Made by a program: the position numbers and the translations under genes. This document shows, in pieces, positions 1-54,829 of a stretch of DNA of 54,829 bases. The stretch lies in the NCBI GenBank assembly GCA_902615855.1, contig CACMQN010000008.1, forward strand, positions 1 through 54,829, read 5' to 3'. The notes under the pieces were generated by a model that was not told the DNA's origin, ran no database searches, and saw only the letters and a list, made by a program, of their open reading frames with translations. Source of the DNA: an uncultured Candidatus Actinomarina sp. (GTDB lineage Bacteria > Actinomycetota > Acidimicrobiia > Actinomarinales > Actinomarinaceae). Within the stretch, counting starts at the first letter, position 1, and each line of letters begins with the position of its first letter.

Positions 1-1
1 A

Positions 2-316
2 TGGTACGAAATTAGAAACACTCCTTCTGTAATTGGCTTTGTAGGTTCTGGTAAAGTTCCTATCCCACTTTCAAAAAGAGAAGTTGAAAGAATTCTTGGA
101 ACCAATGAAGAAATCGAAGTTAAGAAGGAAAGTCCAAAATTCAAACCAGATTTTGAGGTTGGTGAAACTGTTCGTGTGACTACTGGGCCATTTGCAGATT
201 TCAATGGAATCATAGAGGAAATAAATTTAGACCAATCAAAAGTTACAGTATTAGTTAATATATTTGGAAGAGAAACACCTGTAGAGCTAGGCTTTACAGA
301 TATAGTTAAAAATTAA
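2..316 (+). CDS. nusG: Transcription termination/antitermination factor NusG, C-terminal part (5' end outside window)
   Basis: The frame beginning at base 2 is open to a TAA at 314-316 and gives about 104 residues. It starts in the end of the NGN domain (WYEIRNTPSVIGFVG) and runs through a linker into a KOW domain (FEVGETVRVTTGPFADFNG, then VLVNIFGRETPVEL). NusG binds RNA polymerase, modulates pausing and Rho action, and couples transcription to the leading ribosome. Its place directly before rplK is the classic secE-nusG-rplKA order. The start codon and most of the NGN domain lie upstream of the window. Confidence 0.95.
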   Translation, partial: WYEIRNTPSVIGFVGSGKVPIPLSKREVERILGTNEEIEVKKESPKFKPDFEVGETVRVTTGPFADFNGIIEEINLDQSKVTVLVNIFGRETPVELGFTDIVKN

Positions 317-322
317 TAAATT

Positions 323-748
323 ATGGCAAAAGAAGTTAAAGCAAAATTAAAATTACAGATTCCTGGTGGCGGAGCAACACCTGCACCACCTGTAGGCTCA
401 GCATTGGGACAATATGGTGTAAACATAATGGACTTTGTTCAAGCTTTTAACAATGATACATCAAGCAGACAAGGTGAAACAGTTCCTGTTGAAATTGTTA
501 TATATGAAGATAATTCATTTTCATTTGAAACAAAAACAGCTCCTGCATCTTATTTAATAAAAAAAGCAATTGGTTTAGAGTCTGGGTCTCCTGAACCACA
601 TAAAGAAAAAGTTGCATCAATTACTAAATCACAACTTGAAACAATCGCGGAAACAAAAATGAAAGATTTAAATGCGAACGATTTAGAAGCAGCAGTAAAA
701 ATTATTGCAGGAACAGCCAGATCAATGGGAGTCACTGTAGAAAACTAA
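323..748 (+). CDS. rplK: 50S ribosomal protein L11
   Basis: The product has 141 residues, the usual length. The N-terminal proline-rich segment ([30 protein letters not shown]) and the C-terminal rRNA-binding domain ([12 protein letters not shown] end) are typical. L11 binds the GTPase-associated region of 23S rRNA, helps factor-dependent GTP hydrolysis and is needed for RelA-type stringent sensing. It starts with ATG 6 nt after the nusG stop with no clear Shine-Dalgarno, so it is probably translated by coupling to nusG. It is followed by rplA. Confidence 0.98.
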
Positions 749-789
749 TATTTTGGGAGACAAAAGTCGACTGTACCAAAAGGAGAAAA

Positions 790-1476
790 ATGAAAAAACA
801 AGGTAAAAGATATAAAGCTATAAAAAACCAAATTCCTGAGGAAAAACAGGAAATTTCCAATGCTTTAAAAATTTGTAAAGAAACTGCTAATGCAAAGTTT
901 GATGAGTCCATTGATGTTGTCTTTTCTTTAAATTTAGACACAAAAGATCCAGAACAGAATATTAGAACAACTGTATCACTACCAAATGGAACTGGTAAAG
1001 ATGTAAGGATTGCTGTTTTTGCAGGAGGAGAGGCTTTAACTGAAGCAGAAAAAGCTGGTGCAGATATTGTTGGAGGTAAAGATTTAGCAACAAAAGTTTC
1101 GTCTGAAGAAAAACTCGATGCTGATATTGTGATTTCCACTCCTGAAATGATGGCTGAGGTAGGACAACTTGGTAAAATCCTTGGACCTCAGGGATTAATG
1201 CCAAATCCAAAAACTGGGACAGTTACCCCAAATGTCGCAAAGGCAGTTGAGGATTTTAAAAAAGGAAAAGTCGAGATTAAAAATGATAAGTTAGGAAATA
1301 TACATTTAAGCGTCGGAAAAGTTTCATTTGAAGAATCTAGTCTTCTCGAGAATTTTAATGAGGTCATTGCTGAAGTCAATAAAGCAAAGCCAGCCTCTGC
1401 AAAAGGTGATTATATTAAATCAGTATTTATATCTTCGACAATGGGCCCCTCGATCCCTATTGAGATAAATTCATAA
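790..1476 (+). CDS. rplA: 50S ribosomal protein L1
   Basis: The product has 228 residues and carries the L1 signature GKILGPQGLMPNPKTGTVT in the middle of the protein. L1 forms the mobile stalk that helps release deacylated tRNA from the E site. In many bacteria it also represses its own operon by binding the mRNA. The ATG at 790 has a good Shine-Dalgarno (AAAGGAGA, about 779-786). It lies 41 nt after rplK, and its stop is followed by the promoter and leader of rplJL. Confidence 0.98.
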   Translation: MKKQGKRYKAIKNQIPEEKQEISNALKICKETANAKFDESIDVVFSLNLDTKDPEQNIRTTVSLPNGTGKDVRIAVFAGGEALTEAEKAGADIVGGKDLATKVSSEEKLDADIVISTPEMMAEVGQLGKILGPQGLMPNPKTGTVTPNVAKAVEDFKKGKVEIKNDKLGNIHLSVGKVSFEESSLLENFNEVIAEVNKAKPASAKGDYIKSVFISSTMGPSIPIEINS

Positions 1477-1481
1477 TTCAC

Positions 1482-1510
1482 TTCCACTATTTTGCATTAA
1501 CATATATACT
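1482..1510 (+). promoter_or_regulatory. Putative promoter of rplJ-rplL
   Basis: TATACT at 1505-1510 is a strong -10 candidate. TTCCAC at 1482-1487, 17 nt upstream, is a weak -35. Transcription would begin near 1517, just before the L10-leader structure. The same TATACT hexamer precedes rpoB, rpsL, rplM and glmS. This is a prediction from spacing and shared hexamer only. Confidence 0.55.
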
Positions 1511-1526
1511 TCAGTAACAATTAAAA

Positions 1527-1600
1527 CCAAAGACCGATAGTGGCTTGCCTTAATTTCTATCGCAGGTAAAAAGATGGTCCTTGGTTGCAAGGATTTTTTT
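1527..1600 (+). ncRNA. Ribosomal protein L10 leader with overlapping intrinsic terminator
   Basis: CCAAAGACC (1527-1535) can pair with GGTCCTTGG (1576-1584) with one mismatch, closing an internal stem CGATAG (1535-1540)/CTATCG (1557-1562). This is the arrangement of the known L10 leader. TCCTTG (1578-1583) can instead pair with CAAGGA (1588-1593), followed by seven T residues that abut the rplJ ATG, which makes an intrinsic terminator. The two pairings are mutually exclusive. The right arm also contains AAGGA, the only Shine-Dalgarno for rplJ. L10(L12) binding to such leaders gives autoregulation; an attenuation mechanism is known for Bacillus subtilis rplJL. Confidence 0.8.
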
Positions 1601-2146
1601 ATGGTAAGAAAAGATAAAAAAGATAAAGTAAAAGAGCTTGAGGCCTTATTTCAGGAAGCAAACACTCTTGTACTATCAGAATATAGAGGACTGACTGTAA
1701 GTCAACAAACACAATTAAGAAGAAACCTGAAAAAAGCGGGAGCTTCTTTTAATGTTGTCAAGATGAGTCTTGCAAAAAGAGCTGCGTCTAATGTTGGGTT
1801 TGATGATATCTTAGATTATTTTTCAGGACCAACGGCAGTTACTGTTATTGAGTCAGATCCAGTTGAAGCAGCAAAAGTATTAAAAGAGTTTTCAAGTGAC
1901 AATGAGTCATTTGTAGTTAAAGGTGGGTTAATGGATCAAAAGCCACTATCTATTGATCAACTTAATGTACTGGCATCAATCGAACCAAAAGAAGTATTAC
2001 TTGCAAAAATTGCTGGCGGATTTAATGCTCCATTGAATAAATTTGCATATGCTTTAAAAGGTCTTACAAACAAAACAAGTTTTGCTTTACAGGCTCTTAT
2101 TGAAAAAAAAGAGTCCGGCGAAGAAATTAGTAAAGAGGAGGAATAA
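1601..2146 (+). CDS. rplJ: 50S ribosomal protein L10
   Basis: The product has 181 residues from ATG 1601 ([14 protein letters not shown]). An in-frame ATG at 1574 would add nine residues, but it lies inside the L10-leader stem, so 1601 is preferred. L10 anchors the L7/L12 stalk to 23S rRNA. The N-terminal rRNA-binding domain ([21 protein letters not shown]) and the C-terminal helix that carries L12 dimers ([13 protein letters not shown]) are both present. Its stop overlaps the rplL start by one base. Confidence 0.96.
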
Positions 2147-2532
2147 TGGCAAAAATGACAACAGAAGAAATATTAGGCGTTTTTGAAGAAATGTCTGTTC
2201 TTGAGCTTAAAGAGTTCTTGGATGCTTTTGAAGAAAAATTTGATGTCACTGCTGCTGCACCAGTTGCGGTTGCTGCAGCACCTGCTGGTGGCGGTGAAGC
2301 TGCCGGAGGAGACGAAGCAAAAGATTCTTTTGATGTTGTTTTAGCAGATGCTGGTGGACAAAAAATACAAGTTATCAAGGAAGTTAGAGGATTAACTAGC
2401 CTTGGCCTAAAAGAGGCAAAAGAACTTGTTGACGGTGCTCCATCAGATATTCTCACAGGTGCTTCTAAAGAAGATGCTGAAAAAGCTAAAGAAGCCCTTG
2501 AGGGTGCTGGCGCAACTGTAGAACTTAAATAA
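2146..2532 (+). CDS. rplL: 50S ribosomal protein L7/L12
   Basis: The product has 128 residues. It has the N-terminal dimerisation helix ([24 protein letters not shown]), an Ala/Gly-rich hinge at about 38-60 and the conserved C-terminal domain ([20 protein letters not shown]). L7/L12 recruits translation GTPases as multiple copies on L10. The ATG overlaps the rplJ TAA with AGGAGG just upstream (2136-2141), which should give the high translation needed for its multi-copy role. Confidence 0.98.
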
Positions 2533-2547
2533 TTTTTAACTTATTTG

Positions 2548-2576
2548 TTTACTTAAATATTAAGTACTAATATACT
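2548..2576 (+). promoter_or_regulatory. Putative rpoBC promoter
   Basis: TTTACT (2548-2553), a 17-nt spacer and TATACT (2571-2576) form a good sigma-70-type promoter. The downstream sequence CTTTCGGTAA (2581-2590) lies at nearly the same distance as TTTTTCGGTAA after the rpsL promoter, which suggests a shared initial-transcribed motif. No terminator was found between rplL and rpoB, so read-through is also likely. Confidence 0.6.
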
Positions 2577-2617
2577 GAATCTTTCGGTAACACATTTAAC
2601 ATTTTTGAGGAGGCTTG

Positions 2618-5600
2618 TTGTCCGCTGTTCAGAATTCTAGGCTTTCGTTTGCAAAAATTCCCAAAGTTCTAGATATTCCAGATTTATTAATTGTCCAAAA
2701 AGATTCGTTTAAATGGTTTATTGAAGAAGGATTAAAAGAAATTTTAGATGAAATTTCTCCTATTGAAGATTTTTCTGGGAGATTTTCACTTGAATTTTTA
2801 AACCATTTCTTTGAAGAACCACTTAAAAGTCTTGACGAATGTAAAATAACAGATTCTACTTATTCACAACCCTTATATGTGACTGCACAATTTTTAGATC
2901 GTGAAACTGGCCAGATTAAACAACAAACCGTTTTTCTTGGAGATTTTCCAATAATGTCAGACACAGGAACATTTATTATTAATGGAACTGAAAGGGTAAT
3001 TGTAAGTCAACTTGTGAGATCACCAGGTGTTTATTTCTCCCAAGAAATAGATAAAACTTCAGACAAAGAGATATTCATAGGAAAAATGATCCCTGGAAGA
3101 GGTGCCTGGCTTGAATTTGATACAGATAAAAGAGACACTGTTGGCGTAAGAGTTGACAGAAAAAGAAGACAACATATAACTGCTTTCTTAAGAGCTTTAG
3201 GAGTCATTGAAACAAAAGAAGAAGCTATTGAACTATTTGGTGATTACCCATCAATTCAAAATACAATTGAAAGAGACCCAGACACTACCTCCGAAGCTGC
3301 CTTAATTGATCTTTATAGAAAACTAAGACCTGGTGAACCAGCTACTGTTGAATCTGCAAGAAATCTTGTAAAGCAAATGTTCTACACTCCAAAGAGATAT
3401 GATTTAACAAAAGTTGGCAGGTATAAAGTTGAGCAAAAGCTTGGAAGAGATTATGGAGAAAAAGATGCAGAAACTTATTCAACTGAAGTTGAAGGCATGT
3501 TACAAATTGAAGATGTTATTGATACGATTAAATATGTCATTGCTCTCCATGCTCGTGAAGAATCATTTGTAAATAAACTTGGTAGAACAATTCCCGTTAG
3601 ACTCGATGATATTGATCATTTTGGAAATAGAAGAATAAGAACAGTTGGAGAATTGGTTCAAAATCAAGTTAGAGTTGGCCTAAGTCGATTAGAAAGAGTA
3701 GTTAGGGAGAGAATGACTACTCAGGAACCAGAAGCAATAACACCTCAATCATTAATTAACATAAGACCAATCCAAGCTTCTTTGAAAGAATTCTTTGGTA
3801 CAAGTCAATTGAGTCAGTTTATGGATCAACCTAATCCAATTGCAGCTTTAACTCACAGAAGAAGGCTTTCAGCTTTGGGTCCTGGTGGGTTATCTAGAGA
3901 ACGAGCAGGGTTTGAAGTTAGAGATGTTCACCCTTCTCACTATGGAAGAATGTGTCCGATTGAAACACCTGAAGGACCAAATATTGGGCTTATAGGCACC
4001 CTTGCTACATATGGTAGGGTTAACAGATTTGGATTTATCGAAACTCCTTATTGGAAAGTAGAGAATGGAGTCGTAAAAACTAACAAAGCAGTTTATCTCA
4101 CTGCTTCTCAAGAAGATGAATATACAATTGCTCAAGCAAATGCTCCTTTAAATGATGATGGAACTTTCAAAAACAAAAGAGTCTTATCAAGACAAAATGG
4201 GGGACAAGTCTCTTTCGTCAGTGATAAAGAAATTGAGTACATGGATGTGAGTCCGAAACAAATTTGTTCTGTTACAACTGCATTAATCCCTTTCCTTGAA
4301 CATGATGATGCAAACAGAGCTTTGATGGGTTCCAATATGCAGAGACAAGCCGTGCCTTTGGTAACTACAGAGGCACCATATGTTGGAACTGGTATGGAAG
4401 AGAACGTTGCACGAGATTCAGGTGAAGCTTTAATATCTCCAATTTCTGGTGAAGTAATGTCAGTAACTGGTGATGAAATAGTTGTTAAAGAACAAGAGAC
4501 AAATAAAAAACATACTTTTGAAGTCAGAAAATTTAAAAGATCAAATCAAGCTACTTCCGTAAATCAAAAACCATTGGTAAAAGCGGGCCTAAAAGTAAAA
4601 CCAGGTGATGTACTCGCTGATGGCCCAAGCACTCAAGGTGGAGAACTTGCATTAGGCAAAAATTTACTAGTTGCATATATGCCATGGGATGGATACAACT
4701 TTGAAGATTCAATAGTGATTTCAGAGCGTTTAGTTAAAGAGGATGTATTAACTTCTGTACATATTGCAGAACATGAAATTGAAGCCAGAGATACAAAACT
4801 TGGAGAAGAAGAGATAACTAGAGATATTCCAAACGTAGCAGAAGAAGTATTGATGGATCTTGATGAAATGGGAATCGTTAGGATTGGTGCGGAAGTAACA
4901 CCTGGTGATTATTTGGTAGGAAAAGTTACTCCAAAAGGAGAAACAGAGTTAACTCCTGAAGAAAGACTGTTAAGAGCAATATTCGGTGAAAAAGCAAGAG
5001 AAGTTAGAGATACTTCTTTAAGAGTTCCTCATGGTGAAAGAGGAAAGGTTATCGATGTACAGATATTAAGAAGAGATGATGGAGCAGACCTTCCACCTGG
5101 TGTAAATCAAAAAGTAAGAGTTTACGTAGCTATACAGAGAAAAATTCAAGTCGGAGATAAACTTTCAGGACGCCATGGTAACAAAGGAGTTATTTCAAAA
5201 ATAAATCCAGTAGAAGATATGCCATTTTTAGAAGATGGTACACCTGTAGATATATTGTTATCTCCTTTAGGTGTACCGAGCAGAATGAATCTTGGTCAAA
5301 TTTTAGAAACACACCTTGGTTGGGCAGCAAACGAAGGTTGGCAAGATTTTAAAGGCAAGTCTAAAGCCTCAGATGGAGCTAAACCAGGAACCTTAGTCTC
5401 AACTCCAGTATTTGATGGGGCAGATGAAAATGAAATTCATGAAATTTTGAGAAATGTAAACCCAAATAGGGATGGTAAATTACTTGTCGATGAAAATGGA
5501 AAAGCTGATTTATATGACGGTCGAACCGGTGAAAAGTTTGATTCAAAAATTACAGTTGGATACACATATATATTAAAACTTATTCATTTAGTAGATGAAA

Positions 5601-6007
5601 AGATTCACGCTCGTTCAACTGGCCCTTATTCAATGATTACACAACAACCACTTGGAGGAAAAGCTCAATTCGGAGGTCAAAGATTTGGAGAAATGGAAGT
5701 ATGGGCTCTTGAAGCTTACGGTGCAAGTTACGCACTTCAAGAACTTTTAACAATAAAATCTGACGACACAGTTGGAAGAGTAAAGGTTTACGAATCTATT
5801 GTAAAAGGTGATAATATTCCAGAACCAGGAATACCAGAGTCATTTAAAGTTTTATTAAAAGAAATGCAAAGTTTATGTCTCAATGTTGAAATTTTATCTG
5901 CTGGTGAAGAAATTTCCATGAAAGATATCAGTGACGAATATGTTAAAACAGCTGAAACATTGGGAATCGATATGACAAGACCTGAGGAAGATGAGGCTGA
6001 AGTATAA
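2618..6007 (+). CDS. rpoB: DNA-directed RNA polymerase subunit beta
   Basis: The product has about 1129 residues and is full length for a beta subunit without large insertions. The rifampicin region ([18 protein letters not shown], then [20 protein letters not shown]) keeps the Asp, His and Ser usually present in sensitive enzymes. The C-terminal part has [13 protein letters not shown] and the [28 protein letters not shown] clamp region. The start is TTG at 2618, four bases after the strong GAGGAGG at 2607-2613. TTG at 2615 is also in frame but too close to it. The gene overlaps rpoC by one base. Confidence 0.97.
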
Positions 6008-9000
6008 TGGATAAAATTTTTGACGAATTAAGCATCAGTCTTGCTACATCTGATCAAATGAGAAGTTGGTCTTTTGGAGAAGTAAAAAAACCTGAAACAA
6101 TAAATTACAGAACTTTAAAACCTGAAAAAGAAGGCCTTTTTGATGAGAGAATTTTTGGTCCAACTAAAGACTGGGAATGTTCTTGTGGACGATATAAAAG
6201 GATTCGATATAGAGGTATTGTCTGCGAAAGATGCGGTGTTGAAGTTACAAGACGTGAAGTTCGAAGAGAAAGAATGGGTCATATAGAGTTAGCTGCACCA
6301 GTAACTCATATTTGGTACTTCAAAGGTGTTCCCAGCAGATTAGGTTACTTTCTTGACATGTCACCAAAGGAATTAGAAAAAGTAATTTACTTTGCAGCAT
6401 ATCTTGTTGTTTCTGTCGATGACAAAAAGAGAACAAAAGATTTATCTGAGATTGAAGAAGCTGTTGAAGCAGAAGTAGAAATTGTAGAAGAAGAGTTTAC
6501 TGAATGGGAAGCTAAAAGACTTAAGCAAATGAAAGTTGAGATTAAAGCTATGGAAAACGCAAAAGTTCCTGAGGCTGAGATCCAGTTAAGAACTAAAGAG
6601 ATTGAAAAAGAGATCAAACAAAAGCAAGCAAAATCCGATGCTGAAATAAAAGTTATCCAAGAAGCATTTTCTACCTTAAAAACTTTAAAGCCAAAAACCT
6701 TAATTGAAAATGATACTCTTTGGCGTGAAATGATGGATAAATATGATGACTATTTTACAGGTGGTATGGGAGCTGAAGCAGTCAGAGAGCTTGTCCAATT
6801 AGTAGATCTTAAAGCTGAAATGGAAAAACTTAAAAGTGATTTAGATTCAAAATCAGCACAACGTAGACAAAGAGCAATTCAAAGAATGAAAGTTATAAAA
6901 CCTTTTGCTGACGGAAAAAACCCACCTGAAGCAATGATTTTAGAAGTGATTCCAGTAATACCTCCAGAGTTGCGTCCAATGGTTCAACTAGATGGTGGTA
7001 GATTTGCTACTTCTGATCTCAATGATTTATATAGAAGGTTAATTAATCGTAACAATAGATTAAAAAAATTAATTGAACTGGGCGCCCCAGACATAATCAT
7101 TAGTAACGAAAAAAGAATGCTGCAAGAATCCGTTGATGCTCTTTTTGATAACGGAAGAAGAGGAAGAGCAGTTGCAGGGGCAGGTGGACGAGGTCTGAAG
7201 TCTCTCTCTGATATGTTGAAAGGAAAGCAAGGAAGATTTAGACAAAACCTTCTTGGAAAAAGAGTTGATTACTCTGCAAGGTCAGTTATTGTTGTTGGTC
7301 CGCATTTAGACTTACAACAATGTGGATTGCCTAAAATGATGGCACTTGAGTTATTCAAGCCATTTGTTATGAAAAGGCTTGTTGAACTTGGTCTTGCCCA
7401 AAATATTAAATCTGCAAAAAGAATGGTTGAAAGATCACGTGCTCAAGTTTGGGATGTCCTTGCAGAAGTAATTGAAGAGCACCCGGTATTACTAAACAGA
7501 GCGCCTACTTTACATAGGCTTGGAATTCAAGCATTTGAGCCAATCCTTGTAGAAGGTAAAGCTATTCAAGTCCATCCGTTAGTTTGCGAAGCATTCAATG
7601 CTGATTTTGACGGTGACCAAATGGCAGTTCATGTTCCTTTATCGGCTGAAGCTCAAGCAGAAGCCAGAGTTTTGATGCTAGCTACAAATAACGTGTTATC
7701 ACCAGCTTCGGGTAATCCTATAGTATCTCCAAGTCAGGATATGGTAATAGGTCTTTATTATATTACAGAGTGTCATGACGAGCTAGATACTGCTAAGTAC
7801 GCATTTGCTGACTTAAATGAAGCGCAATTAGCTTATGAAGCAGGTCATATTTCTTTACAAACACCAATTAGGGTAAGAATAGGAGATTTGGCTGGATCTG
7901 AAGACATATATAACAAGATAAAAAATAGATTTTCTGAACTACTTACTCCAGAATATGTTTCAGGGGATACATTAACCAACACAACATTAGGAAGAATGCA
8001 TTTCAACTCTATATTGCCTGATGACTTTCCATATATTGAGGCCTCAGTAAGAAAACCAGAAATGAAAAAAATCATTTCGGAGGTTATTGAAACATATAAC
8101 AAAGCTGAATTGAGACAGTTCTTAGATTCAATGAAAAAAGTTGGTTTTAATTTTGGTGCAAAAGCTGGCTTATCCGTTGCAATGACAGATGTCAAAACAC
8201 CACCAACAAAAAACCAAATTCTTGAAAAATATGAAAATGAAGCAGAAAAAGTAGAAAAGCTTTATTTGGATGACATCATTACCGAAACTGAGCGAAAACA
8301 AAAAATTATAGAAATTTGGAATGAGGCTACAGATCAAGTTCAATATGCAATGAGTGAAGAGTTAGAGTCAGAAAGATTTAATCCTGTTGATATGATGGTT
8401 AAATCTGGAGCTAGAGGAAACATGATGCAAGTCAGACAGCTTGCTGGAATGCGAGGACTGGTTGCTAATCCTAAAGGAGATATCATTGAAAGACCTATAA
8501 AAAGTAATTTTAGAGAAGGAATGTCTGTCCTCGAGTATTTCATTTCTACTCACGGAGCTAGAAAAGGACTTGCCGATACTGCTTTAAGAACTGCTGACTC
8601 TGGTTATTTGACAAGGAGATTAGTTGATGTCGCTGCTGGTATTGTTGTAAAAAATAATGGCGATGAGAATATTGACTGGAGAGGTACTACTAAAAGCACA
8701 ATAGACGATGATGGAAGACCTAGCAAATATTTACATTCAACATTATTTGGAAGAGTCCTCAGCGAAGATATCAAAAAAGATAAAAAAACAATAGAGTTTG
8801 GAAATGGAAAAAAATTGACAAAGGGCACTTATATTGATGCAGAAGCACTTGATGTAATCGGAAAGTCAGGTGTGAAATCTGTTAAAGTTTTAACACCATT
8901 TAACTCTCTTGATCCAGAATCTATGGATCCTCTTTGTTATGGGTTTAGCCTTGCTTCTGGCAAACCTGTTGAGGAAGGAGAGGCAGTTGGAATTATTTCT

Positions 9001-9930
9001 GCACAATCAATTGGAGAACCTGGAACACAATTAACAATGAGAACTTTTCACACAGGAGGTGTCGTTGGTTTAGATATTACTTCTGGGCTTCCAAGAATTG
9101 TTGAACTTTTTGAAGCAAGAACACCAAAAGGTAAATCAGTCTTATCACTTATAAATGGAAAGATAAAATCGATTAATCAAACTGAAGAAGGCAATCGAAT
9201 ACTAACTATTCAGAATGAAAAAGAAGAAGTAGAGCTATTAGTTTTGAGAAGACAAACTCTTCTCGTAAATCAGGGAGACAGTGTTGAGGCTGGACAAGCT
9301 TTAACCACTGGTCCAAAAGATCCAAAAGAAGTCTTACAAATCAATGGAGTGCGCACATGCCAAGAATATTTGGTAGATGAAGTACAAAAAACTTATCGTG
9401 ATCAAGGAGTTGAAGTTCATGATAAACATGTTGAAATGATTGTAAGGCAAATGTTAAGAAGAGTAAGAATTGTTAGAGCTAATGATTCAGATTTCTTACC
9501 AAATGAATTGATTGATGCAACTTTATTTAGGAACATTAATCAAGAACTTGTAAAAGATGGCAAAACACCTGCAGAAGGTAGGCCTGAGCTGATGGGTATC
9601 ACAAAAGCTAGCTTGGCGACAGACTCATGGTTATCTGCAGCATCTTTTCAAGAAACAACAAGAGTACTAACTGAGGCAGCAATGAAGAAGAGTACTGATG
9701 CATTATCCGGATTAAAGGAAAATGTAATTATAGGTACGTTGATTCCTGCTGGTACTGGTTCCGAAGCTTATCAAAAACTGGTGCCTACTTTGCCTGGCGC
9801 TCAAGAAGTATCAGAAATAGGATTTGCGGCTACACCATCGGTATCTGATGATACAGATGATGATGGACTTCCAAATCCAGCACAATGGCTAGCTATGTTA
9901 GGTGAAGAAGGAGATGAAGATACAGAATAA
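6007..9930 (+). CDS. rpoC: DNA-directed RNA polymerase subunit beta-prime
   Basis: The product has 1307 residues. The N-terminal zinc site has Cys58, Cys60, Cys73 and Cys76, and the catalytic Mg-binding loop NADFDGD is at residues 531-537. The bridge helix/trigger loop region includes [22 protein letters not shown] Glu/Lys-rich segment at about 140-290 with [13 protein letters not shown] and [13 protein letters not shown] matches the insertion of actinobacterial RpoC and is a main taxonomic clue. The ATG overlaps the rpoB stop (TAATG), so the two subunits are translationally coupled. Confidence 0.98.
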
Positions 9931-9948
9931 AAACTTATAAAGAATTCA

Positions 9949-9977
9949 TTGTTGTAAGTTCAAATCTGTCATATACT
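9949..9977 (+). promoter_or_regulatory. Putative promoter of rpsL-rpsG-fusA-tuf
   Basis: TTGTTG (9949-9954), a 17-nt spacer and TATACT (9972-9977) give one of the best promoter matches in the window. It is followed by TTTTTCGGTAA, which is nearly repeated after the rpoB promoter. It lies in the 91-nt gap between rpoC and rpsL. Confidence 0.7.
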
Positions 9978-10021
9978 TCTTTTTCGGTAATAAAAAATTA
10001 AGTTTTAAGTTAGGAATTTTT

Positions 10022-10390
10022 ATGCCTACAACTCAGCAACTAGTGAGAAAAGGACGCAAGTCCAAGGTGATAAAAGAAAAAACACCTGGTCTCAAAGGTT
10101 CTCCACAAAGGAGAGGTGTTTGCACGCGAGTTTATACGGTCACACCAAAAAAACCTAACTCAGCCCTAAGAAAAGTATGTAGAGTCAGACTATCAACTGG
10201 TACTGAAGTTACGGCATATATTCCAGGTGAAGGTCATAATTTACAAGAACACTCGATCGTCTTAGTAAGGGGTGGAAGGGTTAAGGATCTTCCTGGAGTA
10301 AGGTATAAAGTAATTAGAGGTGCTTTAGACACAGCAGGTGTAACTGATAGAAAACAAGCTAGATCAAGATATGGAAGCAAGAGAGGTTAA
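10022..10390 (+). CDS. rpsL: 30S ribosomal protein S12
   Basis: The product has 122 residues. The decoding-site segment [24 protein letters not shown] and the [33 protein letters not shown] loop are intact, with the wild-type lysines usually changed in streptomycin resistance. S12 lines the A-site decoding centre. There is no strong Shine-Dalgarno before ATG 10022 (TAGGAATTTTT gives AGGA). It begins the str operon and is followed 5 nt later by rpsG. Confidence 0.98.
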
Positions 10391-10395
10391 ATACC

Positions 10396-10863
10396 ATGAG
10401 AAGAGGACCCTCATTTAAAAGAAAGCCTGAACCAGATCCTCTTTTTAAAAGTGTTCTAGTTTCACAATTAACAAATCAAGTTTTACTCGACGGAAAGAAA
10501 GATGTTGCAAGGAGTATTGTATATAAATCACTCGAACTAGTTGAAAAACAAGCTGGTGGGGACCCATTAAATGTTTTAAAAGCTGCATATGAAAATGTTA
10601 AACCTCAAATTGAAACGAAATCTCGAAGAGTCGGTGGTACAAACTATCAAGTTCCTATGGAAGTTCCACAAAGAAGAAGTACAACACTTGCTATTAGATG
10701 GATCGTTGATGCTGCACGAAAAAGAGGGGAAAAAACGATGTCTGATAGATTAGGGCGTGAATTATTAGATGCAAGTAATAATACTGGAGCTGCAGTAAAG
10801 AAAAAAGAAGATGTGCATAAAATGGCTGAATCGAACAGAGCTTTTGCTCATTACAGGTGGTAA
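10396..10863 (+). CDS. rpsG: 30S ribosomal protein S7
   Basis: The product has 155 residues, of the normal length. It contains the family signature around [24 protein letters not shown] and the C-terminal [14 protein letters not shown]7 nucleates assembly of the 30S head and contacts E-site tRNA and mRNA. It lies in the str operon between rpsL (5-nt gap) and fusA (4-nt gap). Confidence 0.98.
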
Positions 10864-10867
10864 CAAT

Positions 10868-12958
10868 ATGTCAACTAGAACAGTAGATCTTAAAAATCTC
10901 AGAAATATCGGAATCATGGCTCATATAGATGCTGGAAAAACTACCTTAACAGAGAGAATTTTGTATTACACAGGTAAAACATACAAAATTGGTGAAGTTC
11001 ATGATGGAGCAGCTGTTATGGACTGGATGGAACAAGAGCAAGAGCGCGGTATAACTATTACATCTGCTGCTACTACATGTAGCTGGAATGATCACACAAT
11101 TAATATTATAGACACTCCTGGTCACGTTGATTTTACAGTTGAGGTCGAAAGATCACTTAGAGTACTAGACGGCGCTGTAGCTGTATTTGACGGTGTTGCA
11201 GGAGTCGAACCTCAGTCAGAGACAGTTTGGAGACAGGCTGACAAATATAACGTTCCAAGAATTTGTTTTATCAATAAATTGGATAGAACAGGAGCAAATT
11301 TTGACGATGACGTACAGTCAATCATCGAAAGACTTGAAGCAAAACCAGCTGTTCTTCAAATTCCAATAGGATCTGAGGCAGATTTTGTTGGAGTAATTGA
11401 TCTTGTTGAAATGAAAGCACATACTTGGACAAAAGATGATGGATCTGAATGGGATGTTGCAGATATACCGGAGGATCGACTTGATGAAGCAAATACAAAA
11501 CGAGCAGAACTTTTGGATGTCGTTGCTGAAGCAGACGACGAAGTACTTGAGAAATATCTTGGAGATGAAGAGCTTTCAGTTGCTGAAATAAAAAAAGCAA
11601 TCAGAAAAGGAACTCTTTCAGGATTATTTGTACCAGTTCTTGCAGGAAGTGCATTTAAAAACAAAGGTGTACAACTTCTATTGGATGCAGTTGTTGACTA
11701 TCTTCCATCACCTCTAGATATAGAACCAGTATCAGGCTTTACACCCGGAAAAGAAGAAGATGAAATTAGTAGAGAACATTCAGACGAAGAACCATTTTCT
11801 GCACTCGCATTTAAAGTTGTAAGTGATCCACATGTAGGAAAGTTAACTTATTTTAGGGTTTATTCCGGTACCTTAAATAAAGGTGACAAAGTTGTTAACA
11901 CGACAACAGGTAAAGATGAAAGACTTGGAAGAATATTGAGAATGCATTCAAACTCAAGAGAGGATATAGATTTTATTTCTACTGGAGATATTGTTGCAGG
12001 AGTTGGTCTTAAAAATGCAAAAACAGGAGATACGTTATCTGATTCAGGAAGCCCTATTCAATTAGAATCAATGACATTCCCTGAACCTGTTATCTCAGTT
12101 GCCATCGAACCAAAATCAAAAGCTGATGAAGAAAAGCTATCAGAGGGTTTACAAAAATTAGCAGAAGAAGATCCTACGTTCAAAGTTAACTCTGATGAAG
12201 AGACCGGTCAAACAATCATTTCAGGAATGGGAGAATTGCATCTTGATATTCTCGTAGATCGTCTAAAAAGAGAATTTAAAGTAGAGGCAAATATTGGTAA
12301 ACCTCAAGTGGCATACAGAGAGGCACTCAAAAAGAAGACTGATATCGAGGCAAAATATATCAGACAAAGTGGTGGTCGTGGTCAATATGGACATGTAATT
12401 ATGGAGCTCGAGCCTATTGAAGATGGATATGAATTTGTAGATTTAATTAAAAGTGGAAGAATTCCAAAAGAGTATATTCCATCAGTTAATGCAGGAGTTG
12501 AAGCTGCAATGGAATCAGGTGTTCTAGCAGGATATCCACTTGTGAATATGAGAGCAACACTAAAAGATGGGACATATCATGATGTTGACTCTTCAGAAAT
12601 GGCTTTTAAAATCGCAGGGTCTATGGCGTTAAAAGATGGAGCAAAAAAAGCTGGAGTAAAACTACTGGAGCCTATTATGACTGTAGAAGTAGTAACCCCT
12701 GAAGATTTTATGGGAGATGTTGTCGGAGATCTTTCTTCAAGAAGAGGAAAGATAGCTGAAATGGGACAAAGAGGATCGGCAAAAGTTGTCAGTGCAAAGG
12801 TTCCATTATCAGAAATGTTCGGTTACGCAACAGATTTGCGTTCCAGAACACAAGGCCGTGCAACATTCACGATGCAGTTTGATAGTTATGAGGACGTCCC
12901 AGACGCTATAACAAAAGAGATAACTGCAAGTGTTCGTGGAGTAGAGGTTGAAGTTTAA
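10868..12958 (+). CDS. fusA: Translation elongation factor G
   Basis: The product has 696 residues from ATG 10868 ([26 protein letters not shown]). The frame is open further upstream to 10811, but that part lies inside rpsG. The G-domain motifs are AHIDAGKTT (P-loop), RGITI (switch I), DTPGHVDF (switch II) and NKLD. Domain IV has the usual [10 protein letters not shown] segment. EF-G drives translocation and, with RRF, ribosome recycling. It is followed by tuf after a short inverted repeat. Confidence 0.98.
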
Positions 12959-12981
12959 ACTTTGTTTCAGAGTTTAAACTT
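12951..12981 (+). repeat. Inverted repeat between fusA and tuf
   Basis: AAGTTTAAAC (12951-12960, overlapping the fusA stop) and GTTTAAACTT (12972-12981) form a perfect 10-bp stem with an 11-nt loop. The stem is AT-rich and is followed only by TTAAAG rather than a T-run, so it is not a standard terminator. It could be an RNA processing or stability element that sets the fusA:tuf ratio; that role is inference. Confidence 0.5.
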
Positions 12982-12998
12982 TTAAAGAAGGAGAAAAT

Positions 12999-14183
12999 AT
13001 GTCAAAAGAGAAATTTGACCGAAGCAAGCCTCATGTGAACATTGGTACAATGGGCCACATTGACCATGGAAAAACAACATTGACGGCCGCAATAACAAAA
13101 GTTTTGGCTGATGCTGGTGCGGGTGAGGCAACTGCTTTCGATGAAATTGATAAAGCACCAGAAGAAAAAGAAAGAGGAATCACCATTCAGATAGCACACG
13201 TTGAGTACGAGACAGAGAACCGTCACTATGCTCACGTAGATATGCCAGGTCACGCAGATTATGTTAAAAACATGATCACTGGTGCTGCCCAGGTTGATGG
13301 AGCTATTCTTGTGGTTTCAGCAGCTGATGGACCTATGCCGCAGACAAGAGAGCACGTTCTACTTGCGCGACAAGTTGGTGTACCAGCAATTGCTGTTTTC
13401 CTCAACAAAGTTGATCAAGTAGACGACGATGAATTATTAGACCTTGTCGAAATGGAAGTTAGAGAACTTTTAAATGAGTATGATTTCCCAGGAGATGATG
13501 TTCCAGTCGTGAAAGGTTCTGCGTTAGCAGCTCTTGAAGGAAAAGAAGATGGTGTAAATGCTGTTCTTCAATTAATGGAACAGGTTGATTCATATATAGA
13601 AGAGCCTGTGAGAGTAGTAGACAAGCCTTTCTTAATGCCAGTTGAAGACGTCTTTTCAATTACTGGTAGAGGAACAGTTGTTACTGGAAGAATTGAACAA
13701 GGTATTGTAAATGTAAACGATGAAGTAGAAATTGTTGGTATTCGTGAAACTACCAAATCAGTTTGTACTGGTGTTGAAATGTTCAGGAAACTCCTTGATG
13801 AGGGTAGAGCTGGAGACAACGTTGGTTTACTTTTAAGAGGTATTGATAAAGATGATGTGGAAAGAGGACAGGTTATTGCTGTTCCTGGCTCCATAACACC
13901 TCATACAAAATTTGAGGCTGAGGTATATGTTCTTACAAAAGAAGAAGGTGGAAGACACAATCCATTCTTTAAAGGATATAGGCCACAGTTCTATTTTAGA
14001 ACCACTGATGTTACGGGAGAAGTTTCTCTAGCTGATGGTACTGAAATGGTCATGCCTGGTGATAATGTTCCAATTTCTGTAGAACTTATATCTCCAATTG
14101 CAATGGAAGAGGGCGTAAAATTTGCGATTAGAGAAGGTGGAAGAACTGTTGGAGCAGGACAGGTGACAAAAGTTATAGAGTAA
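12999..14183 (+). CDS. tuf: Translation elongation factor Tu
   Basis: The product has 394 residues. GTP-binding motifs are GHIDHGKT (residues 19-26), [14 protein letters not shown] (switch I), DMPGHADY (switch II) and NKVD. Domains 2 and 3 follow, with [13 protein letters not shown] and [26 protein letters not shown]-Tu delivers aminoacyl-tRNA to the ribosome. The switch II motif has Met where many EF-Tus have Cys or Ala. A strong Shine-Dalgarno (AGAAGGAG, 12986-12993) precedes ATG. A near-perfect terminator follows it. Confidence 0.98.
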
Positions 14184-14192
14184 TTAAAACTT

Positions 14193-14226
14193 AACCGGGA
14201 GTAGAATTCTACTCCCGGTTTTTTTT
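14193..14226 (+). terminator. Intrinsic terminator after tuf
   Basis: AACCGGGAGTAGAA and its reverse complement form a perfect palindrome at 14193-14220 followed by a run of T to 14226. It is the most GC-rich hairpin in the window. It ends only 9 nt before the rpsJ ATG, leaving no room for a new promoter between them, so S10-operon transcription must come from read-through or from a promoter inside tuf. Confidence 0.92.
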
Positions 14227-14235
14227 GGGGAAAAA

Positions 14236-14550
14236 ATGGCAAAGCAAGAACAGCAGATAAGGATAAAGTTAAAAGCATATGACAATTATGTTGTAGACGA
14301 GTCTGCTCGTAAAATTGCCGAAACAGTGATGAAAACACAAGCAAAAGTGAAAGGACCGATCCCTTTACCTACTCAAATCCATCGTTATTGTGTTATTCGT
14401 TCTCCCCATGTAGATAAAAAATCGAGAGAACATTTTGAAATGAGAATTCATAAAAGGTTAATTGATATTGTCGAACCAACACCTAAGACCGTTGATTCTC
14501 TTATGAGGTTAGATTTACCAGCTGGTGTAGAAGTTGAGATCAAATTATGA
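14236..14550 (+). CDS. rpsJ: 30S ribosomal protein S10 (NusE)
   Basis: The product has 104 residues with the conserved RIKLKAYD start and the loop [40 protein letters not shown]10 is a 30S head protein and, as NusE, a partner of NusB and NusG in antitermination. It is the first gene of the S10 operon. The start follows GGGGAAAAA directly after the tuf terminator. It overlaps rplC by 4 nt (ATGA). Confidence 0.98.
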
Positions 14551-15179
14551 AATCAATTATTGCAAAAAAAGTAGGCATGACCCAGCTATTTGATGAAAAT
14601 TCAATTTCAATGGGTGTAACTGTGCTTGATGTTTCAGGTTGCAGAGTGGTTCAAATAAAATCTAACGAGAAAGATGGATACAGTGCCGCACAATTAACTA
14701 TTGGTTCTGCAAAAAATGTAGCCAAACCTCTTGCAGAACATTATAAAAAGTACAATGTTGAACCGGGGGAAGGACTTTACGAAGTACCTTTTGATGAAGA
14801 ATCCCCACTTGAATCAGGAAAAGAAATAAAAATTAATGATTTTTTTGAAGTTGGTCAAAAAGTAGACATAACCGGACTTTCAAAAGGAAAAGGTTACTCA
14901 GGTGTTATGAAAAGACATAATTTTTCAGGACAAAAAGCAAGCCATGGTGTTCATAAAGTTCACAGAGCTGGAGGGTCAATAGGTAATGCCTCTTATCCAG
15001 GCCATGTATTTAAAGGAACAAAAATGTCAGGAAGAATGGGTAATAAGAAAAGAACTATTCAATCAGTAACCGTAGTTGCAATAAATGAAGAAAAAAATTA
15101 TTTACTTGTGAACGGATCAGTACCAGGCAACAAAGGAAATATCGTTCAAATCAGCTCAGCTATAAAGGTTTCGTCATGA
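14547..15179 (+). CDS. rplC: 50S ribosomal protein L3
   Basis: The product has 210 residues. It has the N-terminal [15 protein letters not shown], the central [22 protein letters not shown] and [25 protein letters not shown] near the peptidyl transferase centre. L3 is an early 50S assembly protein. It overlaps rpsJ and rplD by 4 nt each. It ends in TGA, one of several genes here showing that TGA is an ordinary stop. Confidence 0.98.
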
Positions 15180-15796
15180 GTATTAAGTTGAAATCATTTT
15201 CTTTAAAAGATAACAAGACCTCAAATAAACAATATGACTTTGAACTAAACGAAGAGATGAATAAAGGTCTTTTACACCAAGTTACTAAAGCTAACAGAAC
15301 AAATGCAAGAAATAATACTGCGAGTGTTAAAACAAGATCACAAGTCTCTGGAACAGGTGCAAAACCTTGGGTACAGAAAGGAACTGGTAGAGCAAGACAC
15401 GGGTCTTTAAGATCTCCTATTTTTGTAGGTGGAGGAATAGCTCACGGTCCAGGCGGAAGAGTGTACAAAGACAGAACACCTAAGAAAATGAAAAAGAAAT
15501 CATTATATATGTCTGTATCAAACAGAGTATTAGAAGAGTCAGTTTTTGTTGTAGATGGAGCTGGACTTGATACACCTTCAACAAAAGCAGCATCAAATGC
15601 AATAAAAGAATTATCAATTTCTAAATCCTTTGTTTTTGTTTACGGAGAAAATGACGATTCCCTTGTAAAGTCATTCAGAAATCTTTCAAATTCAAAGCTT
15701 ACTTCCGTGACAAAACTTTCAACTTATGATGTTATTTCAAATGAAGCCTTAGTTTTTAGTGAAAACGCTATAAATACATTTTTGGAGCAAAGATGA
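15176..15796 (+). CDS. rplD: 50S ribosomal protein L4
   Basis: The product has 206 residues. It contains the extended exit-tunnel loop (RSQVSGTGAKPWVQKGTGRARHGSLRSPIFVGGG) typical of L4/L1e. L4 is a primary 23S-binding protein and in Escherichia coli also regulates the S10 operon; no S10 leader structure was recognised here. It overlaps its neighbours by 4 nt on each side. Confidence 0.98.
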   Translation: MSIKLKSFSLKDNKTSNKQYDFELNEEMNKGLLHQVTKANRTNARNNTASVKTRSQVSGTGAKPWVQKGTGRARHGSLRSPIFVGGGIAHGPGGRVYKDRTPKKMKKKSLYMSVSNRVLEESVFVVDGAGLDTPSTKAASNAIKELSISKSFVFVYGENDDSLVKSFRNLSNSKLTSVTKLSTYDVISNEALVFSENAINTFLEQR

Positions 15797-16080
15797 AGTA
15801 TTTAGAAGATATACTTATAGCTCCTCTTATCTCTGAAAAGTCATATGACAGAATTGCTAACTCAAATTCATACACTTTTTTTGTGCACACAAGTGCGACT
15901 AAGCCTGAAATTAAGAAAGCAGTTGAAGAAATTTTTGATGTTGAAGTTCTATCTGTCAACACAATGTATAAAAAAGGAAAAAAGAAAAGATTTGGTTATG
16001 TTATTGGTCAACAAAGTACAAGAAAAGTAGCAATTGTGACTTTACAAGATGGACAAACTATTGAGGCATTTGGAGTATAG
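15793..16080 (+). CDS. rplW: 50S ribosomal protein L23
   Basis: The product has 95 residues, with [11 protein letters not shown] at the N-terminus and [37 protein letters not shown] in the centre. L23 sits at the exit of the nascent-chain tunnel and docks trigger factor and SRP. It overlaps rplD by 4 nt, and rplB starts 2 nt after its stop. Confidence 0.98.
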
Positions 16081-16082
16081 GT

Positions 16083-16916
16083 ATGGGATCAAAAAAAATT
16101 AGACCAATTACTCCAGGAATGAGAGGACATGTAACAGGTGATTTTAGTGAAATTACTAAATCAAAACCTGAAAAAAAACTTTTACAATCAAAAAAGTCAA
16201 CCGGTGGTAGAAACAATAAAGGAAGAATTACATCTCGACACAGAGGTGGTGGACATAAACAAAAATATAGAGTAGTCGATTTTAAGAGAGTCAAAGACGG
16301 TATACCGGCAAAGGTTGCTGGAATAGAATATGACCCAAACAGAAATTCCAGAATTGCTTTACTTCATTATGTTGATGGCGAAAAAAGTTACATTATTGCA
16401 CCTGAAGGGGTTTATGAAGGCAGCATGGTAGAGTCTGGACCTAAAGCTGAAATAAAAGATGGAAATTGTTTACCATTAAGGAACATTCCTGCAGGTACAT
16501 TTGTACATGCAGTTGAACTAAGACCTGGTGGTGGAGCTAAGATGGCAAGGTCTGCTGGATCATCAGTTCAGCTTATGAGTAAAGAATCGGGTCTTGCACT
16601 GTTAAGACTCCCATCTGGAGAGATGAGAACAGTCTCAATGGATTGTAGAGCAACAGTTGGAAGCGTTGGAAACGCAGAAGCTGAATTAACAAAACTTGGA
16701 AAAGCTGGAAGAAAAAGATGGAAAGGTGTCAGGCCTCAAACAAGAGGTGTTGCTATGAATCCAGTTGATCACCCACTCGGAGGTGGAGAAGGAAAGTCAT
16801 CTGGTGGTAGAACTCCTGTAAGCCCATGGGGAAAGCCGGAAGCAAAAACAAGAAAAAAGAAAAAATATAGCAATAAATCAATTGTTAGAGGAAGATCTCA
16901 AAAAGGTAGAAATTAA
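16083..16916 (+). CDS. rplB: 50S ribosomal protein L2
   Basis: The product has 277 residues. The N-terminal [13 protein letters not shown] and the C-terminal [29 protein letters not shown] near the peptidyl transferase centre, including the conserved His, are intact. L2 is needed for subunit association and peptide bond formation. The gene lies in the S10 operon between rplW and rpsS. Confidence 0.99.
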
Positions 16917-16918
16917 TC

Positions 16919-17182
16919 ATGTCAAGAAGCTTAAGAAAAGGACCATTTGTAGACAATCATCTCTTAGTGAAAGTTGAAGAAGCACAAAACAGTGGTAATA
17001 AAAGTGTAATTAAAACATGGAGTAGAAGATCTACAATAGTCCCCGAGATGGTAGGTTTAACAATTGCAGTTCATAATGGTCGACAACACATTCCAGTTTT
17101 TGTAACGGAAGCAATGGTTGGTCACAAATTAGGTGAATTTGCTCCGACAAGAACATTTAAAGGACACCCAGGACAAAGCTAA
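16919..17182 (+). CDS. rpsS: 30S ribosomal protein S19
   Basis: The product has 87 residues with [16 protein letters not shown] and [25 protein letters not shown]19 forms a complex with S13 in the 30S head that contacts A-site tRNA and bridge B1a. It overlaps rplV by one base (TAATG). Confidence 0.98.
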
Positions 17183-17535
17183 TGGAAAATCAAACAGTAA
17201 CTGCAAAAAGTAAATATGTAAGGCAATCACCTTACAAATTGAGGTTAGTATTGAATCTAATTAGAGGACTGCCTGTTTCTGAAGCCTTAGATATTCTTAA
17301 ATTTACAAAACGAAGAGCAGCTGATGAGATATCACAAGTTGTTGAAAGCGCAATCGCAAATGCTGAGAATAATTTTGGTTTAAGCTCAAGTGATCTTTAT
17401 ATTTCAAAAGCTACTGCAGATGAAGGACCTACTCTAAAAAGATTTAGACCAAGGGCTAGAGGTAGAGCCGGAAGGATAAATAAAAGAACATCTCACTTGG
17501 TAATCGAACTAACTACAGCAGACGGAGAATTGTAA
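17182..17535 (+). CDS. rplV: 50S ribosomal protein L22
   Basis: The product has 117 residues, with [19 protein letters not shown] and the tunnel-lining C-terminal [24 protein letters not shown] hairpin. L22 contributes to the tunnel constriction, a site relevant to macrolides. It overlaps rpsS and rpsC by one base each. Confidence 0.98.
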
Positions 17536-18425
17536 TGGGACAAAAAACACATCCTTACGCATTTAGAATTGGAATTGTTAATGACTGGAAGTCACGTTGG
17601 TTTAGTGATAAAGAATACACAAAACTGGTTAATCAAGACTATAGAATTAGAGAGTTCTTGTCTTCGCAGTTAATTAAAGGTGCAGTTTCTCGAATAGATA
17701 TAGAAAGAACAAGGGACAAGGTCCAAGTTGACATACATACAGCTAGACCCGGTGTTGTAATTGGTAGAAAAGGTGCAGAAGCAGATAGGTTGAGAAAAGG
17801 ACTCGAAGAATTATCCAGCCAACCTGTAAAACTAAATATTATTGAAGTTAGAGAGCCTGAACTTGACGCCCAATTATTAGCAAGAGCTGTTGCAGACCAA
17901 TTAGAAAACAGAGTTGCATTTAGAAGAGCAATGAAAAGAGCTGTAACAGGTGCTCTTAAAGCTGGAGCCGAAGGTGTAAGAGTTGAATGTTCTGGACGAC
18001 TCGGTGGCGCAGAGATGGGTAGAAGAGAATGGTACCGTGAAGGCAGAGTCCCATTACACACTTTACGTGCCGATATTGATTTTGGAAGAGCAGCAGCTCA
18101 AACAACCGTAGGTTCAATTGGAGTAAAAGTTTGGGTTTACAAAGGTGATGTCGTAGGTTCAAACAAACTAAGACAAGATAAAATTGCAGCTGAAGCTAAT
18201 TTAGCAAGTGGAGGACCTGCTACTGGAAGAGTTAAATCTGTTAAATCTCGTGTTGAAGCTGCCGTAGGTGAGACTAAAAAATCACGAATTCTTGAAGCTG
18301 GTGGTGGTAAAAAAACAAATGAATCATCATCAAAGATTGTTGAAGCAGGTGGGGGTAATCGGATTAGACCTAATGAGGCAACAGAGCAATTTGAACAAGA
18401 AAAATCAATAATGGAAGAAGAATAA
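17535..18425 (+). CDS. rpsC: 30S ribosomal protein S3 with extended C-terminal tail
   Basis: The product has 296 residues against roughly 210-280 in most bacteria. The S3 core ends near residue 215 ([11 protein letters not shown]). It includes the KH-like segment [29 protein letters not shown] and the [31 protein letters not shown] signature. The remaining roughly 80 residues are hydrophilic and low in complexity, with a duplicated EAGGG motif (ILEAGGGKK and IVEAGGGNR). S3 lines the mRNA entry tunnel. Tails of this sort occur in actinobacteria; the function is unknown. Confidence 0.97.
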
Positions 18426-18427
18426 AT

Positions 18428-18838
18428 ATGTTAATGCCAAAAAAGACAAAACATAGAAAATCACATAGAGGTAGAAGAAGAGGTCTTTCAAAAGGTGGTA
18501 ATGAAGTGACATTTGGTGATTATGGACTTCAAGCTGTTGAGACTTCATACATAACAGCACGTCAAATTGAGGCTGCAAGAATAACGATTACAAGAACAAT
18601 GAAAAGAGGGGGAAAGGTTTGGATAAACATTTTTCCTCACAAACCAATTACAAAAAAACCCGCTGAAGTTCGTATGGGATCAGGAAAAGGTAACGTTGAG
18701 TACTACGTAGCAGTTGTAAAACCAGGAAAAATAATTTTTGAAATATCTGGTGTTTCTGAAGAAATTGCAAAAGAAGCAATGAGAAAAGCAGGACATAAAT
18801 TGCCAATTAAAACAAAATTTGTAAAGAGGAATATATGA
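18428..18838 (+). CDS. rplP: 50S ribosomal protein L16
   Basis: The product has 136 residues. The start at 18428 gives [16 protein letters not shown], which matches the ML-x-PK beginning of the family better than the in-frame ATG at 18434. The centre has [23 protein letters not shown] and [26 protein letters not shown]16 helps position A-site tRNA. It overlaps rpmC by 4 nt. Confidence 0.97.
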
Positions 18839-19050
18839 GCATAAATGATTTGAGAGAATTATCCATTATGGAACTTGAAAATAAAATTTTAGATCTTAAA
18901 AAAGAATTAATGGACTCAAGATTTGCGTTAGCAACGAGTCAAATCGAAGACACTTCAGTATTTAAAAAAATAAAGAAAGAAATTGCACAGGCAAACACAA
19001 TATTAAATCAAAAAATCAATGACATGAATGCGGAAGAGAATAATGAGTAG
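18835..19050 (+). CDS. rpmC: 50S ribosomal protein L29
   Basis: The product has 71 residues and is a two-helix protein ([31 protein letters not shown], then [16 protein letters not shown]). L29 sits with L23 at the tunnel exit. It overlaps rplP by 4 nt and rpsQ by 8 nt, so it is translationally coupled on both sides. Confidence 0.95.
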
Positions 19051-19306
19051 TGAACCAAGAGCATCTCGAAAAGTAAGAACAGGAGTCGTTGTTTCTGATA
19101 AAAGAGACAAAACAGTTACCGTGTCTATTGAATTACAATTTCAACATCCAAAGTATGGAAAAATTGTTAAAAAAACAAGAAAGCTTCATGCCCATGATGA
19201 GAGTTTTGATGCAAAAGTTGGTGATACTGTAAAAATAACTGAAACTAAGCCAATATCTAAAACAAAAATGTGGAGAGTTACTGAGATTGTTGAGAGAGCA
19301 AGATGA
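19043..19306 (+). CDS. rpsQ: 30S ribosomal protein S17
   Basis: The product has 87 residues from ATG 19043 ([27 protein letters not shown]). An in-frame ATG at 19028 lies deeper in rpmC and is less likely. The OB-fold motifs [10 protein letters not shown] and [22 protein letters not shown] are typical. S17 is an early 16S rRNA-binding protein. It overlaps rplN by 4 nt. Confidence 0.96.
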
Positions 19307-19671
19307 TACAAAAAGAATCAAGATTAAAAGTTGCTGACAACTCTGGCGCAAAAGAGGTGTTATGCATAAAGGTAAAAGGCAGTTCAAAAATTAGATATGC
19401 AGGTTTGGGAGATGTTTTTACAGCAACCGTAAAAGATGCTGTTCCTGGTGGCCAGATAAAAAAAGGTGATATTGTACAAGCTGTTGTTGTCAGAACTAGT
19501 AAAGAAACAAGACGTAAAGATGGTACCTATATTAGGTTTGATGAAAATGCATGCGTGATTTTAAACGATCAAGATCAACCAAGAGGAACAAGAATCTTTG
19601 GACCAGTTGGTAGAGAATTAAGAGAGAAGAAATTTATGAGAATAGTATCACTTGCACCGGAGGTTTTGTAA
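19303..19671 (+). CDS. rplN: 50S ribosomal protein L14
   Basis: The product has 122 residues, with [24 protein letters not shown] and [29 protein letters not shown]14 lies at the subunit interface (bridge B8) and is the docking site of the silencing factor RsfS. It is the first gene of the spc group and overlaps rplX by one base. Confidence 0.98.
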
Positions 19672-19973
19672 TGAAAATACAAAAAGGTGATACAGTAAAA
19701 ATTATTTCTGGAAAAGACAATGGTAAAGAAGGTAAAGTTTTGCAAGTATTTCCAAAAAAGAATCAAGTTTTAGTTGAAGGGATAAATGTAAATAAAAAAC
19801 ATCAAAAACCTCAAGGCCAAACGATGCAAGGAGGAGTTATTGATAAAAGTATGCCAATAGATGCCTCAAATGTTGCACTGGTTGTCAAAAAAAAGAGTGG
19901 AAGAGTAAGATATAAGTTTGATAAAAATGGAAATAAATTTAGGGTTTTAGCACAAACTGGAGATGAAGCATGA
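19671..19973 (+). CDS. rplX: 50S ribosomal protein L24
   Basis: The product has 100 residues and an N-terminal KOW motif ([40 protein letters not shown]). L24 starts 50S assembly by binding domain I of 23S rRNA. It overlaps rplN by 1 nt and rplE by 4 nt. Confidence 0.98.
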   Translation: MKIQKGDTVKIISGKDNGKEGKVLQVFPKKNQVLVEGINVNKKHQKPQGQTMQGGVIDKSMPIDASNVALVVKKKSGRVRYKFDKNGNKFRVLAQTGDEA

Positions 19974-20515
19974 TTCCTAGGCTTAAAGATCAATATAGAA
20001 CTCAATTAATTGACGAACTTAAGAAACAATTAAATATTGAAAACACTAATGCTGTTCCAAAACTAGAAAAAATTGTTATAAATATCGGTGATGGAAAAGC
20101 TGCTACAGATGGTAGAGCACTTGAATCAATGGTTGATGAACTAACTGCAATATCAGGTCAGAAACCAGTTATAAAAAGAGCTAAAAAATCAATCGCGGGT
20201 TTTAAAATTCGTGAAGGAATGCCAATAGGGGTTTCTGTGACACTTAGAGGAAATAGAATGTGGGAATTTTATGATCGGTTTGTACAGGTAGTAGTCCCAA
20301 GAATTCGAGATTTCAGAGGATTTAGTAAAAAATCATTTGATGGTAATGGTAATTTTTCTCTTGGGCTGAACGAGCAACTGGTATTTCCAGAAGTTGAATA
20401 TGATAAAGTCAGAGATATCAGAGGAATGAACATAACAATTTGTACTACTGCAAAAGATAATTCAGGCGGATATGAGTTACTTAACTCACTTGGCTTTCCG
20501 TTTAGGGAGAATTAA
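19970..20515 (+). CDS. rplE: 50S ribosomal protein L5
   Basis: The product has 181 residues. The signature [14 protein letters not shown] is near the N-terminus and the C-terminal part has [29 protein letters not shown]5 binds 5S rRNA with L18 and contacts P-site tRNA and S13. It overlaps rplX by 4 nt, and rpsN follows 2 nt after its stop. Confidence 0.98.
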
Positions 20516-20517
20516 TT

Positions 20518-20823
20518 ATGGCTAAAAAAAGTAAAATAGTTAAAAATAATAAAAGAGAAGAAACAGCAAATTTTTATTCATCAAAGAGAAAAGAATTATT
20601 AGCTGTAATTCGTGACCCTGAATCTACTTATGATGAGAAAAGGGAAGCACAAAAAAAGATTGCAAAGATGCCTAGAGATGCATCCGCAACACGTCATCGT
20701 AATAGGTGCCAAGTAACAGGACGACCTAGGGGTAATTTAAGAAAATTTGGAATGTCACGAAATACTTTTCGCGACTTGGCACTCAAAGGAGAGCTTCCAG
20801 GGATAAAGAAAGCTTCGTGGTAA
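20518..20823 (+). CDS. rpsN: 30S ribosomal protein S14, long zinc-free (C-minus) form
   Basis: The product has 101 residues. It ends with [41 protein letters not shown]. The CxxC pairs of the short zinc-ribbon S14 are absent and only a single Cys remains. The long form occupies the standard spc position, where many actinobacteria have the 61-residue zinc-binding form. S14 is a late-assembling 30S head protein. The L36 and S4 in this window also lack zinc ligands. Confidence 0.96.
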
Positions 20824-20825
20824 AC

Positions 20826-21224
20826 ATGGTAAATGATCCTATTTCAGATTTTTTAACAAGGGTTAGAAATGCAACACTTGTGTCAAAATCAAATGTTGAG
20901 ATTCCACACTCAAATTTCAAATTTGAGCTCGCAAAACTTTTTAAAGATGAAGGTTATATAAGTGACGTAGAAGTAAAAGGCGATGGAGCAAAAAAAGTTT
21001 TAAATTTGACTATCAAATTTTCAGATGAAGGAAAATCTGTAATTGCTGGTTTAAATAGATTATCTAAACCAGGGAGAAGGGTTTATTCTTCTTTTGACAA
21101 ACTCCCAAGAAACAACGGAGGCTTAGGTACTGTTGTAGTTTCTACTTCAAGAGGTCTATTATCTGATTCAGAAGCAAGAAAAAGAAAGCTTGGGGGAGAA
21201 CTTATTTGTGAGGTTTGGTCATGA
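20826..21224 (+). CDS. rpsH: 30S ribosomal protein S8
   Basis: The product has 132 residues from ATG 20826 (MVNDPISDFLTRVRNATL), which lies 2 nt after the rpsN stop. The in-frame GTG at 20817 lies inside rpsN. The C-terminal signature LGTVVVSTSRGLLSDSEARKRKLGGELICEVW is intact. S8 organises the 16S central domain and in Escherichia coli represses the spc operon. Confidence 0.97.
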   Translation: MVNDPISDFLTRVRNATLVSKSNVEIPHSNFKFELAKLFKDEGYISDVEVKGDGAKKVLNLTIKFSDEGKSVIAGLNRLSKPGRRVYSSFDKLPRNNGGLGTVVVSTSRGLLSDSEARKRKLGGELICEVWS

Positions 21225-21775
21225 GCAGAATTGGTAATAAACCAATTGAGATACCCGAGAAAGTTGAAATCAATATTGATGGAAACAAAATCAACGTCAA
21301 AGGTCCAAAAGGTGAACTGGTTACTGAGGTGCTTGAAGAAAAAATAAAGTTTGAAATATCTGATAATGTACTTCAATTCACAAGAGAGTCAGATGAGAAG
21401 CAAGTAAAAAGTTTACATGGTTTATATAGATCATTAGTAGCAAATAATATTGTCGGGGTTAGCGAAGGTTATTTAAAGACTCTTACACTACAAGGTGTTG
21501 GACACAGGGTTACATTAAAAGGCAATGATCTAGAGATACTTTGTGGCTTTTCACATCCAGTTATATTTAAAAAAGTAGAAAATATTACATTTGATGTACC
21601 AGATCAAAATACAATCAATGTCTCGGGCATTGATAAAGCTTTGGTTGGGCAAGTCGCAGCGGATATTAGATCAATTAAACCACCTGAACCTTATAAAGGT
21701 AAAGGCATCAGATATCAAGACGAATATGTAAGAAGAAAAGCTGGTAAAGCAGCAGTAGCAACTACAGGAGCGTAG
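21221..21775 (+). CDS. rplF: 50S ribosomal protein L6
   Basis: The product has 184 residues from ATG 21221 (MSRIGNKPIEIPEKVEI), overlapping the rpsH TGA by 4 nt (ATGA). An in-frame TTG at 21215 would add two residues and is unlikely. The C-terminal PEPYKGKGIRYQDEYVRRKAGKA signature is present. L6 lies near the factor-binding site. Confidence 0.97.
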   Translation: MSRIGNKPIEIPEKVEINIDGNKINVKGPKGELVTEVLEEKIKFEISDNVLQFTRESDEKQVKSLHGLYRSLVANNIVGVSEGYLKTLTLQGVGHRVTLKGNDLEILCGFSHPVIFKKVENITFDVPDQNTINVSGIDKALVGQVAADIRSIKPPEPYKGKGIRYQDEYVRRKAGKAAVATTGA

Positions 21776-21776
21776 A

Positions 21777-22124
21777 GTGAAAAGTTTAGATTCAAGATCA
21801 AAAAGAAAAATTAGAATCAGAAAGAAAGTGTATGGTGATGCAAGTAAGCCTCGTTTAGCTGTATATAAGAGCAATAAAAATATATATGTACAAGCAATTG
21901 ATGATTTAAATCAAACAACTATTGGATCAGCAAGTACATTATCAAAAGAGCTTAAGAGTCATAATTTAAGTATTGATACTGCAAAAAAAGTTGGAGAATT
22001 AATGGGCGACATTCTTAACAAGAACAACATCAAAGAAGCAGTTTTTGATCGTGGAGGATATATTTACCATGGTAGAGTCAAAGCTTTAGCTGATGGTATA
22101 AGAGAAAAAGGTATAAAGTTCTAA
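21777..22124 (+). CDS. rplR: 50S ribosomal protein L18
   Basis: The product has 115 residues with a GTG start at 21777, one base after the rplF stop. The N-terminus is basic ([38 protein letters not shown]) and the C-terminus is [27 protein letters not shown]18 carries 5S rRNA into the large subunit with L5. It overlaps rpsE by one base. Confidence 0.97.
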
Positions 22125-22675
22125 TGGCTGAAATAGAATTACAAGAAAACGTTATTCACATAAATAGAGTAGCAAAAGTAGTTAAAGGTGGTCGAAACTT
22201 TGCATTTACTGCTTTAGTTGCTGTTGGTGATGGAAACGGTAATGCTGGAATAGGTTACGGAAAAGGTTCGGAAGTTCCGCTTGCAATACAGAAAGCTATT
22301 GAAAACGCAAAAAAGAACATTCATCCTATACCTATGGCTGGATCAACGATAGTACATACTACTACTGGAGAACATGGCTCTTCTAAGGTTTTATTAAAAC
22401 CAGCTGCTCCCGGTACAGGTGTAATTGCTGGTGGTGCAGTTCGACAAGTTCTTGAGGCAGCAGGAATTAAAGATATTCTTGCTAAGTCTTTAGGATCTCC
22501 TACTCATTTGAATGTTGCGAAAGCAACTCTTAATGGATTATTAGGTCAAAGAACACCAGATGAAGTAGCTAAATTAAGAGGTAAGAATGTTATGGAAATT
22601 GCTCCAAAAGGTTTAGTTGATGCATATGAAAATACAAAAGCCGAAAGAAAGTTAAAGGAAGATGCCAAAGGTTAA
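22124..22675 (+). CDS. rpsE: 30S ribosomal protein S5
   Basis: The product has 183 residues. It contains the double-stranded RNA-binding signature [40 protein letters not shown] and the C-terminal [21 protein letters not shown]5 acts at the mRNA entry site and in decoding fidelity. It overlaps rpmD by 14 nt, one of the longest same-strand overlaps in this block. Confidence 0.98.
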
Positions 22676-22844
22676 AATTACACTTAGAAGGTCACTTATT
22701 GGACAAGGTTTTAAAGCAAAAGAAACTATAAAGTCTCTTGGATTAAAAAAAATCAATTCTTCAGTTGAAAGAGAGGTTGACGAAAGTCTTACAGGGATGC
22801 TTAATAAAGTTGCACACCTTGTAGAAACAGAGGAAATTAAATGA
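22662..22844 (+). CDS. rpmD: 50S ribosomal protein L30
   Basis: The product has 60 residues ([42 protein letters not shown]...), the normal length for bacterial L30. The ATG at 22662 lies inside the end of rpsE. It overlaps rplO by 4 nt. L30 is a small 50S protein in the standard spc position. Confidence 0.95.
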
Positions 22845-23290
22845 GTAAAATTAAATTTCATCATTTAAAGCCAACCCCAGGTTCAACTAAATCAAAAATT
22901 CGCAAAGGAAGAGGAGAAGCTGGAAAAAGAGGAAAAACTGCTGGAAGAGGGACAAAAGGAACAGGAGCAAGAAAAACAGTACCTGCATACTTTGAAGGCG
23001 GACAAATTCCACTCTATAGAAGAATCCCAAAACTTAAGGGACTAAAAAATACTCCTAAAATGTCTTATGTGGTTGTAAATGTTTCTGATTTACAAGATAA
23101 AAACCTTAAAGGTGATATTGATCCAGAAATACTTCAGAAAAATGGATTAACAAGAAAAAAGGGATTTGTAAAAATTCTTGGTAACGGTGAAATTACAAAT
23201 AGTGTCAACGTAAAAGCACACGCTGTAAGTGAATCTGCGAAGAAGAAAATTGAAGATGCTGGTGGTACTGTAGAAGTTATAGAGATTTAA
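22841..23290 (+). CDS. rplO: 50S ribosomal protein L15
   Basis: The product has 149 residues, with the Gly/Arg/Lys-rich N-terminal extension (KIRKGRGEAGKRGKTAGRGTKGTGARK) that penetrates 23S rRNA and the C-terminal globular part (KAHAVSESAKKKIEDAGGTVEVIEI). L15 is a late assembly protein. It lies directly before secY with one intervening base, the conserved order of the spc operon. Confidence 0.98.
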   Translation: MSKIKFHHLKPTPGSTKSKIRKGRGEAGKRGKTAGRGTKGTGARKTVPAYFEGGQIPLYRRIPKLKGLKNTPKMSYVVVNVSDLQDKNLKGDIDPEILQKNGLTRKKGFVKILGNGEITNSVNVKAHAVSESAKKKIEDAGGTVEVIEI

Positions 23291-23291
23291 T

Positions 23292-24605
23292 ATGAAGCTT
23301 TCGATTTTCAAATACATGTTTAAAATTCCTGATCTAAGAAAAAGAATTATTTTCACTTTGTTAATGTTCGGAGTTTATCGATTAGGAGCAGCAGTTCCTG
23401 TACCAGGGGTTGATTTAGAAGCTGTTCAAAGACTGACCGACTCAGGTTCTCAAGCAGGTATTTATGGACTACTAAATTTGTTTTCTGGGGGAGCATTAGA
23501 GACATTTTCAGTTTTTGCATTAGGTATTATGCCTTACATCACTTCAAGTATTATTTTGCAATTATTAACAGTTGTAATTCCAAGGTTGCAAAAGCTTCAG
23601 GAAGAGGGAGAATCAGGAAGAAAAGTAATCACACAATGGACAAGATATATTACAGTTGTTCTTGCATTGTTACAATCTACAGGTTTAACTTATATATTTT
23701 CTCGTGGAAGTTTAACTGGAGGTATATCTTTAATACCAAACTATACGCCGTCTAGGGTTGGATTAATTGTTCTAACAATGACTGCTGGAACAGCATTCAT
23801 CATGTGGTTGGGAGAATTAATCTCTCAAAGAGGCATAGGAAATGGAATGTCTTTAATTATTTTTGCAAGTATCATAAGCCAATTACCAGCTAGCTTTGGT
23901 GGTGCATATCAAGTGACTGCTGGACAAGGTAGGATAGGTCAATTTAGCTTTTTAGTACTTATGTTTTTCCTCATGATTGTTGGAATAATTTATGTAGAGC
24001 AGGGTCAAAGAAGAATTCCAATTCAATTTGCTAAAAGAGTAAGAGGTAGAAAAGTTATGGGAGGTCAAAGTACATACATACCTTTAAAGGTCAACAGTGC
24101 TGGTGTCATTCCTGTTATTTTTGCAACCAGTGTACTTTTCTTTCCAGCACTTATTGCAACTTCTCTTCCCCAAGATAACTCAATTACTGCAGGAATTAGA
24201 AACTGGATTGATGTCAACCTAGCTAATTCACAAGGTACTAGCTGGTTTTATATTTTCTTTTTAGGAATGTTGATAATATTCTTTACATATTTTTATACCA
24301 CTATCCAATTTGATCCAGTCAGACAATCAGACATGATAAGAAGACAGGGAGGTTTTGTTCCTGGTGTTCGTCCAGGTATATCAACAACAAACTATTTATC
24401 ACACATAATTAGCAGAATTACTCTTCCTGGATCAGTTTTCCTTGCATCTGTAGCTGTTTTACCATCAATTGCGTCAGCGATTTGGGATATTCCTTTGGGC
24501 TTCAGTGGTATATCAATACTCATTACCGTAGGTGTAGCACTAGAAACAATGAAACAAATAGAGAGTCAATTAAGTATGAGAAATTACGAAGGATTTATTG
24601 ATTGA
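23292..24605 (+). CDS. secY: Protein translocase subunit SecY
   Basis: The product has 437 residues and about ten membrane segments. N-terminal VPVPGVDLEAV and the loop GGQSTYIPLKVNSAGVIPVIFA are SecY signatures. The cytoplasmic loop RRQGGFVPGVRPG is where SecA and ribosomes dock. SecY is the channel of the Sec translocon in the inner membrane, working with SecE and SecG. It ends in TGA and overlaps adk by 4 nt. Confidence 0.98.
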   Translation: MKLSIFKYMFKIPDLRKRIIFTLLMFGVYRLGAAVPVPGVDLEAVQRLTDSGSQAGIYGLLNLFSGGALETFSVFALGIMPYITSSIILQLLTVVIPRLQKLQEEGESGRKVITQWTRYITVVLALLQSTGLTYIFSRGSLTGGISLIPNYTPSRVGLIVLTMTAGTAFIMWLGELISQRGIGNGMSLIIFASIISQLPASFGGAYQVTAGQGRIGQFSFLVLMFFLMIVGIIYVEQGQRRIPIQFAKRVRGRKVMGGQSTYIPLKVNSAGVIPVIFATSVLFFPALIATSLPQDNSITAGIRNWIDVNLANSQGTSWFYIFFLGMLIIFFTYFYTTIQFDPVRQSDMIRRQGGFVPGVRPGISTTNYLSHIISRITLPGSVFLASVAVLPSIASAIWDIPLGFSGISILITVGVALETMKQIESQLSMRNYEGFID

Positions 24606-25147
24606 CAAATATCACTATTTTTCTTGGACCACCAGGTGCAGGAAAAGGAACTCAGGCTGAAAAATTATCTGAAACTTTTAGGCTTCCCCATATATCTACT
24701 GGGGTAATGTTAAGAGATCATGTTGAAAATGAAACGGAACTAGGTCTCATAGCTAAAGACATTTTAAATAAAGGTAATCTTGTATCTGATGATTTAGTCA
24801 CGGCAATGTTGATTGAAAGGATAGGAAAACCTGATTGTGATAACGGAGCTATATTAGATGGATTTCCCAGGACAATCGCTCAGGCAGAAAGTCTTGAGAT
24901 TGATGACTTGATAATTAAAAACGTAATTTTATTTGAGGTTAATGAAGAAGAATTAGTTAAGCGTATGTTGGATCGTGGAAGAGAAGATGATACCGAAGAA
25001 TCCATAAAAGTACGATTTGAAGTTTATAAAAAAGAGACTGCTCCATTGGTTGACTATTACAGCAACAAGGGAGTTCTAAATTCTGTAAATGCATTTGGTG
25101 AGATTGATGACATATTCAATGAAATTTCAAAGTTTATGAAATTATGA
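24602..25147 (+). CDS. adk: Adenylate kinase
   Basis: The product has 181 residues from TTG 24602 (MTNITIFLGPPGAGKGTQAEKL). The P-loop GPPGAGKGT and the AMP-binding/lid motif DGFPRTIAQAESL are present. The lid is the short form without a zinc-binding insertion. The enzyme interconverts 2 ADP with ATP and AMP in the cytoplasm. secY-adk-map is the usual order. It overlaps both neighbours by 4 nt. Confidence 0.97.
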   Translation: MTNITIFLGPPGAGKGTQAEKLSETFRLPHISTGVMLRDHVENETELGLIAKDILNKGNLVSDDLVTAMLIERIGKPDCDNGAILDGFPRTIAQAESLEIDDLIIKNVILFEVNEEELVKRMLDRGREDDTEESIKVRFEVYKKETAPLVDYYSNKGVLNSVNAFGEIDDIFNEISKFMKL

Positions 25148-25890
25148 TTACTTACAAATCAAATGAAGATTTTATGAATATGAAAAAAGCGGGAAAAATA
25201 GTTGCCACCATTCATGCAGAATTACAAAATATTTCTTTACCCGGAACAAAAATAGAAACATTAGACAAAAAGGCAGAAGAGATAATTAAAAAATCAAATG
25301 CAGTCTCAAATTTCCTAAATTACAGAGGATTTCCTTCATACATTTGTGCATCACCCAATGATGTTATTGTTCATGGAATTCCAAAAAATTTTGTTATAGA
25401 AGAGGGTGATATATTATCAATTGATGTTGGTTGTACTGTTAATGGGTTTCATGCAGACGCAGCTCTCACTTATGGAATAGGACAAATTTCTAGTGAAGAT
25501 CAGAAGTTAATCGATGTTACAAAAAAAGCCCTTTACGAGGCAATAAAACTTGTAAAGGATGGTCAAAAGCTAGGGACTATTGGTAATAAAATTGAAAAAA
25601 TTGGTAAGAAAAATTCTTACGGAGTTGTCAGAGAATATGTTGGTCATGGGATTGGACTAGAAATGCATGAAGATCCACAAGTACCAAATTACGGTATCAA
25701 AAATAAAGGATTTAAGTTAAAAAAAGGTATGGCAATCTGTATTGAACCAATGTTCAATTTAGGTACAGCAGATACAAAAGTTGATGCAGATGGATGGACT
25801 GTAAGGACTGCTGATGGAAAAAAATCCGCACACTGGGAACATGTAATAGGAATAATGGAAGATGAAGTATGCATTTTTTCAGAATTGTAA
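25144..25890 (+). CDS. map: Methionine aminopeptidase, type I
   Basis: The product has 248 residues. Metal ligands of the pita-bread fold are recognisable: the first Asp in LSIDVGC, the second in FHADAALTYG, His in GHGIGLEMHEDPQVPNYG, Glu in CIEPMF and Glu in the C-terminal EHVIGI. The enzyme removes the initiator Met from nascent proteins at the ribosome. It overlaps adk by 4 nt and is followed by a 71-nt gap before infA. Confidence 0.97.
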   Translation: MITYKSNEDFMNMKKAGKIVATIHAELQNISLPGTKIETLDKKAEEIIKKSNAVSNFLNYRGFPSYICASPNDVIVHGIPKNFVIEEGDILSIDVGCTVNGFHADAALTYGIGQISSEDQKLIDVTKKALYEAIKLVKDGQKLGTIGNKIEKIGKKNSYGVVREYVGHGIGLEMHEDPQVPNYGIKNKGFKLKKGMAICIEPMFNLGTADTKVDADGWTVRTADGKKSAHWEHVIGIMEDEVCIFSEL

Positions 25891-25961
25891 TTTTTCAAAA
25901 TTTGTTGGTAATAGTTCATAATCAGACTAATCTAGTTAATCGGTCTTAAAATCAGGTAATT

Positions 25962-26186
25962 TTGGTAGAAAAAGAAAAGAACATAATTAAAGTACAGGGG
26001 ACTGTAACTGAAACTCTTCCAAACGCCTCATTTAAGGTCAAACTTGAGAGTGGAGCAGAAATCTTAGCACATGTATCAGGAAAAATGAGAATGAAGTATA
26101 TTCGAATTTTACCTGGTGATGTAGTAGAGATGGAAGTATCACCATATGATCCTACAAGGGGTAGGATTACTTGGAGACATAAATGA
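25962..26186 (+). CDS. infA: Translation initiation factor IF-1
   Basis: The product has 74 residues from TTG 25962 ([31 protein letters not shown]). The OB-fold motif [33 protein letters not shown] is typical. IF-1 occupies the A site during initiation. The 71-nt upstream gap could hold a promoter (TTGTTG near 25902), but no convincing -10 at the right spacing was seen. It overlaps rpmJ by 4 nt. Confidence 0.96.
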
Positions 26187-26299
26187 AAGTAAAAGCGAGT
26201 ATAAAAAAAAGAGGTCCTAACGATCAAATAGTTCGTCGTAAAGGCAAACTATATGTTATTAATAAAAGGAACCCTAGACATAAGCAAAGGCAAGGTTAA
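26183..26299 (+). CDS. rpmJ: 50S ribosomal protein L36, zinc-free (C-minus) form
   Basis: The product has 38 residues. It begins [20 protein letters not shown] and ends [13 protein letters not shown]. The usual L36 has three Cys and one His forming a zinc ribbon (CEKCKVIRRKG...CENPRHKQ). Here none of the Cys remain, so this is the C-minus form. The ATG overlaps the infA TGA by 4 nt (ATGA) and the stop is 2 nt before rpsM. The position between infA and rpsM is standard. The gene is short but certain from this context. Confidence 0.93.
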
Positions 26300-26301
26300 G
26301 T

Positions 26302-26679
26302 TTGGCTAGAATTTCAGGTATTGATATACCAAGAGAAAAAAGAGTTATAGCTTCACTCAGATACATACACGGTATTGGCGCAAAACGAGCAGAAGACATT
26401 TGTAATGATCTCGAAATTAATCCTGACACAAGAGTAAACAATCTGACAAATGATGAGATTGCAAAAATAAGAAAATATATAGAGTCAAATTTTAGAGTTG
26501 AAGGTGATTTGAGAAGAGATGTTTCACAAAATATAAGAAGAAAGACTGAAATTGGAACTTATCAAGGTATTAGACATAGAACGGGATTACCTGTAAGAGG
26601 TCAGAGAACTCACACTAATGCACGAACAAGAAAAGGTCCAAGATTTGCAATTGCAGGTAAGAAGAAAGTTATGAAATAG
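26302..26679 (+). CDS. rpsM: 30S ribosomal protein S13
   Basis: The product has 125 residues from TTG 26302 ([30 protein letters not shown]). The C-terminal [21 protein letters not shown] signature is intact. S13 forms the head bridge to the 50S and contacts P-site tRNA. It is the first gene of the alpha operon. Its TAG overlaps the rpsK GTG by one base. Confidence 0.97.
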
Positions 26680-27062
26680 TGGCTGAACAAAAATCAAAGA
26701 AAAAAAATAAAAAAAATATTCCATCAGGCGTAGCTCATATAAAAGCAAGTTTTAACAATACCATAATTAATATTTCTGACACAAACGGTGAAACAGTTGT
26801 ATGGACATCCGGGGGTTCTGTCGGATTTAAGGGTTCGAGAAAATCAACTCCATATGCTGCCCAAGTTGCAGCAGAAGAGGCTGTCAGACGAGCAACAGAA
26901 TTTGGTATACATAAATTAGATATAATAATAAGTGGTACAGGGGCAGGTAGAGAAACTGCAGTAAGAACTCTTCAAAATATGGGTATGGATGTAGGAACTA
27001 TCAAAGACATAACACCAACTCCACACAATGGATGTCGTCCTAAAAAGAGGAGAAGAAACTAA
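26679..27062 (+). CDS. rpsK: 30S ribosomal protein S11
   Basis: The product has 127 residues from GTG 26679. It contains [42 protein letters not shown] and the C-terminal signature [17 protein letters not shown]11 lies on the 30S platform near the E-site mRNA. It overlaps both neighbours by one base. Confidence 0.97.
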
Positions 27063-27676
27063 TGGCTAGATATACAGGTCCTAGAGTAAGAGTTTCTAGA
27101 AGAATTGGGTTTAACGTTTTCGAAAATAGAAAAGGCGACAAAGCACTTCAAGATAGACCATATCCACCAGGTGAAAATGGTAGAAAACGGATGCGCGAAA
27201 CTGATTACGGAACTCAGTTAAAGGAAAAACAAAAAGTTAGATATATGTACGGTGTAATGGAAAAACAATTCAGAAATTATTATAAAGAAGCTACTCGAAT
27301 GCCAGGAATTACAGGTGAAAACTTGTTGGTACTTTTAGAATCTAGAATCGATAATGTTATCTATAGAGCTGGATTTGCATCTACTAGACCACAAGCTAGA
27401 CAGCTAGTTTCTCATAGGCATTTTAAATTGAATGGGAACCTTGTAGATATTCCATCTATACAGGTCAAGCCAGGAGATAAAATTGAGCTAAAAGATCAAA
27501 GCAATGATTTAATAATTGTTCAACATACCATTGATACTGGACAAGATAGAGAACCTGCATCATGGCTAAAAGTTGATGAAAAGAAGAAAAATATTGAAGT
27601 TTTAAACCAACCTACAAGAAATGACGCAAGTCAACAAATTGAAGAACAATTAATAGTAGAACTTTATTCGAAATAG
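27062..27676 (+). CDS. rpsD: 30S ribosomal protein S4, zinc-free form
   Basis: The product has 204 residues. The N-terminal part ([37 protein letters not shown]) lacks the Cys cluster seen in zinc-binding S4. The S4 RNA-binding domain is LLVLLESRIDNVIYRAGFASTRPQARQLVSHRHFKLNG. S4 nucleates assembly of the 5' domain of 16S rRNA and in many bacteria autoregulates the alpha operon. It is followed 21 nt later by rpoA. Confidence 0.97.
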   Translation: MARYTGPRVRVSRRIGFNVFENRKGDKALQDRPYPPGENGRKRMRETDYGTQLKEKQKVRYMYGVMEKQFRNYYKEATRMPGITGENLLVLLESRIDNVIYRAGFASTRPQARQLVSHRHFKLNGNLVDIPSIQVKPGDKIELKDQSNDLIIVQHTIDTGQDREPASWLKVDEKKKNIEVLNQPTRNDASQQIEEQLIVELYSK

Positions 27677-27697
27677 AATATAGGAGAGGAGCAAAAA

Positions 27698-28657
27698 GTG
27701 TTAATTTTACAAAGACCTGAAATATCACAAGAGGATCTTGGAAAGTCAAGAGCAAATTTTGTTATTGAACCACTCGAACCAGGTTTTGGTTTAACCCTAG
27801 GTAATACAATGAGAAGGGCTTTATTATCAAGAGTCCCAGGTGTTGCTGTAACTGGAGTAAAAATTGATGGAGTGAACCATGAATTTACTTCTGTTCCAGG
27901 TGTTGTTGAAGATGTCCTTGATATCTTACTAAACCTAAAAAGATTAGTCTTGAAGGTAGACGATCAAGAAAGCCATACATTGACAGTAAAAGCTAAAGGC
28001 CCAGGAGAGGTTAAAGCTGCGCAAATTCAATGTCCAGCTGGTGTTGAAGTTGTGAACACAGATCTAAAAATTTGTACCCTTTCAACCGATTCAACCTTAG
28101 ATATGGAAGTATCTATTGCTCATGGAGTTGGTTATCGCTTAGCCGATAAAAATAAAACAAGTGACTCCAGTTTTATTCCAATAGATTCTATATTTTCACC
28201 AGTTGTAAAAGTAAGCTACGCTGTATCACCAACCCAAGTTGGTCAAGTTACCAACTATGATAAATTGAGCTTAGATGTTGAAACTGATGGCTCAATTGAA
28301 CCTAGTGAAGCAATTTCTTCTGTCGGTAAAACTTTAGGAGAATTGTGGAAACTTTTTGCAGATATTGATGAAGGAGTTGGGCTTGAACTAGGTGAACTTA
28401 CCATTTCAGAGGGTAGCTCACCAGACTTGTCATTATCAGTAGATGCATTAGATTTGTCTGAGAGACCTAGAAATTGTTTGGGTAGGGAAAATATAACAAC
28501 TGTTGGTCAAATTTTAGAATACACAGAAGATGACTTGTTAAACCTTACAAACTTTGGGCAAAAAAGTTTAGATGAACTTGTAGCAAAATTAGATGAACTT
28601 GGTCTCAGCTTGCCCACAAGCTCTGACTTGAATTCGGACGATAATTCAGATGCCTAA
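27698..28657 (+). CDS. rpoA: DNA-directed RNA polymerase subunit alpha
   Basis: The product has 319 residues from GTG 27698 with a strong upstream AGGAGAGGAG. The N-terminal assembly domain has VIEPLEPGFGLTLGNTMRRALLSRVPGVAVTGV. The C-terminal DNA/activator-binding domain has LDLSERPRNCLGRENITTVGQILEYTEDDLLNLTNFGQKSLDELVAKL. Alpha dimerises and recruits beta and beta-prime, encoded at 2618-9930. It overlaps rplQ by 8 nt. Confidence 0.98.
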   Translation: MLILQRPEISQEDLGKSRANFVIEPLEPGFGLTLGNTMRRALLSRVPGVAVTGVKIDGVNHEFTSVPGVVEDVLDILLNLKRLVLKVDDQESHTLTVKAKGPGEVKAAQIQCPAGVEVVNTDLKICTLSTDSTLDMEVSIAHGVGYRLADKNKTSDSSFIPIDSIFSPVVKVSYAVSPTQVGQVTNYDKLSLDVETDGSIEPSEAISSVGKTLGELWKLFADIDEGVGLELGELTISEGSSPDLSLSVDALDLSERPRNCLGRENITTVGQILEYTEDDLLNLTNFGQKSLDELVAKLDELGLSLPTSSDLNSDDNSDA

Positions 28658-29000
28658 ACCCAGAAGAGGCAAATTGCTTGGGGGATCATCCTCTCATGAA
28701 GATCAAATTATTGGCAATTTGATTGCATCATTAATTGAATTTGAGAAAATAGAGACGACTCTTACAAAAGCCAAAGTTACAAAGCCTTATGCTGATAAGG
28801 TAATTACAAAAGCTAAAAAGGGTTCACTTCATGATAGAAGACAAGTTCTAAAATTTATCCAAAATAAAGCAGTTGTAGCAAAGCTCTTCGATGAGATAGG
28901 TCCAAAATATCAAGATAGAGATGGTGGGTATACCAGAATAACTAGAACAAGTTATAGAAAAGGTGATGGGGCTGAACTCGCAGTACTTGAGTTAGTCTAA
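28650..29000 (+). CDS. rplQ: 50S ribosomal protein L17
   Basis: The product has 116 residues (MPKPRRGKLLGGSSSHEDQIIGNLIASLIEFEKIETTLTKAK, ending TRTSYRKGDGAELAVLELV). L17 surrounds the outside of the tunnel exit. It is the last ribosomal gene of the alpha operon. The next gene begins one base after the stop, so the membrane protein that follows is probably cotranscribed with it. Confidence 0.97.
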   Translation: MPKPRRGKLLGGSSSHEDQIIGNLIASLIEFEKIETTLTKAKVTKPYADKVITKAKKGSLHDRRQVLKFIQNKAVVAKLFDEIGPKYQDRDGGYTRITRTSYRKGDGAELAVLELV

Positions 29001-29001
29001 C

Positions 29002-29550
29002 TTGAATACCTTTAAAGACGTTTGGAAACAATTCAAACTATTTATCAGATTTGATTCTGAAACAATTTTAAAAATAAGCCAAGACAGATATGAGACCGGG
29101 AATGCATTTCTAGTTGTCACAATTAGCCTTCTTGCTCTTTATGCTCCAATTTTCTTAAATTCAAATTTAAGTAATATTTTTGATTTAATATTTTTTGGAG
29201 TTCTTGACGGAACATTTTCTTGGGTATTCTCAAGTCTTGTAATGTGGTTTGCCCTTGGAAGAATATTTAAAGAAAACATAGATTTGAACGCAGTCGTAAC
29301 AATTACAGGATACTCACACGGCCTAATTGGTTTTGTCGCACTTTGGTATGTTATTCAAAGTTCATTAATGAATTTTGGAGAAAGAATTAACCAAGTATTT
29401 ATTCTTTTGATAATATTTTGGATTTATATGACTGTTTCAAAATCACTTGAATCAGGATTTTTTATTGAAAAAAGAAATACACGACTTGCATCAGCAATAT
29501 TTATTTTTATACTTTTTTGGACATCAGATCCATTAAAAATCATTATTTAA
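29002..29550 (+). CDS. Small multi-pass membrane protein, possibly Yip1-like
   Basis: The product has 182 residues from a TTG start. I cannot name a function. An N-terminal amphipathic stretch (about 1-35) is followed by roughly five hydrophobic segments (near 35-60, 62-90, 100-122, 128-147 and 163-178). The spacing and the motif ALGRIFKENIDLNAVVTITGYSHGLIGFVALWYV resemble the Yip1 superfamily, where a conserved short loop precedes TM helices. It is packed between rplQ (1-nt gap) and truA (1-nt gap), so it is likely transcribed with translation genes. The family assignment is weak. Confidence 0.7.
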   Translation: MNTFKDVWKQFKLFIRFDSETILKISQDRYETGNAFLVVTISLLALYAPIFLNSNLSNIFDLIFFGVLDGTFSWVFSSLVMWFALGRIFKENIDLNAVVTITGYSHGLIGFVALWYVIQSSLMNFGERINQVFILLIIFWIYMTVSKSLESGFFIEKRNTRLASAIFIFILFWTSDPLKIII

Positions 29551-29551
29551 A

Positions 29552-30277
29552 TTGCCTACTTATAAAATAGACATTTCCTACAATGGAACCAATTTTCATG
29601 GTTTTCAACAACAGCCAAAAAATAGAACTATTCAGGGTGAAATATTAGAAGTTCTTGACAGACTTCTTGATAATTATGAGCTTAATTATTCTGGAAGAAC
29701 AGACTCTGGTGTTCATGCAAAGTCACAAATAATATCTGTTCGTTCGCAAAATGAACTAAATACTAAATTTGTACACTCGTTTAATTCCTTTATAACAGAT
29801 GAGATAAGAATGAACAAATTGAGTAAAGTAAAAGACGAATTTAATCCAAGATTTGATGCAAAATCAAGGGTTTACAGATACTTTATTCTTAACAATTCAA
29901 AGGAATTACCTTTTTCAAAAGATTATGTCTACTACATTGAAAAATACTTTGAACTTGAACAACTAAATAATATTTCAAAAATTTTCTTAGGTGAAAAAAA
30001 CTTTCAAAATTTCTCTAAATTGAGAACTAATCAGACACCATTGAGAAAAATTTTAATAAGCAAGTGGTCAGTTCAGAATTCAAAATTTATATACACAATC
30101 GAGGGAAACTCGTTCCTTCATAATATGGTTAGATCTATTGTTGGGTGCCAGCTTGCAGTTATCGATGGAAAAATTTCAATCAAAGACCTCAAAAAGTCAT
30201 TATTGAATCCAAATGATACCAGACACAGATTTATGGTTCCAAGTAGTGGATTGCACTTATGGAAAATCAAATACTAG
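29552..30277 (+). CDS. truA: tRNA pseudouridine(38-40) synthase
   Basis: The product has 241 residues from TTG 29552. The catalytic Asp is D51 in YSGRTDSGVHA, and the N-terminal YNGTNFHGFQQQPKNRTIQGE is typical. The enzyme isomerises uridines 38-40 in the anticodon stem-loop of many tRNAs. The order rplQ-(x)-truA-rplM-rpsI is common in Gram-positive bacteria. It is followed by a 58-nt gap with a promoter for rplM. Confidence 0.95.
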   Translation: MPTYKIDISYNGTNFHGFQQQPKNRTIQGEILEVLDRLLDNYELNYSGRTDSGVHAKSQIISVRSQNELNTKFVHSFNSFITDEIRMNKLSKVKDEFNPRFDAKSRVYRYFILNNSKELPFSKDYVYYIEKYFELEQLNNISKIFLGEKNFQNFSKLRTNQTPLRKILISKWSVQNSKFIYTIEGNSFLHNMVRSIVGCQLAVIDGKISIKDLKKSLLNPNDTRHRFMVPSSGLHLWKIKY

Positions 30278-30306
30278 TTTCCATAAATATGAATACAATT
30301 TATACT
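30278..30306 (+). promoter_or_regulatory. Putative rplM-rpsI promoter
   Basis: TTTCCA (30278-30283), a 17-nt spacer and TATACT (30301-30306) make a plausible sigma-70-type promoter right after the truA stop. The transcript would start near 30313 and give a leader of about 23 nt before rplM. Confidence 0.55.
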
Positions 30307-30335
30307 TAAGTTTCGTTACGATTCTTTAAGGTTTT

Positions 30336-30791
30336 ATGAGTACAAAAACGACATTTGATGGTGTTGAGTCATCTGAAAGAAATTGGCATTTAGTTGATGC
30401 AAGTGGACTGCCTGTAGGTAGATTAGCTAGTGAGATAGCTCAAATATTAAGAGGAAAGCATAAACCACAATTTGCTCCTCACTTAGATGTAGGAGACTAT
30501 GTTGTAGTAATCAATGCATCAAAAATTCAGGCTACTTCAAAAAAACCTGAGCAAAAAATGTATTACGATCATTCAGGTTATCCAGGAGGTTTAAAAGAAG
30601 AATCATTTAATTCCTTAAAAAAAAGAAAACCGGAAAAAATTATAGAACGCGCAGTGTGGGGAATGCTTCCAAAAAATAGACTAGGAAGATCAATTTTAAA
30701 GAAATTATATGTTTATAGAGATGAAACTCATCCACATGGTGCTCAAAATCCATCTGAACTAAGTTTTGATATAAAGAAAGTAGTTGAATAA
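30336..30791 (+). CDS. rplM: 50S ribosomal protein L13
   Basis: The product has 151 residues. It contains WHLVDASGLPVGRLASEIAQILRGKHKPQFAPHLDVGDYVVVINA and the signature VWGMLPKNRLGRSILKKLYVYRDETHPHGAQNP. L13 is an early 50S assembly protein and translational repressor of its own operon in Escherichia coli. It overlaps rpsI by one base (TAATG). Confidence 0.98.
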   Translation: MSTKTTFDGVESSERNWHLVDASGLPVGRLASEIAQILRGKHKPQFAPHLDVGDYVVVINASKIQATSKKPEQKMYYDHSGYPGGLKEESFNSLKKRKPEKIIERAVWGMLPKNRLGRSILKKLYVYRDETHPHGAQNPSELSFDIKKVVE

Positions 30792-31180
30792 TGAGTAAAA
30801 CAATTTTAGGAACTGGAAGAAGAAAAACATCTGTAGCAAGAGTTATGTTGAGTGAAGGTGAGGGAAATTTTGAATTCAATGGTAAAACAATCGAAGACTA
30901 TTTTCCAAGCCCCTCAATGAGGATGACAATCAACAAACCATTTAACGTAGTTGGGATGGAAAAAAAGTTTAATTTAAAAGTTAATGTGAATGGAAGTGGT
31001 TTATCTGCCCAAGCTGATGCTGTAGCTTTAGGTATTTCCAGAGCATTAATTCAATTTGATCCAGAACTTAGACCTAAACTAAAAAAAGCAGGTCTTCTCA
31101 CTAGAGATGCTCGTAAAGTTGAAAGAAAAAAATACGGACTAAAGAAAGCCCGTAGAGCAGAGCAATTTACAAAAAGATAA
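30791..31180 (+). CDS. rpsI: 30S ribosomal protein S9
   Basis: The product has 129 residues, with GTGRRKTSVARVMLSEGEG and the C-terminal tail RKVERKKYGLKKARRAEQFTKR that reaches P-site tRNA. The terminal Lys-Arg is conserved in the family. The gene ends the ribosomal block, and glmM follows 7 nt later. Confidence 0.98.
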   Translation: MSKTILGTGRRKTSVARVMLSEGEGNFEFNGKTIEDYFPSPSMRMTINKPFNVVGMEKKFNLKVNVNGSGLSAQADAVALGISRALIQFDPELRPKLKKAGLLTRDARKVERKKYGLKKARRAEQFTKR

Positions 31181-31187
31181 TAATTCA

Positions 31188-32492
31188 TTGAAGAAGTATT
31201 TTGGTACTGATGGTATTAGGGGCATACCAAACGATACTTTAAGTCAAGATCTTATATCCAAAATATCCGCATCTGTTGAGCAACATATAAACCCTAAAAA
31301 TATTGGTGTCATTTCAGATACACGTTCATCCTCAGATGAAATTCTGAATTGGATTTCTATAGGATTTTCAAGCAAAGTAAATATTTATAATCATGGAGTT
31401 TTACCTTCTGGTTCAATGCCTATAATTTTGAAAAAATTTAATTACGATCTTGGAATTATAATTTCTGCTTCACATAATCCTGCTGAATATAACGGCATAA
31501 AGTTAATTCAAGAAAACGGATCAAAATTAGATGATGATGTTGAAATATCAATTGAAAAAAATATTGATAGCTTAGAACTACCAAATCAACATGCTGAAAT
31601 TATTAATTTAAATGATGGACATCTTGAATATCTTAATTTTCTTGATGATGTTACAGATGTTGATTTTAGTCATTTTCAAATACTCATCGATGCAGCAAAT
31701 GGGTCAGCGTCAACTGTCATAAAAGAGTTATTTGATAAAAAAAATGCAAATTACAGAATTATCAACAATCAACCGGATGGCTTAAATATAAATAAAGACT
31801 GTGGAGCAACAGTCCCTGAAAATCTACAAAAAAATATTGAAAAGGGTGAAATTGGTGCATCTTTTGATGGTGATGCCGATAGATTGATAATGGTCGATGA
31901 AAATGGAGATATTGTAAATGGAGATCTGATATTAACAATTCTTTCAAAATATTTATCAGAAGTAAATCAGCTTACCAATAACATTGTAGTTAGTACGGTA
32001 ATGTCAAATTATGGCTTTAAACAAGCCATAGAAAAATTTAATTTTGATCTTATTGAAACTCCAGTTGGTGATAAATATGTTGCAGAGGCAATGAAAAAAT
32101 ATGACGCAGCTTTAGGGGGAGAACAATCTGGTCACATCATTATTTCTGACCAATTACCAGTTGGTGACGGTCTAGTTACATTAATCTATGTTTTGAAAGC
32201 TATGCAACACTTTGGTGTAGCTTTAAGTGATTTTAAGGAAGAGAATCTTTATGAATACCCACAAAAACTGATAAACCTAGAATTAGAAAATAAATTAAAT
32301 GACGAAGAATTAGAATACATCAACCAAATAGCTTTGGACATGTCAATAAAAAAAGACTTAGATGGAAGATATTTAATACGTAATTCAGGGACAGAGCCAC
32401 TATTGCGTGTGCTTGTAGAGGCTAAAAGTAATGAAGCTATGGAAGAGTTTTCAAATGAGCTTATTACAAAAATTAATAAATACCTAAATTAA
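31188..32492 (+). CDS. glmM: Phosphoglucosamine mutase
   Basis: The product has 434 residues from TTG 31188 (MKKYFGTDGIRGIPNDTL). The phosphoserine loop is ISASHNPAEYNGIK (catalytic Ser near residue 95), the Mg loop is DGDADRL, and the C-terminal phosphate-binding loop is RNSGTEPLLRVLVEA. The enzyme converts glucosamine-6-phosphate to glucosamine-1-phosphate for UDP-GlcNAc and peptidoglycan. It uses the product of the GlmS encoded just downstream. The rplM-rpsI-glmM-glmS-alr order is typical of actinobacteria. Confidence 0.96.
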   Translation: MKKYFGTDGIRGIPNDTLSQDLISKISASVEQHINPKNIGVISDTRSSSDEILNWISIGFSSKVNIYNHGVLPSGSMPIILKKFNYDLGIIISASHNPAEYNGIKLIQENGSKLDDDVEISIEKNIDSLELPNQHAEIINLNDGHLEYLNFLDDVTDVDFSHFQILIDAANGSASTVIKELFDKKNANYRIINNQPDGLNINKDCGATVPENLQKNIEKGEIGASFDGDADRLIMVDENGDIVNGDLILTILSKYLSEVNQLTNNIVVSTVMSNYGFKQAIEKFNFDLIETPVGDKYVAEAMKKYDAALGGEQSGHIIISDQLPVGDGLVTLIYVLKAMQHFGVALSDFKEENLYEYPQKLINLELENKLNDEELEYINQIALDMSIKKDLDGRYLIRNSGTEPLLRVLVEAKSNEAMEEFSNELITKINKYLN

Positions 32493-32505
32493 CCATACTT
32501 ATCGA

Positions 32506-32511
32506 TATACT
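32506..32511 (+). promoter_or_regulatory. Putative -10 element of the glmS transcript
   Basis: TATACT at 32506-32511 would place the transcript start near 32518, about 12 nt before the predicted ribozyme cleavage site. No good -35 hexamer was seen. The same hexamer serves rplJ, rpoB, rpsL and rplM. Confidence 0.5.
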
Positions 32512-32529
32512 CTTTATAACGAGCAATAT

Positions 32530-32664
32530 AGCGCCTGGCCTTTAACGAGGTGACGAGGAAGTATGTTATCGAAAAATTCGGCGGATGCATACTCGGCTCT
32601 GCAGTCGATATAAATTGTTTAAAAACAGAGAGAAATTTCTGAACAGAGACAATTTAATGCAGTC
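32530..32664 (+). ncRNA. glmS ribozyme/riboswitch (glucosamine-6-phosphate-activated)
   Basis: The conserved core is present in order. It has A|GCGCC at 32530-32535 (predicted cleavage between 32530 and 32531), TGACGAGGA at 32551-32559, TTATCGAA at 32566-32573 and TTCGGCGGATGC at 32577-32588. AGTATG (32560-32565) pairs with CATACT (32588-32593), where Bacillus has a GC-rich pair instead. Peripheral stems are CTGCA/TGCAG and AAATTGT (32612-32618)/ACAATTT (32649-32655). GlcN6P acts as cofactor for self-cleavage, which lowers glmS mRNA. The position 34 nt upstream of glmS fits. Confidence 0.95.
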
Positions 32665-32698
32665 TTTATTTTAACCTGCTCGTTGGAATGGAGATATA

Positions 32699-34495
32699 AT
32701 GTGTGGAATTGTAGGGTATTCAGGCCCTAAAGAACCCTTACCAATCTTAATCAATGGTCTCTCTCGTTTGGAATATCGAGGATATGATTCAGCAGGAATA
32801 GCAATTTCTGATGGAAGCAAAATAACGATTGAAAAAAAAGAGGGTAAACTCGATGTCTTAAAAGAACATTTAGAAAATAAGCAAATTTTAGGAAATATAG
32901 GGATTGGTCATACAAGATGGGCAACTCATGGAGTACCGAATGATGTGAATGCACACCCACATTCAGACAACAATGATGAATTTGCAATCATTCACAATGG
33001 CATTATTGAGAATTATGCAGAAATCAAGAAAGATCTTACAAACGATGGATTTAAATTTAATTCAGACACTGACACGGAAGTCGTAGCTGTAGAGTTAAGC
33101 AGAAAATGGAATGGAAATCTTTTAAAAACAGTGGTGAATGTAGCAAAAACACTTGAGGGAACATATGCCCTTGTTGTAACTACAACAAAAGAAGAGGGCA
33201 CTATTGTTGCAGGAAGATTAATGAGTCCTCTAGTCCTTGGAGTTGGTGATAATGAGGTTTTTCTAGCATCTGATTCAGCAGCAATCTTAGAACATACAAA
33301 GAAAATGATATTTCTTGAAAATGGTGATTTTGTAGAAATTAAAAATGGTAAATATAAGTTGTTCGATTCTGAATTAAATGAAATCCAGAGAGAAATTCAA
33401 GAAATCGATTGGGAGGTATCAGAAGCAGAGAAGTCAGGGTATGACCATTTTATGTATAAAGAAATACTTGAACAATCTGAAGTGATCGAAAGAACTTTAT
33501 CTGGAAGGCTTGAAGCATCCTCAGATGAAATACCAATTAAGTTAAATGAGGCTTTAAAATTTGAAAAAATTTGGATTGTTGCATGCGGAACAGCCTATCA
33601 TGCTGGTTTGTTTGGGAAAGACCTATTTGAGAAAGTTCTTGGAGTTCCGGTAAGTGTTGAGCTTGCTTCAGAGTTCAGATATAGAGAACCAATCGTTGGA
33701 AAAAATGATTTAGGTATTGTAATTTCCCAGTCCGGAGAAACTATGGACACTATTGCTGCTACAGAATTATTAAAGGAAAATGGTTCACATGTTCTTGCTT
33801 TAGTAAATGTGGTTGGTAGTTCATTAGCAAGAATGGCTGATAGTGTATTTTATTTACATGTGGGTCCAGAAATAGGCGTAGCTTCTACCAAAGCTTATTT
33901 AGGTATGCTTGTTTCTCAGCTTGTTATAGCAAAACACTGGGACGCTGAAAATAAGTTAGATGTTTCATTTGATGAAATTGCAGAACTCCCAAAGCTAATA
34001 GACAAGACCATGGCTTGTGAAGGGCAAATAAAAGAAATATCTGAAAAAATCTATAAAAAGAATGATATCTATTTTATTGGTCGAGGATTGGATTATGCTT
34101 TGGCAGCTGAAGGTGCTTTAAAATTAAAAGAAATTTCCTATCTGCATGCTGAGGCATTAGCAGCAGGAGAGCTTAAACACGGTACGCTAGCTTTAATAGA
34201 AAAAGGAACCCCTGTAATAGTTACTGCTAGTCAAAATCATTTACTTGATAAGACGACCAGTAATGTACAAGAGGTTATAGCTAGGGGAGCATATGTAATT
34301 GCTATTGGAGATAGTGAGTCAGAAAAACTTGAAAATATATCAAATGATTATGTCACACTACCAGATAGTAATGAAATACTAACTACTGTGATCTCGATTA
34401 TACCTCTACAATTTATTGCTTATCACGTAGCTAACAAGAATGGCCAATCGATTGATCAACCAAGAAACCTTGCAAAGTCAGTTACTGTAGAATAA
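32699..34495 (+). CDS. glmS: Glutamine-fructose-6-phosphate aminotransferase (isomerising)
   Basis: The product has 598 residues. ATG is directly followed by Cys2, the glutaminase nucleophile (MCGIVGYSG). The N-terminal domain has HTRWATHGVPNDVNAHPH. Two SIS isomerase domains follow (WIVACGTAYHAGLFGK, ISQSGETMDT, then GRGLDYALAAEGALKLKEISYLHAEALAAGELKHG). It makes glucosamine-6-phosphate from fructose-6-phosphate and Gln, the first step to UDP-GlcNAc. GGAG at 32690-32693 is the Shine-Dalgarno. Expression is probably controlled by the ribozyme upstream. Confidence 0.98.
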   Translation: MCGIVGYSGPKEPLPILINGLSRLEYRGYDSAGIAISDGSKITIEKKEGKLDVLKEHLENKQILGNIGIGHTRWATHGVPNDVNAHPHSDNNDEFAIIHNGIIENYAEIKKDLTNDGFKFNSDTDTEVVAVELSRKWNGNLLKTVVNVAKTLEGTYALVVTTTKEEGTIVAGRLMSPLVLGVGDNEVFLASDSAAILEHTKKMIFLENGDFVEIKNGKYKLFDSELNEIQREIQEIDWEVSEAEKSGYDHFMYKEILEQSEVIERTLSGRLEASSDEIPIKLNEALKFEKIWIVACGTAYHAGLFGKDLFEKVLGVPVSVELASEFRYREPIVGKNDLGIVISQSGETMDTIAATELLKENGSHVLALVNVVGSSLARMADSVFYLHVGPEIGVASTKAYLGMLVSQLVIAKHWDAENKLDVSFDEIAELPKLIDKTMACEGQIKEISEKIYKKNDIYFIGRGLDYALAAEGALKLKEISYLHAEALAAGELKHGTLALIEKGTPVIVTASQNHLLDKTTSNVQEVIARGAYVIAIGDSESEKLENISNDYVTLPDSNEILTTVISIIPLQFIAYHVANKNGQSIDQPRNLAKSVTVE

Positions 34496-34500
34496 ATAAT

Positions 34501-35583
34501 ATGGATAGAGGTTACGTATATGTAAATAAGACAAATTATTTACACAATATAGAAGTATTAAAACAACTATCAGACAAAGAACTTTGCTTGGTTGTCAAAG
34601 CCAATGGTTATGGTCACGGTATTGAATGGACTGTCAAAACAGCTATGGAAGCTGGAATCAAATGGTTCGCAGTAGCAGCTATTAGTGAAGCAAAAAAAGT
34701 TCGAGCTCAATCTGATGAACTAAGGGTATTGTTACTTACCGAGCCATCACTTGGTGAGATAGACAATATAGAGAAATATAATATCGACTTAACAGTTTAT
34801 AATGATTTTTTTATTGATGGTCTAGCAAAATCCGGTAAAGCATTCAATACCCATATAAAAATCGATACTGGTATGCACAGAGTTGGTTGTGAACCAGAAG
34901 ATTTTAAAAACCTTTATGAAAAAATAACAAGCTCTAAAACAATAAATCTTGCTGGTATATGCACCCATTTTCCTTTAGCAGACGAAGAGATTGAGCCTAC
35001 AGAAGAATCTATCGAATTGTTCAAACAAACAATCAAGGATGTAGATACAGATAATTTATTATTACATGCTGATAATTCTGGATCGTCATTTTATAATTTT
35101 GATCCTACGTTTAACCTGTCAAGAGTTGGTCTCGCAGTATATGGGTGCAATATAACACCCGCAGAAGTTGTTCAAGATCTGAAACCTACGATGGCAATAA
35201 AAACAAGAATATCAAACATTCACTATAGAAAAAAGGGTGAAGCCGTTTCTTATGGAAAAGCACTAATTTTAGAAAGAGATACAACTGTCGGTGTATCACC
35301 GGTGGGATATGGCGATGGATATCCATGGAGTACTTTTCCTGATGGAAAAGTCATAGTTAACAATACATATTGCAATTTGATAGGAAGAGTAACTATGGAT
35401 CAAATTTTATATGACATCACAGATGTGGAGGCAAATATTAATGATGAAGTTGTTCTTTTGGGAAATTCTGAGAACAATGAACTTAAAATTACAGTTTTCG
35501 ATATTGCAAAATGGAATAAGACTATTGAATGGGAGATCCTTACAAATATAAATGAAAGACTTGAAAGGGTTGAAATTGAATGA
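34501..35583 (+). CDS. alr: Alanine racemase
   Basis: The product has 360 residues. The PLP lysine is K33 in VVKANGYGHG. The C-terminal domain provides VSYGKALILERDTTVGVSPVGYGDGYPW and GRVTMDQ. The enzyme interconverts L- and D-alanine for peptidoglycan. It lies 5 nt after glmS and ends in TGA overlapping tsaE by 8 nt. The alr-tsaE-tsaB-rimI-tsaD order is the standard actinobacterial arrangement. Confidence 0.96.
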   Translation: MDRGYVYVNKTNYLHNIEVLKQLSDKELCLVVKANGYGHGIEWTVKTAMEAGIKWFAVAAISEAKKVRAQSDELRVLLLTEPSLGEIDNIEKYNIDLTVYNDFFIDGLAKSGKAFNTHIKIDTGMHRVGCEPEDFKNLYEKITSSKTINLAGICTHFPLADEEIEPTEESIELFKQTIKDVDTDNLLLHADNSGSSFYNFDPTFNLSRVGLAVYGCNITPAEVVQDLKPTMAIKTRISNIHYRKKGEAVSYGKALILERDTTVGVSPVGYGDGYPWSTFPDGKVIVNNTYCNLIGRVTMDQILYDITDVEANINDEVVLLGNSENNELKITVFDIAKWNKTIEWEILTNINERLERVEIE

Positions 35584-35980
35584 GATCGAGATTAAAGAAT
35601 CAGATTTAGATGAATTCGCAAAAGATTTTGTAACAAAATTATCAATTCCTTCAGTAATTGGATTCAACGGAAGTTTGGGAGCTGGTAAAACTTCAATAAT
35701 TAAAAAGATAATTTATCACCTTGGTATCGAAGATAATGTAACTTCTCCAACATTTAATATTGTAAAAAATTATCTCAAAGAAGATTTAAGTATTTACCAT
35801 GTTGATCTTTATAGACTTTCATCATTCCAAGAATTTATTGACCTAGATCTTCCTTTGTTTGAAGAAAAAACTTTATTTTTTGTTGAATGGTCAAACCAAC
35901 TTCCTAATACAAACCTAAGCAATTGGACAATTATTGATATTGATATAATTGATGATTCAACAAGAAAGATAAGGTTTTAA
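35576..35980 (+). CDS. tsaE: tRNA t6A biosynthesis ATPase TsaE
   Basis: The product has 134 residues from TTG 35576, preceded by GAAAGGG at 35563-35569. ATG 35552 is also in frame but deep inside alr. The Walker A motif is GSLGAGKTS, followed by TSPTFNIV and a Tyr-rich HVDLYRL segment typical of the family. TsaE is an ATPase that supports turnover of the TsaB-TsaD complex in t6A37 formation. One base separates it from tsaB. Confidence 0.94.
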   Translation: MNEIEIKESDLDEFAKDFVTKLSIPSVIGFNGSLGAGKTSIIKKIIYHLGIEDNVTSPTFNIVKNYLKEDLSIYHVDLYRLSSFQEFIDLDLPLFEEKTLFFVEWSNQLPNTNLSNWTIIDIDIIDDSTRKIRF

Positions 35981-35981
35981 A

Positions 35982-36677
35982 TTGTATAAATTAGCAATTT
36001 CTACATCAGGTGAATATGTTTCTGCGGCAATATTTGAAGAGAAATTACTTGCTAGCTTTGTTTCAAAAACTAATAAAGGCTCAACTGGAATATTGCTAAA
36101 TCAAATAAATGAATTATTTGATAAAACAAAGGCAAGGAGAAATGATCTTAATGCACTTTATCTCGATGTTGGACCGGGATATTACACTGGACTAAGAATC
36201 GGTCTATCAGTTTCCCAAGGACTTGGTGCAGTTTTAGGCATACCTATAATTCCAGTAAATGGTCTCGACGCTCTTGCGTTTGCAGCACATACAAGTCACA
36301 GAAAAATATGTTCGTTGATTGATATTAAACGAAATGAGTTTGCTTATTGCGAATACATGCCTGTTCCTGGTGGAGTAACACGAGAGTCAGATCCTCAAGT
36401 AATTTCAGTTGAAAACTTAGAAATTAAACTTTCTGATGATGCCGATAAAAAATTATTAGTAGGTAATTGGGATCTTATAGAAAATAAAAAAATTCTTACT
36501 GATAGTAATACTAAATTAGCTGAGCCAAGATTTGTAACAGCTGAAAATATTTATAACGTTGGTGAAAAAATAAAAGACTATCCCAACTTCAATGAAATAA
36601 ATCTTGAATATATGAGAGAACCTGACGTGACATTATCAAAAGATACTTTAAGTGGGAATGTTAAGTTTTATGATTAA
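35982..36677 (+). CDS. tsaB: tRNA t6A biosynthesis protein TsaB
   Basis: The product has 231 residues from TTG 35982 (MYKLAISTSGEYVSAAIF). The ASKHA-fold motif GPGYYTGLRIGLSVSQGLG is diagnostic. TsaB is a TsaD paralogue that forms the scaffold of the t6A complex with TsaD and TsaE. It overlaps rimI by 8 nt. Confidence 0.94.
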   Translation: MYKLAISTSGEYVSAAIFEEKLLASFVSKTNKGSTGILLNQINELFDKTKARRNDLNALYLDVGPGYYTGLRIGLSVSQGLGAVLGIPIIPVNGLDALAFAAHTSHRKICSLIDIKRNEFAYCEYMPVPGGVTRESDPQVISVENLEIKLSDDADKKLLVGNWDLIENKKILTDSNTKLAEPRFVTAENIYNVGEKIKDYPNFNEINLEYMREPDVTLSKDTLSGNVKFYD

Positions 36678-37116
36678 AAGTTTAGAATCTTGTTCTTCTG
36701 AGACAGCACTTAAGTTGTCTAACTTAGAGCAGAATTTATTTTCTATGTCATGGGATGCCAGTATTATTGAGCAAAAAATTAATGATAAAAGTTTTAAATA
36801 CTGGACTTACCAAAATGAAGATGAAATTATAGGTTATTTGGGTATCCAATTTATACATCACGATATTGAGATTCTAGGAATTGGTGTATTGGAAGAATAC
36901 AGAAAAAAAGGTGTAGCAACCGAACTTATGGACGAATTAATAAGTTATTTTGAAGTTTCAAAATATGAAAAAATTATCTTGGAAGTTCGTGAATCTAATA
37001 AATCTGCTCAGAGTTTGTATAAAAAATATAACTTTAAACATTTTGGTAAAAGAAAAAAATATTATGTCACTGAAGATGCAGATATTTTTATAAAGGAAAA
37101 AGCATATGCAGAGTGA
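36670..37116 (+). CDS. rimI: Ribosomal protein S18 N-alanyl acetyltransferase RimI-like (GNAT)
   Basis: The product has 148 residues from ATG 36670 (MIKSLESCSSETALKLSNLEQNLF). In-frame starts at 36652 and 36658 lie further inside tsaB. The acetyl-CoA-binding motif A is LGIGVLEEYRKKGVATELMDELI, followed by LEVRESNKSAQSLYKKYNFKHFGKRKKYY. The position between tsaB and tsaD is where rimI normally lies in these bacteria. The substrate, S18 or other N-termini, is inferred from context. It overlaps tsaD by 11 nt. Confidence 0.9.
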   Translation: MIKSLESCSSETALKLSNLEQNLFSMSWDASIIEQKINDKSFKYWTYQNEDEIIGYLGIQFIHHDIEILGIGVLEEYRKKGVATELMDELISYFEVSKYEKIILEVRESNKSAQSLYKKYNFKHFGKRKKYYVTEDADIFIKEKAYAE

Positions 37117-38107
37117 AAAAATCATTTTAGGTTTTGAAACAAGTTGTGATGAGACAGCGATTGCTTTAATGAAAGGTGACAACCTCTTAATTAACAAAAT
37201 TTCATCACAAGTTGAAATTCATGAGAAATTTGGTGGAGTAGTACCTGAAGTAGCATCTAGAGCACACGCTGAAATGATAAGAAATCTTTTTCATTCCTCT
37301 ATCAATGAATGTGGTATAGATTTAAGTGAAATTGATATTGTTGCCAGTACGGATGGTCCTGGTCTGGCAGGTAGTCTTGTTGTAGGCTACAATTTTGCAA
37401 AATCTGTGGCATGGGCTCTTGAAAAGCCATTTTATGCAGTAGATCATATGGTCGGACATTTAAGCGCACCTCTTATTGAGCATCCAAACATGGAGCCTCC
37501 ATTTTTATCATTACTTGTCTCTGGAGGGCATACACAAATTGTTTTGGTTGAAGAGTGGGGTAAATATAATCTCTTGGGTTCAACCATTGATGATGCTGCA
37601 GGTGAAGCTTTTGACAAATTATCAAGATTTTGTGGATTTGGTTTTCCTGGGGGTCCAGCAATACAAAAAATATCAGAGGGTGGTGATCCAAAAAAAGTAG
37701 ATCTTCCTCGACCTAAAACCTCAAACAAATTTGACTATTCTTTTTCTGGATTGAAGACAGCAGCAGTTTATTTTCTACAGAAACTTTCAGATGAGGATCA
37801 ACTATTAAAAAAAGATTTTGCTGCATCATACCAAGAGGCAATAGTCGATTCCTTAATGGACATTTTTGTCAAAGCGATTAAAGAAACCGGTGTTAACAAT
37901 ATATCAGGCGGAGGTGGAGTCATGGCAAATTCTAGGTTACGTGAAAAAATTGTATTTTTTTCTGAAAATAATAATAAAAACCTTTATTTACCATCACCAA
38001 GATTATCAACTGATAATGCAGCAATGATTTGCGTTGCAGCTAAAAATGAGCTTATTACAAATAAAATGAATATTGACGATATAAGGTTATCTTCAATAAT
38101 TTCCTAA
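37106..38107 (+). CDS. tsaD: tRNA N6-threonylcarbamoyladenosine transferase TsaD
   Basis: The product has 333 residues. The N-terminus LGFETSCDETAIALM and the metal-binding HMVGHLSAP (two His, four apart) are family marks, with LVSGGHTQIVLV and FSFSGLKTAAVYFL further on. TsaD transfers the threonylcarbamoyl group from TC-AMP to A37 of ANN-decoding tRNAs. With tsaE and tsaB this gives the whole transferase complex. TsaC/Sua5, which makes TC-AMP, is not in the window. Confidence 0.97.
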   Translation: MQSEKIILGFETSCDETAIALMKGDNLLINKISSQVEIHEKFGGVVPEVASRAHAEMIRNLFHSSINECGIDLSEIDIVASTDGPGLAGSLVVGYNFAKSVAWALEKPFYAVDHMVGHLSAPLIEHPNMEPPFLSLLVSGGHTQIVLVEEWGKYNLLGSTIDDAAGEAFDKLSRFCGFGFPGGPAIQKISEGGDPKKVDLPRPKTSNKFDYSFSGLKTAAVYFLQKLSDEDQLLKKDFAASYQEAIVDSLMDIFVKAIKETGVNNISGGGGVMANSRLREKIVFFSENNNKNLYLPSPRLSTDNAAMICVAAKNELITNKMNIDDIRLSSIIS

Positions 38108-38186
38108 CAATTTAAGAAAATAAATACCTTTATAAACACAACTATATTAAATTCAAAACGTAGAAAATTTTAGAAAGGAATTAAAC

Positions 38187-38480
38187 ATGAATCTTCAACC
38201 ACTGGGAGATAGAGTTGTTGTAAAGCCACTGTCTGAAGAAGATATGAAAACTCCATCGGGAATTTATATACCTGATACGGCGAAGGAGAAACCCCAAGAA
38301 GGAGAGGTTGTTGCTGTAGGACCTGGAGAAACTAATGACAATGGAGAAAAAATTAAACCTGATGTTAAAAAGGGTGACAAAGTTGTTTATTCAAAATATG
38401 GTGGAACAGAAATTAAAGTTGACGGCGAAGAGTATTTGATTTTATCAAGTAGAGATATACTCGCAGTAGTCGGAAAATAA
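38187..38480 (+). CDS. groES: Co-chaperonin GroES
   Basis: The product has 97 residues ([45 protein letters not shown]). The mobile loop binding GroEL is around residues 17-32. A Shine-Dalgarno AGAAAGG (38173-38179) precedes ATG. The 79-nt gap from tsaD contains TATATT at 38143-38148 as a possible -10, but no CIRCE inverted repeat, so HrcA control is not evident. groEL follows 12 nt downstream. Confidence 0.97.
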
Positions 38481-38483
38481 TAG

Positions 38484-40121
<1,638 letters not shown>

Positions 40122-40140
40122 AACATACATTTTTTAAAAA

Positions 40141-40171
40141 AAAGAGTGGACAATGTCCACTCTTTTTTTTT
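40141..40171 (+). terminator. Intrinsic terminator after groEL
   Basis: GAGTGGAC (40144-40151) pairs with GTCCACTC (40155-40162) around a 3-nt loop, flanked by A and T runs, and is followed by about nine T residues to 40171. Only 13 nt separate the T-run from the aroH ATG, so aroH is probably expressed by read-through. The same layout occurs at tuf/rpsJ. Confidence 0.92.
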
Positions 40172-40184
40172 ATCATTAGTTGTC

Positions 40185-40526
40185 ATGAATGGAATAAGAG
40201 GAGCAATTGCTACTGTAGAAAACACAGAAAACGATATATTAAAATCTACAAAAGAATTATTTAATACGATTGTAGAAAATAACAACCTTGATATTTCAAA
40301 AATTGTTTCTGTAATTTTTACTGTTACTAATGATCTTGATGCCGCTTTCCCAGCAAAGGCTCTCAGAGAACTTGGTCACCACGAATTATCTGCAATTGAT
40401 ACAAAGGCACCAAACGTAGTTAATGACCTTGAAGGTTGTATAAGAGTTTTAGTAACTTACAAGGATGAAATTGAAGTAACTCATACCTATTTAGGTGAAG
40501 CTAAGAACTTAAGACCAGATAGATAA
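40185..40526 (+). CDS. aroH: Chorismate mutase, AroH type
   Basis: The product has 113 residues from ATG 40185 (MNGIRGAIATVENTENDILKSTKELF). The in-frame GTG at 40146 is inside the groEL terminator. The AroH trimer-type motifs TNDLDAAFPAKALRELG, CIRVLV and THTYLGEAKNLRPDR match the Bacillus subtilis family. The enzyme converts chorismate to prephenate, the branch point to Phe and Tyr. It lies just upstream of the aromatic operon's leader and thus outside the attenuator's control. Confidence 0.93.
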   Translation: MNGIRGAIATVENTENDILKSTKELFNTIVENNNLDISKIVSVIFTVTNDLDAAFPAKALRELGHHELSAIDTKAPNVVNDLEGCIRVLVTYKDEIEVTHTYLGEAKNLRPDR

Positions 40527-40533
40527 AAACTAT

Positions 40534-40560
40534 TTGCAAATCTGTAATACATGGTATTAT
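40534..40560 (+). promoter_or_regulatory. Putative promoter of the aromatic operon (leaderless leader peptide)
   Basis: TTGCAA (40534-40539) and TATTAT (40555-40560) are separated by 15 nt, which is short but workable; TTTGCA one base upstream gives 16. TATTAT lies 7 nt before the leader-peptide ATG, so the transcript probably starts at or next to that ATG. The same -10-to-start distance is seen at several genes in the last 6 kb. Confidence 0.5.
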
Positions 40561-40567
40561 TACCACA

Positions 40568-40609
40568 ATGAAAATTAACACATACTTTTACTTTAGAGCG
40601 CACATATAA
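40568..40609 (+). CDS. Attenuator leader peptide rich in Tyr and Phe
   Basis: A 13-codon frame reads MKINTYFYFRAHI and stops at TAA 40607-40609. Four consecutive codons are Tyr-Phe-Tyr-Phe, the end products of the pathway encoded downstream. The last Tyr and Phe codons overlap the left arm of a hairpin (ACTTTAG 40590-40596), exactly as needed for ribosome-stalling control. No ribosome-binding site precedes it; the predicted transcript start suggests leaderless translation. The peptide itself probably has no function after synthesis. Confidence 0.82.
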   Translation: MKINTYFYFRAHI

Positions 40610-40661
40610 GCTGCCCTAAAGTAACGTTGTGTCAAATCGGGCAAAAGCCCGATTTTTTTTT
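40590..40661 (+). promoter_or_regulatory. Transcription attenuator of the aromatic operon
   Basis: Arm 1 ACTTTAG (40590-40596) pairs perfectly with CTAAAGT (40616-40622), the pause hairpin. AAATCGGGC (40634-40642) pairs with GCCCGATTT (40647-40655) around AAAA and is followed by a T-run to 40661, a perfect terminator. TGCCC (40612-40616) can pair with GGGCA (40639-40643) as antiterminator and would break the terminator. A ribosome stalled at Tyr/Phe codons leaves TGCCC free (read-through). One at the stop codon covers it (termination). This fits classical amino-acid attenuation; the regulation itself is inferred. Confidence 0.82.
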
Positions 40662-40673
40662 AGGAGGAACAAA

Positions 40674-41693
40674 TTGATCGTAGTAATGAAGCAAGCTGCT
40701 TCTGAGGAAGACATTGAAAAGGTAAAGGCAAAGGCAATTGAACAAGGTCATGAGCCAAAAGTTCTTTATGGAGTTGAAAGGACTGTAGTTGCTGTCCATG
40801 GGAAGGTAATTGAAGATAATCGTGGAGTTATGCGATTGTTAGATAACGTTCATCAGGTTATTCCAATCGGAAGATCTTACAAGCTTGCAAGTAAAACCTA
40901 TAAAGAATCAAACACAGAAGTAAAAATCAAAGATTTAGTTGTGGGAGGTAAAGAACTTGCATTTATAGCTGGGCCAGATAGCGCAGAATATCGAGAACAA
41001 ACGTTAGAAACAGCTGAAGCTGTTGTTCAAGCTGGAGGAAATGGATTAAGAGGCGGTGCGTTCAAACCAAGAACCTCTCCATACAGTTTTCAAGGTCTTG
41101 GTGAAGAAGGTTTAGTGTTGCTTAAAGAAGCTGCAGATTTACATAATTTACCATTATTCAGTGAAATTATGGATGTTCAGCATCTTGAAATGATGGAAAA
41201 ATATGTTGATGTACTTCAAATCGGAGCAAGAAATATGCAAAACTTTAAACTCTTGGAAGCTGTAGGAGAATCAAAACTTCCAGTTTTATTAAAAAGAGGA
41301 ATGAGCGCAACCCTTGAAGAGCTACTTTTAGCTTCCGAATATATCCTTACGAGAGGTAATGAAAATGTTATTTTATGTGAGAGAGGTATCAGAACCTTTG
41401 AGACAGCCACAAGAAATACTTTTGATATAAATGCTATTCCTTATTTGAAAATGAATACACATTTACCAGTTATTGCTGATCCAAGCCATGGGACTGGGGC
41501 AAATAATTTAGTTGCTCCAATTGCTTTAGCAGCTATTGCTGCAGGAGCAGACGGTCTTCTTATCGAGATACATCCAAGGCCAGATGAAGCATTATGTGAT
41601 GGGCCACAAGCTTTAACTCCACCAGAACTTACTGACTTAGGGAAAAAAGTAAGTTCAATGGCTGAAGTAGTTGGTAGGTCATTAAAAACATGA
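40674..41693 (+). CDS. aroF: 3-deoxy-7-phosphoheptulonate (DAHP) synthase, type I with N-terminal regulatory domain
   Basis: The product has 339 residues from TTG 40674, preceded by AGGAGG at 40662-40667. An upstream GTG at 40629 lies before the terminator and is rejected. Residues about 1-75 (MIVVMKQAASEEDIEKVKAKAIEQGH...) are the ferredoxin-like domain that in Thermotoga-type enzymes binds Tyr/Phe for feedback inhibition. The barrel has GGNGLRGGAFKPRTSPYSFQG, LLKRGMSATLEE and DPSHGTG. It condenses PEP and erythrose-4-phosphate, the first shikimate step. It overlaps tyrA by 4 nt. Confidence 0.95.
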   Translation: MIVVMKQAASEEDIEKVKAKAIEQGHEPKVLYGVERTVVAVHGKVIEDNRGVMRLLDNVHQVIPIGRSYKLASKTYKESNTEVKIKDLVVGGKELAFIAGPDSAEYREQTLETAEAVVQAGGNGLRGGAFKPRTSPYSFQGLGEEGLVLLKEAADLHNLPLFSEIMDVQHLEMMEKYVDVLQIGARNMQNFKLLEAVGESKLPVLLKRGMSATLEELLLASEYILTRGNENVILCERGIRTFETATRNTFDINAIPYLKMNTHLPVIADPSHGTGANNLVAPIALAAIAAGADGLLIEIHPRPDEALCDGPQALTPPELTDLGKKVSSMAEVVGRSLKT

Positions 41694-42523
41694 TTAACAA
41701 AGTAAAAATAATTGGCCTTGGATTGATGGGTGCGAATCTTGGAATCAATTTAAAAAGTAAAGGTATAGATGTATTTGGTCAGGACGTTGATAAGGAAGCG
41801 GAAAATAGGGCTGAAAAATTTGGTATTGATACAAAATCTAAAGAGGAAAATTATGATGTGACAGTTCTATCTATGCCGATAAATAATATAGTGTCATTTC
41901 TATCAGAGGGTAATGAAATTGATGATTCAAAATTATTAATTGATATTGGTGGTACTAAAGAATCAATTTGCAATCTTATGGATAGCTCTAAAATACCTTC
42001 TGTAGGTGGCCATCCTTTGTGTGGTTTAGCTGATAATAGAATCTGGGAACCTACACCTGAAATGTACGATGATGCAACATTTTTACTCTGTGAAACAGAA
42101 TCTATGAATGACAATTCAAAAAAAATTGCCAGAGATTTAGTGAACATATTGAACTGCAAAGAAGTGTGGATAGATCGAAAAAAACATGATGAAATATTAT
42201 CTATTACCAGTCATTTGCCACATTTAATAAGCTCAGCATTGGTTGGGATAGCTAAAAAAGATTATGAAATAGATGAAATTATGGGTTTAGCAGCTGGTGG
42301 ATTCGATGGAGCAACAAGGCTAACAAGAACAAATCCAGAAATGATAATAGACATGTACAACACAAACTCTGAAAATATAAATAAATTTCTTATTTCACTA
42401 ATTGATGAAATATCCTCATTAATGTCACTTCAGGAGAAAAATCAATTAATAGAATACCTTACCTCGTCAGTTGAGTGGAGAAGAGCTTTATCAGAAAAGT
42501 TTGGAGAGAGACCATTAAGTTGA
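41690..42523 (+). CDS. tyrA: Prephenate dehydrogenase
   Basis: The product has 277 residues. The N-terminal Rossmann motif is IIGLGLMGANLGINLKSKG, followed by GGHPLCGLADNR and the helical domain with ITSHLPHLISSALVG, which carries the catalytic-region His. The enzyme oxidises prephenate (or arogenate) to the Tyr precursor with NAD(P). There is no C-terminal ACT domain. Cofactor and substrate preference cannot be told from the sequence. It overlaps aroA by 4 nt. Confidence 0.93.
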   Translation: MINKVKIIGLGLMGANLGINLKSKGIDVFGQDVDKEAENRAEKFGIDTKSKEENYDVTVLSMPINNIVSFLSEGNEIDDSKLLIDIGGTKESICNLMDSSKIPSVGGHPLCGLADNRIWEPTPEMYDDATFLLCETESMNDNSKKIARDLVNILNCKEVWIDRKKHDEILSITSHLPHLISSALVGIAKKDYEIDEIMGLAAGGFDGATRLTRTNPEMIIDMYNTNSENINKFLISLIDEISSLMSLQEKNQLIEYLTSSVEWRRALSEKFGERPLS

Positions 42524-43794
42524 AATTAATTAATCGAGGGCTATCCGGAACAGTTCAAGTGATAGGAGATAAATCTATATCCCATAGAGCAATTTTGTTT
42601 TCCGCTTTAGCTGAGGGCACTTCTGTAATTAAGAATTTATTAATTAGCGAAGATACAAAAGCCTCTTTAGAAATCGTTGAACAAATGGGGGCTGATGTAA
42701 AAATCCAGGATAAAGTTTCAATAACTGGTCAGGGAATAAATGGATTAAAAAAACCAAAAAATGAGCTTAATGCCAAGAATTCTGGAACAACTGCTAGATT
42801 GCTTATTGGATTATTATCTAAACAAAAATTTTCGTCAACATTAATTGGCAGCACTCAATTAAATAAAAGACCAATGAATAGAATTGCTAATTTGTTGGTT
42901 GATCATGGAGCTGATATGAAAATAAAAAATAAATTTTTACCAATAAATTTTAACCCAAAAGAATACTCATTCAGTTATCAAAATACCAAAGTACCAAGTG
43001 CCCAAGTCAAAAGCGCATTAATTCTTGCTTCTCTATATCATAATGAACCAACCCTTATTGAAGAAACCGTTCCTACTAGAGACCATACTGAGAGAATGCT
43101 TGTAGCTATGGGTGTGGATATATTGAGGCTTGGAAATACATTAACTGTCCCACCAACAACTAAGTTAGAACCATTGACCATTACTATTCCTGGTGATATA
43201 TCATCAGGTGCTTTTTTAATTGCTCTCGGTTTATTAAGAGGTAAAGAAATAATTCTTTCCAACATGCTAATTAATGAAAGAAGACTGGGATTTATAAAAG
43301 TCTTAAAAAGAATGGAAGCAAAAATTGAGATCTTAAATATTAGAGAAGAAAACAATGAAGTAATAGGTGATATAAAAATAAATAAGTCAATACTTAATGG
43401 AACAACAGTTAGTAAAGACGAAATTCCGGATTTAATAGACGAAATTCCAATTTTTACTTTACTTGCTTCACAAGCCAAAGGATTGACAAAAGTAGTTGGC
43501 GCAGAAGAGCTAAAAGTTAAAGAATCAAATAGATTAGATGCGATGAAAAATTTTATTCTTAATTTAGGTGGTGAAATTAAGTTGCTTGATGATGGGTTTG
43601 AGATTCAAGGTATCCAAAAATTAAAAAAAGGAAAAATTGAAACACTTGATGATCATAGAATCGCTATGACGGCGATAGTTGCAAACATAGGACTAAATAA
43701 AAAAATAATTCCAGATAATTTCGAGTGTATAAATGATTCTTATCCTTCTTTTTTTGAAGATATAAAGCTATTAGGAGGTGAAATAAATGAGTAA
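42520..43794 (+). CDS. aroA: 3-phosphoshikimate 1-carboxyvinyltransferase (EPSP synthase)
   Basis: The product has 424 residues from TTG 42520 (MKLINRGLSGTVQVIGDKSISHRAILFSALAEG). Frame-open sequence upstream lies within tyrA. The active-site motifs GDKSISHRA, NSGTTARLLIGLL and the C-terminal KVKESNRLDAMKNF and LDDHRIAMT are all present. The enzyme joins shikimate-3-phosphate and PEP. The NSGTTAR motif differs from the NAGTAMR of Escherichia coli. It overlaps aroE by 8 nt. Confidence 0.96.
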   Translation: MKLINRGLSGTVQVIGDKSISHRAILFSALAEGTSVIKNLLISEDTKASLEIVEQMGADVKIQDKVSITGQGINGLKKPKNELNAKNSGTTARLLIGLLSKQKFSSTLIGSTQLNKRPMNRIANLLVDHGADMKIKNKFLPINFNPKEYSFSYQNTKVPSAQVKSALILASLYHNEPTLIEETVPTRDHTERMLVAMGVDILRLGNTLTVPPTTKLEPLTITIPGDISSGAFLIALGLLRGKEIILSNMLINERRLGFIKVLKRMEAKIEILNIREENNEVIGDIKINKSILNGTTVSKDEIPDLIDEIPIFTLLASQAKGLTKVVGAEELKVKESNRLDAMKNFILNLGGEIKLLDDGFEIQGIQKLKKGKIETLDDHRIAMTAIVANIGLNKKIIPDNFECINDSYPSFFEDIKLLGGEINE

Positions 43795-44575
43795 TTATGG
43801 AATTATTGGATGGCCACTCGAAAAAACTTATTCTCCAATTATTCAGAACTATTTGTTTAATATGAACAATCTGGATAGTAAATATCAGCCATTTAAAATT
43901 GAGAATTTAACAACAGAATCGGTTGATACATTAATTGCTGAGCTTAATGGATTCAATATAACTATTCCACACAAAGAAAAAATACTAAATTTAGATATAG
44001 ATTTTACTATTGATGAACATGTCCAAAAAATAGGATCTACGAATACTGTAAAAAGAACAGACGATAAAATTGAACTTTTCAATACTGACTTTGAAGGTTT
44101 TACACTATTTTTGAAAAAAATTGGATATGATTTGAACAAAAAAAATATATTAATCTTGGGAAGTGGTGGAAGTTCCAAAGCAATTAAATATGCTTTATCA
44201 ACTCATAATACAAAAACTCATGTTGTAAGTAGAAATCAAACTGATGAGACAATTTCATATGTAAATGCAAAAGAACTTGCTCCTGAAATTGATTTAGTGA
44301 TTAATACTACACCAGTTGGAATGTCTCATTTATCTTCGGAATCACTTGATTTAGATACAAATCAATTTACAAATCTAGAATTATTTTTAAATATTGGGTA
44401 TGGTTATAAAAATTCTTTTTTTGAAAAATTTATTTCAGAATTTGAGTCCTACGATGGTATAGGGATGCTTATTTGCCAAGCAGTATTGTCTTTTAACATT
44501 TGGACAAATCTTAACTTACAAGTTTTAGATATATATGATGAGTTATACAAATTACTAGAAAGTCAAAATGATTAG
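43787..44575 (+). CDS. aroE: Shikimate dehydrogenase
   Basis: The product has 262 residues. The N-terminal substrate domain has GIIGWPLEKTYSPIIQNYLF and FNITIPHKEKIL, with the catalytic Lys. The NADP domain has LILGSGGSSKAIKYAL and VINTTPVGMSH. It reduces 3-dehydroshikimate to shikimate. It overlaps aroA and aroC by 8 nt each, consistent with strong translational coupling. Confidence 0.95.
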   Translation: MSNYGIIGWPLEKTYSPIIQNYLFNMNNLDSKYQPFKIENLTTESVDTLIAELNGFNITIPHKEKILNLDIDFTIDEHVQKIGSTNTVKRTDDKIELFNTDFEGFTLFLKKIGYDLNKKNILILGSGGSSKAIKYALSTHNTKTHVVSRNQTDETISYVNAKELAPEIDLVINTTPVGMSHLSSESLDLDTNQFTNLELFLNIGYGYKNSFFEKFISEFESYDGIGMLICQAVLSFNIWTNLNLQVLDIYDELYKLLESQND

Positions 44576-45746
44576 ATTCTTAACTGCCGGTGAAAGTCAT
44601 GGGCCTGAGTTAACAGGTATCATTGAAGGCTTACCTGCCGGATTTGACGTAACAAAAGACTATATTGATAGTTTTCTTAAAAGAAGACAAAAAAGCCAAG
44701 GTTCAGGTGGAAGAATGAATATTGAGAGTGATGAAGTTGAGATAACCTCGGGAATAATAAACAATTTAACTACTGGCGGGCCAATCACATTAAAAATAAA
44801 AAATAATGATTGGAAAAATTGGAAAGATAAAGATATTGAACCTTATGTAGTACCAAGGCCCGGACATGCTGACTTGATAGGAACTGCGAAATATAATAGT
44901 TCGGACATCAGATTAGTACTCGAAAGATCAAGCGCAAGGGAAACAGCTATGAGATGTGCTCTAGGAGCAATAGCGGCTCAAATTTTAGAAAGTTTTGAAA
45001 TCAATATTTGTGGATATGTTTCTGGAATTGGAAAAGTTGATTATGTGCAAGAAAAAATAATTGATTTACAAGATCTACAATCAAAAGTCACCGATTCACC
45101 AGTATCTTGTCCCGATGAAAAAGCTGGGAAAGATATGGAGAATGAGATACTAGAAGCAAGAAAAAAGAAAGATACTCTTGGTGGATCAATCACGACAATA
45201 GCATCAGGAGTACCTCCTACATTAGGAAGCTTTGTACATTGGGATAGAAAGTTAGATGCAAATCTAGCCAGAATATTTATGTCAATACAAAGTGTAAAAG
45301 CTGTTGAAATAGGTAATGGAATAGCAGCTTCAAGAAACTTTGGAACAGATGTTCAAGATCAATATGTTTCACAAGATGGATTTATCAAAAAGGAATCCAA
45401 TAATCTTGGAGGTTTTGAAGGTGGTATGACCAATGGAGAAAATATAATAGTTAAAGCATATTTAAAACCCATTAGTACGACGTTAACTCCGATAAAGAGC
45501 GTAAATTTATCATCAAAGGAGGAAACAGAGACAGTTTACGAACGTTCTGATACATGTGCGGTACCAAGGGCTGTCCCAATTTTCGAAAGCGCAATGGCAT
45601 TTGAAATTTTAAGAAACTTATTAATTAAAACTGGAGGGGACAGCAAAAAAGAAATTGTAAAAAACTTTAATAGTATTTCAAAATTGAATGTTGATGATTT
45701 TGACATGGACAATCAGACTTGGAAAATGAACTATGAAACAGAATAA
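44568..45746 (+). CDS. aroC: Chorismate synthase
   Basis: The product has 392 residues. N-terminal MIRFLTAGESHGPELTGIIEGLPAG, RPGHADLIGTAKY and SSARETAMRCALGAIA are signatures, and the C-terminal part has DTCAVPRAVPIFESAMAFEI. The enzyme needs reduced FMN to eliminate phosphate from EPSP. The last gene group of the window encodes an FMN reductase, but a link is only speculative. It overlaps aroK by 14 nt. Confidence 0.97.
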   Translation: MIRFLTAGESHGPELTGIIEGLPAGFDVTKDYIDSFLKRRQKSQGSGGRMNIESDEVEITSGIINNLTTGGPITLKIKNNDWKNWKDKDIEPYVVPRPGHADLIGTAKYNSSDIRLVLERSSARETAMRCALGAIAAQILESFEINICGYVSGIGKVDYVQEKIIDLQDLQSKVTDSPVSCPDEKAGKDMENEILEARKKKDTLGGSITTIASGVPPTLGSFVHWDRKLDANLARIFMSIQSVKAVEIGNGIAASRNFGTDVQDQYVSQDGFIKKESNNLGGFEGGMTNGENIIVKAYLKPISTTLTPIKSVNLSSKEETETVYERSDTCAVPRAVPIFESAMAFEILRNLLIKTGGDSKKEIVKNFNSISKLNVDDFDMDNQTWKMNYETE

Positions 45747-46242
45747 TATTTATTTAGTTGGCTTCATGGGTTCTGGTAAAACATCGATTCTCAAAAAAAT
45801 AAAACAGATAGTAAATGCAAATACAATTGACCTAGATGAAAATATTGAAAAAAAATATGGAAGTATAAATAAAATTTTTCAAACAAAAGGTGAAGAATAT
45901 TTTCGTAATATTGAACTTGAAACTTTTCAAGCATTGCCAGATAACGATACCGTAATTGCTCTTGGAGGAGGCTCTCTTGAAGTCTCAAATATTCTGGATG
46001 AAGTCAAAAATTCAGAACTTAGTTTTTATCTAAAAGATACATTTGAAAATTTATGGAAAAGAATTTCAAATTCAGAGCGTCCGCTTGTAAAAAAAGGTAA
46101 AGATGAGATATCAGAACTTTTTAGATTGCGTGAAAATTTATATAACCAGTCAAAACATATTATCGATATCAAAAATAAAAAAGAGAAAATAATAGCGGAA
46201 ACAATTATTCAAAATACGTGGTTAAAAAATGAAGTTATCTGA
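45733..46242 (+). CDS. aroK: Shikimate kinase
   Basis: The product has 169 residues. The P-loop is GFMGSGKTS, DLDENIEKKYG provides the substrate/Mg Asp, EEYFRNIELETF the shikimate-binding Arg, and ALGGGSLE follows. The lid Arg is in SERPLVKKG. It phosphorylates shikimate at O3. It overlaps aroC and aroB by 14 nt each. Confidence 0.94.
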   Translation: MKQNNIYLVGFMGSGKTSILKKIKQIVNANTIDLDENIEKKYGSINKIFQTKGEEYFRNIELETFQALPDNDTVIALGGGSLEVSNILDEVKNSELSFYLKDTFENLWKRISNSERPLVKKGKDEISELFRLRENLYNQSKHIIDIKNKKEKIIAETIIQNTWLKNEVI

Positions 46243-47230
46243 AATAGATTACTCAAATAACTTTAATGATCTATATATGGATCTAAAAAATTATATAAAT
46301 ACTGATAATCATGTGGTATTTCTTGACTCTAATCTTTCATCAATTCTCAACCTAGATGAGAATTTAAATATTTTTGAAATTGATATAAATGAATCAACCA
46401 AGGGCTTAGAGACTATACAAAAGCTCTGGGCAATTATGTTTGATCAATCTTTAGATAGAAATTCTAAAGTTATTGGGATTGGTGGAGGTGTACTCACTGA
46501 TTTAGTGGGTTTTGCAACTAGTACATTCAAACGTGGTGCAAAACTATGTTTAATACCTTCAACGTTGCTTGGGATGGTAGATGCAGCTCATGGAGGTAAG
46601 AATGGTTTTAACAACGAATATGGTAAAAATCAGATTGGAACCTTCTTTATTCCAGAAAAAATATTGATTTGCTCAGAATTTTTAGATTCACTTTCTGAAA
46701 ATGAACTTAATAATGGAATAATTGAATCCATAAAGGCTGGCTTTTTAGGGGATAGAGCAATACTTGATTTGATATATGTTGAGGATTTTATGAAAAATAT
46801 TGATGAAATAATAAAAAAAAGTGTAAAAGTCAAAAATAATATATTACACAATGATATTGAAGAAAGTAATGAAAGAATGTTTCTAAATTTAGGACATACA
46901 ATAGGACACCTAATTGAAAAAGATTCGGATTACAGTGTTTCCCATGGACAAGCTGTAGCTATTGGAATTCTTAAAGGCCTTGAAATAGCTGAGACAAAGT
47001 ACCATCTTGATAATAATGTGAAACATCAGTTTGAAGATTTTTTGAATAAAAAATCACTAAAAACAGATTATAAATTTTCAAATGACAACAATTATCTAAA
47101 AGAGATAATTTCAAATGATAAGAAAGTATCAAATGACATAATTAAATTCGTATTAATACAAGATATTGAGAAACCTATTTTGATTGATTTACACGTAAAC
47201 GATCTTTTGGAGGTTTTAATTAATGGGTAA
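46229..47230 (+). CDS. aroB: 3-dehydroquinate synthase
   Basis: The product has 333 residues, slightly shorter than the usual 350-360. NAD-binding GIGGGVLTDLVGFATSTFKRG and STLLGMVDAAHGGKNGFN are present, and the metal-site segment is FLNLGHTIGHLIE with a later His in SVSHGQAVAIGILKG. It converts DAHP to dehydroquinate using NAD and Zn or Co. The N-terminus is short and divergent. It overlaps aroQ by 8 nt. Confidence 0.94.
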   Translation: MKLSEIDYSNNFNDLYMDLKNYINTDNHVVFLDSNLSSILNLDENLNIFEIDINESTKGLETIQKLWAIMFDQSLDRNSKVIGIGGGVLTDLVGFATSTFKRGAKLCLIPSTLLGMVDAAHGGKNGFNNEYGKNQIGTFFIPEKILICSEFLDSLSENELNNGIIESIKAGFLGDRAILDLIYVEDFMKNIDEIIKKSVKVKNNILHNDIEESNERMFLNLGHTIGHLIEKDSDYSVSHGQAVAIGILKGLEIAETKYHLDNNVKHQFEDFLNKKSLKTDYKFSNDNNYLKEIISNDKKVSNDIIKFVLIQDIEKPILIDLHVNDLLEVLING

Positions 47231-47654
47231 AATTGTAATCATCAATGGTCCAAATTTAAATTTTCTTGGGCAAAGAGAAATTGATAAATATGGAACAACT
47301 ACTTATAGTGAATTAATTTCTGAACTTGAAGACTACACGAACAATCAGGATAAATTAATTTTTTATCAATCTAATCATGAAGGAGAAATCTGTGATTTTA
47401 TTCAAAACATTTTCAATGATAAAACGATTGACGGTTTGATAATTAATCCTGGTGGATATACTCACACAAGTGTGGCAATAAGAGATTCATTACTACTTCT
47501 AAATTTACCAATCGTGGAAGTACATATGACAGATATTAGAAAGAGGGAAAACTTTAGAAAAACAAATATAATTCACGATGTATGTGAAGAGTCATTTGTA
47601 GGTTTAGGTATTGATGGTTACAAAAAAGGAATTGATTATATAAATGAAAAATGA
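47223..47654 (+). CDS. aroQ: 3-dehydroquinate dehydratase, type II
   Basis: The product has 143 residues. IINGPNLNFLGQREIDKYG with the catalytic Tyr loop, FYQSNHEGEICDFIQ, NPGGYTHTSVAIRDSL with the catalytic His, and PIVEVHMTDIRKRENFR define the type II dodecameric enzyme. It dehydrates dehydroquinate. It overlaps aroB by 8 nt and pheA by 11 nt. Confidence 0.96.
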   Translation: MGKIVIINGPNLNFLGQREIDKYGTTTYSELISELEDYTNNQDKLIFYQSNHEGEICDFIQNIFNDKTIDGLIINPGGYTHTSVAIRDSLLLLNLPIVEVHMTDIRKRENFRKTNIIHDVCEESFVGLGIDGYKKGIDYINEK

Positions 47655-48459
47655 AAAAATTTTTTACCAGGGATCAAAAGGCTCATACTCTGAATCTATA
47701 TTATTAGAATTATTTCCAGATTACGAATTAGTCTCTTGCAGAACCTTTCAGGAGGTCTCTAAAAATACGACTCAAGAAGGATTTGGGCTTTTGCCAGTTG
47801 AAAATTCTCTTGTTGGAACAGTAATAGAAGCTTATGAAAGTTTAATTGAACACAATTTAGAAATATATTTAGAGATAAAAAAGAAGATAAACCATGCCCT
47901 AATTGGTATTAAAGGAACAAAAAAAGATAATATAAAAAAAGTTATATCTCATCCACAAGCACTCCAACAATGTAGTAAATTTTTAAATGATTTAGATGTT
48001 GAACTACAACCAGTGTTTGATACTGCAGGAAGTGTAATTAGCTTATTAGAGACTAAATCAATTGATATTGGGGCTATAGCAGGTGATCATTTTGCTAATG
48101 ATGAAAGGTTTACAATAATTGAGAAAAATATATCTAATCACGAAGAAAATTACACAAGATTTTTTTTGACAGGAAAAAAATCACTTGAAATTTCTGAAGA
48201 AAAAAATATTCGCTCTGCAATTCTTGTAGCAGCCGATGAGCCTGGTTCCTTACTTAAGGCTTTAACTGTCTTCGATGTCCTAAAATTAAATCTTATAAAA
48301 TTAGAATCAAGACCAATTCTGGGGTCTCCTTGGGAATACAAGTTTTACGTAGATTATCAGAATACTGACAAAAAAATTGACCAACTTTTAATGGATAATC
48401 TTAGCCAAGTAGCCAAAGAATTTAAAATTTTGGGTGAATACGGATCAATTAATCTTTAA
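47644..48459 (+). CDS. pheA: Prephenate dehydratase with ACT domain
   Basis: The product has 271 residues. The catalytic domain has YQGSKGSYSESILLELF, LPVENSLVGTVIEAYESL and the active-site NYTRFFLTG. The C-terminal ACT domain (about 193-270) has EPGSLLKALTVFDVLKLNLIKLESRP with the ESRP motif used for Phe feedback. It makes phenylpyruvate. It is the last gene of the operon. Its 3' end overlaps that of the convergent peptidase gene by 11 nt. Confidence 0.95.
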   Translation: MKNEKIFYQGSKGSYSESILLELFPDYELVSCRTFQEVSKNTTQEGFGLLPVENSLVGTVIEAYESLIEHNLEIYLEIKKKINHALIGIKGTKKDNIKKVISHPQALQQCSKFLNDLDVELQPVFDTAGSVISLLETKSIDIGAIAGDHFANDERFTIIEKNISNHEENYTRFFLTGKKSLEISEEKNIRSAILVAADEPGSLLKALTVFDVLKLNLIKLESRPILGSPWEYKFYVDYQNTDKKIDQLLMDNLSQVAKEFKILGEYGSINL

Positions 48460-49534
48460 ACTTCCAGCTAGAAGAATTCCTATCATCCTCAATTTCTATA
48501 TTTGATTCTGTAAGAAAATCTCTGACGATATCTGATTCTTCATATTTTTGTGATGATCTAAGTTCTATACGGTAAGTTATTAACTTATTGATTAAATTAT
48601 TTATATTTTCTGAATTTTTATTATTCTTTTCAATTTCCATTCTTAATTCAGCTATTTCTTTTCTTAAAACATCTTCAATTTGTTCATCTTGAGAATTTTG
48701 ATCATTGTCAGCACTTTCTTTAATTGATTTTGTTTCAGTATTTTCTAATAACTTTCTGAGATCATCTAAACTATATTTTTCTCCATTCTTAAAGTTTTGA
48801 GTTTCATTTTGATTAATGACAGTGACTTGTCCTAACCCTTCAACTTCAAAAAGGTTTTCTTTTGCATCAATTATTAGAGCTGTATGCTCATCAATACCTA
48901 ATATATTAGTTGGTTGAATCTCTTGTAGAATTTCCATTCTTTTAGCACCAAGATAACTTATGCTTGTGTCATGGTTTCCACCTTCTTTATTATTAAAGTG
49001 TGGAACAACTACACAATCAATATCAAAAACTTCAAGAAGATTTATACCTTTCTCCCAGTAGGGGTCAATCCCAACCTTGTATATTTCATAGACTGGAATT
49101 GTTCTAATACCTAAAGTTGATGCTGCTGCACTGGCAAATATTAAGCTACTTCCAGAGCAAAGTCTCTCCTTAAAAATTTCTGGTACATCTGTATCTATCC
49201 AATTTTTTGTGGCGTAGCTTGGACTACCTGGTCCTGAAAATATAAAATTTGAACTTTGAATTTTTTTTATAAACTCAAAGTATTCAACCGATTTAAAATA
49301 CTTTTTATTTCTAAAACTAGCCAAGTTTATTTCTAAATTTAGACTTACATCATAAAATTCAATCAATTTATCAACTAACTGATCAGCATTTTCTTGAAAT
49401 CCAAAAGGCGTATCTATTAAGGAAGCAATAACTTCACCATCAATTTTATTTATCAAATTTCTATGCACAGAAACTAAATTAGGACTTGTTTCTCCAGAAC
49501 CAAGTATTGCAATTGAACCATTTACTTCTTGCAT
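48449..49534 (-). CDS. S51 (cyanophycinase/dipeptidase E)-like protein fused to a CysRS-type C-terminal tail
   Basis: The product has 361 residues. The N-terminal part (1-240) is a class I glutaminase-like S51 fold, with FSGPGSPSYA at 99-108, a putative nucleophile Ser135 in FASAAAS, VVPHF at 176-180 and LGIDEHTALII at 212-222. The linker at about 255-290 is acidic and low in complexity. Residues about 290-361 form a helical segment ending LRSSQKYEESDIVRDFLTES-NIEIEDDRNSSSWKF, which resembles the C-terminal helix and tail of cysteinyl-tRNA synthetase. The combined function is unknown. The ATG at 49532-49534 is 7 nt from a TATAAT. Confidence 0.8.
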   Translation of the reverse strand: MQEVNGSIAILGSGETSPNLVSVHRNLINKIDGEVIASLIDTPFGFQENADQLVDKLIEFYDVSLNLEINLASFRNKKYFKSVEYFEFIKKIQSSNFIFSGPGSPSYATKNWIDTDVPEIFKERLCSGSSLIFASAAASTLGIRTIPVYEIYKVGIDPYWEKGINLLEVFDIDCVVVPHFNNKEGGNHDTSISYLGAKRMEILQEIQPTNILGIDEHTALIIDAKENLFEVEGLGQVTVINQNETQNFKNGEKYSLDDLRKLLENTETKSIKESADNDQNSQDEQIEDVLRKEIAELRMEIEKNNKNSENINNLINKLITYRIELRSSQKYEESDIVRDFLTESNIEIEDDRNSSSWKFKD

Positions 49535-49541
49535 AGAAACT

Positions 49542-49547
49542 ATTATA
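49542..49547 (-). promoter_or_regulatory. Putative -10 element of the S51-like gene
   Basis: On the minus strand TATAAT at 49547-49542 is followed by 7 nt and then the ATG at 49534, so the transcript is predicted to be leaderless. No ribosome-binding site is possible in that space. Confidence 0.6.
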
Positions 49548-49573
49548 GGTATTTATTCATTCTTGAAAAATTG

Positions 49574-49579
49574 TATAAT
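49574..49579 (+). promoter_or_regulatory. Putative -10 element of the alpha/beta hydrolase gene
   Basis: TATAAT at 49574-49579 is followed after 6 nt by the GTG start at 49586, predicting a leaderless mRNA. It diverges from the promoter of the S51-like gene; both lie in the same 51-nt gap. Confidence 0.6.
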
Positions 49580-49585
49580 TGATAT

Positions 49586-50584
49586 GTGATAAATATATTA
49601 TTAAAAATATTGGAAAAGTTTACGCTTGATTATATTCCAAGCCTTCCCGTTGGATTAAGAACACAACTTTATAAAAATATTCTTCCAATCAGAAAGTTAA
49701 AAGACAAAGTTCTACTAAATAAACCAAAAAGTCAACAGACGTTTCAAGATAGAATTGATTTCGCCAGGACTGCCAGAATAGGCTATGACTATACAGGTTC
49801 AAGATTAAATGAATTTAATGACAATGTTCATCTTGAAAAAGTTACTACCAGTGAGATGGATATTTATAAATTTACTCCTAACAATGCTCAGGAGGATACT
49901 TTCGGGATTTATTTTCATGGAGGTGGGTATTACAACGGAAGCATTACTGCATACAAAAATATTGTTTCTCAATTTACTTATGAGCTTCAGATTCCAATGT
50001 ATTACTTTGAATACTCATTAACTCCAGAATTTATATTTCCTGCAGCACACGAAGATGCAAAAAAAGCTGTTGAAATCATAAGTAAAATTGAGACCAGTAA
50101 ACAAACAATTTGGATGGGAGACTCAGCAGGAGGTGGACTAGCTACCGGTATATTGGTTGATAAAACATTTGATATGAGCCCTGATAAATTAATTCTAATG
50201 TCACCCTGGTTAGATTTATCAGATGAGAATAAAGATAGAAAATATCTTAAAAACAAAGATATCTTGTTAGCAATAGATGGTGTTAAAAATCTTGGCGAAT
50301 ATTATGCTGGAGAATATGGAGTTACAAATCCAATTCTGTCTCCAGTTTTTGCAGAGATTAAAACATTTCCAAATACTCTTATCCAAGTTTGTTCTGATGA
50401 ACTTCTATATAATGACGCAATTGAGTTTTGTAAAAAGTTAGAAAAGAATAATATTCCTCATGAGTTACAAACATGGGAAAATTTATGGCATGGATGGCAA
50501 TTTTTTCCAATTCAAGAAGCCCAAGAGGCTAGACAGAAGATTGTTTCATTTGTAAAGGATAATTCTTATTCTTCACCTAAATGA
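49586..50584 (+). CDS. Alpha/beta hydrolase, hormone-sensitive lipase family
   Basis: The product has 332 residues from GTG 49586. The oxyanion motif is HGGGYYNGS (111-119). The nucleophile is Ser180 in GDSAGGG, YSLTPE (143-148) matches the YRLAPE of the family, and the acid and His are likely in VCSDELLYND and NLWHGWQFF near the C-terminus. It probably hydrolyses a carboxyl ester; the substrate is unknown. There is no signal peptide, so it should be cytoplasmic. Its 3' end overlaps the convergent cbiO by 19 nt. Confidence 0.88.
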   Translation: MINILLKILEKFTLDYIPSLPVGLRTQLYKNILPIRKLKDKVLLNKPKSQQTFQDRIDFARTARIGYDYTGSRLNEFNDNVHLEKVTTSEMDIYKFTPNNAQEDTFGIYFHGGGYYNGSITAYKNIVSQFTYELQIPMYYFEYSLTPEFIFPAAHEDAKKAVEIISKIETSKQTIWMGDSAGGGLATGILVDKTFDMSPDKLILMSPWLDLSDENKDRKYLKNKDILLAIDGVKNLGEYYAGEYGVTNPILSPVFAEIKTFPNTLIQVCSDELLYNDAIEFCKKLEKNNIPHELQTWENLWHGWQFFPIQEAQEARQKIVSFVKDNSYSSPK

Positions 50585-51312
50585 TGAAATGCAAATCCAT
50601 ATGGAAGCTCTAATCTATTATTTTTCATAAAAATTTCATCTTTTAATATCTTTAATGTATTGTCATCACGAGTTACTTTTCCATCATTTAAAACAATACT
50701 TCTTTCACAGATTTCTAATGCCATTGGTAAGTCATGAGTCACAAGAATTTTTGATACTTCTAGATTATTGAGTATTTCAATTAACTCCCTACGAGATGAT
50801 GGATCAAGATTAGATCCTGGCTCATCAAGAACTAATAATTTTGGTTTTGATGCCAAGACACTTGCAATAGCAACTTTACGTTTTTGTCCATAACTTAAGT
50901 GGTGTGGTGGTCTATCTAAGAAATCACTCATATTTACTTGTTGCAGCGCATTAATAGCAAGTTTTTCAGATTCAGTTTCATTGTATCCAAAATTTTTTGG
51001 TCCAAACATAACATCTTCGATAACTGTTGGCATAAATAATTGATCATCAGGATCTTGAAAAACTACACCCACAGTTTTTCTAATATCTGCGATGTTTTCG
51101 TCTGTGTATTCAAGATTACTTACTTTTATTTCTTTACCTAAATTTCCTAAAATCCCATTTAAGTGAAGAATTAAAGTAGTTTTTCCTGCACCGTTAGGCC
51201 CTAAGATTGCTAACGACTCTTTCTTGTCCAGATCAAAGCTGATATTTTTTAACGCTTCGTGACCGTCTGGATAGGAATAACTTAAATTATTAACTTCTAA
51301 ATATTTAGTCAT
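50566..51312 (-). CDS. cbiO: ECF-type ABC transporter ATP-binding protein (CbiO/EcfA family)
   Basis: The product has 248 residues from ATG 51312 (MTKYLEVNNLSYSYPDGHEALKNISFDL), which overlaps the cbiQ stop by 4 nt. An in-frame upstream start at 51357 is inside cbiQ. Walker A is GPNGAGKTT (38-46), the Q-loop is Q86, the signature is LSYGQKRK (139-146), Walker B is LLVLDEP (159-165) and the switch is His193. It energises uptake with CbiQ. No substrate-binding S component (CbiM, BioY and others) is nearby, so the cargo is unknown; a metal or vitamin is possible. Confidence 0.92.
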   Translation of the reverse strand: MTKYLEVNNLSYSYPDGHEALKNISFDLDKKESLAILGPNGAGKTTLILHLNGILGNLGKEIKVSNLEYTDENIADIRKTVGVVFQDPDDQLFMPTVIEDVMFGPKNFGYNETESEKLAINALQQVNMSDFLDRPPHHLSYGQKRKVAIASVLASKPKLLVLDEPGSNLDPSSRRELIEILNNLEVSKILVTHDLPMALEICERSIVLNDGKVTRDDNTLKILKDEIFMKNNRLELPYGFAFHHLGEE

Positions 51313-52073
51313 AGTATCTTGTCCAACAATAAAGTTATGATCGATAAAATTACACAAAAGTTAAATTTATTAGAAATTTCGTAATTTTGAGATTTGAAAT
51401 CTATATTTCCATTGAACCCTCTTGATATCATGGATAAATAAACTCTTTCACCTCTTTCATATCCTCGAATTAATAGGGCTCCAGATGCAAATGCAATAGG
51501 TATTAAGGTTTTTAAACCTTTTTCAACATACCCCCTTGATGCCATTGAAATTTTAACTCGTTTGAACTCATCAATGAATACATCAATATATCGTATCGTG
51601 AAGGACATGATCGCAATAATGATATTTGGAATTTTTAATTTTTGGAGACCATAAATTATTTCCATGCTTGAAGTTACTCCTGTGAGAATTATTCCAACTG
51701 TCAGACCTAAAGTTGCTTTGAACAAAATTGTAAACATATCATTTACACCTGTTTGATAGATATTAAATGAAAAAATTTCAAATATTTTGTCATTATTCTC
51801 ACTGCTAAGGAATGGAAGGAATAATGCAAATAAAATAAAAGGTATATCTAAAGTTAATCTCTTTAAATAGGTTTTAGTAGGAATTTTTGTCAGTGATAAA
51901 ATATAAAAAACTAAAAATATATGCAAGAATATTTGAAATAAATCTCTTACATCAGAAAACGCAATAGACAAAACAATCAAAAAGCAACCTAATACTTTTT
52001 GCTGGGGCTTAATATTCTTTAATTCAGAATTTTCATGAATTGATAAATGATGCTGGTGGCTTGTAGGATACAT
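51309..52073 (-). CDS. cbiQ: ECF transporter transmembrane T component (CbiQ family)
   Basis: The product has 254 residues. After a His-rich N-terminus (SHQHHLSIHENSELKNIKPQQKVLG) come about five membrane segments. The cytoplasmic part has FKRVKISMASRGYVEKGLKTLIP and RGERVYLSMISRGFNG, the two A-x-x-S-R-G-type coupling motifs that contact the ATPases. It is the scaffold between ATPases and an S component. It lies between fur and cbiO on the minus strand. The start has TAAAAT 6 nt upstream, so a separate leaderless transcript is possible. Confidence 0.9.
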   Translation of the reverse strand: MYPTSHQHHLSIHENSELKNIKPQQKVLGCFLIVLSIAFSDVRDLFQIFLHIFLVFYILSLTKIPTKTYLKRLTLDIPFILFALFLPFLSSENNDKIFEIFSFNIYQTGVNDMFTILFKATLGLTVGIILTGVTSSMEIIYGLQKLKIPNIIIAIMSFTIRYIDVFIDEFKRVKISMASRGYVEKGLKTLIPIAFASGALLIRGYERGERVYLSMISRGFNGNIDFKSQNYEISNKFNFCVILSIITLLLDKIL

Positions 52074-52086
52074 GACAATATTTTAA

Positions 52087-52101
52087 TGCAATCAATTTGC
52101 A
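52087..52101. repeat. Short inverted repeat between fur and cbiQ
   Basis: TGCAA (52087-52091) and TTGCA (52097-52101) form an inverted repeat with a 5-nt spacer in the 38-nt gap between fur and cbiQ. It could be an operator for the adjacent Fur-family regulator, but in AT-rich DNA a repeat of this size can occur by chance. Confidence 0.35.
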
Positions 52102-52111
52102 ATAAAAATAG

Positions 52112-52522
52112 TTATTTACATTTATTACAAACTCCCACATATACGAAATGATTGTCAATTAAATTAAAATTTGATTCTTTTGCAATAATTTTTTCGACAG
52201 AGTTGATGACGTTTTTTGAAATGTCTTTTATCTTTTTACAACTGTTACAAACTATATGAGCAGTTCTTTCTTGGTTTTTAAGATAATAAATTCCTGAGCC
52301 ATGCTGCTGGTGTGAATGCTCTACAAGATCTAATGACTCAAGAATTTCTAGTGTTCTATATACGGTCGCTAAATCAATGTCTTGAACTCTGTTTAAGGCA
52401 AGTTTGTATAATTCATCTGCTGTAAAATGTTCATGACCTGCTTCCTCAAGAATTTTACAAATTGTACTTCTTGACTCGGTAATACGATTACCATTATCTC
52501 TGAGTTTACTAATCAGATCCAT
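52112..52522 (-). CDS. fur: Fur-family metalloregulator
   Basis: The product has 136 residues. The winged-helix domain includes ITESRSTICKILEEAGHEHFTADELYKLA and the recognition helix segment LATVYRTLEILESL. The dimerisation domain has two structural zinc pairs, Cys92/Cys95 (CNSC) and Cys132/Cys135 (CNKC), with sensory-site His around 69-74 and 89. Whether it senses Fe, Zn, Ni or peroxide is undecided. Its placement before cbiQ-cbiO suggests it controls that importer. The ATG is 6 nt from TATACT, so the transcript is predicted to be leaderless. Confidence 0.92.
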   Translation of the reverse strand: MDLISKLRDNGNRITESRSTICKILEEAGHEHFTADELYKLALNRVQDIDLATVYRTLEILESLDLVEHSHQQHGSGIYYLKNQERTAHIVCNSCKKIKDISKNVINSVEKIIAKESNFNLIDNHFVYVGVCNKCK

Positions 52523-52528
52523 AATTAA

Positions 52529-52536
52529 AGTATAAT
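52529..52536. promoter_or_regulatory. Overlapping divergent -10 elements (fur / thioredoxin-like gene)
   Basis: TATACT on the minus strand (52534-52529) sits 6 nt before the fur ATG. TATAAT on the plus strand (52531-52536) lies 21 nt before the ATG of the thioredoxin-like gene at 52558. The two hexamers share four bases, so RNA polymerase cannot use both at once. Confidence 0.55.
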
Positions 52537-52557
52537 TTGTGAAAAGAATGTAAATAT

Positions 52558-53031
52558 ATGAAAAAAATTCTTTTAAAGTTTATCAATAGATACAGTCTAA
52601 TTTATTTACCCTTAGGGTGGATATTTGGTTTAGTAATATTTTTTGTTGCATTTGAGCCATCTTCTGTGCTTTACATTTTAAGTTTTTTTGTAATAGGTTC
52701 TTTTTTTGGATTATATTTGTTTAATTCAAAGCGAGGTTTAGTCGTGGATAATCATAATTTTTCAAACTTTGAATATACAATCATTGAATTTTATTCTGAC
52801 TACTGACTGGGTTGTACTGCTTCAAAATTCATAGTTAATGAATTCAAAAAAAAGCATGAAGATATACCAATTGTGTCAGTAAATGCTTCAAAAAAAGATT
52901 ATCTTGAGACCATTGAAAAATATAATCTCAAATACACACCAACATATGTCCTTGTAGACAAATATGGAGAAAAAATTTATAAAAGAGTTGGTACTTTTAA
53001 TGTTGAAAAGTTTGACTCTATAGTTAGTTAA
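52558..53031 (+). CDS. Membrane-anchored thioredoxin-like protein, probable selenoprotein (in-frame TGA as Sec83, UxxC)
   Basis: The frame from ATG 52558 meets TGA at 52804-52806 and then stays open to TAA at 53029-53031, giving 157 residues if TGA is read. Two hydrophobic segments (about 14-33 and 36-54) precede a thioredoxin domain. The active site reads FYSDY-TGA-LGCTASKF (78-91): TGA takes the place of the first Cys of CxxC, leaving Cys86. After it come the strand IPIVSVNAS, the cis-Pro segment YTPTYVLVD (Pro128) and KRVGTFNVEKF. TGA terminates other genes here, so Trp recoding is unlikely. A pseudogene by point mutation or a sequence error is the alternative. The gene is divergent from fur and its end overlaps csaA by 4 nt. 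Confidence 0.8.
52818..52856 (+). promoter_or_regulatory. Putative bacterial SECIS element
   Basis: AATTCAT (52826-52832) pairs perfectly with ATGAATT (52838-52844) around the 5-nt loop AGTTA. The loop begins 26 nt after the TGA and has G at its second position, matching the published bacterial SECIS pattern (loop roughly 16-37 nt downstream, G among the first two loop bases). A second stem, TGCTT (52818-52822)/AAGCA (52852-52856), closes it across an internal loop. The region is AT-rich, so chance pairing cannot be excluded. Confidence 0.6.
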
Positions 53032-53360
53032 GAAACTTTGTCACCTAAATCTGCTTCTGGACTTGGTTGAAGGAGTAAAACATCCCCATTGTCGTTTGTT
53101 GATCCGAGAATTAAACATTGACTAATTATCGGACCAATTTGTTTTTCACCAAGATTGATTACTCCAATACATCTAATTCCAATCAGTTCATCTAATTCAT
53201 AATTTGTAATTTGAGCACTTGTTTTTTTAATACCTATGTCATTTCCAAAATTAATTTTTAAAATATAGGCTGGTTTTTTTGCCTCCACAAAAACTTCAGC
53301 TGATAAAATTTTACCAACTCTTATGTCTAGGTTTGCAAAATTTTCAACATTACTATCCAT
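53028..53360 (-). CDS. csaA: tRNA-binding domain protein, CsaA-like
   Basis: The product has 110 residues and is a single OB-fold: ANLDIRVGKILSAEVFVEAKKPAYILKINFGNDIG, then KTSAQIT, and GVINLGEKQIGPIISQCLILG. This is the EMAP/Trbp111-type domain in its CsaA form, reported as a dimeric export-related chaperone or tRNA binder. The cellular role here is unknown. The ATG at 53358-53360 lies 6 nt from GATACT (53372-53367), suggesting a leaderless mRNA. Its end overlaps that of the thioredoxin-like gene. Confidence 0.92.
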   Translation of the reverse strand: MDSNVENFANLDIRVGKILSAEVFVEAKKPAYILKINFGNDIGIKKTSAQITNYELDELIGIRCIGVINLGEKQIGPIISQCLILGSTNDNGDVLLLQPSPEADLGDKVS

Positions 53361-53366
53361 ATAAAA

Positions 53367-53379
53367 AGTATCTTATAAC
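53367..53379. promoter_or_regulatory. Putative divergent -10 elements (csaA / FMN reductase)
   Basis: On the minus strand GATACT (53372-53367) is 6 nt before the csaA ATG. On the plus strand TATAAC (53374-53379) is 11 nt before the ATG at 53391. The whole intergenic gap is only 30 nt, so both promoters must be packed into it. Confidence 0.4.
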
Positions 53380-53390
53380 ATAATTAACCT

Positions 53391-53930
53391 ATGTCAAAAA
53401 TTTTGCTTTTATCGGCTGGAACAAGACCAGAATCAAAAAATAATAAAGCAGCAGGTATTGTTAACAGCTACCTAAGTGAATTAGATATATCTTGTAATCT
53501 ATATGATGATTTTTATGAAAATGTTCCTTTTCTAAGAGATTACAATGATGAACAACCTGAATATGTCATAAAAGTAAGAGATGATTTAATTGAAGCTTCT
53601 AAAATAATAATATTTAGTCCTGTTTTCAATGGTGGTTATGTATCTCATTTGAAAAATTTACTCGATTGGCTTTCAATAAGTTTTGATAACTACTCCTACA
53701 ATGAATTGTTTAAAAATAAGGATGTTGCAATCATCAGCTCAGTTGATGGTAAGGGCAATAATGCAAAGAATGCATTTGATTTACTAGGTGCTCAACTTAG
53801 CAATTATGGATTAAATGTATACGAAAATTTTTATTTATTTAATGAGGAACATAAAGTTGACAATTTACTAACTAATGATTCAATAAGTAAAGACTTCTAC
53901 GATTATATAAAATCATTTCTTAGTAGTTAA
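53391..53930 (+). CDS. NADPH-dependent FMN reductase family protein (flavodoxin-like)
   Basis: The product has 179 residues. The N-terminus ILLLSAGTRPESKNNKAAGIV is the FMN phosphate-binding loop. IIIFSPVFNGGYVSHLKNLLDWLS matches the P-x-Y/F-x-G-x-x-x-x-x-LKN-x-LD motif of the family. It likely reduces FMN or a quinone/azo-type substrate with NAD(P)H; the exact substrate is unknown. It is cytoplasmic. Its end overlaps that of plsC by 18 nt (convergent). Confidence 0.9.
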   Translation: MSKILLLSAGTRPESKNNKAAGIVNSYLSELDISCNLYDDFYENVPFLRDYNDEQPEYVIKVRDDLIEASKIIIFSPVFNGGYVSHLKNLLDWLSISFDNYSYNELFKNKDVAIISSVDGKGNNAKNAFDLLGAQLSNYGLNVYENFYLFNEEHKVDNLLTNDSISKDFYDYIKSFLSS

Positions 53931-54641
53931 AACCTCATTTATCTTTTCAAAAAATATATTTGTTAATTCATCAACTTCATACTTATGTACATCGTCAATA
54001 GGTCTCAAAACATCCAAATGTATATCACCAGATAAAAACCATACCTTACCTTTAATCATCAATTCATGGGCGTTGTGTGTAACAACTGGTAACACCGATA
54101 GATCGAATTTTTTAGCTATATGTGCAGCTCCTTTTTTAAATTCCAAAAGATTTTTTTGATTACTTCTTTTTCCTTCTGGAAATATCATTATTGAATTACC
54201 ATCATCTATAACACTTTGTATCGAATTATTAATTTTATCAAGATCTAGTGATGAACTGCCTCTATCAATTCTTGGAAGACCCAGAATTTTTAATACTCTA
54301 CTAAAGAAAGGAATACGGAAAAGTTCAGTTTTAGTTAGGAATCTTACAGATATTGGTAACCCATAAATGTGGGTAAATATATCTAGAGTAGATGGGTGAT
54401 TAGAAATTACAACGTAACTTTTATTGGTATCAATATTTTCTAAACCAGAAACGGTTAAATTAATCCCAACCATTCTTAATCCCAGCCATCCAAAAAATTT
54501 GTAATATTTTGTAGCTAATAACTTTCCATTTGGAATAAAGACCGTAAGAATTATAAGAATTATTAAAAAGCTAAATAAAATTAGGAATAACGGAAACATA
54601 AAAAATGTTTTTAATTTTGTTCCAAAACTTACGGGGTTCAT
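53913..54641 (-). CDS. plsC: 1-acyl-sn-glycerol-3-phosphate acyltransferase (PlsC-like)
   Basis: The product has 242 residues. An N-terminal hydrophobic segment (about 12-35) anchors it to the membrane. The acyltransferase motifs are NHPSTLD (81-87, the HxxxxD catalytic pair) and FPEGKRS (154-160), with LPRIDRGSS at 122-130 between them. It acylates lysophosphatidic acid to phosphatidic acid in phospholipid synthesis, although related enzymes use other acceptors. A minus-strand TATAAA (54655-54650) lies 8 nt before the ATG. Confidence 0.92.
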   Translation of the reverse strand: MNPVSFGTKLKTFFMFPLFLILFSFLIILIILTVFIPNGKLLATKYYKFFGWLGLRMVGINLTVSGLENIDTNKSYVVISNHPSTLDIFTHIYGLPISVRFLTKTELFRIPFFSRVLKILGLPRIDRGSSSLDLDKINNSIQSVIDDGNSIMIFPEGKRSNQKNLLEFKKGAAHIAKKFDLSVLPVVTHNAHELMIKGKVWFLSGDIHLDVLRPIDDVHKYEVDELTNIFFEKINEVLTTKK

Positions 54642-54682
54642 AAGCTCAGTTTATAATAATGAATTTTAGAAATGAATTTATA

Positions 54683-54829
54683 TTATTTTTTTCTCAAATC
54701 AAAAAATGGAATAAAATACTGAACGACTCTTCCAACTGAAAATACAATAATTATTGAGGCAATTCCTATTTTCCCGCCCAGTAAAAAGCCACATGAAAAA
54801 GCAACAGCTTCAATTATTGTTCTTGCAGT
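54683..54829 (-). CDS. YczE/YitT-like membrane protein, C-terminal fragment (5' end outside window)
   Basis: The minus-strand frame enters from the right edge and runs 48 residues to a TAA at 54683-54685. It reads TARTIIEAVAFSCGFLLGGK, then IGIASIIIVFSVGRVVQYFIPFFDLRKK. The R-x-x-x-E, GxxLGGxxGI and final G-R-x-x-Q-x-F-x-P pattern resembles the end of YczE/YyaS/YitT-type proteins. Two hydrophobic segments are visible. The function is unknown. The rest of the gene lies beyond the window. Confidence 0.6.
   Translation of the reverse strand, partial: TARTIIEAVAFSCGFLLGGKIGIASIIIVFSVGRVVQYFIPFFDLRKK

Follow-up and report, generated by a model that had tools for sequence, protein, structure and literature searches.

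Near the end of the window, i.e., the whole stretch of DNA analysed here (54,829 nucleotides on one contig of an uncultured Candidatus Actinomarina sp.), a protein-coding frame of the plus strand is interrupted by a single TGA codon. The frame opens with an ATG at 52558, runs through 82 sense codons to the TGA and through 74 further sense codons to a TAA at 53029-53031, and its end shares 4 nt with the convergent csaA-like gene; both this layout and the overlap had been claimed in a first, sequence-only reading of the DNA, and both agree with the coordinates obtained here. The features considered below are as follows:

52112..52522, minus strand: gene of a Fur-family regulator (PF01475, E 1.7e-28; synteny), divergent, 35 nt from the selenoprotein gene
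52531..52536, plus strand: candidate promoter −10 element TATAAT (putative), within the 35-nt gap (52523-52557) common with the divergent fur
52558..53031, plus strand: proposed selenoprotein gene, 157 residues including Sec83, ending in TAA
52594..52728, plus strand: two-helix membrane hairpin, helices at residues 13-31 and 36-57 (AlphaFold secondary structure; hydropathy peaks 2.39 and 2.19)
52768..53028, plus strand: thioredoxin-fold domain, about residues 71-157, with Thr127-cisPro128 (Pfam PF00085, Foldseek)
52804..52806, plus strand: in-frame TGA, codon 83, proposed selenocysteine 83 of the U-L-G-C motif
52813-52815, plus strand: codon of the resolving Cys86
52826..52844, plus strand: candidate SECIS apical hairpin AATTCAT-AGTTA-ATGAATT, loop G at 52834 (synonymous constraint, pairing)
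53028..53360, minus strand: csaA-like gene with a tRNA-binding domain (PF01588), convergent (synteny), sharing 4 nt with the selenoprotein gene
contig 4 of the source genome (G000), 55632-56555, minus strand: SelD gene (L017), 369.6 bits, with one in-frame TGA

At the base composition of the window, 74 sense codons would follow the TGA by chance with a probability of about 0.004; the real evidence against a chance open frame, however, is the conservation across homologues, not the frame length. The spacing between fur and the selenoprotein gene (35 nt here) is 33-39 nt in the relatives checked. Among 30 upstream regions aligned by eye, the TATAAT-like box is kept as AAAGTATAATTT or AAGTATATTATA in every genome compared, which makes it a candidate promoter common to both genes; as a speculation, the Fur-family neighbour and the kept box may hint at a control linked to metal or redox. 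A read-through scan of the 54.8-kb window returned no other convincing TGA-interrupted gene. Elsewhere in the window, a 361-aa ORF (48449-49534, minus strand) has no match in Pfam at E 0.001.

Translated through the TGA, the product matches PF00085 over residues 72-152 (E 2.7e-6; 27.8 bits vs. a cut-off of 23.5). The AlphaFold model, computed from a 19-row alignment, has a mean pLDDT of 88.6 and shows the domain as strand 73-79, helix 84-99, strand 105-109, helix 116-121, strands 129-134 and 139-144, and helix 149-156, with residue 83 directly preceding the active-site helix (84-99) and Thr127-Pro128 in the cis-Pro position. The best PDB matches retrieved by Foldseek are thioredoxins (E 5e-7), and a profile alignment to PDB thioredoxins sets residue 83 on the first Cys of WCGPC, in the context FYSDY-U-LGC, where the residue before Sec83 is a Tyr instead of the Trp of thioredoxins. 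The claim that the TGA occupies the first Cys of a thioredoxin WCxxC is thereby borne out, as is that of two N-terminal membrane helices, which hydropathy and the AlphaFold model both support. Altogether, the protein combines a thioredoxin fold, a predicted Sec in place of the first catalytic Cys and a Cys three residues on, i.e., the features of a UxxC protein.

The gene is present in 33 of the 42 genomes of the genus Actinomarina, and each of the 33 homologues features exactly one internal TGA, whereas none has a Cys. Codon-level reading, pN/pS and synonymous-constraint counts were based on 30 genus sequences, in all of which the TGA is codon 83. The internal TGA is never replaced by TAA or TAG in the 33 sequences, in contrast to the terminal stops of the family, which differ among TAA, TAG and TGA (one homologue ending in TGA). 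In the 30 sequences, pN/pS amounts to 0.33 before the TGA vs. 0.36 after it, with pN lower than pS in 433-434 of the 435 sequence pairs, so that purifying selection is equal on both sides of the codon; the decay after the TGA for which relatives were to be examined is thus not seen in any of them. The csaA gene adjoins the selenoprotein gene in 30/30 genus loci compared, while the nine genomes without the gene are also without csaA; its absence there consequently looks like assembly gaps, and a loss of the gene in these nine genomes was rejected. Neither the genus nor, above the cut-offs, the sampled 395 genomes of the class and 397 genomes of the phylum yielded a Cys-form homologue, Cys at the Sec83 position occurring only in remote thioredoxins. 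Viral and phage searches for a relative of the selenoprotein gave no match.

Two homologues from another Actinomycetota family (L104 in genome G541 and L103 in genome G665) are 28-29% identical to the Actinomarina protein, have the same two-helix-plus-thioredoxin layout and carry a TGA at the equivalent site (YSDY-U-AAC, hence a UAAC motif). As the two sequences are nearly identical, they count as one evolutionary comparison. The genes flanking L103 and L104 differ from the Actinomarina neighbourhood.

The source genome, a metagenome-assembled genome (MAG) of 1.07 Mb that is 82.8% complete and of which the window is contig 8, encodes a Sec apparatus, which the sequence-only reading had proposed to search for. 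A tRNA-Sec (72.3 bits; reported as SeC with anticodon tca by ARAGORN), SelA (373 bits) and SelD were all found, together with a partial SelB, whose start directly follows selA and whose remainder is lost at the contig end. In relatives, SelB is complete (557 aa, the gene overlapping selA) and bears the SelB-specific winged helix PF09107 (E 8.5e-14). The best SelB score (223 bits) is below the NCBIfam cut-off (242 bits), which we read as sequence divergence, because the gene adjoins selA and its product has the C-terminal winged-helix domain. The TGA of the SelD gene lies at the usual Sec/Cys position and reads HGAG-U-ACKL. Across the genus, tRNA-Sec is found in 40/42 genomes, as is SelD, each time with one TGA. 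An earlier survey recorded “Actinobacterium SCGC AAA015-D07” with an orphan SelD (PMC5029168).

The candidate SECIS hairpin occupies nt 19-37 past the TGA, with its loop at nt 27-31. A bacterial SECIS is expected to lie some 16-37 nt past the TGA and to carry a G at loop position 1 or 2; the hairpin at 52826-52844 has both this distance and this loop G. Across the genus, it reads AAUUCAU-AGUUR-AUGAAUU, with G at loop position 2 in every sequence and 7/7 pairs kept in all of them, and RNAalifold also selects it. Synonymous variation along the gene is lowest at codons 89-95 (observed/expected 0.16 vs. a median of 0.84, in 7-codon windows), codons 91-94 being devoid of any synonymous variant among the 30 sequences. 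In the source genome, this AU-rich hairpin, folded as a single sequence, does not outperform shuffled sequences (z 0.18 and −0.11), and for this reason the case for a SECIS is built on synonymous constraint and on comparison across families. Indeed, when codons are exchanged at random for synonymous ones according to codon usage, the seven pairs all survive in 72% of trials, which makes within-genus pairing alone weak evidence, and within-genus covariation of the pairs is weak as well (2 cells; 26/500 shuffles). The two distant homologues display a 7-bp hairpin in identical register (loop GGUCG, z −2.31); once they are added, three of the seven pairs have changed on both sides with 100% pairing, a covariation score reached by 0/500 shuffles. 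Judged from these alignments, the cross-family comparison is the stronger evidence for a SECIS, outweighing pairing within the genus. Downstream of the TGA of the SelD gene, a short, conserved stem carries a GUU or GUA loop, and both halves of its closing pair have undergone synonymous changes (CAA..TTG vs. CAG..CTG; paired in 24/25). The occurrence of a GU-bearing loop after the TGA in two unrelated genes of one genome would fit recognition by one SelB.

From a computational perspective, the decoding of TGA codon 83 as Sec is near-certain. A lone TGA in one MAG could stem from a sequencing error or reflect a recent nonsense mutation in a pseudogene, but here the codon is identical in 33 separately assembled genomes, which rules out a base error, while pN/pS is equal on either side of it and the SECIS site downstream is constrained; refuted by conservation, this explanation retains a negligible probability. 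A reading of the TGA as some other amino acid, e.g., Trp, through either a reassignment of the code-4 type or near-cognate tRNA suppression, is also very improbable. The frame is open through the TGA, as such a reading would have it, and a Tyr precedes the codon where thioredoxins have Trp. Yet, of the 64 non-overlapping ORFs in the window that reach 100 aa or more, 17 end in TGA (by inspection, several are ribosomal-protein ORFs), which makes a general reassignment very unlikely; one selenoprotein homologue has TGA as its terminal stop, and the internal TGA falls exactly at the catalytic Cys position in the presence of a dedicated Sec system. At many bacterial UGA-Sec sites, a fraction of translation ends at the codon, which makes some truncated product likely. 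A true stop, releasing an 82-residue membrane peptide and leaving the thioredoxin domain to separate synthesis by re-initiation or leaky read-through, would nevertheless deprive that domain of its attacking residue and is at odds with an internal codon invariant in 33 sequences whose terminal stops vary, so that we consider it highly improbable too.

Within a Sec-containing protein, the side of the membrane on which the catalytic domain lies is another matter. Membrane-anchored thioredoxin-like proteins are often extracytoplasmic, and this frequent location would speak for a selenoprotein with its thioredoxin domain outside the membrane, engaged in envelope disulfide exchange (with an electron flow of the CcdA/DsbD kind). 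Against it stand the charges around the helices, with 3-5 K/R in residues 1-12, at most one charged residue in the short turn between the helices and 2-3 K/R after helix 2. By the positive-inside rule, which is a rule of thumb, this pattern favours an N-in/C-in orientation and suggests that both protein ends and the catalytic domain are cytosolic; an extracytoplasmic domain thus appears unlikely, though less so than the explanations dismissing Sec.

Taken jointly, a selenoprotein with SelB-delivered Sec83, a SECIS, a membrane hairpin and a thioredoxin oxidoreductase domain is, in our view, highly probable. The initial proposal of a UxxC selenoprotein with Sec83/Cys86 is supported by the Sec machinery, the TGA of the 33/33 homologues, the equal pN/pS and the constraint on the hairpin. 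In such a selenoprotein, the SelB of the cell would deliver Sec-tRNA-Sec at UGA codon 83, directed by the SECIS mRNA hairpin 19-37 nt past the UGA, and the predicted product of 157 residues would consist of the two-helix membrane hairpin followed by the thioredoxin domain with its active site Sec83-Leu-Gly-Cys86, both ends presumably facing the cytosol. Most likely, Sec83 would supply the attacking selenolate and Cys86 the resolving thiol in a thiol/selenol oxidoreductase, whose most likely role would be to reduce, at the inner membrane face, disulfides or thiols oxidised by peroxide in partners located in or near the membrane. Re-reduction would probably be ensured by the thioredoxin system of the cell; since a thioredoxin reductase TrxB is encoded elsewhere in the source genome (413.7 bits), an NADPH-TrxB route would be possible.

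UxxC thioredoxin-like selenoproteins are already known and have been seen in ocean metagenomes, so that the present one involves no new principle. The closest published description is that of the GOS “Trx-like 3” selenoproteins, a set of 212 mainly marine UxxC sequences distantly related to cd02950/TxlA-like proteins (PMC2398784), which share with the Actinomarina protein the UxxC motif, the thioredoxin-like fold, the in-frame TGA and the mainly marine origin. They differ in being metagenome sequences, presented in the text on this family without an Actinomarina assignment, and the passages on Trx-like 3 with which the protein was compared mention no membrane hairpin (PMC2398784). The Actinomarina gene may be the source of some of these sequences. 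Other UxxC selenoproteins of the thioredoxin family, i.e., Trx (PF00085) and thiol:disulfide interchange proteins (PF13098), are given in Table 1 of PMC13188914; their chemistry is the same, with Sec at the N-terminal active-site position and Cys at the resolving position, but the Actinomarina protein differs by its N-terminal hairpin of two helices and by a spacer, Leu-Gly, that contains no Pro. None of the NCBIfam selenoprotein models reaches its cut-off on the protein, the best being TsoB (13.6 bits vs. 805), and a distant homologue likewise stays below the TsoB cut-off (27.3 bits vs. 805). The TrxA model TIGR01068 scores 28.7 bits, below its cut-off of 96.8. The protein shares with cytosolic TrxA the fold and the active-site position, while being 14-23% identical to it (among the structures listed), membrane-anchored and provided with Sec for Cys, Tyr for the conserved Trp and LG for GP. 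SelD (TIGR00476) resembles it as the second Sec-TGA gene of the same genomes, with a GUU/GUA-loop hairpin downstream, but is a Sec-synthesis enzyme and no thioredoxin.

What appears to be new here is a membrane-hairpin family that is Sec-only wherever sampled, along with the use of Sec in Actinomarina. The main comparative genome paper on Actinomarinales nowhere contains “selen” (PMC7771536), and among open-licence PMC papers none was found that links Actinomarina to selenoproteins or Actinomarinales to selenocysteine. The Actinomarina, which are abundant, uncultured and strongly streamlined, rank among the free-living surface-ocean bacteria with the smallest genomes, and yet they have kept a whole Sec apparatus, for the cost of which a conserved single-copy core selenoprotein offers a reason. 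Tentatively, and with somewhat less than even confidence, we propose that these selenothioredoxins, tethered to the membrane on its cytosolic side, form a Sec-only family not yet described, spread over at least two Actinomycetota lineages without a Cys form in the sampled genomes, which, with SelD, may be among the few clients keeping the full Sec machinery in a streamlined genome of roughly 1.1 Mb and would link a bacterium abundant in the photic zone to the supply of selenium. The selenium dependence predicted here would be of use for cultivation. In annotations, standard gene callers would give an 82-residue membrane peptide instead of the full protein; the complete gene provides a marker by which UxxC reads from marine metagenomes can be assigned to an organism. 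One contig of a MAG filed as Saprospiraceae (JAKVCV010000044.1, L050) encodes a protein 96% identical to the Actinomarina selenoprotein in full synteny, and this filing is probably a binning error.
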